Shown piece by piece: positions 1 through 42,299 of a DNA stretch of 42,299 nt. Origin of the DNA: Chloroflexota bacterium. GTDB lineage: Bacteria; Chloroflexota; Anaerolineae; UBA1429. The translations under genes were made by a program, and so were the position numbers. Every line of letters starts with the position of its first letter. Positions within the stretch are counted from its first letter, which is position 1. A model generated the notes under the pieces. That model made no database searches, was not told the DNA's origin, and saw only the letters and a list, made by a program, of their open reading frames with translations. The stretch covers positions 1-42,299 of the forward strand of contig JAAYED010000037.1 in NCBI GenBank assembly GCA_012728955.1, in the 5' to 3' direction.

Positions 1-102
1 CCGCCGGTGCCGAAGGCTCCGCCGGTGCCGAAGGCTCCGCCGGTGCCGAAGGCTCCGCTGGTGCCGAAGGCTCCGCCGGTGCCGAAGGCTCCGCTGGTGC
101 CG
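1..102. repeat. 18-bp tandem repeat inside a coding region
   Basis: Five full copies and part of a sixth of an 18-bp unit (ccgccggtgccgaaggct, with a c/t variant at the fifth base) run from the left edge. On the minus strand the unit encodes the hexapeptide Ala-Glu-Pro-Ser-Ala-Pro, so the repeat forms a proline/alanine-rich tail on the glycosyltransferase that reads in from the right. The array continues beyond the window, so its copy number is unknown. Confidence 0.9.
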
Positions 103-1687
103 GGCTGCCCTCCAGCACGAGGTACAGCAGGCGCGCCTCGCTCTCCAGGTCGCCCCGCTCGAATGCTCCGGGCCGTACCCGCCACTGCCAGCCACCGGGC
201 AGCGCCGCCCACAGCCGCTGCTGGTCGGCGTGAGGCCAGAGGAGGGCCAGCAGCGGTACCTGCGGATTGGCGGGCCCGGGCTGGCCCTCCTCCAGCAACA
301 CCAGGCGCTCGCCGGCACTCACCAGGAAGGGGATCGAAGGAAAGCCCTCCCACAGCCGATGGGAAAGCCACACGCTGCCGCCCTCCGCAGCCGATCGCTC
401 ACCCTCCCCCTGCCAGCCCTGGCCCAGCTGTCGATTGACCTCCGCCGCCAACTCGGCAGCGCCCGTCTCGAACTGGTAATAGACCGCCTCGCTGCCGAGA
501 TGCCGGGTATAGGCGCGCCAGTCCAGCCAGCCGCTGGTGGCCAGCAGCGCCACCACCATCCCCAGCGCCGCCCAGCGTGCTGCCCCGCGCAGATGCGAGA
601 GCAGCGCATCCAGCGCCACGGCGGGGAGCAGCAGCAGCGCGGGCAACATGCCCACCCCCCGCAAAAAGTGCGGGGCGCCCTCGGCCAGCAGTGTGGGCAG
701 CGACAGCGCCACCAGCCACACCAGCACCAGCCGCGCCGCCCCGCACCGTTTGGCCTGCAGCACCAGCCAACCCAGCCCCGCGTAGCCTGCAAGCCCCACT
801 GCCGGCGTGAACACCGCCCGCCAGGGCACATTATGCCGCGGGATAAAGTCGCCGCCGTACACCAGCATGCGGACCGTGCGCCAGAGGTTGGTGGCCAGCG
901 CCAGCCAGGGGCGGCCGCCGCTGATGGCCGGGTTCAGAATCGACACCTGCGCCGTGCGCCCGGCGCCGCCACGCTGCAGCAGATACAACGCGAGGGGGCT
1001 GGCCAGCACCAGCCCAGCGCCCAGCGCCAGGGCCCAGCCACGCCACCAGACCCTGGCCCGCGCCTGCCGATCCAGGGCGCTCCAGATCAGCCAGGCGCCC
1101 AGCGCCAGCGGGATCATGCGCGCCGCCAGATAGGTAAAAGCGCAGCCTCCCAGCAGGGCACCGCCGGCGGCCATCCAGGCGCCAGAGCGCAGCCGCTGCC
1201 CGCGCCAGAGCGCCGCCAGGGCCAGCGCCGAGAGCAGGGGCAACAACCCGGCGCGAAAGACCACCCGGCTGAGGTTCAACAGCCATACCGTGCTGACGCC
1301 CAGCGCCGCCGCCAGCAGCCCCACCCGGGGCCCGAACAGCTCCCGCCCCAGCCAGTAGAGCGCGGGAATGGTGAGCGTCCCCACCACCAGCGACACCGCT
1401 CGCAGCGCCAGGGGCGTGCGGCCCATCAGACGCACCGCCAGGGCCAGCAGATAGATCAGCAGGGGTTCGCGGCCGTTGTTGGCCTCAAAATAGATCGGAC
1501 GCTCCCCCTGCAGCACGCGCAGGGCGTCCAACCCGTTCTGGGCCTCGTCGCGGTAGAGCGATTGCGGTGCCAGGTCCAGCGCCCGGAGCCGCAGCCATCC
1601 GCCGAGCAGCAGGCAGGCCAGCAGAGCCAGCGCCAGCAGCAGCCGCTGCCGCCGGGAGGGATCGTGGTGAGCAGCCTCGGTGTACAT
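1..1687 (-). CDS. GT39/ArnT-like membrane glycosyltransferase, C-terminus cut by window edge
   Basis: The frame from ATG 1687 is open for 562 codons down to the left edge with no stop. The protein starts with a short basic stretch and a first membrane segment (LLLALALLACLLLGG). A luminal loop follows with the acidic motif YRDEAQNGLDALRVLQGERP and then NNGREP, which is typical of the PMT/ArnT (GT39, PMT_2) family using a lipid-linked sugar donor. At least eight further hydrophobic helices follow, then a soluble C-terminal part from about residue 400. The end is a repeated AEPSAP tail (about residues 527-562) of the kind used as a flexible extracytoplasmic linker. Its acceptor is unknown. The next gene on the same strand ends at 1769 and has a separate promoter. 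Family assignment is fairly secure, substrate is not. Confidence 0.8.
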   Translation of the reverse strand, partial: MYTEAAHHDPSRRQRLLLALALLACLLLGGWLRLRALDLAPQSLYRDEAQNGLDALRVLQGERPIYFEANNGREPLLIYLLALAVRLMGRTPLALRAVSLVVGTLTIPALYWLGRELFGPRVGLLAAALGVSTVWLLNLSRVVFRAGLLPLLSALALAALWRGQRLRSGAWMAAGGALLGGCAFTYLAARMIPLALGAWLIWSALDRQARARVWWRGWALALGAGLVLASPLALYLLQRGGAGRTAQVSILNPAISGGRPWLALATNLWRTVRMLVYGGDFIPRHNVPWRAVFTPAVGLAGYAGLGWLVLQAKRCGAARLVLVWLVALSLPTLLAEGAPHFLRGVGMLPALLLLPAVALDALLSHLRGAARWAALGMVVALLATSGWLDWRAYTRHLGSEAVYYQFETGAAELAAEVNRQLGQGWQGEGERSAAEGGSVWLSHRLWEGFPSIPFLVSAGERLVLLEEGQPGPANPQVPLLALLWPHADQQRLWAALPGGWQWRVRPGAFERGDLESEARLLYLVLEGSPAPAEPSAPAEPSAPAEPSAPAEPSAPAEPSAPA

Positions 1688-1696
1688 CGCCGGCCG

Positions 1697-1724
1697 AGTA
1701 TAGCATCGGCGGAGCCTGCGTCAA
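1697..1724 (-). promoter_or_regulatory. sigma-70-type promoter for the GT39 gene
   Basis: On the minus strand TTGACG (1719-1724) and an extended -10 TGCTATACT (hexamer 1697-1702) are 16 bp apart. The predicted transcription start lies about 3 nt before the ATG at 1687, so the mRNA would be leaderless or nearly so. Confidence 0.65.
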
Positions 1725-1768
1725 CGAGCGCCAGCGCGGGCGGTGTGCGACGGCCTCCGGCATGGCCC

Positions 1769-2812
1769 CTACAAAAAGGGCAGCAGCGGGCGGCAGGGCC
1801 CCGGAGGATCCTCGCCCAGCGCCTCCGCCAGGCGTCCCAGCGCCCGGGAGCGCGTCTTGGCCAGGAGCTCGGCGCCCTCCTGACTGGTATCCAGTTCATA
1901 GCTCCTGCGATGGTTCTCCCAGTGCTGCACCGCCACCGTCAGCGGGATCTGCAGCCGCGTCCACACCCAGGCCAGCAGCTCGCCGTACATGCGCTCCAGC
2001 CCAAAGGCCCCAAAGGACGAGACGGGTTGCCCGTCCCAGGTGGGACGCGGCATCTCACCGATCACGCCCCCCAGCAGAGTGGCCTCCACAGCCGGCACCG
2101 TCTCGGGCGCATAGTGCCAATAGTCCCAGGGGGAGAGGCTGCCCGTATCCGGATCGGGATCGGCAAAGAGCAGCGCCGCCAGCTCGCGCCCATAGACCTT
2201 GTAACCGCTGGAGATATCGGGCACCACCCCCGGTCGGCAAAAGGCCAGGTCCAGAGCCCTGCCCTGCCGAGCCAGCGCATAGGTGAGCGCATCGATGGTC
2301 AGCCCGTCCAGCAGCGTCTCCATCTGGCCGCGCACCCAGCCCATGGGCCGCTCGCGGCTGGCACGGGCACCGATCATCACCACGCGTCCATGGCCACAAC
2401 TGGCTGCCATGGCGGCCGCCGAGCGCACCAGCGTGGGCAGCGCCGCCGCCAGGTGGTCGCCGTCGCCATCCAGTGCCGCCAACCAGTTCACCTGGGGATG
2501 CGCCTCCAGCGCCGCGCTGAAACCCTGCCGCAGAACCCCCAGCTTGCCCTGGTTCTCGCGGTTGTCGACCAGATGCATGCCCTGCGCCGAGGGAGACAGC
2601 CCCGCCAGCACACGGCGCGCCACCGGGCCACTGTGCCCGTCGCCATCCACCATCAGCCACACCTGCTCCGGCCGCACAAAGGCAGGCAGATCGACGATGG
2701 TCATGCGCAGCAGGCGCTCCATCAGCCCCTCGTCGGCAGTGGTGCCAAAGTAGATCGGGACGATGACTGCCAGCTCGCGAGCCAGATCGCTCTGTGTGCG
2801 CCACGGTTGCAT
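1769..2812 (-). CDS. GT-A-fold glycosyltransferase-like protein (347 aa)
   Basis: The N-terminus shows a nucleotide-sugar-transferase-like pattern: a hydrophobic strand LAVIVPIYFG, a later VWLMVDGDGHSG segment, the NRENQGKLGVLRQGF element similar to the N-x-G-x-x-x-A-x-N-x-G region of family 2 enzymes, and an acidic DGDGDH near residue 135 in the position of a metal-binding DxD. No membrane segment is evident, so a cytoplasmic enzyme is likely. The ATG at 2812 lies one base after the stop of the upstream flavin oxidoreductase, so the two are translationally coupled and share its promoter. Longer upstream starts would overlap that gene heavily and were not chosen. The acceptor and donor cannot be read from the sequence. 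Confidence 0.6.
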   Translation of the reverse strand: MQPWRTQSDLARELAVIVPIYFGTTADEGLMERLLRMTIVDLPAFVRPEQVWLMVDGDGHSGPVARRVLAGLSPSAQGMHLVDNRENQGKLGVLRQGFSAALEAHPQVNWLAALDGDGDHLAAALPTLVRSAAAMAASCGHGRVVMIGARASRERPMGWVRGQMETLLDGLTIDALTYALARQGRALDLAFCRPGVVPDISSGYKVYGRELAALLFADPDPDTGSLSPWDYWHYAPETVPAVEATLLGGVIGEMPRPTWDGQPVSSFGAFGLERMYGELLAWVWTRLQIPLTVAVQHWENHRRSYELDTSQEGAELLAKTRSRALGRLAEALGEDPPGPCRPLLPFL

Positions 2813-2813
2813 C

Positions 2814-4169
2814 TCAGGCCTGCCTTTCCCGCGCCGCCCGCCGCCCCTCGCGATAGATGGGGGCGTACACCGTCCGATCAAAGGGCACACAGCCCGAGCG
2901 GCCGTGGTCCCGCATGATCTGGGTGCAGCGGGAACAGGTGACGCACATGCGATCGGGATCCGGCGCCCTGCCGGCCAGCAGGTCGCGCGGCAGGTCGGGG
3001 CAGGCAAAAGCCATGCGGCCCAGGCCCACCAGGTCTGCAGCGCCCTCGGCCACCAGGGCCACAGCGGCGTTGCCCAGATACTGCCGCAGCCAGGAGACGC
3101 CGCTGGCCAGCACCAGCATCCCGGGCACCGCCTCCTTGACCGCCCGGGCCAGCCCGAGGATGCGCGCCACGCCCTCCAGAGGATGCTCCTGCGGCCGATA
3201 GCCGCCGATCACGTTCTGATCAAAGGGCCGGTTGATGTGCGGCGTATAGTAGGGGTTGCCCGCGGTCACATTCACCAGGGTCACACCGGCCTCCAGCAAC
3301 AGCCGGATCAGCTGCAGCGGCTCGCGCAGATCGGGCACTGCCGGATCCTCCCGGCTCACCCCCCATCCCCAGGGATAGGGGTGCCCGTCATACACGTTGA
3401 GCCGCAGCGTGATGCGCGCCTGGGGCACCTCGGCCCGCACCCGGCGCACCGTCTCCAGCAAAAAGCGTGTGCGGTTCTCAAAAGAGCCACCATACCGGCC
3501 CGGGCGGGTGTGCGCCGCCAGCAACTCCGAGATCAGGTAGCGGTGGCAGGCCTTGATGTCCACGCCGTCAAAGCCCGCCTGCAGCGCCAGGCGCACGGCC
3601 TCCACATAGGTCTCCTGCAGGCGATCCAGCGCCTCATCGCTGATCAGGGGGTAATCGGCGGGGATGCCCATGGCCTGGTCCAGCAGGCCGTCGTGGTGGG
3701 CGATGATGGGCGCCGGGCGTTCCCCGGGGCGGCTGTAGCGCCCCGAGTGCGCCAGCTGGATGACCGTAAAAGGCCTGAAGGCGCTGCCAGAAACGCGCTG
3801 CGCCTCTTCCAGGGCCCGCTGCCGCAATTGGGCAAAGGCGGCTTCTGTCTCTGCGGTGAGCAGCAGCTGACGGGGGTTGGCGCGGGCCTCGGGGGCGATG
3901 GCGGTGGCCTCGAACCAGAGCAGGCCCGCCCCGCCGCCGGCAAAACGCAGATAGCGCCGCGTGGTGAGCGTATCCGGCCGGCCCGCCAGAGTGCCGTCGC
4001 ACCCCTCCATGGGCTGGATCGCCAGCCGGTTGGGCGCGGTCATATCCCCGATGCAGAGCGGCTGCGCCAGGGGCGAGAGATCCTCTTGCAGGGCAAGCGA
4101 AAGCCCCAGCGCGTCGCGTTCAGCGATCAGCTCGGCCAGGCTGCGATAGTGAAAGGGCTGATGGGGCAT
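2814..4169 (-). CDS. Old Yellow Enzyme family NADH:flavin oxidoreductase (451 aa)
   Basis: This is a TIM-barrel FMN enzyme of the OYE / 2,4-dienoyl-CoA reductase type. Visible family features are APNRLAIQPMEG near the N-terminus, the substrate/FMN region QLAHSGRYS, GFDGVDIKACHRYLISEL, the SFENRTRFLLE segment and the phosphate-binding end ADLVGLGRMAFACPDL. Close to the C-terminus it carries C-x2-C-x2-C-x11-C, similar to the 4Fe-4S site of the iron-sulfur members, but the protein ends soon after and lacks their C-terminal FAD/NAD domains. The start at 4169 has AGGAG 5 nt upstream, preferred over an ATG 33 bp further out. It is the first gene of a two-gene unit with the glycosyltransferase-like gene. 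The natural substrate is unknown. Confidence 0.85.
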   Translation of the reverse strand: MPHQPFHYRSLAELIAERDALGLSLALQEDLSPLAQPLCIGDMTAPNRLAIQPMEGCDGTLAGRPDTLTTRRYLRFAGGGAGLLWFEATAIAPEARANPRQLLLTAETEAAFAQLRQRALEEAQRVSGSAFRPFTVIQLAHSGRYSRPGERPAPIIAHHDGLLDQAMGIPADYPLISDEALDRLQETYVEAVRLALQAGFDGVDIKACHRYLISELLAAHTRPGRYGGSFENRTRFLLETVRRVRAEVPQARITLRLNVYDGHPYPWGWGVSREDPAVPDLREPLQLIRLLLEAGVTLVNVTAGNPYYTPHINRPFDQNVIGGYRPQEHPLEGVARILGLARAVKEAVPGMLVLASGVSWLRQYLGNAAVALVAEGAADLVGLGRMAFACPDLPRDLLAGRAPDPDRMCVTCSRCTQIMRDHGRSGCVPFDRTVYAPIYREGRRAARERQA

Positions 4170-4211
4170 GCCTACTCCTTGCCGCAGATTGATGGTGCGC
4201 ATCTGCCGGAA

Positions 4212-4241
4212 ACCCTAGCACGCCGGGGGTTACCCTGTCAA
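4212..4241 (-). promoter_or_regulatory. promoter for the OYE gene
   Basis: TTGACA (4236-4241) and an extended -10 TGCTAGGGT (hexamer 4212-4217) are separated by 18 bp on the minus strand, about 43 bp before the ATG at 4169. No gene is seen between here and 4362. Confidence 0.6.
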
Positions 4242-4362
4242 CCGAGCCACGGCACAGGCAGAGGATACAACGGCTGCCTCTTGATCCAGCCGCGGGAGTG
4301 GAGCCCCGCGACCGTGGCCGCCGGAGCGTCGTTCGGGCGAGCCCCACACCCCTCAGACAGCC

Positions 4363-5058
4363 TCACCCACCGGACCAAGACCGGGCCATGGCCAGCGCCA
4401 TCACTACCAGCGCCAGATAGCCCAGGTTCTGCAACAGGCCCGCCAGATAGGTGAGCGCCGCAGCCTGCAGCACCTGCCGGGCGCCCTCCAGATCCTGCTC
4501 GGCAGCCAGTCCCGAGGCCCGCAGCGCCTCCAGCGCGCGGCGGCTGGCGTTGCGCTCTACCGGCAGGGCCACAATGCCCAGCAGCAGCAGGGCCAGCACC
4601 AGGGCCAGGCCCAGCGCCAGCACCACTGGGGAGCGCAGCACGAGCCCCAGCCCCACCACGCCCATGGAAATGCCCGCGTAACGCCCCACGCGCCCGCCCA
4701 GCCAGGCACGCAGCCGCATCAGAGGATAGTTCTCGGCATCCTGCTGGGCGTGCAGCACCTCGTGCGCCACAATGCCCAGTGCCGTCACCGAGTCGGAGGT
4801 GGCCTGCTCCTCGCTGAGCACCAGCGTGTGGTCTGCAGGGTCGTAATGGTCGCCAGTGCGGCCCAGCAGGAGCGCGATGTGGACATCTTGCAAGCCCAGC
4901 CAGGCGATCAGCGCCTCCGCCAAGTCAGCTCCCAGAATGCCCCGCCCGTTGCGCACCGTGGCCCAGCGCGCATAGGTACGGCGCAGCCGGCGCTGGGCGT
5001 ACCAACCCACCAGCGCCGGCATGATCAACCATAACCAGAACCAGATTCGCGCTTGCAC
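4363..5058 (-). CDS. YugP-type membrane zinc metallopeptidase (231 aa)
   Basis: The order is an N-terminal membrane anchor (residues about 4-20), a cytoplasmic or extracytoplasmic catalytic part with HEVLHAQQD (HExxH zinc motif, near residue 99), two long hydrophobic segments after residue 125, the conserved family element LPVERNASRRALEAL, and a last membrane helix. This matches the Zn_peptidase_2 (YugP) family in length and motif order. The start is a GTG at 5058 with a purine-rich GGGGTG 7 nt upstream. It begins 21 bp after the carB stop on the same strand and is probably read from the carB promoter. The biological substrate of the family is not established. Confidence 0.85.
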   Translation of the reverse strand: MQARIWFWLWLIMPALVGWYAQRRLRRTYARWATVRNGRGILGADLAEALIAWLGLQDVHIALLLGRTGDHYDPADHTLVLSEEQATSDSVTALGIVAHEVLHAQQDAENYPLMRLRAWLGGRVGRYAGISMGVVGLGLVLRSPVVLALGLALVLALLLLGIVALPVERNASRRALEALRASGLAAEQDLEGARQVLQAAALTYLAGLLQNLGYLALVVMALAMARSWSGG

Positions 5059-5079
5059 GATGCCGCACCCCGCAGGGGC

Positions 5080-8000
5080 TCAGTCGAAGCGGATGTCCTT
5101 GCGGTAGCTCTGCAGCGAGCGCACACCCCCATGGCCCGCCAGGCCGGCTGCGATGCCCTCCACCGAGGCCAGAGCCGCCGCCAGCGTGGTGATATAGGGC
5201 ACCTTGTACTGGATGGCGGCCTTGCGCAGGTACGAGTCGTCGCGGTGGCCCACCTGGCCGGTGGGCGTGTTGACCACGATATTGATCCGCCGGTTCACGA
5301 TCTCGTCCACGATATTGGGGCGGCCCTCCTGGAGTTTCAGGATGTGCGTGGTCTCGATACCGTGCTCGGCCAGGAACTGGCGCGTGCCCGTGGTGGCGCG
5401 GATGTCAAAGCCCAACTGGCTGAAACCCCGGGCCACCCGCACCAGCGCATCGTTCTTTTCCGCCACCGAGATGAGCACCGTGCCCGCCGTGGGCAGCGCC
5501 GGCTGCGCCGCCTCCTCCGCCTTGTAAAAGGCCCGCCCGTAGGTCTCCGCCAGGCCCAGCACCTCACCGGTGGAGCGCATCTCGGGCCCCAAGAGCGGAT
5601 CCACTTCGGGGAACATGCTAAAGGGGAACACCGCCTCCTTGACGCCATAGTGCGGGATGTGCATCTCGCGCAGATTCAACTCTTGCAGCGGCACGCCCAC
5701 AATCAGCCGCGTGGCCAGCCGCGCCATGGAGATGCCGCAGACCTTGCTCACCAGCGGCACCGTGCGCGAGGCCCGCGGGTTGGCCTCCAACACATACACC
5801 TTGCCCTTTTCGATGGCGAACTGCACATTGATCAATCCCACCACGTCCAGCTCGCGGCCGATGAGCCTTGTGTACTCGGCGATGGTGGCCAGATGTTCCG
5901 GCGACAGGGTAACCGGCGGGATCACACAGGCCGAATCGCCCGAGTGCACCCCCGCCAGCTCGATGTGCTCCATCACCGAGGGCACAAAGGCCACGGTTCC
6001 GTCCGCCAGGGCGTCGGCCTCGGCCTCGGTGGCCTCCTGCAGAAAGCGGTCGATCAGGATGGGGCGCTCGGGCGAGATCTCGACGGCGTTGGCCACGTAC
6101 TGGGCCAGCATCTCGACATCGTGCACGATCTCCATGCCCCGCCCGCCCAGCACAAAGGAGGGGCGCACCATCACCGGATAGCCGATCCCCTCGGCCACCG
6201 CCACGGCCTCCTCAAAGGTGCTGGCCATCCCCGACTCGGGCATGGGGATGTGCAGCTCTTCCATGCGCTTGCGGAACAGGTCGCGGTCCTCCGCCATGGC
6301 GATGGCCGCCGGCGCCGTGCCCAGGATGTGCACCCCCGCCGCCTCCAGCTGTTCCGCCAGGTTGAGCGGGGTCTGCCCGCCAAACTGCACGATCACGCCC
6401 TCGGGCTGCTCGGCCTCGTAAATGCTGAGCACCTCTTCCAGGGTGAGGGGCTCGAAATAGAGCCGATCGCTGGTGTCATAGTCGGTGGAGACCGTCTCGG
6501 GGTTGCAGTTGACCATGATGGTCTCGATGCCTTCGTCGCGCAGCGCAAAGGCGGCGTGCACGCAGCAATAGTCAAACTCGATCCCCTGGCCGATGCGGTT
6601 GGGTCCTCCGCCCAGGATCATCACCTTGCGGCGATCGCTGCGGGCGATGGGCTCGCCCCCATTGTAGGTAGAGTAATAGTAGCGCGCGTCCTCCGCACCG
6701 CTCACGGGCACGCTGTCCCAGCGCTCCACCACGCCCAGCGCTTCACGGCGCTGGCGCACCGCCTGTTCACTGACCCCCAGCAGCCTGGCCAGGTAGCGAT
6801 CCGCAAAGCCGTTGCGCTTGGCCTGGATGAGCAGCGCATCGGGGGGCAGAGCGCCCTTGAACTCGAGCAGCTGCTGCTCCTCCTCCACCAGCTCTTGCAT
6901 CTGCTGCAGGAACCAACGGTGGATGTGCGTGCGCTGGTGCAGCGTCTCGATATCGGCACCCTTGCGCAGCGCCTCGTAGAGGATAAACTGCCGTTCGCTG
7001 GTGGGCTCACGCAGCAGGGTCAGCAGCTCTTCCAGCGGCCGCGCGGCATAGTCCCGGGCGAAACCCAGCCCATAGCGCCCGATCTCCAGCGAGCGGATGG
7101 CCTTTTGAAAGGCCTCTTTATAGGTCTTGCCCAGGCTCATCACCTCGCCCACCGCGCGCATCTGTGTGCCCAGGTGATCCACGGCGCCCGGGAACTTTTC
7201 AAAGGCCCAGCGGGCAAACTTGACCACCACCTGATCTCCGGAGGGCGTGTAGCGGTCCAGCGTGCCATCGCGCCAGTAGGGCAGCTCGTCCAGCGTCAGG
7301 CCGGCGGCCAGCAGCGCAGACACCCGCGCGATGGGAAAGCCCGTGGCCTTGGAGGCTAATGCCGAAGAACGCGAGGTGCGCGGGTTGATCTCGATGATCA
7401 CCACCCGGTCGGTGATGGGGTCGTGGGCGAACTGCATGTTGGTGCCACCCACCACCTGGATCGCCTCGGCGATACGATACGAGTAGCCCTCCAGCCGGGC
7501 GACGAGCTCGGGCGAGGCGGTGATCATGGGCGCCACGCAGAACGAGTCGCCGGTGTGGACGCCCATGGGATCCACATTCTCGATGGTGCACACGGTGATC
7601 ATCTGGTTTCTGGCGTCTCGCACCACCTCGATCTCGAGCTCTTCCCAGCCCAGCACCGACTCTTCGATCAGCACCTGGCCGATCATCGAGGCAGAGAGGC
7701 CACGGCGCGCCACCTCGTCCAGCTCGACCACGTTGTACACCAGCCCGCCGCCGGTGCCGCCCAGGGTATAGGCCGGTCGCACCACCACCGGATAACCCAG
7801 CTTTTCTGCGATGCTCTCGGCCTCTTCCACGGTATAAGCCGGCTCGCTGCGGGGCACGTCGATGCCCAGCCCCTTCATCAGCTCCTTGAAGATGATGCGG
7901 TCCTCGCCTCGCTCGATAGCCTCCAGCTGGACGCCGATCACCTCGACACCGAACTCTTCCAGCACCCCCGCCTTGGCCAGCTCGGACACGAGGTTCAGGC

Positions 8001-8283
8001 CCGTCTGACCGCCCAGGTTGGGCAACAGCGCGTCGGGGCGCTCCAGCTCGATGATCTGGCGCATGCGCTCCACGTTCAAGGGCTCGATGTAGGTAGCGTC
8101 CGCCATGCCCGGATCCGTCATGATGGTGGCGGGATTAGAGTTGACCAGCACCACCTCATAGCCGAGGGAACGAAGGGCCTTGCACGCCTGGGTGCCGGAA
8201 TAGTCAAACTCGCACGCCTGGCCGATCACGATCGGGCCAGACCCGATGATCATCACGCGTCGAATGTCTTCTCGCTTTGGCAT
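5080..8283 (-). CDS. carB: carbamoyl-phosphate synthase large subunit (1067 aa)
   Basis: CarB makes carbamoyl phosphate from bicarbonate, ammonia released by CarA, and two ATP, feeding arginine and pyrimidine synthesis. The protein begins MPKREDIRRVMIIGSGPIVI and shows the two homologous ATP-grasp halves: the first with EYSGTQ-like FDYSGTQACKAL, NSNPATIMTDP and EINPRTSRSSALASKATG; the second with MILGGGPNRIGQGIEFDY, NCNPETVSTDYD, FGGQTPLNLA and VLEANPRASRTVPLVSK. The C-terminal MGS-like allosteric domain has GFDIRATTGTRQFLAEHGI. Length is normal for the family. The start at 8283 has GAGG 7 nt upstream; an in-frame start 63 bp earlier was not used because it lacks a site and carries no conserved sequence. 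carA is not in this window. Confidence 0.97.
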   Translation of the reverse strand: MPKREDIRRVMIIGSGPIVIGQACEFDYSGTQACKALRSLGYEVVLVNSNPATIMTDPGMADATYIEPLNVERMRQIIELERPDALLPNLGGQTGLNLVSELAKAGVLEEFGVEVIGVQLEAIERGEDRIIFKELMKGLGIDVPRSEPAYTVEEAESIAEKLGYPVVVRPAYTLGGTGGGLVYNVVELDEVARRGLSASMIGQVLIEESVLGWEELEIEVVRDARNQMITVCTIENVDPMGVHTGDSFCVAPMITASPELVARLEGYSYRIAEAIQVVGGTNMQFAHDPITDRVVIIEINPRTSRSSALASKATGFPIARVSALLAAGLTLDELPYWRDGTLDRYTPSGDQVVVKFARWAFEKFPGAVDHLGTQMRAVGEVMSLGKTYKEAFQKAIRSLEIGRYGLGFARDYAARPLEELLTLLREPTSERQFILYEALRKGADIETLHQRTHIHRWFLQQMQELVEEEQQLLEFKGALPPDALLIQAKRNGFADRYLARLLGVSEQAVRQRREALGVVERWDSVPVSGAEDARYYYSTYNGGEPIARSDRRKVMILGGGPNRIGQGIEFDYCCVHAAFALRDEGIETIMVNCNPETVSTDYDTSDRLYFEPLTLEEVLSIYEAEQPEGVIVQFGGQTPLNLAEQLEAAGVHILGTAPAAIAMAEDRDLFRKRMEELHIPMPESGMASTFEEAVAVAEGIGYPVMVRPSFVLGGRGMEIVHDVEMLAQYVANAVEISPERPILIDRFLQEATEAEADALADGTVAFVPSVMEHIELAGVHSGDSACVIPPVTLSPEHLATIAEYTRLIGRELDVVGLINVQFAIEKGKVYVLEANPRASRTVPLVSKVCGISMARLATRLIVGVPLQELNLREMHIPHYGVKEAVFPFSMFPEVDPLLGPEMRSTGEVLGLAETYGRAFYKAEEAAQPALPTAGTVLISVAEKNDALVRVARGFSQLGFDIRATTGTRQFLAEHGIETTHILKLQEGRPNIVDEIVNRRINIVVNTPTGQVGHRDDSYLRKAAIQYKVPYITTLAAALASVEGIAAGLAGHGGVRSLQSYRKDIRFD

Positions 8284-8355
8284 CGTCCATCCTCTTGGGC
8301 CGGCGGGTTTACCGAAAGACCTCCCGGCGCACCGTCCGGGAGCCATATCCAGCCC

Positions 8356-8384
8356 ATTCTAGCGAGTTCCGTCCAGAGTGCCAA
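8356..8384 (-). promoter_or_regulatory. promoter for carB
   Basis: TTGGCA (8379-8384) and TAGAAT (8356-8361) are 17 bp apart on the minus strand, giving a leader of about 65 nt before the carB start. No arginine-repressor-like box or pyrimidine attenuator was recognised in the leader. Confidence 0.65.
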
Positions 8385-8423
8385 CCGTCGCCTCGGACCG
8401 TTCGGCAGCGGCAGTACACAACA

Positions 8424-8454
8424 ACGACGCCCGGCCGGATGGGTCGGGCGTCGT
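8424..8454 (-). terminator. intrinsic terminator of the MarR/ABC exporter operon
   Basis: A perfect 10-bp stem (acgacgcccg / cgggcgtcgt) with an 11-nt loop follows the ABC gene stop (8473) and, read on the minus strand, is followed by TTGTTGTG. It separates the exporter operon from the carB promoter. Confidence 0.75.
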
Positions 8455-8472
8455 AAGAGTCCCGCAAGAGGC

Positions 8473-10308
8473 TCAGGCTGTGGCCGCCAGAGAGCGCTCC
8501 ACCGAGAGAAACTGGGTCTGGTACAGGTGGGCGTAAAGGCCGTTGAGCTTGAGCAGATCCTCGTGCCGCCCGCGCTCGATGATCTCGCCATGGTCGATCA
8601 CCAGGATCTCGTCGGCGCGCTGCACCGTGGCCAGACGGTGGGCGATCACCAGCGAGGTGCGGCCCTCCATCAGATGGTCCATGGCATCCTGGATCAGTCC
8701 CTCGGTGCGCAGGTCCACGCTGGAGGTGGCCTCGTCCAGCACCAGAATGCCGGGCTGCGCCAGGATCACGCGGGCCAGGCACACCAGCTGCCGCTGCCCC
8801 AGCGAGAGGTTGGTGGACCCCTCCAGGATCTCGGTCTCGTAACCCTCGGGCAGCGCCATGATAAAGTCATGGGCGTTGGCTGCCTTGGCCGCGGCGATCA
8901 CCTCCTCGTCGGTGGCGTCAGGCTTGCCAAAGCGAATGTTGTAGGCGATGGTGCCGGTAAAGAGAAAAGGCTCCTGCGGCACCATGCCCAAGTGGCGCCG
9001 CAGCGACTGCAGGGTCACGGTGCGGATGTCGCGCCCGTCCACCAGGATCTCGCCGTCAGTGATATCATAAAAGCGCGTCATCAGGCTGGCGATGGTAGTC
9101 TTGCCGGCGCCGGTGGGCCCCACCAGCGCGATGGTGGCGCCCGGCTCGATGTGCAGGTTCACATCCTTGAGCACGGGCACATTGTCGAGATAGCGAAAGT
9201 TCACATGGTTGAACTGGACCTCGCCGCGCACCTCGGTGAGCTCGACGGCATCGGGACGATCCTTGATGGCGGGATCGATGTTCAGGATGCGCAGCACGCG
9301 CTCACCGCCGGCCATGGCGGCCTGCCAGGTGGTAAAGGCCATGCTGAGCTCCAGCACGGGCTGGAACAGGCGCGAGGTATAGCTCAAAAAGGCCACAATG
9401 ATGCCCAGGGTAATGGTGTGGTCGATCACGTTGCGACCGCCGTACCAGAGGATGATGGCCGTCACCGCAGTGCTCATCAGCTCCATCAGCGGGGTAAACA
9501 GCGAGGTCAGCCGCACCGCCTCTTTGTTGGCATCCCGGTTGTTGGCGTTGATCTGGTCAAACTCTTTGCTCATGCGGACTTCTTCATTAAAGGCCTGGAT
9601 GACCCGCATGGCACCGATGTCCTCCGCCAGGCGCCCCACCATGATGCTGTTCTTTTCACGGGTCTTGCGATAGACCTTGCGGGCCACCTTGCCGAACAGG
9701 ATGGTGGCCACCACCATCAGCGGCAGGATAGAGAGGCTCAGCAGCGCCAGGCGCCAGTCCATCAGCAGCATCACCACAATCACGCTCACCAGGATGAACA
9801 CGTCGCTGAACATGGTGATGAGCCCGCTGGCCAGCAGCTCGTTGACCACACCCACGTCACTGGTGATGGTGGCGATGAGGCTGCCGGTGCCAAAGTTGTC
9901 AAAGTAGCTCATGGTCAGGCGCTGGTACTGTCTGAAGAGGTCCCCACGCATGGAGCGCAGCACACCGTTGGCGGCCACCTCCATCTGCCAGCGGCGGCGC
10001 CAGTCCAGCAAAAAGTCCAGCGTGTACACCGCCAGGGTGGCCAGGGCCATCCAGGTGAGCCCCACATAGTCCCCCGAGGCGATATAGGTGTCGATCAGGA
10101 CCTTGACGAGATAGGGCGCCAGCAGCGCCAGGCCGGCACTGCCCAGCATCCACACCAGCGACTCGATCATCTCGTGGCGAAAAGGCATCAGGAACTGGAG
10201 CAGGCGGCGCATGATGCGCACGTCGACGCTCTGTCCCTCGGTATCGCGATAGGCGTGCAGGTGTACGTGCGGAGCGCCGAAACCGCCCCCGCTGAAATTG
10301 ACGCTCAT
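8473..10308 (-). CDS. ABC exporter half-transporter, subunit 2 (611 aa)
   Basis: This is a fused permease-ATPase of the type-IV (MsbA/LmrA-like) exporter fold. Six membrane helices occupy about residues 45-330, followed by a nucleotide-binding domain with Walker A GPTGAGKTT (about 397-405), Q-loop VPQEPFLF, an altered signature LSLGQRQL where LSGGQ is usual, Walker B with the catalytic glutamate LVLDEATSSVD, and the H-loop VIAHRLATV. The ATG overlaps the stop of the partner gene by four bases (ATGA). The partner has a non-catalytic Walker B and H-loop, so the pair should form one canonical and one degenerate ATP site, as in heterodimeric exporters of the TM287/288 and BmrCD type. The exported compound is unknown; MarR control suggests a drug or toxic small molecule. 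Confidence 0.92.
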   Translation of the reverse strand: MSVNFSGGGFGAPHVHLHAYRDTEGQSVDVRIMRRLLQFLMPFRHEMIESLVWMLGSAGLALLAPYLVKVLIDTYIASGDYVGLTWMALATLAVYTLDFLLDWRRRWQMEVAANGVLRSMRGDLFRQYQRLTMSYFDNFGTGSLIATITSDVGVVNELLASGLITMFSDVFILVSVIVVMLLMDWRLALLSLSILPLMVVATILFGKVARKVYRKTREKNSIMVGRLAEDIGAMRVIQAFNEEVRMSKEFDQINANNRDANKEAVRLTSLFTPLMELMSTAVTAIILWYGGRNVIDHTITLGIIVAFLSYTSRLFQPVLELSMAFTTWQAAMAGGERVLRILNIDPAIKDRPDAVELTEVRGEVQFNHVNFRYLDNVPVLKDVNLHIEPGATIALVGPTGAGKTTIASLMTRFYDITDGEILVDGRDIRTVTLQSLRRHLGMVPQEPFLFTGTIAYNIRFGKPDATDEEVIAAAKAANAHDFIMALPEGYETEILEGSTNLSLGQRQLVCLARVILAQPGILVLDEATSSVDLRTEGLIQDAMDHLMEGRTSLVIAHRLATVQRADEILVIDHGEIIERGRHEDLLKLNGLYAHLYQTQFLSVERSLAATA

Positions 10309-12068
10309 GCTCCCCTCCCTGCCGTCGCCTCGACCTCGGCCAGATCCTCCTGGCGGAGCTGCCGGTAGTAGATGTCTGCGTAAATGCCCGACTCGCGGAT
10401 CAGGTCCTGATGCTTGCCCTCGGCCACCAGGCGTCCCTTGTCGATCACCAGGATCAGGTCCGCCTCACGGACGGTGGAGACGCGCTGGGCGATGACAAAG
10501 GACGTGCGCCCCTGCATCAGGCGCTTGAGAGCCCCCTGGATCTGTTGCTCGGTCTCGGTATCGACGCTGGAAGTGGCGTCGTCCAGAATCAGAATGCGCG
10601 GGTTGAGCAACAGGGCCCGGGCGATGGCCACGCGCTGCCGCTGGCCGCCCGAGAGGGTCGAGCCGCGCTCGCCGACCTCGGTGTCGTACCCATCGGGAAA
10701 GCGCATGATAAAGTCGTGCGCCGCGGCGGCCCTGGCCGCTGCCTCGATCTCCTCATCGGTGGCGTCGGTGCGCCCAAAGGCAATATTCTCCTTGATGGTG
10801 CTGCCAAAGAGCAGCGTCTCCTGCAGGACCATGCCGATCTGGCTGCGCAGCGAATCCAGGGTCACATCGCGCACATCGGTGCCATCCACCCGCACCGAGC
10901 CGGAATCCACGTCGTAAAAGCGGGCGATCAGGTTGGTGATGGTGCTCTTGCCCGAGCCGGTGGGCCCCAGCAGGGCGACCACCTGGCCCGGCTTGACGTC
11001 AAAGCTCACCTGCTGCAGCACGGGGCTCCCCGGAAAGTAGCTGAAGGTCACGTCGTCAAAGCTCACCGATCCCTGGATCTCGCCCAGCTCCCGGGCACCG
11101 GGCTTGTCCGAAACGGCCGAGTGGGTATCCAGCACTTCGAACACCCGCTCAGCAGAGGCCTGCGACTCGCCGATGAGGTTGATCAAAAAGCCGATTCGGC
11201 GCATGGGCCCCACCAGCTGCAGCACATAGCTGTTAAAGGCCACCAGCGCTCCCAGCGTCAGGGCGCCCTGGATCACCATGCGGCCGCCCAGCAGCAGGAT
11301 GACCACCGTACTGGCGCTGGCCAGCAGAATGATCAGCGGCATGGTGCGGCTGCCGCGGCGCGCCAGCCGCATCGAGGTGTCATAGAGATAGTTGATCTCG
11401 GAATCGAAACGGGCGATCTCGGCGTCTTCCTGTGCAAAGCCGCGCACCACCGATACGCCGGTAAGGTTCTGGCCCACCCGGGCCGTCACCCGTGCCATGG
11501 TCTGCTGGCGGATGCGCCAAAAAGGCATCTGAAAGCCCACGTGATTGTTCATGATCCAGACGATCAGCGGCATCACCAGCAGCGAGAGCACCGCCAGCAG
11601 CGGCTGCATCTGGATCAGGATCACCACGGTGCCCACCAGCATCACCGCCGAGTTGAACAGCCCCAGCACGCCCCCGCCGGTGAGCCGGCGCACACGCTCC
11701 ACGTCCGAGGTGGCCCGCGAGAGCAGCTCGCCCGACTGGGCCTGGTCGTGGTAGCTGAAGGAGAGCTCTTCCAGCTTGCGGTACATGGCGTTACGCATGT
11801 CATAGGCCACGGTCTGGGCTACGCCCTCACTGAGGTAGCCCTGCCCAAAGCGGAACACGCCACGCAGCGCCGTGAGCATCACGAGATACAGCACCTGCTG
11901 CCCGATGACCACCATGTCGCCCACCAGAATACCCTTGTCGATCACCGTCTGGGTGATCTTGGGCAGCAGCAGGGCCACGGCGCTCAGCGCCAGCATGCAC
12001 AGATACGCCACCACCTGGCTGAACCAGTAGGGCTTTAGATAGCCGATCACGCGCCAGAAAACCTTCAT
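10305..12068 (-). CDS. ABC exporter half-transporter, subunit 1 with degenerate ATPase residues (587 aa)
   Basis: The same fold as its neighbour: six membrane helices in residues about 15-310, then Walker A GPTGSGKST, Q-loop VLQETLLF, a canonical signature LSGGQRQRVAIARAL, Walker B LILDDATSSVD and H-loop VIAQRVSTV. The catalytic glutamate after Walker B is aspartate, and the H-loop histidine is glutamine. These are the substitutions expected in the non-hydrolysing site of a heterodimeric exporter whose partner carries the altered signature. The chosen ATG (11 nt downstream of the marR stop) begins at MKVFWRVIGYLKPYW; the upstream in-frame start would lie inside marR. It is the second gene of a marR-ABC-ABC operon. 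Confidence 0.92.
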   Translation of the reverse strand: MKVFWRVIGYLKPYWFSQVVAYLCMLALSAVALLLPKITQTVIDKGILVGDMVVIGQQVLYLVMLTALRGVFRFGQGYLSEGVAQTVAYDMRNAMYRKLEELSFSYHDQAQSGELLSRATSDVERVRRLTGGGVLGLFNSAVMLVGTVVILIQMQPLLAVLSLLVMPLIVWIMNNHVGFQMPFWRIRQQTMARVTARVGQNLTGVSVVRGFAQEDAEIARFDSEINYLYDTSMRLARRGSRTMPLIILLASASTVVILLLGGRMVIQGALTLGALVAFNSYVLQLVGPMRRIGFLINLIGESQASAERVFEVLDTHSAVSDKPGARELGEIQGSVSFDDVTFSYFPGSPVLQQVSFDVKPGQVVALLGPTGSGKSTITNLIARFYDVDSGSVRVDGTDVRDVTLDSLRSQIGMVLQETLLFGSTIKENIAFGRTDATDEEIEAAARAAAAHDFIMRFPDGYDTEVGERGSTLSGGQRQRVAIARALLLNPRILILDDATSSVDTETEQQIQGALKRLMQGRTSFVIAQRVSTVREADLILVIDKGRLVAEGKHQDLIRESGIYADIYYRQLRQEDLAEVEATAGRGA

Positions 12069-12078
12069 ATGCCTCTTG

Positions 12079-12531
12079 TCACTCCAACAGGGATGGATCC
12101 AGATCTGCCATGGACAACAGTCGCTCCAGCGCGCCATCGATCTCGTGCAGTTCGGCCGGCTCGAGCGTGGGCAGCTCCAGGCGCAGCCGTGCGAACACCG
12201 TCAGCGGGGCCCGCTCTGCCAGGGCACGCCCCTCCTCAGTGAGGGAAAAACGCACGCGGCGGCAGTCGGTGGTACAGCGGGTCTTTGACACAAGGCCAGC
12301 CTGTGCCATACTTTCGAGGAGTGGCGACGTGGTGCCGTCGCGCAGATTGAGGTAACGGCTGATGTCGCCCAGCGAGCGACCATCGTGGTCGAGCAAAAAG
12401 CGCAGCACGCTGAGCCGCCGCCCGGATACGCCATACTCGCGCTGCAGCTGGTGGCCAAAGCGATGCGAATAACGCATCAGGCTCAGCAGCCGGCGGACGA
12501 TGGATTCGGACAACGCCTCGGGAGACTCCAA
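12079..12531 (-). CDS. MarR-family transcriptional regulator (150 aa)
   Basis: The protein has MarR size and pattern: an N-terminal dimerisation helix, a winged helix-turn-helix (LSVLRFLLDHDGRSLGDISR followed by YLNLRDGTTSPLLESM as recognition region), a wing SKTRCTTDCRRVRFSLTEEG and a C-terminal dimerisation helix. Two cysteines in the wing could allow redox sensing, which is only a guess. The start is a TTG at 12531 with GAGGT 6 nt upstream; no ATG or GTG fits better. It is the first gene of the exporter operon, and a palindrome covering the promoter start region makes autorepression and repression of the exporter likely. Confidence 0.88.
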   Translation of the reverse strand: MESPEALSESIVRRLLSLMRYSHRFGHQLQREYGVSGRRLSVLRFLLDHDGRSLGDISRYLNLRDGTTSPLLESMAQAGLVSKTRCTTDCRRVRFSLTEEGRALAERAPLTVFARLRLELPTLEPAELHEIDGALERLLSMADLDPSLLE

Positions 12532-12550
12532 CGGGTGACCTCAGAGCAGA

Positions 12551-12570
12551 ATAGTTAGGTTCCTAACTAT
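12551..12570. promoter_or_regulatory. MarR operator palindrome
   Basis: Nine-base arms atagttagg and cctaactat are separated by two bases. The site begins at the -10 box of the marR promoter and covers the transcription start, so a bound dimer would block RNA polymerase. Size and symmetry fit MarR-family operators. Confidence 0.8.
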
Positions 12571-12597
12571 TGTAGTAACCTCTGCAGGATCGGTCAA
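12569..12597 (-). promoter_or_regulatory. promoter of the marR-ABC-ABC operon
   Basis: TTGACC (12592-12597) and TACAAT (12569-12574) are 17 bp apart on the minus strand. The predicted start is about 31 nt before the TTG start codon of marR. Confidence 0.75.
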
Positions 12598-12626
12598 ACC
12601 GCCCCAGAATTCCCGTCCGAACGCCT

Positions 12627-12647
12627 TATCCTTCTGCCAGAAGGATA
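12627..12647 (-). terminator. inverted repeat after the Suf-like operon
   Basis: Arms tatccttctg and cagaaggata flank a single base. The repeat lies 15 bp past the stop of the last small gene and 30 bp upstream of the marR -35 box. It lacks a clear U-tract on the minus strand, so it may be a weak terminator or a second protein-binding site. Confidence 0.4.
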
Positions 12648-12661
12648 TAGTCATCCTCCCA

Positions 12662-12916
12662 TCAAGTGATCCCTGTGACATAGCGCAGCTCGGGCATGGC
12701 CTCCACAGCCCGACGGAGCTCTTCGAGCAGGGCCATGTACAGGCGCGCCCGCTCGCCGCCCTGAGCAGGGCTGTTCTTCAGGATCTCACCCGCCAGCTGG
12801 CCCACGGGGATGCCCGCTCCACCGCGGGAGCGCGGCGGCATGAGCCGCAGAATCAACGCCAGGAGCTCGGCGCCCTGCGGCGCCAGTCTCTCGCTCTGAC
12901 CGTCACGCTCCCTCAT
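12662..12916 (-). CDS. small protein of unknown function, last gene of the SufC/SufB-like operon (84 aa)
   Basis: The frame reads MRERDGQSERLAPQGAELLA and ends ELRYVTGIT. The ATG at 12916 has GGAGG 6 nt upstream, a stronger site than any of the longer in-frame starts, which would overlap the previous gene. The protein is predicted to be helical and soluble, without cysteines, signal peptide or membrane segment. Its C-terminal ending (LRYVTG) resembles the ending of the preceding gene (WRYVPG) and the two have similar length and helix layout, so they look like diverged paralogues. No family is recognised. Position downstream of the SufC/SufB pair with no promoter between suggests co-transcription. 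Confidence 0.6.
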   Translation of the reverse strand: MRERDGQSERLAPQGAELLALILRLMPPRSRGGAGIPVGQLAGEILKNSPAQGGERARLYMALLEELRRAVEAMPELRYVTGIT

Positions 12917-12971
12917 CGCTTGCCTCCAGCGTGCCGCATCCTCCGGCCCGGAAGATGATGTCGGGCGTTCA

Positions 12972-13253
12972 TCAACTGTCACCGGGTACATAGCGCCAGC
13001 CCGGCAGCGGCTTGAGCGCCTCGGCGATGGCGCGTTGCCAGTCCAGCCGAGCGCGCCAGCCATCGGCCCCCTCGGGAAGCGGTTGGCCCCCCAGCAGCAG
13101 GGCGATCACCCGCGCCACGTCCCCGTGTTGCTCCCCCGCCGGCAGCAGGGAGCGCAACAGCTGCTCCAGGCGCCCCGGAGATACGCTCCGCACCACCCCA
13201 TCCTCCGCCCCTGAAGCCACACTACCCCCCGTGCGCGCCGGAGCACCCATCAC
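12972..13253 (-). CDS. small protein of unknown function, third gene of the SufC/SufB-like operon (up to 93 aa)
   Basis: The protein is soluble and helical, rich in leucine and arginine, and ends GWRYVPGDS. The outermost start is a GTG at 13253 with GGAG 9 nt upstream; a GTG at 13196 has a better-placed GGAGG and would give a 74-residue protein that aligns end to end with the following small gene. I cannot decide between these. It starts about 20 bp (or 77 bp) after the SufB-like stop and ends 55 bp before the next start. No known domain is recognised; it contains no cysteine, so direct cluster ligation by this protein is unlikely. Confidence 0.6.
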   Translation of the reverse strand: MMGAPARTGGSVASGAEDGVVRSVSPGRLEQLLRSLLPAGEQHGDVARVIALLLGGQPLPEGADGWRARLDWQRAIAEALKPLPGWRYVPGDS

Positions 13254-13273
13254 GTACCAGCGCTCCGACGGCC

Positions 13274-14212
13274 TCAGCCTTCCAGCATGCCCCGCACGAT
13301 CACGTCCACGGCCTGCTCTTCGGTCAGGCCACGGGCCAGCAGCGTCTCCAGCTCTTTTTTGTCCACCGTGCCGATGGCCGCCTCGTGGGTCACCTGCGCC
13401 TGCGGATCGGTCACCCGCACCACGGGCACCGCGTTGGCGATGGCCTCGTCCCGCACGATCTCGATACAGTCGATGTGCCCCCGTGTGCCAGCGGCGTTGC
13501 CCTCGGTGGTGCCGTACACCTCGCCCCGGGCATTCTCCCGCAGGGCGATGCGCGATTTGGCCAACCCGCGGGCGCCCACACCGTTCAACCGGATGGTCTC
13601 GCGCACCAGCACCTCGTCATCGCCATACCCCATCACCCGGGCGTTGAGCTCTGCCGAACCCTGCTCGGCCACATCCACCTCGTACTGAAAGGCCACCTTG
13701 CCGGCGCGCCCCTCGCTGAGGCTGAATGTGGAGGTGTAGCTGCCCCCCTCGCCCACCTGCACCCGGGCCAAGGGCTCTACCACCACACCCCCCGTCTCGC
13801 CGTGATAGTGCGTCTCGTGGTAGCGCATGTGGGCCCCTGCGCCCACCGTGATGGTGCCGTCCATCACGTGGCGCACCTCCAGGGCATTGGGAAAGGTGCA
13901 GTGCGCGGTAAAGGCCACGTCGGCACCGTCCCCGATGTCAAAGTCCGACACGATGCGCTGCACGCCCGACTCGGGGATCACGCCAAAGCACAGGTGCACC
14001 GGCTGGGGGATCTGCACCCCGGGAGCCACCTCCAGCCGCACCCGCACGCCATCCTCGAGGGGCTCGGCTTGCATGGAGATGCCCTGGATCTCGTTGAGCC
14101 CGATCACCTCGTTGCCCGAAATCACCAGCCGCGCCACGCGATCGTTCTTGAGCAGATCGGGATCGCCACCAGAGGCCTCGTAGGCCTGCAGAATCAGGTC
14201 CAGATCACGCAT
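13274..14212 (-). CDS. SufB/SufD-family iron-sulfur scaffold-like protein (312 aa)
   Basis: The central part is the beta-helix core of the SufBD family and the C-terminus has the family block THEAAIGTVDKKELETLLARG followed by LTEEQAVDVIV. A GHIDCIEI element places a cysteine where SufB has its conserved cluster-related cysteine, and RYHETHYHGE is a histidine-rich patch. At 312 residues it is much shorter than E. coli SufB (about 495). The ATG at 14212 overlaps the end of the SufC-like gene by 8 bp. No sufS, sufU or sufA lies nearby. The two-gene arrangement matches the SUF-like minimal system (SmsC-SmsB) described in anaerobes and archaea, but SufBD paralogues of unassigned role have the same look. 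Confidence 0.82.
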   Translation of the reverse strand: MRDLDLILQAYEASGGDPDLLKNDRVARLVISGNEVIGLNEIQGISMQAEPLEDGVRVRLEVAPGVQIPQPVHLCFGVIPESGVQRIVSDFDIGDGADVAFTAHCTFPNALEVRHVMDGTITVGAGAHMRYHETHYHGETGGVVVEPLARVQVGEGGSYTSTFSLSEGRAGKVAFQYEVDVAEQGSAELNARVMGYGDDEVLVRETIRLNGVGARGLAKSRIALRENARGEVYGTTEGNAAGTRGHIDCIEIVRDEAIANAVPVVRVTDPQAQVTHEAAIGTVDKKELETLLARGLTEEQAVDVIVRGMLEG

Positions 14213-14957
14213 AGCTGTCACCCCGCTCCACCACGATGGGTTGCTCACAGGGGCTGCAGTACTGGGTGTAGCGATCGCAGATCACATCGGGCAGGCCCGT
14301 CTGCATGATGCGTCCACCGCAAATCAACGAGGCATGATCGGCGATCTGCACCACTTCGTCCCTGTGGCTGATGAGCAGCACCGCACTGCCCTCGGAGGCC
14401 ATCCGCCGCATGAGCGTGGCGATATCGTCCAGCGTAAAACGGTCGATGCCCGAATCGGGCTCGTCGAGGATGGCCAGACGGGGCCGCATGGCGAACACCG
14501 CCGCCAGCTCCACCCGCTTGCGCTCTCCGCCCGAGAGGCCCTCATCCACATAACGCGGCAGATAGGCCCGATCCAGATTGACGGCCTCCAGCGCCTCCAG
14601 CAGGCGCTCGCGGTCGGGCTCGGGCTGCCCCAGCGAGAGATAGCGCTCCACCGAGAGCCCCTCGAAACGGGCCGGCTCCTGCCAGGCCAGGGTCAGGCCC
14701 CGGCGTGCCCGGGCGTCGATGGGCTCCTGCGTGATGTCCTCGCCCTCCAACAGGATGGAGCCGCCCAGCGTGGTGTACCCGCCGGCGCCCATCAAGGTAT
14801 AGGCCAGCGTAGACTTGCCCGAGCCGTTCAGGCCCAGCACCACGTGCACGCTGCCCGCATCCACCTGCAAATCCACCCCGCGCAGGATCTCGTGTCCCTC
14901 GCGGGCCACCCGCAGGTCCTGCACCTGCAACAACGGGGCCGTCTTCCCCTCTGTCAT
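14205..14957 (-). CDS. SufC-like ABC ATPase with cysteine-containing tail (250 aa)
   Basis: A soluble ABC ATPase that would energise the SufB-like partner in Fe-S cluster assembly. Walker A is GLNGSGKST (about residues 42-50), the signature LSGGERKRVELA, Walker B LAILDEPDSGID, and the H-loop LISHRDE. The SufC-typical GSILLEGEDIT and GLTLAWQEP elements are present. The last 45 residues contain four cysteines (LICGG, DVICD and YCSPC), which ordinary SufC does not need; YCSPC is a metal-ligand-like CxxC. The ATG at 14957 lies behind a GGGGGTGAGG stretch and was preferred to an earlier in-frame codon. The gene is first in a four-gene operon. Confidence 0.85.
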   Translation of the reverse strand: MTEGKTAPLLQVQDLRVAREGHEILRGVDLQVDAGSVHVVLGLNGSGKSTLAYTLMGAGGYTTLGGSILLEGEDITQEPIDARARRGLTLAWQEPARFEGLSVERYLSLGQPEPDRERLLEALEAVNLDRAYLPRYVDEGLSGGERKRVELAAVFAMRPRLAILDEPDSGIDRFTLDDIATLMRRMASEGSAVLLISHRDEVVQIADHASLICGGRIMQTGLPDVICDRYTQYCSPCEQPIVVERGDSYA

Positions 14958-14985
14958 CGCCTCACCCCCTGCCAACAATGGCTGC

Positions 14986-15014
14986 ATTATAGCCCGCGCT
15001 TGCCCGGCTCACAA
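14986..15014 (-). promoter_or_regulatory. promoter of the SufC/SufB-like operon
   Basis: TTGTGA (15009-15014) and a perfect TATAAT (14986-14991) are 17 bp apart on the minus strand, about 30 bp before the ATG at 14957. No IscR or SufR-like box was recognised. Confidence 0.7.
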
Positions 15015-15032
15015 GGCAGTTCGTGGCCGCGC

Positions 15033-15061
15033 TTGCGCTGCCGGCGCCGGCGCGATACACT
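15033..15061 (+). promoter_or_regulatory. promoter for the VOC gene
   Basis: TTGCGC (15033-15038) and TACACT (15056-15061) are 17 bp apart, about 32 bp before the ATG at 15093. It is divergent from the SufC-operon promoter, with about 20 bp between the two -35 boxes. Confidence 0.55.
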
Positions 15062-15092
15062 GCCGCCAACGTCACCGATGGAAAGGAGCTGT

Positions 15093-15548
15093 ATGGCCAA
15101 CGGATTGCTTCCCAACAACATCATCACGCAGGTCGCCATCGTAACGGACGACATCGTCGCGCTGGCGGCGCGCTGGGCGGCCGTGCTGGGCGTGCCCGCC
15201 CCCGAGCCCCACTGGACCGACACCCGCGAACTGGCACACACCACCTACCGCGGAGAGCCCACCGAAGGCCGTTCGTTGCTGGCCTTTTTCGACCTCGGCC
15301 CCCAGGTGCGCCTGGAGCTGATCCAGCCCGACGAGCATCCCTCCACCTGGCGCGAGTTTCTCGATCGCAACGGCACCGCCCTGCACCACATCGCCTTTAA
15401 CCTGAAGGGCATGGACGAGGTGCTGGCCACGCTGGATGGCGCCGGCATGCCCACCGTACAGCGCGGCGATTACACCGGCGGGCGCTATGCCTATGTGGAC
15501 AGCGAAGCGGCGCTGGGCTGCATTCTGGAGCTGCTGGAGAACTTTTAG
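15093..15548 (+). CDS. VOC-superfamily protein (glyoxalase / methylmalonyl-CoA epimerase-like, 151 aa)
   Basis: The two beta-alpha-beta-beta-beta modules of a VOC metalloenzyme are visible: the first from ITQVAIVTDDIVALAARWAAV to VRLELIQPDE, the second from ALHHIAFNLKGMDEVLATL to AALGCILELLE. The HHIAFN histidine pair and the last glutamate (ILELLE) are in positions that usually bind the metal. The layout resembles methylmalonyl-CoA epimerase and glyoxalase_4 members, but the specific reaction cannot be assigned. The ATG has AAAGGAG 4 nt upstream. The gene stands alone, divergent from the SufC-like operon and upstream of the tRNA pair. Confidence 0.8.
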   Translation: MANGLLPNNIITQVAIVTDDIVALAARWAAVLGVPAPEPHWTDTRELAHTTYRGEPTEGRSLLAFFDLGPQVRLELIQPDEHPSTWREFLDRNGTALHHIAFNLKGMDEVLATLDGAGMPTVQRGDYTGGRYAYVDSEAALGCILELLENF

Positions 15549-15584
15549 CGCCCCTGCTGGCCGCTGCCCGCCCGATTCGGGCAT

Positions 15585-15612
15585 TTGACAGATCCCCCCG
15601 CGGGACTATAAT
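15585..15612 (+). promoter_or_regulatory. promoter for the initiator tRNA
   Basis: TTGACA (15585-15590) and TATAAT (15607-15612), both perfect, are 16 bp apart and end 12 bp before the tRNA. This is the best-matching promoter in the window and fits a highly expressed stable RNA. Confidence 0.85.
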
Positions 15613-15624
15613 GAGGTTTGTCGA

Positions 15625-15696
15625 TGCGGGGTGGAGCAGTGGCAGCTCGTTGGGCTCATAACCCAAAGGTCCCAGGTTCGAATCCTGGCCCCGCTA
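15625..15696 (+). tRNA. initiator tRNA-fMet (CAU)
   Basis: The cloverleaf is complete: acceptor GCGGGG/CCCCGC, D-arm GAGC/GCTC, anticodon CAT at 15657-15659, and T-arm CCAGG-ttcgaat-CCTGG. Two initiator hallmarks are present: an unpaired first position (T1 opposite T72) and three consecutive G-C pairs (GGG/CCC) at the end of the anticodon stem. The 3' CCA is not encoded. The gene has its own promoter and terminator. Confidence 0.92.
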
Positions 15697-15701
15697 CTCT
15701 G

Positions 15702-15732
15702 GAGGGTGCCTGTCAAGGGCACCCTCTTCTTA
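15702..15732 (+). terminator. terminator after initiator tRNA
   Basis: A perfect 9-bp stem (gagggtgcc / ggcaccctc) with a 7-nt loop is followed by ttctta, 5 bp after the tRNA. Confidence 0.75.
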
Positions 15733-15737
15733 TGAAC

Positions 15738-15765
15738 TTGACGGTGCCGCTGAAACGGCTACAAT
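15738..15765 (+). promoter_or_regulatory. promoter for the second CAU tRNA
   Basis: TTGACG (15738-15743) and TACAAT (15760-15765) are 16 bp apart, with the tRNA starting 15 bp further on. Confidence 0.75.
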
Positions 15766-15780
15766 CTCCTGTGTTCCTTT

Positions 15781-15852
15781 GGCGACGTAGCTCAGTGGTA
15801 GAGCAGGGGACTCATAAGCCCTTGGTCACTAGTTCAAATCTAGTCGTCGCCA
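15781..15852 (+). tRNA. tRNA with CAU anticodon (elongator Met, or Ile2)
   Basis: Acceptor GGCGACG/CGTCGCC, D-arm GCTC/GAGC, anticodon CAT at 15813-15815 and T-arm ACTAG/CTAGT pair fully. The anticodon stem GGGGA/GCCCT has a G-U pair at its outer end and an A opposite G at the pair next to the loop. A normally paired first base marks it as non-initiator. CAU is also the genomic anticodon of tRNA-Ile2, which is modified to lysidine; I lean to elongator Met because it directly follows the initiator, but cannot exclude Ile2. CCA is not encoded. Confidence 0.88.
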
Positions 15853-15857
15853 CAGCC

Positions 15858-15897
15858 GCAGGCCCTCTCCCACTGGAGAGGGCCTGCTGGTTTGTTG
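15858..15897 (+). terminator. terminator after second tRNA
   Basis: A perfect 13-bp stem (gcaggccctctcc / ggagagggcctgc) with a cact loop is followed by tggtttgttg. Confidence 0.85.
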
Positions 15898-15938
15898 CAT
15901 CCCGCTTGGCGATCCGCCCCATACCAGGAGGCCCACCT

Positions 15939-16739
15939 GTGACCCACTCCAACCCCGCCACAACTCGCCCCTGCCGGGCCTCTCTCCCTCCGGAGCGCTT
16001 TGCCGAGCTCGCAGCGGCCCTGGGAGACTCGCCCGAGACGGCCATGGACCTCACCCAGCTGGCCCTGGGGCGTTGCCGTGCCTATGTGGCCGGCTCGCTG
16101 CCGCGGTTTGACGCGGCGGTGGTGCAGGTGGACGACAACCCCACCGAGGTCAATGGCTATGGCAGCGACCCGGAGGCGCTGGACGGGCTGCTGCAGATTG
16201 TGCCGGGCTGGGCCTGTGTGCTGGTTTCACGCCAGTTGGAGCAGCCCCTGTCCGCCCTGCTGGAGAGGCGCCTGGGCCTGCCCCTGCGGCATTATGGCGA
16301 CGTGGCCTATGTGGCGCCACAGCAGGGGCTGGTACGGCATGTACACCCCGACGTGCGCCTGCTGACGCTGGAGGACCTGCCCCTGCTGCAGGCCGAGCCC
16401 CGCCTGCAGGGCAAGTGTTTTGGCAGCCCCGAGGCGCTACTGCGCCAGGGCGTGGCGGCCGGCGCCGTGGTGCAGGGGGCGCTGGTGGCCATGACCCACA
16501 CCAGCGGCCTCAGCCCGCGCTATGGCGAGATCGGCGCCTACTGCCTGGAGCCCTACCGCCGGCGGGGCTATGTCACCGCGGCGGCCTGGCTGGTGGCCGA
16601 GCGGCTGCGGGCTATGGGCCGCACCCCCATCTGGTCCACCGGCGAGACCAACTGGGCCTCGCAGCGGGTGGCAGAAAAGCTGGGCTTTGTGCGGCAGGGC
16701 GGGCGCGTGTACCTCATCCCGCAGCGCCCCACCCCCTGA
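15939..16739 (+). CDS. GNAT-family N-acetyltransferase (266 aa)
   Basis: The C-terminal third has the GNAT acetyl-CoA site: GEIGAYCLEPYRRRGYVTAA contains the RRxGxxxA-type pyrophosphate-binding loop, followed by an alpha helix (WLVAERLRAMG), WSTGETNWASQRVAEKLGF and a final strand. The first half (residues 1-110) is a separate domain without clear catalytic signs, as in the GNAT proteins with an extra N-terminal domain. The start is GTG at 15939 with AGGAGG 7 nt upstream. It is a single gene between the tRNA terminator and a terminator at 16746. The acceptor is unknown. Confidence 0.8.
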   Translation: MTHSNPATTRPCRASLPPERFAELAAALGDSPETAMDLTQLALGRCRAYVAGSLPRFDAAVVQVDDNPTEVNGYGSDPEALDGLLQIVPGWACVLVSRQLEQPLSALLERRLGLPLRHYGDVAYVAPQQGLVRHVHPDVRLLTLEDLPLLQAEPRLQGKCFGSPEALLRQGVAAGAVVQGALVAMTHTSGLSPRYGEIGAYCLEPYRRRGYVTAAAWLVAERLRAMGRTPIWSTGETNWASQRVAEKLGFVRQGGRVYLIPQRPTP

Positions 16740-16745
16740 GAGCGG

Positions 16746-16769
16746 GCATCCGCCGGGCCCGGCGGATGC
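16746..16769 (+). terminator. terminator after the GNAT gene
   Basis: A perfect palindrome with ten-base arms gcatccgccg and cggcggatgc around ggcc begins 7 bp after the stop. Only atccctt follows, so termination strength is uncertain. Confidence 0.55.
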
Positions 16770-16774
16770 ATCCC

Positions 16775-16803
16775 TTGCCCGGCCAGCGTCGATGCGCTAT
16801 CCT
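16775..16803 (+). promoter_or_regulatory. promoter for the MtaA/UroD-family gene
   Basis: TTGCCC (16775-16780) and TATCCT (16798-16803) are 17 bp apart, about 48 bp before the ATG at 16852. Confidence 0.5.
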
Positions 16804-16851
16804 GCGGCGGATGAAACGACACCTGCCGCCCGTAACCACCCAGGAGGCGCG

Positions 16852-17868
16852 ATGTTCACGCCCTACCGTATGACGCCCAAGCGTCGCTTTCTTTCCGGCC
16901 TGCTGGGCGGCCGCGTCGACCGCCCGCCCATCGGCGCCATCACCTCGGTGACCAACATCGAACAGATGGAGATCTGCGAGGCGGCCTTTCCCGACGCCCA
17001 TCTGGATGGCGCCCGTATGGCGTCGCTCGCCGCCGGCGCCCACACCGTGCTGGGCTATGACGCCATCATGCCCTATTTCAGTGTGGCGGCCGAGGCGGCG
17101 GCGCTGGGCTGCCAAGTGGACTGGGGAGATCGCGAGAACATGCCCGCCGTGCTCACCTCGCCCTGGGAGGATCCCCGCCAGGTGCTGATCCCCGAGGATT
17201 TCCTGGAGCGGGCGCCCGTCCGCGCTGTGCTGGAGGCCATCCGCATCCTGCGCGCCCGGCACGGCCACCGCGTGGCCATCGTGGGCAAGGTGATGGGCCC
17301 CTGGACGCTGGCCTACCATCTCCACGGCGTACAGCCCTTTTTGATGGAAACCCTCACCGATCCGCCCCGGGTGCGCCAGTTTATTGAGCGTCTGAAAGAG
17401 ATCACGGTGCTCTTTGGCCGCGCTCAGATCGCCGCCGGCGCCGACGCCCTGTGCATCGCCGACCACGCCACCGGCGACCTGATCAGCGCGCGCATGTACC
17501 GCCAGTATCTGTGGCCCGTCCATCAGGAGCTCACCCGGCGGCTGGGGTGCCCCACTGCCCTGCACATCTGCGGCAACACCGCCGACCGGCTGGAGGCCAT
17601 CGCCACATCAGGCTTTGACTGCTACCATTTCGAGTCGCGGGTGGATGCCGCCAGCGCCGTGGAGCGGGTGGCCGGGCGCATCTCGCTGATGGGCAACGTC
17701 AACAACCCCGAGGTGCTGCTGCGGGGCACGCCCGATCAGGTAGAGGCCAGCGCGCGGGCTGCCTGGGAGGCCGGCGTGCGCATCATCGGCCCCGAGTGCG
17801 CCGTGCCCTTGAACACCCCTACTGAGAACCTGCGGGCCATCGCCCGCATCGCCCAGCCGATGGGGTGA
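16852..17868 (+). CDS. MtaA/CmuA-type (UroD-fold) methylcobamide methyltransferase family protein (338 aa)
   Basis: The protein belongs to the uroporphyrinogen-decarboxylase fold group, closer to the methylcobalamin:coenzyme M methyltransferases (MtaA, MtbA, CmuA) than to HemE. Zinc-ligand positions of the methyltransferases are visible: His238 and Cys240 in ALHICGNT, and Cys316 in GPECAVP. The substrate-barrel elements CIADHATGDLIS and HFESRVD are also typical. The N-terminal HemE arginine motif is not seen. The start at 16852 is placed 4 nt after AGGAGG. No corrinoid protein, MtaB/MttB-like partner or activase is in the window, so the methyl donor and acceptor are unknown. It is flanked by its own promoter and a convergent terminator. 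Confidence 0.8.
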   Translation: MFTPYRMTPKRRFLSGLLGGRVDRPPIGAITSVTNIEQMEICEAAFPDAHLDGARMASLAAGAHTVLGYDAIMPYFSVAAEAAALGCQVDWGDRENMPAVLTSPWEDPRQVLIPEDFLERAPVRAVLEAIRILRARHGHRVAIVGKVMGPWTLAYHLHGVQPFLMETLTDPPRVRQFIERLKEITVLFGRAQIAAGADALCIADHATGDLISARMYRQYLWPVHQELTRRLGCPTALHICGNTADRLEAIATSGFDCYHFESRVDAASAVERVAGRISLMGNVNNPEVLLRGTPDQVEASARAAWEAGVRIIGPECAVPLNTPTENLRAIARIAQPMG

Positions 17869-17885
17869 CGCCCCCCTGTACATGC

Positions 17886-17918
17886 AAAAACGGGGCAGGA
17901 GAGCGCTCTCCTGCCCCG
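17886..17918 (-). terminator. intrinsic terminator of glutamate dehydrogenase, shared by convergent genes
   Basis: A perfect 28-bp palindrome (14-base arm cggggcaggagagc) lies between the convergent stops at 17868 and 17944. On the minus strand it is followed by TTTTTGC, a classical terminator for the dehydrogenase; on the plus strand the tail is poor in T. Confidence 0.85.
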
Positions 17919-17943
17919 CTGATCCTCTTGGAACCTCGTGCGC

Positions 17944-19194
17944 CTAGACCCAGCCGCGCAGCTTGCAGGCCTCGGCCACACGGCCCACCGCCACGGTATA
18001 GGCGGCCACACGGTTGTGCACGCCATACTTTTCGGCCGCGGAGGCCACCGCCTGAAAGGCGGCCGTCATGCGCTCGTCCAGCAGCTCGTAGACGTTGTCC
18101 TCGCGCCAGTAAAAGCGATAGGCGTTTTGCACCTGCTCAAAGTACGACACCGTTACGCCGCCGGCGTTGCACAAAAAGTCGGGGATGACGTACACGCCCT
18201 TGTCGAACAGGATCTCGTCCGCCTCGGGGGTGCTGGGCCCGTTGGCCAGCTCGGCCACGATGCGCGCCTTGACATCCCCGGCGTTGGCGGCGGTGAGCTG
18301 GTTCTCGATGGCGGCGGGCATGAGCACATCCACATCCAGCGTCAGCAGCTCGTCGGGCGGCAGGGCCTCACAATTGGGGGCTCCGGCCAGCACCCCCGTG
18401 CTGCGCTTGTGCGCCACCACGGCGGCCACATCCAGCCCCCTCGGGTTGTACACGGCGCCGCTGGAATCCGAGATGGCCACCGGCTTGAGACCCAGCAGCT
18501 GCTGGCCCAGGATGGCGGCGTACTGCCCGGCGTTGCCACAGCCCTGAATGGCGATGGTGCGGCCTGCGGTATCCATGCCCAGGCGCTTGGCGGCCTCACG
18601 CACGCAATAGAGCGCACCCCGGGCGGTGGCGTCGTGCCGGCCGGCAGAGCCCCCCAGCACCAGCGGCTTGCCCGTGATCACCCCGGGTACGTTGCGCCCG
18701 TGCATGACCGAGTACTCGTCCATCATCCAGGCCATGATCTGCGGGTTGGTGTACACATCGGGGGCGGGCACGTCCACATCGGGACCGATAAAATCGCCCA
18801 CCGCACGCACATACTCTCGGCTGAGGCGCTGCAGCTCGGACTGGGACATTTCCTTGGGATTGCAGATCACCCCGCCCTTGCCCCCACCCAGGGGCAGCCC
18901 GATCACCGAGCACTTCCAGGTCATCCAGGCAGAAAGGGCCCGCACCGTATCGATGGTCTCGTCGGGATGAAAGCGGATGCCTCCCTTGGCGGGGCCCAGA
19001 GCGTCGTTATAGTGCACACGAAAGCCGCGAAACACCTTTACGTTACCGTCATCCATGCGCACCGGCACCGAAACGTGCATCTCGCGCATGGGGGTGCGCA
19101 GCAACGCATGTATGGTGGGGTCCAGGTCCATCACGGCGGCCGCACGATCCAGCTGACGCTGCGCGATCTCGAACGAATTCAACTTGTCTGCCAT
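17944..19194 (-). CDS. gdhA: glutamate dehydrogenase (416 aa)
   Basis: The enzyme interconverts glutamate and 2-oxoglutarate plus ammonia with NAD(P). Length is that of the hexameric 410-450-residue family. Visible features are the N-terminal substrate domain with [11 protein letters not shown], the lysine-bearing [19 protein letters not shown], the [19 protein letters not shown] motif, the Rossmann loop [12 protein letters not shown], and the closing block [15 protein letters not shown]. The coenzyme preference cannot be read confidently. The ATG at 19194 has GGAGG 7 nt upstream; the much longer frame has no conserved sequence before it. The gene is monocistronic, with its own promoter at 19268-19296 and a terminator-like hairpin inside the short leader. 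Confidence 0.95.
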
Positions 19195-19211
19195 GAGATA
19201 CCCTCCCCCGG

Positions 19212-19257
19212 AAAAACAAAAACCGGTCCAGCCCCACCCATCGTTGGGCCACCGGTT
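19212..19257 (-). promoter_or_regulatory. terminator-like hairpin in the gdhA leader (possible attenuator)
   Basis: On the minus strand AACCGGT (19251-19257) pairs with ACCGGTT (19221-19227), with CCC/GGG pairing possible inside, and is followed directly by TTTTTGTTTTT (19212-19222). The element sits between the only recognisable promoter (predicted start near 19261) and the gdhA ribosome binding site. Any transcript from that promoter must pass it. It matches no riboswitch class I recognise. Confidence 0.6.
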
Positions 19258-19267
19258 GTTGAAGCAG

Positions 19268-19296
19268 AATCTAGTCCGTTCGCGCCAAACCTGCAA
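19268..19296 (-). promoter_or_regulatory. promoter for gdhA
   Basis: TTGCAG (19291-19296) and TAGATT (19268-19273) are 17 bp apart on the minus strand, giving a leader of about 67 nt. Confidence 0.6.
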
Positions 19297-19324
19297 GTAG
19301 GGCGCTCTGGCGTGCAAGGCAACC

Positions 19325-19355
19325 CTCCGTGCCGCCGGACTGCGACGGCACGGAG
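19325..19355 (-). terminator. terminator after the flavodoxin-family reductase
   Basis: A 10-bp stem (ctccgtgccg / cggcacggag) with an 11-nt loop starts 11 bp past the stop at 19367. The following minus-strand sequence GGTTGCCTTGC is only moderately T-rich. Confidence 0.55.
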
Positions 19356-19366
19356 CGGATTCGCAC

Positions 19367-19909
19367 TCAGAGACTGCGGCCTACGCGGTAGGCGCGCTCC
19401 ATCAGAGGGCTGCCCGGAGTCACGGCGTCTGCCCGGGTGTGCACAATGGTGTCGACCAGCTGCATGTCCCGATTCTCAAAGTCGCCCAGGAACCAGCGGT
19501 AGACGGGGAGGTACTGCTCCCGGTTCTGATTGCCCTGGGAGAACACTCCCACCAGCTTGATGCCGGGATGGATGCGCACCTTCCAGTCGCGATCGAGCAG
19601 GCAATAGTGGCGGTTCATGTAGGTGATCATGGGGCCGCACACCTGCGAGGCATAGTTGGGAGCGCTCACCACCAACCCGCCGGCACTGTGCAGCTCGGCC
19701 CAGTAAGGCAACAGATCGTCCTCGACGATGCAGTCCACCCCCTGATCCTTGCAGGTGCGGCAGCCCTGACAGCCGCGCACCGACATCTGGTTCAGCTCAT
19801 AGATCTTGACGGTGTGCCCGGCATCCTGAGCACCGCGCAACACCTCCCGCGCCAGCGTGGACGAGGGCCCCGCGCTGTGCGGGCTGCCCAATACCCCAAT
19901 GATGTGCAT
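19367..19909 (-). CDS. flavodoxin-family NAD(P)H-dependent FMN reductase-like protein (180 aa)
   Basis: The fold is that of NADPH-dependent FMN reductases and iron-sulfur flavoproteins: an N-terminal beta strand and phosphate loop [18 protein letters not shown], then the cysteine cluster [16 protein letters not shown], then [10 protein letters not shown] and the flavin-contact strand [13 protein letters not shown]. The C-x2-C-x2-C-x6-C arrangement is common in the iron-sulfur flavoprotein subfamily and could hold a cluster or form a redox disulfide. The ATG at 19909 has GGAGG 4 nt upstream. A TATAAT at 19939-19944 (minus strand) could be its -10 box, without a good -35. Electron partners are unknown. 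Confidence 0.82.
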
Positions 19910-19944
19910 GCTGCCTCCTCTGGAAATGGGATGTATGGATTATA

Positions 19945-20371
19945 ACCTGCCCGCGGCAGACGGAAACCCCCGCAGCCGCTGCTGTACCTGGAGCAGTCAA
20001 GGCGCGCTGGACGGCTCACACGTTCCCCATCGCTGCCGGGATCCTGCCACCCGGAACGCCTCCCGGTAACCTACCCCAGTGCCGGCCAGCACGCCAGCAC
20101 CTGCATCGCTACAGAGTGGCCCGCGCCGCCTCCGCCGCAACAGCGCCCGCCGGCCGAGCCCGGCGCCGCCCACGGCAGCACAGGGTGCGGCGCTGGATGC
20201 GCAGCCCCTGCGCGGGGTGCTGCCGCAGGCCCGCGCCCACGTGCCGGCCCAGATCGACGGCGGCACCGGCGAGGGCCACCGCATGCGGGTGCCCAAGGGT
20301 GGCGGCTTGTGCGCTCGCCCGGCCTGTGAGATCGGCCGCCGCAACACCTCCAGCGCAGAGCCCTGTGCACG
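19945..20371. other. gene-poor segment
   Basis: No reading frame in this 427-bp stretch carries a recognisable domain or a supported start. Overlapping frames on both strands are rich in Ala, Arg and Pro, as expected for non-coding high-GC DNA. It may contain the decayed upstream part of the UspA-like remnant that follows. Confidence 0.4.
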
Positions 20372-20754
20372 GTGCGCCAGCAGGTGGATGCCGAGCAGGT
20401 GGAGGACGACTTCCTGCAGCTGCGCGTGCGCACTCAGAACGCCATCCGGCCCCTGCTTCCCCCGTGCACCACCCGGGTGGTCTTCAAGTGCTGGACGAAG
20501 GCCGTCGCCTGCATTATGATCGGATGGTGGTAGGCGCCTCCGATGCCTGGCTGCGGCACAGGCGCCTGTTTGGCGCGCTCTCCGATGGGCTGGCCGAGTG
20601 TATCGATGGTCCGCTCCTGTTGGCGCGCCGCTACGAGTCGGCCGTGATCTCATGGATTCGGCGGCAGGCTCGCGTCATTCCGGTGCTCGGCTCGCAGCCA
20701 GAGCCCGTGCCGGAGGGCGAGCAGCTGCCCGCACAACCGAAAGGACATGCCTGA
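20372..20754 (+). pseudogene. remnant of a universal-stress-protein (UspA) domain, frameshifted
   Basis: The last 90 codons before the stop at 20752-20754 read HYDRMVVGASDAWLRHRRLF and then ALSDGLAECIDGPLLLARRYE, close to the C-terminal half of UspA domains (YDLVVVGAS, LFGSIPERVA, PVLLVRRYE) of the type fused to membrane transporters. Upstream, in a different frame (from about 20372), VRQQVDAEQVEDDFLQLRVR also looks like part of such a domain, so one frameshift seems to lie near 20440-20485. No start codon, ATP-loop beginning or transporter part is found. The remnant overlaps the start of the next gene by one base. Low-level translation of a short fragment cannot be excluded. Confidence 0.5.
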
Positions 20755-21320
20755 TGTCGATCAGCGAGACGACCTGGTTTGAGCGACCCGGGCCCGCCAA
20801 CACCGCCGAGACGCTGCGCCTGGCGGGCGCCCGCGCCGAGGCGCTGGGCATCAACGATATCCTCATCGCCTCCAACACCGGCGAATCCGGCCTGCAGGCC
20901 CTGCAGGCGCTGCCCGGCCGGCGGGTGATTGTGGTGGGCAGCGTGTTCGGCTTTAGCGAGCCCAACCGCCAGCCCATGTCCCCTGAAATGGTGGCGGCCA
21001 TCGAGGGCGCCGGCGGCCGCATCGTGCAGGCCGGCCACGCCTTTGGCATGCTGGGCCGCGCCGTCAACCGCAAGTTCAACGTCATTCAGGTGGACGAGAT
21101 CATCGCCCACGTGCTGCGCCTGTTCAGTGCCGGCGTCAAGGTGGGTTGTGAGATCGCCTGCATGGCCTGCGACGCGGGCCTGGTGCGCCCCGGCGCCGAG
21201 GTGATCGCCATCGGCGGCACCGGCCGCGGCGCCGATACCGCCGTGGTGCTGCGCGCCACCAACACCCACACCTTTTTCGACCTGCGGGTGCTCGAGATCA
21301 TCTGCAAGCCGCGGGGCTGA
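20754..21320 (+). CDS. pyruvate-kinase alpha/beta-domain-like protein (188 aa)
   Basis: The protein consists only of a domain like the C-terminal domain of pyruvate kinase: NTAETLRLAGARAEALGIND followed by ILIASNTGESGLQALQAL, then VIVVGSVFGFSEPNRQPMS, and near the end VKVGCEIACMACDAGLVRPG and VIAIGGTGRGADTAVVLR. Stand-alone proteins of this kind occur in archaea and many anaerobes and have no settled function. The C-terminus has three cysteines (CEIACMAC). The ATG overlaps the stop of the UspA remnant (TGATG) and has AAAGGA 8 nt upstream. A VOC gene follows after 27 bp and is probably in the same transcript. Confidence 0.78.
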   Translation: MSISETTWFERPGPANTAETLRLAGARAEALGINDILIASNTGESGLQALQALPGRRVIVVGSVFGFSEPNRQPMSPEMVAAIEGAGGRIVQAGHAFGMLGRAVNRKFNVIQVDEIIAHVLRLFSAGVKVGCEIACMACDAGLVRPGAEVIAIGGTGRGADTAVVLRATNTHTFFDLRVLEIICKPRG

Positions 21321-21347
21321 GTGCGCGCCCGCACCACGGGAGGGACC

Positions 21348-21743
21348 ATGAGAGTCACACTGGCCAGCATCCTCGTCCGCGACCAGGCGCAGGCCCTGGC
21401 CTTTTACACCGAGGTGCTGGGCTTTGAACCGCACACCGACGTACCCGCCGGCGAGTATCGCTGGATCACCGTCGTCTCTCCGGAGGACCCCGAGGGTGTA
21501 CAGCTGGTGCTGGAGCCGCTGGGATTTGCGCCGGCGGCCACCTATCAGCAGGCGCTTTACCAGGCGGGCATCCCCTGCACCTCGCTGGGGGTGAGCGACG
21601 TGCGCGCCGAGTACGCCCGGCTTATGGCACTGGGCGTGCGCTTTGCCGCAGAACCGCAGGAGACCCCCTTTGGCTGGACGGCCCAGCTGGACGACACCTG
21701 CGGCAACTGGATCATGCTCCACGAACTGGGCAAGGCCTTTTAG
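21348..21743 (+). CDS. VOC-superfamily protein, glyoxalase-like (131 aa)
   Basis: A single-chain VOC protein of normal length. The first module starts MRVTLASILVRDQAQALAFY and runs to VQLVLEPL; the second has TSLGVSDVRAEYARLMALGV and ends DDTCGNWIMLHEL. It begins LASILVRDQ without the N-terminal histidine usual for glyoxalase I, but has the end-strand glutamate (HEL) as in many bleomycin-resistance or dioxygenase-like members. The function cannot be specified. The ATG has GGAGG 4 nt upstream and follows the pyruvate-kinase-C-like gene closely. Confidence 0.8.
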   Translation: MRVTLASILVRDQAQALAFYTEVLGFEPHTDVPAGEYRWITVVSPEDPEGVQLVLEPLGFAPAATYQQALYQAGIPCTSLGVSDVRAEYARLMALGVRFAAEPQETPFGWTAQLDDTCGNWIMLHELGKAF

Positions 21744-21815
21744 GCCGTCGGCAAGCGCCGGGCTCCCAGCGGGAGTGCGCCGCCGGCGGCTCTGGCCGGC
21801 TGCCCCACTGCATCC

Positions 21816-21854
21816 CCCACAGAGGCGCCGGCGCACAGCCCGCGCCTCTGTGGG
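21816..21854. terminator. hairpin between convergent genes
   Basis: A perfect 13-bp stem (cccacagaggcgc / gcgcctctgtggg) with a 13-nt loop lies between the convergent stops at 21743 and 21869. Neither side has a T-tract, so it may act as a bidirectional but weak terminator or an mRNA 3' end stabiliser. Confidence 0.6.
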
Positions 21855-21868
21855 CCTGCCGCCGGGCC

Positions 21869-22858
21869 TCAGCCCCGCCCCAGCAACGCCTCCAGCTGAT
21901 CCAGCACCAGGCTGCAGTTGTGCATGGTCTCAAAGCGCCGGTCGGCATGGTCATAGTCTTCAAAGAGCGTCCAGCGCACGCGCTCCTCGCCGATGGCCGC
22001 CCGCAGGCGGCTGGCCAGGCGCTCGCCCTGCTGCCAGGGCACGATCACATCCTGCCGGCCATGCTGGATCACAAAGGGCGGCGCCTGCGGCGTGATATAG
22101 GTCTCGGGGTTGACCAGCGCCGCCAGGTCCGGCGCATCCTCCACCGGCAGGCCCAGCTCCCAGGCCAGCACATAGTCGTCGCCACGGGTGATCATGGCCG
22201 ACTGGAGGCCCGACTGGGCCAGTTGCGCCTCGACCATGGCAAAGGTAGTGGGGCAGAACCAGATCATGCAGGCGTCCACGTGGCTGGGCTGATCGGCCCA
22301 ACCCATGGCGGGATCGTCCAGCTCGGGGTAGCGTCCGTCGCCGGTAAGGGCCAGCAGCGCGGCCAGGTTGGCGCCGGCGCTCATGCCCCAGGCGATCAAG
22401 CAGGAGGGATCCAGCCGATAGCGGGCAGCGTTGGCACGGATGAACCGCACGGCGGCCTTGGCCTCCTGCAGCGGCCGCGGAAAGAGCGCCTCGCCACTGA
22501 GGGTGTAATCGATGGCGCAGACGGCATAGCCGCGCTTGAGCCCCTCCAGGGGCGGATAGGTCTCATAGTCATCCTTGCGACCGGTAAAATAGCCCCCGCC
22601 GTGGGCGAACAGGATCACCGGAAAGGGCCCCTCGCCATCGTTGGGCAGATAAATGTCCATCAGCGCGCGGGGGCAGCCCTGGGCGTAGGGCACATTGAGC
22701 CACTTGCGCCGGATGTAACGGTGGTCCAGGTCGGGGTTGGTGGCGCGCATGACGGACTGGGGATAGAGCCGTCGACGACCGGCATAGCGAGCCAGCACCG
22801 CCGCCGGCGTGGTGCGGGTCAGATCCAGCACACCTTCGTTGACCGTTTTCCTCTCCAT
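21869..22858 (-). CDS. alpha/beta-hydrolase, carboxylesterase type (329 aa)
   Basis: The protein has the hormone-sensitive-lipase/BD-FAE-type layout: a 70-residue N-terminal cap, the strand VILFAHGGGYFTG with the HGGG oxyanion motif, the nucleophile elbow GMSAG, and late acid and histidine candidates in IQHGRQDVIVP and EDYDHADRRF. No signal peptide is present, so it is probably cytoplasmic and acts on small esters such as deacetylation of sugars or xenobiotics; the substrate is unknown. The ATG at 22858 has AAGGAG 5 nt upstream, preferred over an in-frame codon 27 bp earlier. Confidence 0.85.
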   Translation of the reverse strand: MERKTVNEGVLDLTRTTPAAVLARYAGRRRLYPQSVMRATNPDLDHRYIRRKWLNVPYAQGCPRALMDIYLPNDGEGPFPVILFAHGGGYFTGRKDDYETYPPLEGLKRGYAVCAIDYTLSGEALFPRPLQEAKAAVRFIRANAARYRLDPSCLIAWGMSAGANLAALLALTGDGRYPELDDPAMGWADQPSHVDACMIWFCPTTFAMVEAQLAQSGLQSAMITRGDDYVLAWELGLPVEDAPDLAALVNPETYITPQAPPFVIQHGRQDVIVPWQQGERLASRLRAAIGEERVRWTLFEDYDHADRRFETMHNCSLVLDQLEALLGRG

Positions 22859-22890
22859 GGCAGCTCCTTTCCTGGGGATGAGCATGCCGC

Positions 22891-22919
22891 ATGGTAGGCC
22901 GCGGCTGGGAGCAGGTCAA
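22891..22919 (-). promoter_or_regulatory. promoter for the esterase gene
   Basis: TTGACC (22914-22919) and TACCAT (22891-22896) are 17 bp apart on the minus strand, about 33 bp before the ATG. Confidence 0.6.
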
Positions 22920-22931
22920 GGCCCTGTGGCA

Positions 22932-22955
22932 GCCAGGCCGGCATGCCGGCCTGGC
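22932..22955. repeat. 24-bp perfect palindrome
   Basis: Twelve-base arm gccaggccggca followed by its exact complement. It lies 13 bp upstream of the -35 box of the esterase promoter and upstream of the small-peptide gene on the other strand. It could be a binding site for a dimeric regulator or a stable hairpin. Confidence 0.7.
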
Positions 22956-23079
22956 CCATCCCACCCATCCTGCCTCCAGAGGCGAATTCCCTGAACTGCT
23001 GGCGGTGGGCCGTGTCCTGCGGTCCCCCTGTGTGTTACAGCATCTGCATCGCAAGGATGGCTCACGAAGGAGGTGCAGC

Positions 23080-23229
23080 ATGCGCACGCGTGTTCTATTG
23101 GCCACAGTGGCCCTTTTGGCGACGGTAGCACTCTCTGTGCTGGCGCATGCTACGGGCTATCCCTTGTGGAACGAGCCCCTGCCAGCCCCCGCGGGCAACC
23201 CGACCACACTGCTTCAACGGGCGGATTGA
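23080..23229 (+). CDS. putative small secreted peptide (49 aa)
   Basis: A short frame has a near-perfect ribosome binding site, AAGGAGGT, 5 nt before ATG 23080. The product starts MRTRVLLATVALLATVALSV with the basic start and hydrophobic core of a Sec signal peptide and a likely cleavage site after LAHA, leaving about 25 residues (beginning TGYPLWNEPLP). It has no cysteine. In another frame, from about 23212 to 23278, the sequence reads NGRIDLHWRPTGVSLTLHAP before a stop, which looks coding-like, so the gene may be the N-terminal part of a longer secreted protein broken by a frameshift near 23205-23215. No family is recognised. Confidence 0.5.
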   Translation: MRTRVLLATVALLATVALSVLAHATGYPLWNEPLPAPAGNPTTLLQRAD

Positions 23230-23344
23230 CCTCCACTGGCGCCCCACGGGAGTGAGCCTCACCCTGCACGCCCCTTGAACCCCGTCGCTGCAGCGCCGGC
23301 CGGTTTTGCCAGCACAGGACATGGCGTGCTGCTGTACGCTGCGC

Positions 23345-23373
23345 TTGACCCCGCGCCGCCGCTCGACTAGATT
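23345..23373 (+). promoter_or_regulatory. promoter for the MFS gene
   Basis: TTGACC (23345-23350) and TAGATT (23368-23373) are 17 bp apart, about 25 bp upstream of the GTG start at 23405. Confidence 0.65.
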
Positions 23374-23404
23374 CGAGCATAACAGCACCCTTGGGAGCAA
23401 GCCT

Positions 23405-24790
23405 GTGGAAACATCCGCCTCCTCTCGTCGTGCCGCACTGATCGCCGTGACCATGATGTCGCTGGCCTCGCCCTTTATGCTCTCGGGCGTCAACATCGCC
23501 CTGCCCACCATCGGCGCCGAGTTTGGCACCAGCGCCGTGCTGCTCACCTGGATGTCCACTGCCTACAGTCTGGCCACCGCCATGCTGCTGCTGCCCAGCG
23601 GCAAGCTGGCGGACATCCACGGCCGCAAACGCATCTTTGCCTGGGGCGTTGCCGGCAGCGCCCTCTCGGCCCTGCTGTGCGCGCTGGCCCCCAGCGCGGC
23701 CCTGCTGCTGGTGTTCCGGGTGTTGCAGGGCATGTCGGCGGCGCTCTGTTTCAGCACCGGCACCGCCATCCTCACCTCGGTCTATCCCGCCAGCGAGCGA
23801 GGCCGCGTGCTGGGCATCAACACCGCCGCGGTCTACTCTGGCCTCTCCATCGGCCCCTTTGTGGGCGGACTGATCGTGCAGCACTGGGGCTGGCGCGCCA
23901 TTTTCTGGATCACAGTGCCCGTGGCCCTGCTGACCCTCTGGTTCACCCTCAACCGTGTACACGCCGAGTGGGCCGATTCGCCCGATGACGTCTTTGATCT
24001 GCCGGGCTCGCTGCTCTACGCCGCCGCGGTGGTGGCGTTGATCGTCGGCTTTGGCCAGCTGCCCAGCCTGCGCGGCCTGCTGATCCTCCTGCTGGGCGTG
24101 GCCCTTACCGCCGCCTTTTTGCACACCCAGGCCCGCAAAGAGACCCCGCTGCTGGACCTGAACATCTTTCGCGGCAACCGGGTCTTTACCATGTCCTCCC
24201 TGGCAGCGCTGGCCAACTATGCGGCCACCGCCTCGGTAACCTACCTGCTCAGCCTGTATCTGCAGTACATCGAGGCCCTCTCCCCCGCCCAGGCCGGCCT
24301 GATCATGGTGTCGCAGCCCATCGTGCAGACCATCGTCTCGCCCATGGCGGGCAGCCTCTCGGACCGCGTGCAGGCGCGCCTGGTGGCCAGCGCAGGCATG
24401 GCGCTCACCGCGCTGGGCATCGTCCTGCTGACCTTTTTGTCCCTGGACACCCCCATGACCCTGGTGATCGTGGCCCTGGTGGTGCTGGGGCTGGGCTTTG
24501 GACTCTTTTCCTCGCCCAACACCAGCGCCCTGATGGGCGCCGTGGAGCGCCGGCACTATGCGGTGGCCTCGGGGCTCGTCTCGCTGATGCGCACCTTTGG
24601 CCAGATGGTGAGCATGGGCATGGTGATCATCCTCTTTGCCGTAAACCTGGGGGAAGCCGCCATCACGCCGGCTCTGTATCCCCGTTTTCTCACCAGCATG
24701 CGCCAGATCCTGGTGATCTCGGCGGTGCTCTGCGGACTGGGGGTCTTTGCCTCACTGGCACGGGGCAACAACCACCCGGACCGGCCGTGA
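23405..24790 (+). CDS. MFS exporter, DHA2 (14-TM) type (461 aa)
   Basis: A drug:H+ antiporter-like permease. Hydrophobic helices span the whole length. Between the second and third is the MFS motif A, LPSGKLADIHGRKRIFAWGV; motif B lies in LLLVFRVLQGMSAAL; the antiporter motif C is similar to INTAAVYSGLSIGPFVGG followed by WGWRAIFWITVPVALL, which is characteristic of the DHA2 group. The start is a GTG at 23405 with GGGAG 7 nt upstream; the earlier part of the frame has no hydrophobic character and covers the promoter. It is followed after 40 bp by an alpha/beta hydrolase gene and may form an operon with it. The substrate is unknown. Confidence 0.88.
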   Translation: METSASSRRAALIAVTMMSLASPFMLSGVNIALPTIGAEFGTSAVLLTWMSTAYSLATAMLLLPSGKLADIHGRKRIFAWGVAGSALSALLCALAPSAALLLVFRVLQGMSAALCFSTGTAILTSVYPASERGRVLGINTAAVYSGLSIGPFVGGLIVQHWGWRAIFWITVPVALLTLWFTLNRVHAEWADSPDDVFDLPGSLLYAAAVVALIVGFGQLPSLRGLLILLLGVALTAAFLHTQARKETPLLDLNIFRGNRVFTMSSLAALANYAATASVTYLLSLYLQYIEALSPAQAGLIMVSQPIVQTIVSPMAGSLSDRVQARLVASAGMALTALGIVLLTFLSLDTPMTLVIVALVVLGLGFGLFSSPNTSALMGAVERRHYAVASGLVSLMRTFGQMVSMGMVIILFAVNLGEAAITPALYPRFLTSMRQILVISAVLCGLGVFASLARGNNHPDRP

Positions 24791-24830
24791 GGACCCTGTG
24801 CCTGCACCACAACATCCTTGGGAGGAACCG

Positions 24831-25631
24831 ATGGACCACTGGACGGAAGGCGACATCATCACCAACGGCATGCGCATGCACTACTACCGCACCGGCGGCA
24901 ACAAGCCGCCCCTGGTGCTGTGCCATGGCTTTACGGACAGCGGCCGCTGCTGGACGGCGGCGGCGCAGGCCCTGCAGGATGCCTGGGACGTGATCATGAT
25001 CGATGCCCGCGGGCACGGCCAATCCGAGGCTCCCGAGGGCGACTATGGACCGGTGACCATGGCCACCGACCTGGCCGGCCTGGTGCAGGGGCTGGGGCTG
25101 GGGCGCCCCCTGGTGATGGGGCATTCCATGGGGGCGGCCACCACCCTGAACCTTTGCGTGCACTTTCCGGAACTGGTGAGCCGCGCCATCCTGGAGGACG
25201 GCGGGGCCTATGACATCACCGCACTGCGGGATCCCGCCACCGCCGCGCCACCCAACCCGGTGGAACAGTGGCAGGGCAAGACACTGGAGGAGGTGCTCGC
25301 CGTGGGGCGGGCACAATCGCCTCAGTGGAGCGAGGCCGAGCTGGCCCCCTGGGCCCAGGCCAAGCTGGACCTCAAGGCGCAGGCCGTGGCCGTGATGGCG
25401 CGCCCGCGGCCCCCCTGGCGCGAGGCCTTTGCCGCCGTGCGCTGCCCCCTGCTGCTCATCCGCGCCGATAACGCCCTGGGCGGCATCGTGACGCCGGAGA
25501 ACGCCGCCGAGGCGCAGCGGCTCAATCCGCTGGTGCAGGTGGCCCACATCGCCGGCGCGGGACACAACGTGCGCCGGGACCAGTTCCAGGCCTTTATCAG
25601 CACGGTGCGGGCCTTTCTCAGCCAGGCCTGA
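24831..25631 (+). CDS. alpha/beta-hydrolase, tandem family copy 1 (266 aa)
   Basis: A cytoplasmic alpha/beta-hydrolase of the epoxide-hydrolase/lipase-like type. It starts MDHWTEGDIITNGMRMHYYR, has the oxyanion strand VLCHGFTDSG, the nucleophile elbow MGHSMG with Ser99, an aspartate in IRADNALGG and the histidine in GAGHNVRR. The ATG has GGAGG 5 nt upstream. It is closely related to the genes at 26785 and 27627 but more divergent from them than they are from each other. It follows the MFS gene, while the other copies lie beyond a 600-bp gene-poor stretch and an oppositely oriented gene. The substrate is unknown. Confidence 0.85.
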   Translation: MDHWTEGDIITNGMRMHYYRTGGNKPPLVLCHGFTDSGRCWTAAAQALQDAWDVIMIDARGHGQSEAPEGDYGPVTMATDLAGLVQGLGLGRPLVMGHSMGAATTLNLCVHFPELVSRAILEDGGAYDITALRDPATAAPPNPVEQWQGKTLEEVLAVGRAQSPQWSEAELAPWAQAKLDLKAQAVAVMARPRPPWREAFAAVRCPLLLIRADNALGGIVTPENAAEAQRLNPLVQVAHIAGAGHNVRRDQFQAFISTVRAFLSQA

Positions 25632-26230
25632 GCCAGAGAAACCCGCTCCGGCGCACCGGATCGCCTGCGTCCTGCATCGACAGGCCTCCGGGACAGCTGG
25701 ATGCCGGGTCATCGAGTGACCCAAACGGGGAGTCTTGCCGTGCGCCTCCCTTCCGCCCTGCTCGGCGTTCTGTCCTTGCTGCCCAGTCTCCAAACTGCCG
25801 ACGAACTGGGCGCGCAGGCGGCTCCGCAGGGCCTGGCAATCCGACTGCCCTGGTCTTTTGCCCTGGTTGGCGCCGCTGGCCGATCCTGCTGATCCTCGCT
25901 GGCAGGACGATGCAAGAGTGGGGGCGGTCCAATCTGTCAGCATGGGTGTCGGCCCTGGTTGCCCCTGCCGGGCATGACGGGCCGGGCACCTCAGTTGAGT
26001 TCCTTGCGCAACAGGACAATTGGGCGTGGAGCCAGAGCGGCGGAAAACGCCTCGCTGCACACGTCCCGCTTCGCCTGCCGGGCTTGACAAGCCTACTGCC
26101 CCCCAGTGGCGCGCAAGGGTCTGCCGGGAACGGGGTGCAGAGGTTAAGCGCCGGGAGGCGATGGGTGGCGGGCGGTTCGCGCAACACCTTTCGCGGAATG
26201 CCCGATCCGCGCCTCCCTGGCGCTGTGTGG
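25632..26230. other. gene-poor segment between hydrolase copies
   Basis: Frames on both strands are short or rich in Arg, Pro and Ser, and none shows a domain, a good start site or a protein-like hydrophobic pattern. GC content and codon-position bias look weaker than in the flanking genes. There is an imperfect repeat of ggtca/tgacc type near 25708-25723 but no array, RNA gene or insertion-sequence end is seen. It may be decayed coding sequence. Confidence 0.45.
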
Positions 26231-26620
26231 TCAGCTCAGATACTGGTTGAGCCCGGATTCGAACATCTGGCTGAAATCGCGGTGCCACAGGTCCATCACG
26301 CTGCCAAAGCCCACCCGATCATAGGGCGGCAGATACAGCATCTCGGCGGCGAAATCAAACTCGTCGTCCACATAGTAGCGCACCACCGCCGCCCTGGCGT
26401 TGAGGGCATTGATGGCCTCCAGAAAGGCCTCGCGCTCTACCAGGGCCTGCGGCCTGGTGCCGTACCAGGCGGTCATCAGGCAGCCGCCCAGATACATGCG
26501 CATGGTAAAGTCGGCTCGCGAAGGGTGGCTCATGCGCAGCACCTCGCCGCTCTCGTTGGGCTCGGCCTGATATCCCAAAAAGGCCAGGTGGCCCGCCAGT
26601 TGCTCCAGAAATGGATCCAT
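26231..26620 (-). CDS. YbjN / type III secretion chaperone-like small protein (129 aa)
   Basis: The protein has an alpha-beta-beta-beta-alpha layout: MDPFLEQLAGHLAFLGYQAE, strands around EVLRMSHPSRADFTMRMY and LMTAWYGTRPQA, a helix (EREAFLEAINALNARAA), two strands (VRYYVDDEFDFAAEMLYLP) and a final helix with an aromatic-rich end. This pattern fits the YbjN/CesT-like superfamily, often annotated as sensory-transduction regulator, without a proven function. The ribosome binding site is weak (GGGGG 4 nt before the ATG). It has its own promoter, divergent from the second hydrolase copy. Confidence 0.6.
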   Translation of the reverse strand: MDPFLEQLAGHLAFLGYQAEPNESGEVLRMSHPSRADFTMRMYLGGCLMTAWYGTRPQALVEREAFLEAINALNARAAVVRYYVDDEFDFAAEMLYLPPYDRVGFGSVMDLWHRDFSQMFESGLNQYLS

Positions 26621-26649
26621 TCTGCCCCCGTTCTGCCTGCCTGCGGGGC

Positions 26650-26677
26650 ATTATAGCAGCCCGCCCGGGGGAGCCAA
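26650..26677 (-). promoter_or_regulatory. promoter for the YbjN-like gene
   Basis: TTGGCT (26672-26677) and a perfect TATAAT (26650-26655) are 16 bp apart on the minus strand, about 30 bp before the ATG. Confidence 0.7.
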
Positions 26678-26716
26678 GCGCTGCGACCCGGTGCCACCGC
26701 CGGGTACGAAAAACAC

Positions 26717-26745
26717 TTGACGGGCGGCGGTCCCACTGTTACGCT
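26717..26745 (+). promoter_or_regulatory. promoter for hydrolase copies 2 and 3
   Basis: TTGACG (26717-26722) and TACGCT (26740-26745) are 17 bp apart, about 40 bp before the ATG at 26785. It faces away from the YbjN-like gene promoter. Confidence 0.55.
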
Positions 26746-26784
26746 CGTACGGTATTCACCTTTCACAGCCGAGAGGAGTGCGCC

Positions 26785-27600
26785 ATGAAGCAGTGGACAG
26801 AGGGCGACGTCATCACCAACGGCATTCGCATGCACTATTACCGCACCGGTTGCGGCGACAAGCCCGCCCTGGTGCTGGCCCACGGCGGGTCCGACAACGG
26901 GCTCTGCTGGACGCGGGTGGCACGGGCGCTGGAGCAGGATTATGACATTGTCATGATCGACGCCCGCAACCACGGCAAGTCCGAATCCACCCGCGGCCCC
27001 AGCGGTCCGGACGACCAGGGCGACGACCTGGCGGGGCTGATCGTGGCCCTGCAGCTGGACAAGCCCGCGGTGATGGGCCACTCCATGGGAGGCGGCGCCA
27101 CCCTGTCGCTGGCCTCTAACCATCCCGATCTGCTCAGCCGCGCCATTCTGGAGGACTCGGGCCCCTACGAGTTTGACCCCTCACGCTTTACCCCCGAGGC
27201 CATGGCCCGCATGCGCACCTCCATCCAGGAGCTGCAGCAGCTCACCCGTGACGAGATCATCGCCAGGGGGCACCAGCAGTCGCCCACCTGGCACGAGGAT
27301 GAGCTGGGCCCCTGGGCGGACAGCAAACTGCAGGCCAATGCCGAAAGCATGGGCCGCTACAGCCCCCGGGTGGTGAGCTGGCGCGACAATTTTGCACGCA
27401 CCACCTGCCCCATTCTGGTGATCCGCGCCGATAACGACCGTGGGGCCATGGTGACCCCGGAACTGGCCGCCGAGGCCGCACGCACCTTTGCCAATGTCGA
27501 GATCGCCCATGTGCCCGGCGCCGGCCACAATGTGCGCCGCGAGAATTATGACGGCTTTATGGCTGCCGTCACCGCCTTTCTCGCCAAGACCGCCCGCTGA
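26785..27600 (+). CDS. alpha/beta-hydrolase, tandem family copy 2 (271 aa)
   Basis: The start MKQWTEGDVITNGIRMHYYR is nearly the same as in copies 1 and 3. It has an oxyanion strand VLAHGGSDNGLCWT (HGGS in place of the HGFS/HGFT of its sisters), nucleophile elbow MGHSMGGGATLSL, an aspartate in IRADNDRGAM and histidine in GAGHNVRREN. The ATG has AGGAG 6 nt upstream. Copy 3 follows after 26 bp on the same transcript. The shared WTEGD...TNGIRMHYY N-terminus defines this small family; the reaction is not known. Confidence 0.86.
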   Translation: MKQWTEGDVITNGIRMHYYRTGCGDKPALVLAHGGSDNGLCWTRVARALEQDYDIVMIDARNHGKSESTRGPSGPDDQGDDLAGLIVALQLDKPAVMGHSMGGGATLSLASNHPDLLSRAILEDSGPYEFDPSRFTPEAMARMRTSIQELQQLTRDEIIARGHQQSPTWHEDELGPWADSKLQANAESMGRYSPRVVSWRDNFARTTCPILVIRADNDRGAMVTPELAAEAARTFANVEIAHVPGAGHNVRRENYDGFMAAVTAFLAKTAR

Positions 27601-27626
27601 TCCATACCAATCGAGAGGAGACCATC

Positions 27627-28433
27627 ATGTCGCAGAACTGGACCGAAGGGGACGTCCTGACCAACGGAATCCGCATGCATTATTACCGCACCGGGGGCGA
27701 CAAGCCCGCCCTGGTGCTGGCCCACGGCTTTTCAGACAATGGCCTCTGCTGGACGCCGGTGGCCAGGGTGCTGCAGGCGGACTATGACGTGATCATGATC
27801 GACGCCCGCAACCACGGCAAGTCCGAGGCGCCGGCAGGCCCGGGCGGCTCGCGTGCCCAGGGTGATGACCTGGCGGGGCTGATCGTGGCTCTCAAGCTGG
27901 ACAAGCCCGCCGTGATGGGCCACTCCATGGGAGGCGGCGCCACGCTGAACGCCGTGGCCAACCACCCGGGGCTGATCCGGCGCGCCATTCTGGAGGATTC
28001 GGGACCCAACGACCCGCGCCCGGCGCCCACGCCCGAGCAGCGCCGCCAGCGCACCGGATGGGCCGAAGAGCTCCAGACCAAGACCCGCGAAGAGATCATG
28101 GAGATCGGCCGCAAGCAGTCTCCCCTCTGGAGCGAGGAGGAGCTTGGCCCCTGGGCGGACTCGAAACTGCAGCTGAACATCAAGGCCGCCGCCCAGATCG
28201 GTACCCCCGGCGAGCCCTGGCGCGAGATATTCGCCCGGGTCACCTGCCCCATGCTGATTCTGCGCTCGGATAACGATCGCGGCAGCGGGGTGACCCCCGA
28301 GAATGCCGCCGAGGCCGAGCGGCTCTTTCCCTTGGTGCGCTCGGTGTACATCCCCGGCGCGGGCCACAACATCCGTCGGGAGAATTTCCCCGACTTTATG
28401 GCCGCAGTGACCGCCTTTCTGAAGGAAGACTAG
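27627..28433 (+). CDS. alpha/beta-hydrolase, tandem family copy 3 (268 aa)
   Basis: Begins MSQNWTEGDVLTNGIRMHYY and keeps every catalytic element of its neighbours: LAHGFSDNGLCWT, MGHSMGGGATLNA, LRSDNDRGSG and GAGHNIRREN. Most differences from copy 2 are in the cap region (about residues 130-180), where substrate selection usually lies, so the copies may have split substrates after duplication. The ATG at 27627 has GAGAGGAG 7 nt upstream. A weak GC-rich inverted repeat at 28451-28475 follows before the GH3 gene. Confidence 0.86.
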   Translation: MSQNWTEGDVLTNGIRMHYYRTGGDKPALVLAHGFSDNGLCWTPVARVLQADYDVIMIDARNHGKSEAPAGPGGSRAQGDDLAGLIVALKLDKPAVMGHSMGGGATLNAVANHPGLIRRAILEDSGPNDPRPAPTPEQRRQRTGWAEELQTKTREEIMEIGRKQSPLWSEEELGPWADSKLQLNIKAAAQIGTPGEPWREIFARVTCPMLILRSDNDRGSGVTPENAAEAERLFPLVRSVYIPGAGHNIRRENFPDFMAAVTAFLKED

Positions 28434-28502
28434 TCCCTCATCGCTAGCCTGCCGGGTCGCCATGCGCGGCCCGGCCCACGCCCATCCCACAGGAGCAGCC
28501 AG

Positions 28503-30320
28503 ATGGCAGGTTTAGAGACATCGGTCCCGCCGGACAGCTGGCGAGACCTTAACAAGAACGGACGACTGGACCCCTACGAGGATCCCCGCCGCCCCGTGGC
28601 GGAGCGTGTGGAGGACCTGCTGGGTCAGATGACCCTGGAGGAAAAGGCCGGCCTCATGTTCCACACCATGCTGGGCGCCAACGAGGACGGCACCCTGGCG
28701 GAGGGTGTGGACCGCATGGGGCGCCAAGGCACCAGCGAGATGGTGCTGGGGCGGCACATGAACCATTTCAACATGCACGCCCTGCCCTCGCCGCGGCTGG
28801 CTGCCCAGTGGTACAACCGCCTGCAGGCCCTGGCGGAGAGCACACGGCTGGGCATCCCCATCACCCTGAGCAGCGATCCGCGCCACGCCTTTTCCAACGA
28901 CGTGCTCACCGCCGCGCGCGCCTCGGGTAACTCGCAGTGGCCCGAGCCCATCGGGCTGGCCGCCATCGGCGACCCGGATTTGGTGGAGCAGTTTGCCGAT
29001 ATCGCCCGCCAAGAGTACCTCGCCACCGGCCTGCGAGTGGCCCTGCACCCCATGGCCGACCTGGCCACCGAACCGCGCTGGGGGCGCATCAGCGGCACCT
29101 TTGGCGAGGATGCCGCGCTCTCCTCACGGCTCACCGCCGCCTACATCCGCGGCTTTCAGGGCGAGACCTTGGGGCCTGACTCGGTCGCCTGCATGACCAA
29201 GCACTTTCCCGGGGGAGGCCCCCAGCTGGACGGGCTGGACGCCCACTTTCCCTGGGGCAAGGAGCAGGTCTACCCGGGAGGCGCCTTTGACTATCATCTG
29301 ATCCCCTTTGAGGCGGCCTTTGCCGCTGGAACCAGCCAGATCATGCCCTACTATGGTCAACCGATCGGGCTGGAGGGCATCGAAGAGGTGGGATTTTCCT
29401 TTAACAAGGCGGTCATTACCGGCCTGCTGCGTGAGCGCTATGGCTTTGACGGCATCGTCTGCACCGACTGGGGCCTGCTCGTCACCCGCGAGTTTGGCGG
29501 CACGGTGATGGAGGCCCGCGCCTGGGGCGTGGAGGGCCTCTCCACCGTGGAGCGCGCCGTGCGCTGCCTCGAGGCGGGGGTGGACCAGTTCGGTGGCGAA
29601 GCCTGCCCCGAGGTGATCGTGGAGGCGGTGCGGGCAGGCCTGGTGAGCGAGGCGCGCATCGATACCTCGGTGCGGCGCCTGCTCCGCGAAAAGTTTGTGC
29701 TGGGCCTGTTCGACAACCCGTACGTGGATCCCGATCAGGCGGAAGCCATCGTGGGCCGCAGCGACTTTGTGGCCGCCGGCGCCGCGGCACAGCGCCGCTC
29801 GTTGACGCTGCTCAAGAACGGCGCCGACCAGCCGGTGCTGCCACTGCGCGGGCGACCGCGGCTCTATCTGGAAAAGGTGGCCCCCGAGGCCGCCGCGGCC
29901 TACGGAGAGGTGGTGGAGAGCCCCGCCGAGGCCGATTTCATCCTGCTGCGTATGGAGGCTCCCTTTGAGCCCCGCGAGGGCTTTTTGGAGAGCCGCATCC
30001 ATGCGGGCCGGCTGGATCTGCCCGCCAAGGAGCGCCAGCGGCTGCTGGCCCTGATGGCGCAGGCCCCCACCATCGTCTGCATCCATCTCGACCGCCCCGC
30101 GGTGATCCCCGAGGTGGCGGCGGCCAGTGTGGCGCTGCTGGGCGAATATGGCGCCAGCGACGACGCGCTGCTGGACGTGGTGTTCGGCCGCGCCCAGCCC
30201 GAGGGACGCCTGCCCTTTGAGCTGCCCTCCAGTATGGAAGCGGTAGAAGCCCAGGCGGAGGACCTGCCCCACGATTCGGCGGATCCGCTGTTCCCCTTTG
30301 GCTTTGGCCTGCGCTACTGA
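28503..30320 (+). CDS. glycoside hydrolase family 3 beta-glycosidase (605 aa)
   Basis: GH3 enzymes remove beta-linked glucose, xylose or related residues from oligosaccharide ends. The protein has the (beta/alpha)8 domain with the KH motif (Lys233-His234 in CMTKHFPGGG) and the nucleophile Asp322 in GFDGIVCTDWG, then the alpha/beta sandwich beginning around TLLKNG and ending LFPFGFGLRY. No signal peptide is visible, so it probably acts inside the cell on imported oligosaccharides. Residues 15-26 form a textbook EF-hand calcium loop (DLNKNGRLDPYE), as in a GH3 subgroup of Bacteroidota and Chloroflexota. The C-terminal fibronectin-like domain is missing. The ATG has AGGAG 7 nt upstream. Exact sugar specificity is not readable. 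Confidence 0.92.
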   Translation: MAGLETSVPPDSWRDLNKNGRLDPYEDPRRPVAERVEDLLGQMTLEEKAGLMFHTMLGANEDGTLAEGVDRMGRQGTSEMVLGRHMNHFNMHALPSPRLAAQWYNRLQALAESTRLGIPITLSSDPRHAFSNDVLTAARASGNSQWPEPIGLAAIGDPDLVEQFADIARQEYLATGLRVALHPMADLATEPRWGRISGTFGEDAALSSRLTAAYIRGFQGETLGPDSVACMTKHFPGGGPQLDGLDAHFPWGKEQVYPGGAFDYHLIPFEAAFAAGTSQIMPYYGQPIGLEGIEEVGFSFNKAVITGLLRERYGFDGIVCTDWGLLVTREFGGTVMEARAWGVEGLSTVERAVRCLEAGVDQFGGEACPEVIVEAVRAGLVSEARIDTSVRRLLREKFVLGLFDNPYVDPDQAEAIVGRSDFVAAGAAAQRRSLTLLKNGADQPVLPLRGRPRLYLEKVAPEAAAAYGEVVESPAEADFILLRMEAPFEPREGFLESRIHAGRLDLPAKERQRLLALMAQAPTIVCIHLDRPAVIPEVAAASVALLGEYGASDDALLDVVFGRAQPEGRLPFELPSSMEAVEAQAEDLPHDSADPLFPFGFGLRY

Positions 30321-30342
30321 GGCTGGAGAGAGGATCGGTTGA

Positions 30343-30384
30343 GGCACCCGTTCCGCGGGCTGTGCGGCCGGCGGAACGGGTGCC
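30343..30384 (+). terminator. terminator after the GH3 gene
   Basis: A perfect 14-bp stem (ggcacccgttccgc / gcggaacgggtgcc) with a 14-nt loop begins 22 bp past the stop. The T-tract is poor, but the stem is strong. Confidence 0.65.
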
Positions 30385-30672
30385 TGCTCCGCTGGGGAGA
30401 GTGGGGCGCGCCAGCGACAGACCCTGTGGGAGCGACGGCTCCCGGCACCGCTCTTCTTTGGTGAGCACTGTGCATGCGTCCTGTGGCAACCGGACGTCCG
30501 GTGGCGCCCCGCGCTGCAAACATCGCCGCCCGAGCGGCGGCTCCCGGCGGGAGGGCGGGCTCTCCCGCACCCTCTCCCTTCGCAGACCAGTCTGGAGCGT
30601 CCGGCGTCCCGTGGCAGCCCCTGCCCGCTGCCCAGCCTGCACACCGCCTCGCACCCTCCTGCGCGCTGCCGA
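30385..30672. other. intergenic segment upstream of the uidA promoter
   Basis: No reading frame with a domain or ribosome binding site is found. It holds several short GC-rich hairpins, for example gggagc/gctccc at 30428-30443, and two copies of ggctcccgg (near 30437 and 30537). No conserved RNA is recognised. Confidence 0.4.
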
Positions 30673-30701
30673 TTGACAATGGCCCCGCATGCGGGCACTA
30701 T
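30673..30701 (+). promoter_or_regulatory. promoter with embedded palindrome for the hexuronate operon
   Basis: TTGACA (30673-30678) is followed after 17 bp by CACTAT (30696-30701), a weak -10. The spacer contains the perfect 12-bp palindrome cccgcatgcggg (30684-30695). A repressor bound there would block polymerase, which would suit an inducible sugar-acid operon. Confidence 0.5.
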
Positions 30702-30761
30702 TCCCCCGTCGGCGTGCGACCAGCGCCTTGGTCCGAGCCGGTAGCCTCCGGGGGGATTGGC

Positions 30762-32564
30762 ATGCTCTATCCACAACAGAACGCCCTGCGCAATGTGCTG
30801 GACCTCTCGGGCATCTGGCAGTTTCAGCCGGATCCCGAGGGACGGGGGCTGGCCGCCGGCTGGGCCCTGGAGCTGGAGGACCCGCGCCCCATGGCCGTGC
30901 CCGCCTCCTGGAACGAGCAATACGCTGACCTGTTCAACTACTTTGGCCTGGCCTGGTACCTGCGCCGCACCTGGGTGCCCGCAGGCTGGCGCGGCCAGCG
31001 TGTCTGGCTGCGGGTGGGCTCGGCCTGCTATCAGGCCACGGTTTATGTCAATGGCGTTCCGGTAGCCAGCCACACCGGAGGGCACCTGCCCTTTTGCTGC
31101 GACATCACCGAGCAGGTGCGCTGGGACGAGCCCAACACCATCGCCATCAGCGTCGAAAACGAGTTATTGCCCGACCGCGTGCCCGCCGGCGGCCACAGCG
31201 ATCTCGGCCTGGGGGGCTACCCGCCCACCACCTATGACTTTTTTCCTTATGCGGGGCTGCATCGTCCGGTGCTGCTCTATTCACAGCCCCCAGTGGCCAT
31301 CGAGGACATTGCCGTGTCCACCGAGCTGGAGGGCGGCGACGCGCTGCTGCGGGTGGTCGTGCGCGCCGGTGGAGGCACCACACTGGGCAGCGTCACCTTG
31401 AGCGGCCACGGGGAGCCGATCGGCGCCGGACTGTCCTTTCAGGACGGGGGCGCCACCGTCCAGCTGAGGGTGCCCGAGGCGCGGCTCTGGTGCCCCGCCG
31501 ATCCCTGGCTCTATGAGCTCACTGTCCACACCGCCACCGACAGTTACACCCTGCCGGTGGGCCTGCGCACGGTCAAGGTCACAGAGAGTGCCCTGCTGCT
31601 CAACGGGCAGCCGGTGCGGCTGGATGGCCTCGGCCGGCACGAGGACTTTTATGTCAGCGGCAAAGGCCTCAACCTGCCTCTGCTGGTCAAGGATTACCAG
31701 CTCATGCGCTGGCTGGGGGCCGGCAGCTATCGCACCAGCCACTATCCCTATTCAGAAGAGGAGATGCAGCTGGCGGACCGCATGGGCATGTTGATCATCG
31801 ACGAGGCCCCGGCCGTGTCGCTTCAGTTTCACGACGAGGCGCTGCTGCCCGGGCTGCTGCGCCAGTGCCTGGCCGGGCTGGACGAGTTGATCGCGCGGGA
31901 CAAGAACCACCCCTCGGTGGTGATGTGGAGCGTGGCCAACGAGCCGCTGCCCGCCAGCCTGCGGGCCCGCCGGGGCGCCCCTTTGGCGGATGCCGAGGCA
32001 GCGGACGAGCACGGGCGCGTCTTTTTGACCACGCTGCTGCGCCGGGCCCGCGCGCTGGATCCCACCCGCCCCGTCACGCTGGTGGCCGTGATGGGCGCTC
32101 CCGACTCGTGGCAGGCCGAGGCGGACGTGATCTGCCTCAACCGCTACTGGGGCTGGTACGTAGATTCCGGCCAGCTGGCGCCGGCGCTGGCGCATCTGGG
32201 CGAGGAGCTGGACGCCAAGTGGGCCCACTTTCATCGGCCGCTGATGGTCACCGAGTTTGGCGCCGACACGCTGGCCGGGCTGCACGGCGAGCCGCCGGTG
32301 ATGTGGACCGAAGAGTATCAGGCCGAGCTGGTGCGCGGCTATCTTGCCGTGGCCGCCAGCCGGCCCTTTGTCATCGGCATGCAGGTCTGGAACTATGCCG
32401 ATTTCGCGGCCGTGCAGGGCATCAACCGGGTGGGCGGCATGAACTTGAAGGGGGTGTTCACCCGCGCCCGCCAGCCCAAGCTCGTGGCTCATGTGCTGCG
32501 CGAGCTGTGGGCCCGCAGGGAAACCGCCTCCGGAACGAGCGGTGTGGATCAACTACCAGAATAG
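30762..32564 (+). CDS. uidA: beta-glucuronidase, GH2 (600 aa)
   Basis: This enzyme releases D-glucuronate from beta-glucuronides. The order is a jelly-roll domain (N-terminus MLYPQQNALRNVLDLSGIWQ, then ASWNEQYADL), an immunoglobulin-like middle domain, and a TIM barrel. The acid/base Glu394 lies in WSVANEP and the nucleophile Glu498 in MVTEFGADT. Asn561 and Lys563 form the NxK motif (GMNLKGVFTR) that binds the glucuronate carboxylate, which separates true glucuronidases from beta-galactosidases. Length is standard. No signal peptide is seen. The ATG has a GGGGGGA stretch 5 nt upstream. It is the first gene of a four-gene hexuronate operon. Confidence 0.93.
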   Translation: MLYPQQNALRNVLDLSGIWQFQPDPEGRGLAAGWALELEDPRPMAVPASWNEQYADLFNYFGLAWYLRRTWVPAGWRGQRVWLRVGSACYQATVYVNGVPVASHTGGHLPFCCDITEQVRWDEPNTIAISVENELLPDRVPAGGHSDLGLGGYPPTTYDFFPYAGLHRPVLLYSQPPVAIEDIAVSTELEGGDALLRVVVRAGGGTTLGSVTLSGHGEPIGAGLSFQDGGATVQLRVPEARLWCPADPWLYELTVHTATDSYTLPVGLRTVKVTESALLLNGQPVRLDGLGRHEDFYVSGKGLNLPLLVKDYQLMRWLGAGSYRTSHYPYSEEEMQLADRMGMLIIDEAPAVSLQFHDEALLPGLLRQCLAGLDELIARDKNHPSVVMWSVANEPLPASLRARRGAPLADAEAADEHGRVFLTTLLRRARALDPTRPVTLVAVMGAPDSWQAEADVICLNRYWGWYVDSGQLAPALAHLGEELDAKWAHFHRPLMVTEFGADTLAGLHGEPPVMWTEEYQAELVRGYLAVAASRPFVIGMQVWNYADFAAVQGINRVGGMNLKGVFTRARQPKLVAHVLRELWARRETASGTSGVDQLPE

Positions 32565-32574
32565 AGGAGCAGGC

Positions 32575-33399
32575 ATGGACAGGCAGATTCGGGGCTGGTA
32601 CGACTTTACGGGCAAGGTCTTTGTGGTTACCGGGGGCTCGGGCGCCCTGGGCTCGGAGCTGGTGCGCGCCCTGGTGGGCTGCGGTGCCGATGTGGCCGTG
32701 CTGGGCCGCAGCACCCAGCGGGCGCAGCCGCTGCTGGACGAGCTGGGCAGCGACCACCTGGCGGCCATCGCCGCCGACGTGCTGGACCGCGAGAGCCTCG
32801 AGGCGGCGGCCGCGGCGGTTCAGGAGCGCTTTGGGCCCCTGTACGGGCTGGTCAACGCCGCCGGCGGCAACCACCCACGGGCCACCAGCACCCCCGATCT
32901 CAGCTTTTTCGACCTTCCGGAGGATGCCCTGCGTCACGTGCTGGACCTGAACCTGCTGGGCACCCTGCTGCCCTGCCAGATCCTGGGCAAGGGCATGGCC
33001 GAGCGCGGCGAGGGCGTCATCGTCAACTTTTCCTCCATGAACTATTACCGGCCCCTCACCCGCGTGGTGGCCTACTCGGTGGCCAAGGCGGGGGTCAGCA
33101 ACCTCACTCAGTGGCTGGCGGTGCACATGGCCAAGAACTATGGCCCCGCCATCCGGGTCAATGCCATCGCCCCGGGCTTTTTCCTCGGCGAGCAGAACCG
33201 CTACCTGCTCACGGAGGAGGGCACCGGCGCCCTCACCGCCCGCGGCCAGACCATCATCGACCACACCCCCATGGGCCGCTTTGGCGAGCCCTCGGACCTG
33301 ACGGGCACCCTGCTCTGGCTGCTCTCCCCCGCCTCGGCCTTTGTTACCGGCATCACCGTGCCGGTGGACGGCGGGTTCAGCTCATTTGGAGGTGTCTAG
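32575..33399 (+). CDS. uxuB: SDR-family D-fructuronate reductase / D-mannonate oxidoreductase (274 aa)
   Basis: A classical short-chain dehydrogenase: Rossmann loop VVTGGSGALGSEL, NAAGG, catalytic Ser in NFSSMNYYRP, YSVAKAG (Tyr-Lys), then IAPGFFLGEQNRYLL and GITVPVDGGFSSFGGV at the C-terminus. The extended GEQNR region and the ending match the SDR-type UxuB/YjmF enzymes, which reduce D-fructuronate to D-mannonate with NADH. It replaces the unrelated long-chain UxuB of E. coli. GAGGAG lies 5 nt before the ATG at 32575, 10 bp after the uidA stop. The context (glucuronidase before, KDG kinase after) supports the assignment. Confidence 0.85.
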   Translation: MDRQIRGWYDFTGKVFVVTGGSGALGSELVRALVGCGADVAVLGRSTQRAQPLLDELGSDHLAAIAADVLDRESLEAAAAAVQERFGPLYGLVNAAGGNHPRATSTPDLSFFDLPEDALRHVLDLNLLGTLLPCQILGKGMAERGEGVIVNFSSMNYYRPLTRVVAYSVAKAGVSNLTQWLAVHMAKNYGPAIRVNAIAPGFFLGEQNRYLLTEEGTGALTARGQTIIDHTPMGRFGEPSDLTGTLLWLLSPASAFVTGITVPVDGGFSSFGGV

Positions 33400-34671
33400 A
33401 TGACCGAGTGTGAGGCCGTCATCGGCATCGGGCAGGCCGATGCCCTGCTCTCGCAGGAGCAGATCGAGACCATCATGCAGGAGGGACTGGGGCGTCTTGC
33501 CGTGGACGGGCGCCGCGTGCTGATCATCATCCCCGACGGCACCCGCACCATGCCCGTCAAGCGCTTCTACGACCTCTTTCGCTCCCTGCTGGCGCCCCGC
33601 GTCGAGACCATGGACTATCTCGTGGCGCTGGGGACCCATCGCCCCATGGATGACGCCGCCCTCTCTGAGCTGATCGGCTATCCGGTGCGCGACGGCCGCT
33701 GCCATGAGAGCCGCATCCTCAACCACCACTGGGACGATCCCGACAGTCTGGTGCAGCTGGGCACCATCCCCGCCGCCGACATGGAGACCCTCACCCGGGG
33801 GCTGCTGGTGCGCGACGTGCCGGTGCGCCTCAACCGCCTGATTCTGGATTATGACCAGATCATCATCTGCGGGCCAGTGTTCCCCCACGAGGTGGTGGGC
33901 TTTTCGGGCGGCACCAAGTACCTCTTTCCCGGGATCGCCGGCGCCGAGATCATCAACTTTACCCACTGGCTGGGCGCCGTGATGACCAACTATGCCATCA
34001 TCGGCTCGGGCTATACGCCGGTGCGCGCCGTCATCGACCGTGCCGCCTCACTGGTGCCCACGCCGCTGGCCAGCTGTTGCCTGGTCACCACCTCTGCCGG
34101 CGTGCACGGCCTGTACTTTGGCCGCCCCGAGCTGGCCTGGGAGGCCGCCTCGGAGCTCTCCTCGCAGGTACACATCGTCTGGCTGGATGAGCCGGTGCAG
34201 CGGGTGCTTTCGGTAATGCCCACCCTGTACGATGACCTGTGGACCGCCGCCAAGGGCATGTACAAGCTCGAGCCCGCCGTGGCCGATGGCGGCGAGGTGG
34301 TGATTTATGCCCCGCACATCACCGAGGTGAGCTATACCCATGGCCGCCTGCTGGACGAGATCGGTTATCATTGCCGCGACTATTTCCTCAAACAGTGGGA
34401 TCGCTTCAAGGACTATCCGGGGGGCGTGCTGGCCCACTCTACCCACTGCAAGGGCCTCGGCGAGTACGATCCGGTCACCGGCGTCGAGACCCCCCGGGTG
34501 ACGGTGACGCTGGCCACCGGCATCCCCCGTGAGCGCTGCGAGCGCATCAACCTGGGGTATCTGGATCCCGCCACTATCGACATCCCCGCGTGGCAGGCCC
34601 GCGCCCAGGAGGGCGTGCTGGTGGTGCCCCGCGCTGGCGAAATGCTGTATCGAATCAGGAGGCAAGCATGA
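33400..34671 (+). CDS. LarA-type nickel-pincer racemase/epimerase homologue (423 aa)
   Basis: The protein is a member of the LarA (DUF2088) family, whose lactate racemase uses a nickel-pincer nucleotide cofactor. All known functional residues are visible: His80 in ALGTHRP, His163 in FPHEVVGFSGG, Lys173 (cofactor attachment) in GTKYLFPG, and His189 (nickel ligand) in NFTHWLG. The PDGTRT element also fits. The ATG starts directly after the uxuB stop (TAGATG) and the end overlaps the kinase gene by four bases, so it belongs firmly to the hexuronate operon. This suggests epimerisation at C2 of a sugar acid rather than lactate racemisation. Cofactor genes larB, larC and larE are not in the window. 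Confidence 0.85.
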   Translation: MTECEAVIGIGQADALLSQEQIETIMQEGLGRLAVDGRRVLIIIPDGTRTMPVKRFYDLFRSLLAPRVETMDYLVALGTHRPMDDAALSELIGYPVRDGRCHESRILNHHWDDPDSLVQLGTIPAADMETLTRGLLVRDVPVRLNRLILDYDQIIICGPVFPHEVVGFSGGTKYLFPGIAGAEIINFTHWLGAVMTNYAIIGSGYTPVRAVIDRAASLVPTPLASCCLVTTSAGVHGLYFGRPELAWEAASELSSQVHIVWLDEPVQRVLSVMPTLYDDLWTAAKGMYKLEPAVADGGEVVIYAPHITEVSYTHGRLLDEIGYHCRDYFLKQWDRFKDYPGGVLAHSTHCKGLGEYDPVTGVETPRVTVTLATGIPRERCERINLGYLDPATIDIPAWQARAQEGVLVVPRAGEMLYRIRRQA

Positions 34672-35750
34672 AGTACGGACTGAATCTCAAGGCCGAGGGC
34701 GCACTGGACCTGCTCTCGGTGGGCGCCCTGGTGCACCGGCTCGATCCGGGGGTGATCCCCTTTCGCAAGGCCAACCAGTGCATCATCCACGTCAGCGGGG
34801 GCGAGTTCAACGTGGCCGCCAACCTGGCCGATTGCTTTGGGCTCAAGACGGGGGTGGCCACCGCCATGGTAGATTACCCCATCGGCGACCTGATCGCCGA
34901 GCGCGTGCGGGCCATGGGCGTCAAGCCCTTTTACAAGCATTTCGCCCACAACGGCGTCACGGGGCCCAACATGGCCACCGTGTTCAGCGACCGGGGTCAG
35001 GGCGTGCGCGCCCCCGTGGTGTTCTACAACCGTTCGGATGAGGCGGCCGCGCGCCTCAAGGCCGGCGATTTCGACTGGGACGCCATTCTCGCGGGGGGCG
35101 TGCGCTGGTTCCACAGCGGCGGCATTTTTGCAGCCCTGTCGCGCACCACCAGCGACGTGATCATCGAGGGCATGCAGGCCGCCAAGGCCCAGGGCGCGGT
35201 GATCTCCTTTGACCTCAACTATCGCGCCAAGCTGTGGAGCCTGTGGGGCGGCGCCGAGGCCGGCGTGGACATTGTGCGGCGCATCGTGCAGAACGTGGAC
35301 GTGCTGGTGGGCAACGAGGAGGACCTGCAGATGGGCCTGGGCATCCCCGGCCCCGAGGTGCAGGCCACCTCCAAGCTGGACCCGCAGGCCTTTGTGGGCA
35401 TGATAGACCGGGTGACGGACATGTTCCCCAACGTCAAGATCGTGGCCACCACCCTGCGCGAGGTGCACTCGACCAACCGGCATTCCTGGAGTGCCGTGGC
35501 CTGGATCAACGGCCAGACCTTTCAGGCGCCCACCATGGAGCTGGACGTTTACGACCGGGTGGGCGGCGGCGATGGCTTTGCCTCGGGCCTGTTCTATGGC
35601 CTGATGACCGGCGAGCCGGAGCAGACCGCGGTGAATCTCGGCTGGGCCCATGGCGCGCTGATCACCACCTACCCCGGCGACACCACCATGGCCACGCTGG
35701 AACAGGTGCGCGCCCTGAGCAAGGGCGGCTCGGCCCGCATCCAGCGCTGA
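34668..35750 (+). CDS. kdgK: 2-keto-3-deoxygluconate kinase, PfkB family (360 aa)
   Basis: A ribokinase/PfkB-type sugar kinase expected to phosphorylate KDG to KDPG, the step before cleavage to pyruvate and glyceraldehyde 3-phosphate. Visible are the glycine pair region HVSGGEFNVAANLADCFGLK, the SFDLNYRAKLW motif characteristic of KDG kinases, DVLVGNEEDL, and the ATP/anion-hole motif VGGGDGFASGLFYGL with the catalytic aspartate. At 360 residues it is somewhat longer than many KdgK proteins (about 310-340). AGGAGG lies 6 nt before the ATG, which overlaps the previous stop (ATGA). It is the last gene of the operon. Confidence 0.9.
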   Translation: MKYGLNLKAEGALDLLSVGALVHRLDPGVIPFRKANQCIIHVSGGEFNVAANLADCFGLKTGVATAMVDYPIGDLIAERVRAMGVKPFYKHFAHNGVTGPNMATVFSDRGQGVRAPVVFYNRSDEAAARLKAGDFDWDAILAGGVRWFHSGGIFAALSRTTSDVIIEGMQAAKAQGAVISFDLNYRAKLWSLWGGAEAGVDIVRRIVQNVDVLVGNEEDLQMGLGIPGPEVQATSKLDPQAFVGMIDRVTDMFPNVKIVATTLREVHSTNRHSWSAVAWINGQTFQAPTMELDVYDRVGGGDGFASGLFYGLMTGEPEQTAVNLGWAHGALITTYPGDTTMATLEQVRALSKGGSARIQR

Positions 35751-35765
35751 TCCGTGACAAGAGAC

Positions 35766-35803
35766 CACACCGCCGCTGGCGCAGCGTGGCCAGCGGCGGT
35801 GTG
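35766..35803. terminator. terminator of the hexuronate operon
   Basis: A perfect 15-bp stem (cacaccgccgctggc / gccagcggcggtgtg) with an 8-nt loop lies between the convergent stops at 35750 and 35834. It has no clear T-tract on either strand but is very stable and probably ends transcription from both sides. Confidence 0.65.
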
Positions 35804-35833
35804 CTCGTCCTGAACGGCGAAAGGGCCTCGACG

Positions 35834-36196
35834 TCAGCCGGTGGCCCGCCGCACAATGGCGGCCAGCCGCTGCTCAGTGGCCTCGTCCAGCGTGCTCAGG
35901 AACCAGGCGGCGGGCATCAGCTGGTCCGTGGCGTCGGGTTCCACGGCGTGGAAAGCCTTTTCCGAAAGGCCCAGCGTCATATAGGGCTCGATCACGCGAA
36001 AGTAGCACAGCACCGGCCCATCCAGGGCATAGCCCGGCATGCCGTACCACAGGCGCGGTTTGAGGGCCGGGTTGGCCGCCAGCACCAGCCGGTGCAGCCG
36101 TGCCCCCATCTCGGCCCAGCCCCCCTCCCAGCTGGCGATTTTGTCCACCACCGCCTTCAGGTCGGCGGCCTCTCTGTCAGCCTTTTTGTCGGTCAT
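35834..36196 (-). CDS. DUF1801 (YdhG-like) protein (120 aa)
   Basis: The sequence fits the DUF1801 fold: a helical start (AADLKAVVDKIASWEGGWAE), then PALKPRLWYGMPGYALDGPV and LCYFRVIEPYMTLGLSEKAF, where the W-x-GMPGY and F-x3-KxH-like regions are family hallmarks, and a C-terminal helix (ATEQRLAAIVRRA). Members have been linked to iron handling, without firm evidence. The ATG at 36196 follows GGGGGG and AGGACAG. A longer frame upstream has no conserved sequence. It lies downstream of the sulfatase with an 88-bp gap on the same strand. Confidence 0.75.
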   Translation of the reverse strand: MTDKKADREAADLKAVVDKIASWEGGWAEMGARLHRLVLAANPALKPRLWYGMPGYALDGPVLCYFRVIEPYMTLGLSEKAFHAVEPDATDQLMPAAWFLSTLDEATEQRLAAIVRRATG

Positions 36197-36257
36197 CTGT
36201 CCTGCCCCCCTGTTGTTGATGCCTGCGACTCTATCAGGCGCCACACGCCCAACGCCC

Positions 36258-36284
36258 GTGCACCGGCGCGGCGGGCGGGTGCAC
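36258..36284 (-). terminator. hairpin after the sulfatase gene
   Basis: Arms gtgcacc and ggtgcac flank a GC-rich 13-nt loop immediately past the sulfatase stop. There is no T-tract, so this is a tentative terminator. Confidence 0.4.
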
Positions 36285-37691
36285 TCACTCACGCCAATCC
36301 GGGTTGGGCTGCGGGATGCGCGCCTCGATCTCTTGCCGCCAGCGCACCAGCAGGCGATGCAGCGCCGCGGTGCGCTCCGGCTGCTCCGCAGCCAGGTTGC
36401 GCGCCTCACTCACATCCTCCCGCAGATTGTACAGCTCCAGCCTGCCGTCCTCAAAGAACTCGATCAGCTTATAGTCGCCCTGGCGCAGCGAACAGCCGGG
36501 CGTGCCCCCCTGGTTGCCATAGTGGGGATAGTGCCAGTAGATCGCCTCGCGCTCCAGCGTGGTGTTGGGCTCGCGCAGCAGCGGCGCCAGAGACACGCCA
36601 TCCACGTGCTGCGCGGGCAGCAGGGGCAGCCCCGCCAGCTCCAGCAGCGTGGGGTACCAATCGGTGCTGGTGGTAACCGCGTCGCACAGCGCCCCGGCGG
36701 GCAGGCCGGGCCCGGCCACAAACTGCGGCTCGCGGGTGCCTCCCTCGTACATCCAGCCCTTGCCCTCCGCCAGAGGCGCGTTGCAGGTGGGCGAGCCCTC
36801 TGCCGTCGCCAGCCCGCCGTTGTCCGAGAGGAACACCACGATCGTGTTCTCCAGCAGCCCCTCCGCCTCCAGCGTCGCCATCAGGCGGCCCACATTCTCA
36901 TCCAGATGATCGATCATGGCGGCGTACACCGGGTCCGACTGCAGGATGCGCCGCTGGATGTGCAGCTGCCGCTTGTGCTCGGTGGGAAAGGGCCCGCCAT
37001 CCACAAAGGGGTCCCGCTGATCCAGGCGCAGCCGATGCGCCTTGTCACGATAATAGGCTACCCTTTCCTCTTTGGCCTGGATGGGGGTGTGCACCGTGTA
37101 ATACCAGAGATTGAGGAAAAAGGGTCGCTCGTCGCGCCCCTGGATCAGCCCGATGGCGCGATCGGTGAGGTAATCGGTGAGGTAGGTGCCCTCGGGCACG
37201 TCGGCATCGCGCAGGGCGGGGATGCCCCAGGGGCTGAAGTAACCCTCCCGCCCCGGGGAGCCCCACTCGCAGCCCCCCACATTCACCTCAAAGCCGTGGT
37301 CGGTGGGCACATGGCCCGGGCCGCCCAGGTGCCACTTGCCCACGTGCCAGGTGGCATAGCCGCCCGCCTGCAGCGCATCGGCCAGGGTGTGCTCCCCTTC
37401 GGAGAGCTGCTTGACATAGGGCACATCCACCAGCCGCCCCCGGGCGGGATGGGTGGAGCCTCCCCAGTCGATCCAATCGGTGACCCCCAGTCGGGCGGGA
37501 TACTTGCCGGTGAGGATGCTGGCCCGCGTGGGCGAACACACCGGGCAGGCGGCATAGGCGTTGGTAAAACGCACGCCCCGCGCGGCCAGGGCATCGATGT
37601 GGGGCGTCTCGTAAAAGCTGCTGCCATAGCAGCCCAGATCTCGCCAGCCCATATCGTCGATGAGGATAAAGACAATGTTTGGTCGTACCAT
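36285..37691 (-). CDS. type I (formylglycine) sulfatase (468 aa)
   Basis: A sulfatase that hydrolyses sulfate esters, probably on sugars given its neighbours. The calcium-binding N-terminus (VFILIDDMGWRDLG) has Asp12-Asp13; the modification motif is Cys52-Ser-Pro-Thr-Arg56 (VCSPTRASILTGKYP), where the cysteine becomes formylglycine; HVGKWHLG holds Lys119 and His121, and FLSDNGG the second metal-ligand pair. No signal peptide is seen: it begins MVRPNIVFIL, so it acts in the cytoplasm or uses an atypical route. The ATG has GGAGG 6 nt upstream and a TATAAT at 37718-37723 (minus strand) may be its -10 box. The maturation enzyme is not in the window. Confidence 0.92.
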   Translation of the reverse strand: MVRPNIVFILIDDMGWRDLGCYGSSFYETPHIDALAARGVRFTNAYAACPVCSPTRASILTGKYPARLGVTDWIDWGGSTHPARGRLVDVPYVKQLSEGEHTLADALQAGGYATWHVGKWHLGGPGHVPTDHGFEVNVGGCEWGSPGREGYFSPWGIPALRDADVPEGTYLTDYLTDRAIGLIQGRDERPFFLNLWYYTVHTPIQAKEERVAYYRDKAHRLRLDQRDPFVDGGPFPTEHKRQLHIQRRILQSDPVYAAMIDHLDENVGRLMATLEAEGLLENTIVVFLSDNGGLATAEGSPTCNAPLAEGKGWMYEGGTREPQFVAGPGLPAGALCDAVTTSTDWYPTLLELAGLPLLPAQHVDGVSLAPLLREPNTTLEREAIYWHYPHYGNQGGTPGCSLRQGDYKLIEFFEDGRLELYNLREDVSEARNLAAEQPERTAALHRLLVRWRQEIEARIPQPNPDWRE

Positions 37692-37775
37692 CGTGGCCCT
37701 CCCCCCGTGCTTATCGCATTATAGACGGCGCCTCAGGCGCGCGCCATCCGTACCGGCAGAGACGGCCATTTGCAC

Positions 37776-37804
37776 TGGACATTGTTGCCCAGTGGGGTTA
37801 CCAT
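37776..37804 (+). promoter_or_regulatory. promoter for the fumarylacetoacetase-family gene
   Basis: TGGACA (37776-37781) and TACCAT (37799-37804) are 17 bp apart, about 35 bp before the ATG at 37846. A small inverted repeat (cactgg/ccagtg) overlaps the -35 box. Confidence 0.5.
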
Positions 37805-37845
37805 GCGGCCTGTTGCGCATTACGCACGGGACTACAGGAGGCTCC

Positions 37846-38754
37846 ATGCTGCCAGATCGCTCCCTCTGCCGTTTTCGCCTTGGCGACCAGCCCGCTCACC
37901 TGGGGTACATACGCCAGGGACAGCTGGTGGACCTTACCGCCAGTGGAGACCCGCAGTACGCCAGCCTGGGCGACTGGCTGCTGGCTGCCAGCGGTCGCGC
38001 CGCAGCCGCCAGCGCCGCCCTGGAGGGCGCAGCCGCCGCGTGCCAGCCTCTGGGCGCCGTGGAGGCCCTGCTGGAACAGGGCTTGACCCTGCTGGCCCCC
38101 ATCGACCGGCAGGAGGTGTGGGCCTGTGGCGTAACCTATGAGATGTCGCGCTCGGCGCGCATGCGCGAGTCGCGCGAGCCCACCATTTATGAAAAGGTGT
38201 ATGACGCCGAGCGGCCCGAGATCTTTTTCAAGGCCACCCCGCAGCGGGTGGTGGGCCCCGGCGAAGCCGTGGGCATCCGCGCTGACTCGACCTGGGACGT
38301 GCCCGAAGCCGAGCTGACCCTGCTGGTGACCCCCGCCCTCGAGATCGTGGGCTATACGGTGGGCAACGACATGAGCTCGCGCTCCATCGAGGGTGAGAAC
38401 CCGCTCTATCTGCCCCAGGCCAAGGTGTACGACCGCTGCTGCGCCCTGGGCCCGGTGGTAGTGCTGGCCGAGGCGGTGGATCCGCTGAACCTGCCCATCA
38501 CCTGCCGCATCGAGCGCGAGGGGGCCACCGTGTTCAGCGGCGAGACGCACACCCGCCTGATCCACCGCCCCCTGGCGGAGCTGATCCACTATCTGGGGCG
38601 CTGCAACACCTTTGCGGCGGGAGTGCTGGTGATGACGGGCACCGGCGTGGTGCCGCCCGACACCTTTACCCTGCGCGAGGGCGATACCATCAGCCTGACC
38701 ATCGGCCAGCTGGGCACCCTCACCAACCCGGTGACGGTGCTGCCGATCGGCTGA
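37846..38754 (+). CDS. fumarylacetoacetase-family hydrolase/dehydratase, possible 2-keto-3-deoxy-sugar-acid dehydratase (302 aa)
   Basis: An FAH-fold enzyme. The metal triad is visible: Glu154 and Glu156 in DVPEAELTL and Asp175 in VGNDMSSRS, with the same 19-residue gap as in archaeal 2-keto-3-deoxy-D-arabinonate dehydratase. The substrate loops WACGVTYEMSRSARM and FFKATPQRVVGPGE are also typical of that subgroup, rather than of fumarylacetoacetate hydrolase itself. The first 85 residues form the usual N-terminal lobe. The gene sits between the sulfatase and the sugar importer, so a role in pentonic or hexonic acid breakdown is plausible. AGGAGG lies 4 nt before the ATG. Confidence 0.82.
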   Translation: MLPDRSLCRFRLGDQPAHLGYIRQGQLVDLTASGDPQYASLGDWLLAASGRAAAASAALEGAAAACQPLGAVEALLEQGLTLLAPIDRQEVWACGVTYEMSRSARMRESREPTIYEKVYDAERPEIFFKATPQRVVGPGEAVGIRADSTWDVPEAELTLLVTPALEIVGYTVGNDMSSRSIEGENPLYLPQAKVYDRCCALGPVVVLAEAVDPLNLPITCRIEREGATVFSGETHTRLIHRPLAELIHYLGRCNTFAAGVLVMTGTGVVPPDTFTLREGDTISLTIGQLGTLTNPVTVLPIG

Positions 38755-38816
38755 ACGGGAGCCGCCCCGCCAAGCAGTACATGGCATCCGCCATTATGCC
38801 TATTGATTTGCGCACA

Positions 38817-38845
38817 TTGACAGTGGTGCTGCTGTGTGTTATCGT
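38817..38845 (+). promoter_or_regulatory. promoter of the sugar ABC importer operon
   Basis: TTGACA (38817-38822) and TATCGT (38840-38845) are 17 bp apart. The predicted start near 38852 would leave a long leader of about 240 nt before the binding-protein gene. Confidence 0.6.
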
Positions 38846-38851
38846 ACCAGT

Positions 38852-39090
38852 AGAGGATGGGTTGGGTACCTCCTCCAAGGGGAACAGGTCCGGCGCCGCT
38901 GACGCGGGCGCAACGGATGACCTGCCGACACTTGTCTCGGTAGGAAGCGGCTTCCCACCGGTGTAGATCCTGTGGTGCGAACCGCGGGGTAACCCAATAC
39001 GGACGGTTCGCGCGAAAGGAGGGCCTATTACCGCAGATTGGAATGTGATGACCCTGTTGTTGCATTTGCCAGGATATCAGGAGGAGTGAC
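38852..39090 (+). promoter_or_regulatory. long structured leader of the sugar importer operon
   Basis: No gene with supporting features is seen here. Two hairpins stand out: cctgccga/tcggtagg at 38921-38944 (one G-U pair) and gcgaaccg/cggttcgc at 38977-39011, which encloses a small gggtaaccc turn. A purine stretch gaaaggaggg follows at 39014-39023, then about 65 nt to the true ribosome binding site. I could not match it to a known riboswitch class. Confidence 0.4.
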
Positions 39091-40479
39091 ATGTCCGAAC
39101 TGCTTACTCGGCGTAACTTTTTAAAGTACAGCGCCCTCGCGGCGGGAGCCGTGCTGGCGGCCTGTACACCCAGCGCCCCGACGGGCGGGACCGAAGGCGG
39201 TGGTGAGGCCACGGCCCCGACAGCGGCCAGCGGTGGTGGCGCCAGCGCCCCGGCGGCCGGCGCCAAGGAAAAGATCCTCTACTGGGACAACAGCAGCCCC
39301 GAGGGTCTCGATGGCCAGGTCAAAGAGGCCATGATCCAGAATTATCGGGACAATAACCCCGATAAAGAGCTCGAGTCGGTTTACAAGCCCACCACGGCGG
39401 GCACCCAGATGTCCGAGGCACTGCTCACCAGCATCGCCGCCGGCAACCCGCCCGACGCCGCCTACTTTGACCGGTTCATCGTGGCAGCCTGGGCAGCCGA
39501 GGGCTCGCTCACCGATCTCACCGATCTGTGCGCCAGCAACGGCATCACCTCCGACCAGTATTTCCCCTTTGCATGGACCGAAGTAACTGGTTGGCAGGAC
39601 AAGGTCTGGGCGCTCCCCTTTGACACCGACACCCGCGCCGTCTACTTTGACAAGGCGGTGATCAGCGAGGGCGGCTTTGACCCCGAGAACATGCCCACCA
39701 CTTTGGAAGAGCTGGACGCCATGGCCGAAAAGCTCTTCAAGACCGAGGACGGCCGCATGACCCGCGCAGGGTTCATCCCCTGGTACGGCCAGGGCGGTTG
39801 CCCCTACCTGTGGGAGTGGACCTGGGGCCACAAGTTCTGGGACAAGAGCGATCCCTCCAATATCGTTGTAAACAGCGATATCTGCGTGGCCTCCATGGAA
39901 TGGCGCCGTCAGTACGCCGAAAAGTACGACATCCAGGCCTATGAGAGCTTCTCCTCCGCCTTTGGCACCGAGGCGCTCTCCCCCTTCTACGTGGGGCAGC
40001 TGGGCATGTGGGTCGACGGTGACTGGCGTATCGCCGGCTTTAAAAAGTACGCCCCCGACGTGGACTATGGCATCATCACCACCCCCTTCCCCGCAGGCGG
40101 CCGTACGGCCACCATGGCTGGTGGATGGTCCGTGGTGGTGCCGGCCGGCGCCAAGAACGTCGCTGGCGGGTTTGACTTTATCAGCACCTTTGGTGGCCCG
40201 GGCGAGTTTGGCATGAACTATTACTGCCGCGAAACCGCCCACATCCCCACCTTGAAGACCCTGGCCGAGGATCCGGTGTACACCGAAGATCCCAAGCACA
40301 AGGTCTTTATGGACCTGCTGCCCATCGCCGATACACGGCCCCCCGTGCCCATCGGCCAGTTCCTGTGGACCGCACTTGGCGAGGCGCGTGACCTGGTTAT
40401 CCATGGCACCAAGACCGCCAAGGAGGCCCTGGACGACGTTCAGGCGAACGCCGCCAAGGAAATGGAGCGCTTTATGTAG
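39091..40479 (+). CDS. sugar ABC transporter substrate-binding lipoprotein, CUT1 type (462 aa)
   Basis: The extracellular binding protein of a carbohydrate importer. The N-terminus has a twin-arginine signal (TRRNFLKYSALAAGAVLAAC) ending in a lipobox with Cys25, so it is exported folded and lipid-anchored. A low-complexity Gly/Ser/Thr/Ala linker (about residues 26-58) follows, then a family 1 extracellular solute-binding domain starting KILYWDNSSPEGLDGQVKEA and containing WALPFDTDTRAVYFDK and MAGGWSVVVPAGAKN. Many aromatic residues in the presumed cleft suit sugar stacking. GAGGAG lies 4-5 nt before the ATG. The ligand is unknown; the neighbourhood suggests an oligo-uronide or related glycan fragment. 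Confidence 0.93.
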   Translation: MSELLTRRNFLKYSALAAGAVLAACTPSAPTGGTEGGGEATAPTAASGGGASAPAAGAKEKILYWDNSSPEGLDGQVKEAMIQNYRDNNPDKELESVYKPTTAGTQMSEALLTSIAAGNPPDAAYFDRFIVAAWAAEGSLTDLTDLCASNGITSDQYFPFAWTEVTGWQDKVWALPFDTDTRAVYFDKAVISEGGFDPENMPTTLEELDAMAEKLFKTEDGRMTRAGFIPWYGQGGCPYLWEWTWGHKFWDKSDPSNIVVNSDICVASMEWRRQYAEKYDIQAYESFSSAFGTEALSPFYVGQLGMWVDGDWRIAGFKKYAPDVDYGIITTPFPAGGRTATMAGGWSVVVPAGAKNVAGGFDFISTFGGPGEFGMNYYCRETAHIPTLKTLAEDPVYTEDPKHKVFMDLLPIADTRPPVPIGQFLWTALGEARDLVIHGTKTAKEALDDVQANAAKEMERFM

Positions 40480-40488
40480 TCGCGCCCT

Positions 40489-40519
40489 CAGGGGGAGGCA
40501 GCCCGTCTGCCTCCCCCTG
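40489..40519 (+). terminator. intercistronic hairpin between binding protein and permease
   Basis: A perfect 13-bp stem (cagggggaggcag / ctgcctccccctg) with a 5-nt loop starts 10 bp after the binding-protein stop. Only ctctatcc follows, so partial termination or 3' mRNA protection is likelier than complete stop, giving more binding protein than permease. Confidence 0.65.
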
Positions 40520-40563
40520 CTCTATCCGATGCCCTCCTGGCTTAGCACAACGGGAGTACAACT

Positions 40564-41493
40564 ATGGCAGTTTCCGTTGCCCCGCAAAAGCGCCGGCGCA
40601 TGAGCAAGCTCGAGCGATCCGACTTTACCTGGGGCGTGATTTTCGCCAGCCCGTGGATCATCGGTTTTCTGGCACTCACCGGCTGGCCGATCCTTTCGTC
40701 CATCTATTACAGTTTTACCCAGTACAGTGTGCTTTCTGCGTCACGCTGGGTGGGATTCTCCAACTATCGCGAGCTCTTTATGGTGGACGACGTCTTTCGT
40801 CGCTCCCTGGGGAACTCGGCCTATTTCGCCGTGTTCTTTGTGCCGCTGGCCATCGCCTGCGCCATCACCATCGCGATCCTGCTGAACCAAAAGATTCACG
40901 GACAGACGGTCTACCGCACCATTTACTTTTTGCCCGTGCTCGTCCCCGACGTGGCTCTCTCGATCCTGTGGCTCTGGATGCTCAACCCCCAGGTGGGCCT
41001 CGTCAACACCATTATCTGGAAATTCTTTCATGTGCAGGGGCCCGGCTGGGTGGCTGACCCCAAGTGGTCCAAACCAGCCGTGATCCTGATGTCCCTCTGG
41101 ACGATCGGGCGCAGCGTCGTGATCTATCTCGCGGCACTGCAGGACGTGCCTCAAGACCTGTACGATGCCGGCGCAGTGGATGGCACCAACTGGTGGCAGC
41201 GCATCCGGCACGTCACACTGCCCATGATCAGCTCGGTGATCTTTTTCACGCTGATCACGAGCATGATCGGCGCCCTGCAGATGTTCACAGTGCCCTATAT
41301 CATGAGCCAGGGCGACGGTCGCCCCGCCCAATCGCTGATGTTCTATGCCATGGCGCTCTACCGTAACGCCTTTGTGTATTTCAAGATGGGTTACGCCTGC
41401 GCGATGGCCTGGGTGCTGTTCATCATCGTGATGTTCTTTACGCTGCTTACCTTCCGCTCTTCCGGCCGTTGGGTGTACTATGCGGGCGGCTGA
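40564..41493 (+). CDS. sugar ABC transporter permease, MalF-type (309 aa)
   Basis: Six membrane helices are visible, beginning with VIFASPWIIGFLALTGWPIL. The conserved permease loop that contacts the ATPase is DAGAVDGTNWWQRIRHVTLP (the EAA motif region with the family's A-x-x-D-G-A signature). It is a CUT1-type permease without the large MalF periplasmic insertion. GGGAG lies 7 nt before the ATG. It is the second gene of the importer operon; no ATPase gene is present in the window, so a shared MsmK-like ATPase elsewhere is likely. Confidence 0.93.
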   Translation: MAVSVAPQKRRRMSKLERSDFTWGVIFASPWIIGFLALTGWPILSSIYYSFTQYSVLSASRWVGFSNYRELFMVDDVFRRSLGNSAYFAVFFVPLAIACAITIAILLNQKIHGQTVYRTIYFLPVLVPDVALSILWLWMLNPQVGLVNTIIWKFFHVQGPGWVADPKWSKPAVILMSLWTIGRSVVIYLAALQDVPQDLYDAGAVDGTNWWQRIRHVTLPMISSVIFFTLITSMIGALQMFTVPYIMSQGDGRPAQSLMFYAMALYRNAFVYFKMGYACAMAWVLFIIVMFFTLLTFRSSGRWVYYAGG

Positions 41494-41535
41494 GTACGTT
41501 GCGGTAAACACTCTTCCGATGACAGGAGGTAACCC

Positions 41536-42299
41536 ATGGAAGTAACCGCTGGCGGCTCGGCACACATGAGCAGTGGCGAGATTTCTCGCCAGAAGCGGAT
41601 CGCACAGGTCAAGCATGTGCTGCGGCAGATCTTTTCGCACGCCATGCTGATCCCGCTGGCCATCCTGTTTATCCTGCCCTTTTACTGGATGGTCTCTACA
41701 TCGCTCAAATCCGACAGGCAGGTGTTTGCCTGGCCACTGGTGTGGTTCCCCAACCCCATCGTGTGGCAGAACTATCCGGATTCCATCGCCTTTTTCCCGT
41801 TCTGGCTGTACCTGCGCAATACGGTCTTTATCGCGGCCACCACGGTGATCGGGGCTGTCCTGTCCAACTCGCTGGTGGCCTACAGCCTGGGCTGCATCCG
41901 CTGGCGCGGGCGTGACATTCTCTTTCTGATCGCCGTCGCCACGATGATGATCCCGTATCAGGTGGTGATGGTTCCGCTCTTTATCACCTTCAGCAAGCTG
42001 AACTGGGTGGGCACCTGGCTGCCGCTCATCGTGCCCTCTTTCTTCAGCGGCGCCTTTTTCGTCTTTTTGTTGAGGCAGTTCTTCCGGACCATTCCCAACG
42101 ACCTGATCGACGCGGGCAAGATCGACGGCGCCGCCCATCCGCGCATCTTTGCGCAGATCGTGCTGCCCCTGGCCAAGCCCGCCCTGTTCACCGTGGGGCT
42201 CTTCCAGTTCCTCAACAGCTGGAGTGACTTTACCGGCCCCTTGATCTACCTCAGCGACTCGAAGATGTACACCATCAGCCTTGGTCTGCAGTTCTTCCG
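41536..42299 (+). CDS. sugar ABC transporter permease, MalG-type, cut by right edge (254 aa visible)
   Basis: The frame from ATG 41536 (AGGAGGT 5 nt upstream) is open to the right edge. A 35-residue cytoplasmic start is followed by helix MLIPLAILFILPFYWMVSTS and the segment LKSDRQVFAWPL typical of MalG-type permeases. The EAA loop is DLIDAGKIDGAAHPRIFAQI followed by VLPLAKPAL. The next helix (LFTVGLFQFLNSWSDFTGPL) is the usual fifth one; only about 25 residues should be missing. It pairs with the MalF-type protein to form the membrane channel. Confidence 0.93.
   Translation, partial: MEVTAGGSAHMSSGEISRQKRIAQVKHVLRQIFSHAMLIPLAILFILPFYWMVSTSLKSDRQVFAWPLVWFPNPIVWQNYPDSIAFFPFWLYLRNTVFIAATTVIGAVLSNSLVAYSLGCIRWRGRDILFLIAVATMMIPYQVVMVPLFITFSKLNWVGTWLPLIVPSFFSGAFFVFLLRQFFRTIPNDLIDAGKIDGAAHPRIFAQIVLPLAKPALFTVGLFQFLNSWSDFTGPLIYLSDSKMYTISLGLQFF

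Follow-up and report, generated by a model that had tools for sequence, protein, structure and literature searches.

A probable GntE-type nickel-pincer epimerase in a glucuronidase-led operon of a Chloroflexota bacterium, and a predicted PfkB gluconokinase route

The presence of a LarA homologue inside an operon for glucuronide utilisation raises the question of which substrate such an enzyme would act on, and where its product would go. The locus lies in a window of 42,299 nucleotides (the whole stretch of DNA analysed here), which is contig C316 of a 2.64 Mb assembly that is 89% complete. Our analysis indicates that the gene probably encodes a GntE-type, nickel-pincer-nucleotide (NPN) dependent D-mannonate/D-gluconate 2-epimerase, which would feed a predicted PfkB gluconokinase route; we infer the substrate and direction of the epimerase, and the substrate of the kinase, from the protein family and its residues, the operon and its conserved context, the cofactor genes and the kinase subfamily, as described below. 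The operon is compact, with the order uidA-uxuB-larA-pfkB and the LarA homologue as its third gene:

30762..32564, + strand: uidA, GH2 beta-glucuronidase, which frees glucuronate (PRK10150, Pfam GH2 domains)
32575..33399, + strand: uxuB-type SDR, D-fructuronate reductase / D-mannonate oxidoreductase (PRK08277)
33400..34671, + strand: gntE-type LarA homologue, predicted NPN-dependent D-mannonate/D-gluconate 2-epimerase (PF09861, residues, match to 4NAR)
34668..35750, + strand: PfkB-family sugar kinase, predicted gluconate 6-kinase (PF00294, subfamily, context, Tyr89 to Val)

UidA passes the cut-off of NCBIfam PRK10150 (553 bits, cut-off 544) besides matching the Pfam GH2 domains, and the SDR has as its best model PRK08277, D-mannonate oxidoreductase, again above the cut-off (334 bits, cut-off 281). 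A sequence-only reading of this DNA had described the LarA homologue as coupled to its neighbours on both sides, and this is borne out: the TAG stop of uxuB ends at 33399 and gntE begins at 33400, and an ATGA at 34668-34671 overlaps the TGA of gntE with the start codon of the kinase gene. Ribosome-binding sites precede the uxuB, gntE and kinase genes, the one ahead of uxuB (32575) being GAGGAG. On the 5' side of the operon NCBIfam and Pfam profiles identify a GH3 glycosidase gene, and 3' of the kinase lie an opposite-strand sulfatase, an FAA-hydrolase-like protein and sugar ABC transporter genes.

The open reading frame at 33400-34671 starts with ATG and encodes 423 amino acids that score 91.2 bits against Pfam Lar_N PF09861 (gathering cut-off 23.3). 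His80, His163, Lys173 and His189 are all found where the sequence-only reading had placed them, and Asp46, Arg49 and Lys285 complete the set. By alignment, R49, K173 and H189 form the NPN-binding set and D46, H80, H163 and K285 the catalytic one; in the order D46, R49, H80, H163, K173, H189, K285 these residues correspond to D72, R75, H108, H174, K184, H200 and K298 of LarA and to D38, R41, H73, H154, K164, H180 and K287 of 4NAR, and all seven are invariant among 127 homologues. Foldseek, run on an AlphaFold model with a pLDDT of 92, returned 4NAR as the best solved match (TM 0.89; the next 0.78, with lactate racemases behind), and the sequence search of solved structures likewise placed 4NAR at the top (E=2.1e-67), followed by lactate racemases at E about 1e-9. 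This structure is that of GntE2/LarAH20 of Thermotoga maritima, which was shown in 2020 to convert D-mannonate to D-gluconate in vitro, with a KM for D-mannonate of 17 mM and a kcat of 197 (PMC7583248). The window protein shares with GntE2 the LarA fold, every NPN and catalytic residue, an acidic residue after the second catalytic His and an Ala-His pair in the alpha14 region, but the two are 34% identical and Val165 stands in place of Ser156 of GntE2.

With regard to specificity, the GntE signature consists of E, V, A and H at the positions of LarA F175, F176, W358 and T359 (PMC11770544), and the window protein carries E164, V165, A345 and H346, a combination that is well kept among the 127 homologues (E in 127/127, V in 119/127, A in 125/127, H in 125/127). 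In addition, W281 fits the Trp in alpha11 that, together with loop features, is common to LarAH groups 18-20 (PMC7583248). The best NCBIfam model is NF052594, the LarAH18 putative hexonate epimerase (178 bits, E=2e-52), which likens the protein to LarAH group 18 and to GntE1/LarAH19 of Corynebacterium glutamicum; its score is far under the curated cut-off of 500, however, which rules out membership and leaves it outside the equivalog as curated. Lactate racemase LarA belongs to the same superfamily and has in common the NPN cofactor and the two-histidine mechanism, but its substrate residues are F, F, W and E/Q, the window protein reaches 80.9 bits of the 460 needed for NF033504, and a separate gene, on contig C30, encodes the LarA-type protein of this genome (469 bits). 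On model scores and signature together we reject a lactate or malate racemase; activity on lactate alone, which the sequence-only reading had named as refuting its proposal, is likewise made improbable by the GntE signature and the poor match to the racemase model.

The sequence-only reading had pointed to larB, larC and larE as genes to look for elsewhere in the genome, and they are indeed present, as LarE (280 bits, cut-off 150), LarB (249, cut-off 175), LarC2 (155, cut-off 50) and LarC1 (213, cut-off 90) all exceed their curated cut-offs; the first three are grouped on contig C173, and LarC1 is found on C75. The genome holds five LarA homologues, including the window copy. Of the other four, C27 has a second gntE, 49-50% identical to the window copy, C30 the lactate racemase type, C185 a group-22 isomerase and C195 a protein resembling LarAH14/15/16.

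A LarA-type hexonate 2-epimerase in uronate catabolism, as had been suggested for this gene, is in keeping with the GntE signature and the gene context, but its novelty did not hold, as the epimerase and the mannonate-to-gluconate bypass are already known from Thermotoga, where a gluconate/mannonate 2-epimerase GntE was proposed in 2012 for uronate catabolism (as reported in PMC7583248 and PMC6978723). The T. maritima operon reads gnd-uxaR-uxaE-uxaD-gntE-gntK (PMC3750489), and the likeness extends to a setting of uxaE, uxuB-type SDR, gntE, kinase and gnd. The window operon differs in being led by uidA, in having a PfkB kinase in place of gntK and in lacking gnd, the only gnd found in the genome being on C27. 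We found no description in the open-access literature of a glucuronidase-led operon with a PfkB kinase in the gluconokinase position.

In the route that we propose, UidA would release glucuronate from glucuronides, as its family suggests, and glucuronate would be isomerised to fructuronate, a step for which no UxaC was found in the genome. UxuB, again judging by family, would reduce fructuronate to D-mannonate, and the LarA homologue would then invert C2 to give D-gluconate, with the NPN cofactor accepting the hydride, a 2-keto acid as the transient intermediate, and His80 and His163 serving as the two acid/base groups. The coupled PfkB kinase would phosphorylate gluconate to 6-phosphogluconate, as its context suggests, and Gnd, encoded on C27 alongside the second gntE, would convert the latter to ribulose-5-phosphate. 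Such a route would bypass mannonate dehydratase, KDG kinase and KDPG aldolase.

The absence of uronate isomerase and mannonate dehydratase from the operon, also noted in the earlier reading, is correct for the window; in the genome, UxuA is present on contig C6 (TIGR00695, 206 bits, cut-off 199.55) and a profile search found no UxaC (PF02614). An assembly gap is an unlikely explanation for the latter, as none of the 15 genomes of family f1, several of them 97-99% complete, gives more than a weak UxaC hit (less than 33 bits), if it gives any. Because these genomes carry uxuB-gntE-gnd operons, mostly with uxaE, despite having no true UxaC, the uronate isomerase of this family should be a non-orthologous enzyme.

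The coupled kinase had been taken for a KDG kinase, and here our results diverge from that assignment. In Pfam the protein matches PfkB PF00294 only, with no match to the GntK P-loop or FGGY families, and its best Foldseek matches belong to the ribokinase/PfkB family, the nearest solved relatives being KDG kinases. It shares with KdgK (TM0067, PDB 2AFB) the PfkB fold (TM 0.85), the catalytic GxGD motif and most substrate-contact positions. Nevertheless, its scores against KDG-kinase models are 121.5 bits (cut-off 440), 72 bits (cut-off 400) and 30 bits (cut-off 400), each well below what is required. On C136 the genome encodes a KDG kinase of its own, whose gene adjoins that of KDPG aldolase and whose product is 36% identical to the window kinase. 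This enzyme, too, falls short of the strict cut-offs, yet it scores far better, with 222 bits against the cut-off of 440 and 110 against that of 400, and by one and the same model it reaches 501 bits against 235 for the window kinase. Upstream of the two C136 genes lies a 348-aa protein without NCBIfam match (L192:7151-8197, - strand).

Gene neighbourhoods separate the two kinds of kinase further. A search of 150 relatives seeded with the kinase found nine close proteins, our own included (78-82%), after which identity falls to 36-38%; in seven of the eight other genomes the close kinase lies by gnd and/or gntE and in none by KDPG aldolase, the exception following uidA instead, whereas the 36%-identity group adjoins KDPG aldolase. 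When the window-type subfamily is taken as a whole (70-82% identity), a member has gnd and/or gntE beside it in 21 of the 22 places where one occurs, and KDPG aldolase beside it in none, although the adjacency to gntE is partly a matter of ascertainment, as most members beyond the kinase-seeded set were found via gntE. Counting deduplicated proteins, gnd is the immediate neighbour of 13/22 window-type kinases and of 0/19 of the KDG-kinase type (p=3e-5), and KDPG aldolase the neighbour of 0/22 and 16/19, respectively (p=9e-9). Gene orders seen include uidA-uxaC-gntE-pfkB in genome G104 and uxaC-uxuB-gntE-pfkB in G062; in G045 a window-type PfkB kinase follows uidA by 27 bases, with no gntE nearby (L241:8545-11432, + strand).

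We take the KDG contacts of Thermus thermophilus KdgK to be G34, Y89, Y103, R105, I134 and R167. Five of these six positions (G34, Y103, R105, I134 and R167) are kept in the window kinase; the sixth, that of Y89, is Val in 22/22 window-type and Tyr in 19/19 KDG-kinase-type proteins, and many other fixed differences set the two types apart. Context, the altered contact residue and scores far lower than those of the C136 enzyme thus argue against the KDG kinase label, and, judging from the context of its subfamily and the change of Tyr89 to Val, the window kinase most likely makes 6-phosphogluconate, as a predicted gluconokinase. A profile search found no P-loop GntK in this genome; FGGY kinases are present in 23/23 genomes checked, where the TIGR01314 screen does not discriminate gluconokinases. 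We consider it somewhat more probable than the contrary that the coupled PfkB enzyme founds a family of gluconate 6-kinases (or mannonate 6-kinases) apart from GntK and FGGY, and that together with the nickel-dependent GntE it makes up a route that leads from glucuronides to 6-phosphogluconate without any dehydratase in Chloroflexota, Acidobacteriota (Terriglobia) and others. No description of a PfkB-type gluconokinase was found in the open-access literature.

Other ways of arranging the same enzymes deserve consideration. In a variant of the Entner-Doudoroff type, the LarA homologue would make gluconate (or mannonate), from which UxuA or a gluconate dehydratase would form KDG, and the PfkB enzyme would be a KDG kinase after all. 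The genome does encode both a KDPG aldolase and a true UxuA, KDG kinases are the nearest solved relatives of the window kinase, and at loci L196 and L197 gntE is accompanied by KDPG aldolase and a true KDG kinase. Against these stand the failed KDG-kinase cut-offs and the 36% identity to the genome's own KDG kinase, the Val found in every window-type protein, and the neighbourhoods, with gnd beside 13 of the 22 and KDPG aldolase beside none; we regard this variant as unlikely, even if it is the least unlikely of the alternatives.

The order of the last two steps could also be inverted, so that the PfkB enzyme would phosphorylate mannonate, and 6-phosphomannonate would then be turned into 6-phosphogluconate by the LarA homologue. 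Mannonate kinase and 6-phosphomannonate 2-epimerase activities, not linked to genes, were in fact reported in cell extracts of Lactobacillus suebicus (PMC6978723), where the route likewise joins mannonate to 6-phosphogluconate but phosphorylation comes ahead of epimerisation. The end product predicted from gene context is the same either way, so that context cannot tell which step comes first; free mannonate, however, is the substrate of GntE1, GntE2 and LarAH15 (PMC7583248, PMC11770544), which makes phosphorylation first rather improbable. The epimerase might, lastly, act one step earlier, inverting C2 of fructuronate to yield 5-keto-D-gluconate, which the SDR would reduce to gluconate with no change in the net route. 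Fructuronate is likewise a 2-hydroxy acid, and the next-best models of the SDR are glucose 1-dehydrogenase and gluconate 5-dehydrogenase; yet the best model, and the one passed above its cut-off, is mannonate oxidoreductase, characterised GntEs use mannonate, and no LarA homologue acting on a keto-hexonate is reported in the literature surveyed, so that we give this possibility very little weight. We therefore retain epimerisation of free mannonate followed by phosphorylation of gluconate as the preferred reading. Rejecting the KDG kinase assignment, a likely misannotation in which a kinase named by similarity probably makes 6-phosphogluconate, would mean that the route is no longer of the Entner-Doudoroff type but leads to 6-phosphogluconate and on to pentose phosphates, with pentose phosphate and NADPH rather than pyruvate and triose phosphate as the predicted outcome.

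The sequence-only reading had proposed conservation of the gene order in relatives as a check, and the order uxuB-gntE together with sugar-acid genes is indeed widespread. We sampled 80 gntE loci from named genomes plus further loci from 150 relatives, and among the 72 that were deduplicated and well flanked, the genes near gntE were uxuB (52), gnd (39), uxaE (27), a HAD protein (22), PFK (19), a PfkB kinase (16), uxaC (14) and an FGGY gluconokinase-like gene (5), so that gntE relatives retain the Thermotoga gene set of uxaC/uxaE-uxuB-gntE-gnd plus a kinase. PfkB, PFK and FGGY kinases never overlap among these loci (PfkB vs PFK, p=0.008), but we take this mutual exclusion as no more than a hint, given that each label is clustered on the tree and at least 2 of the 16 'PfkB' loci (L196 and L197) are of the KDG-kinase type. 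The C27 gntE sits in a uxaE-uxuB-HAD-gntE-gnd arrangement typical of its family. The tree indicates that the genome carries two gntE operons with different histories, because the window copy falls in another clade than the C27 copy, one that is separate, well supported and rich in PfkB operons; the placement of 4NAR in this tree is unreliable owing to its long branch.

If our reading is correct, a nickel-dependent bypass from mannonate to gluconate would be common in environmental bacteria and would serve glucuronides besides pectin. Inositol carbon may drain through GntE too, as iolN and/or iolO are linked to gntE in loci L054, L056, L062, L070 and others. The HAD-superfamily protein lies between uxuB and gntE in its 22 loci (e.g. 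L130:5579-6586, - strand), has no NCBIfam match and shows strong co-occurrence (odds ratio 42) with a phosphofructokinase (PF00365) encoded downstream of gnd. In G002 and G010, of the same family, a dehydratase-type glycyl radical enzyme (L140:8038-11138 and L146:11213-14291, both - strand) precedes uxuB-HAD-gntE-gnd-PFK in the usual position of uxaE; it has CVE and RIGGY motifs, is under every specific NCBIfam cut-off, and is adjoined by a radical-SAM activase gene (checked in L140, the layout being alike in L146). A further glycyl-radical-enzyme-like gene (L246:12808-15168, - strand) is found on C6, the contig that bears uxuA.
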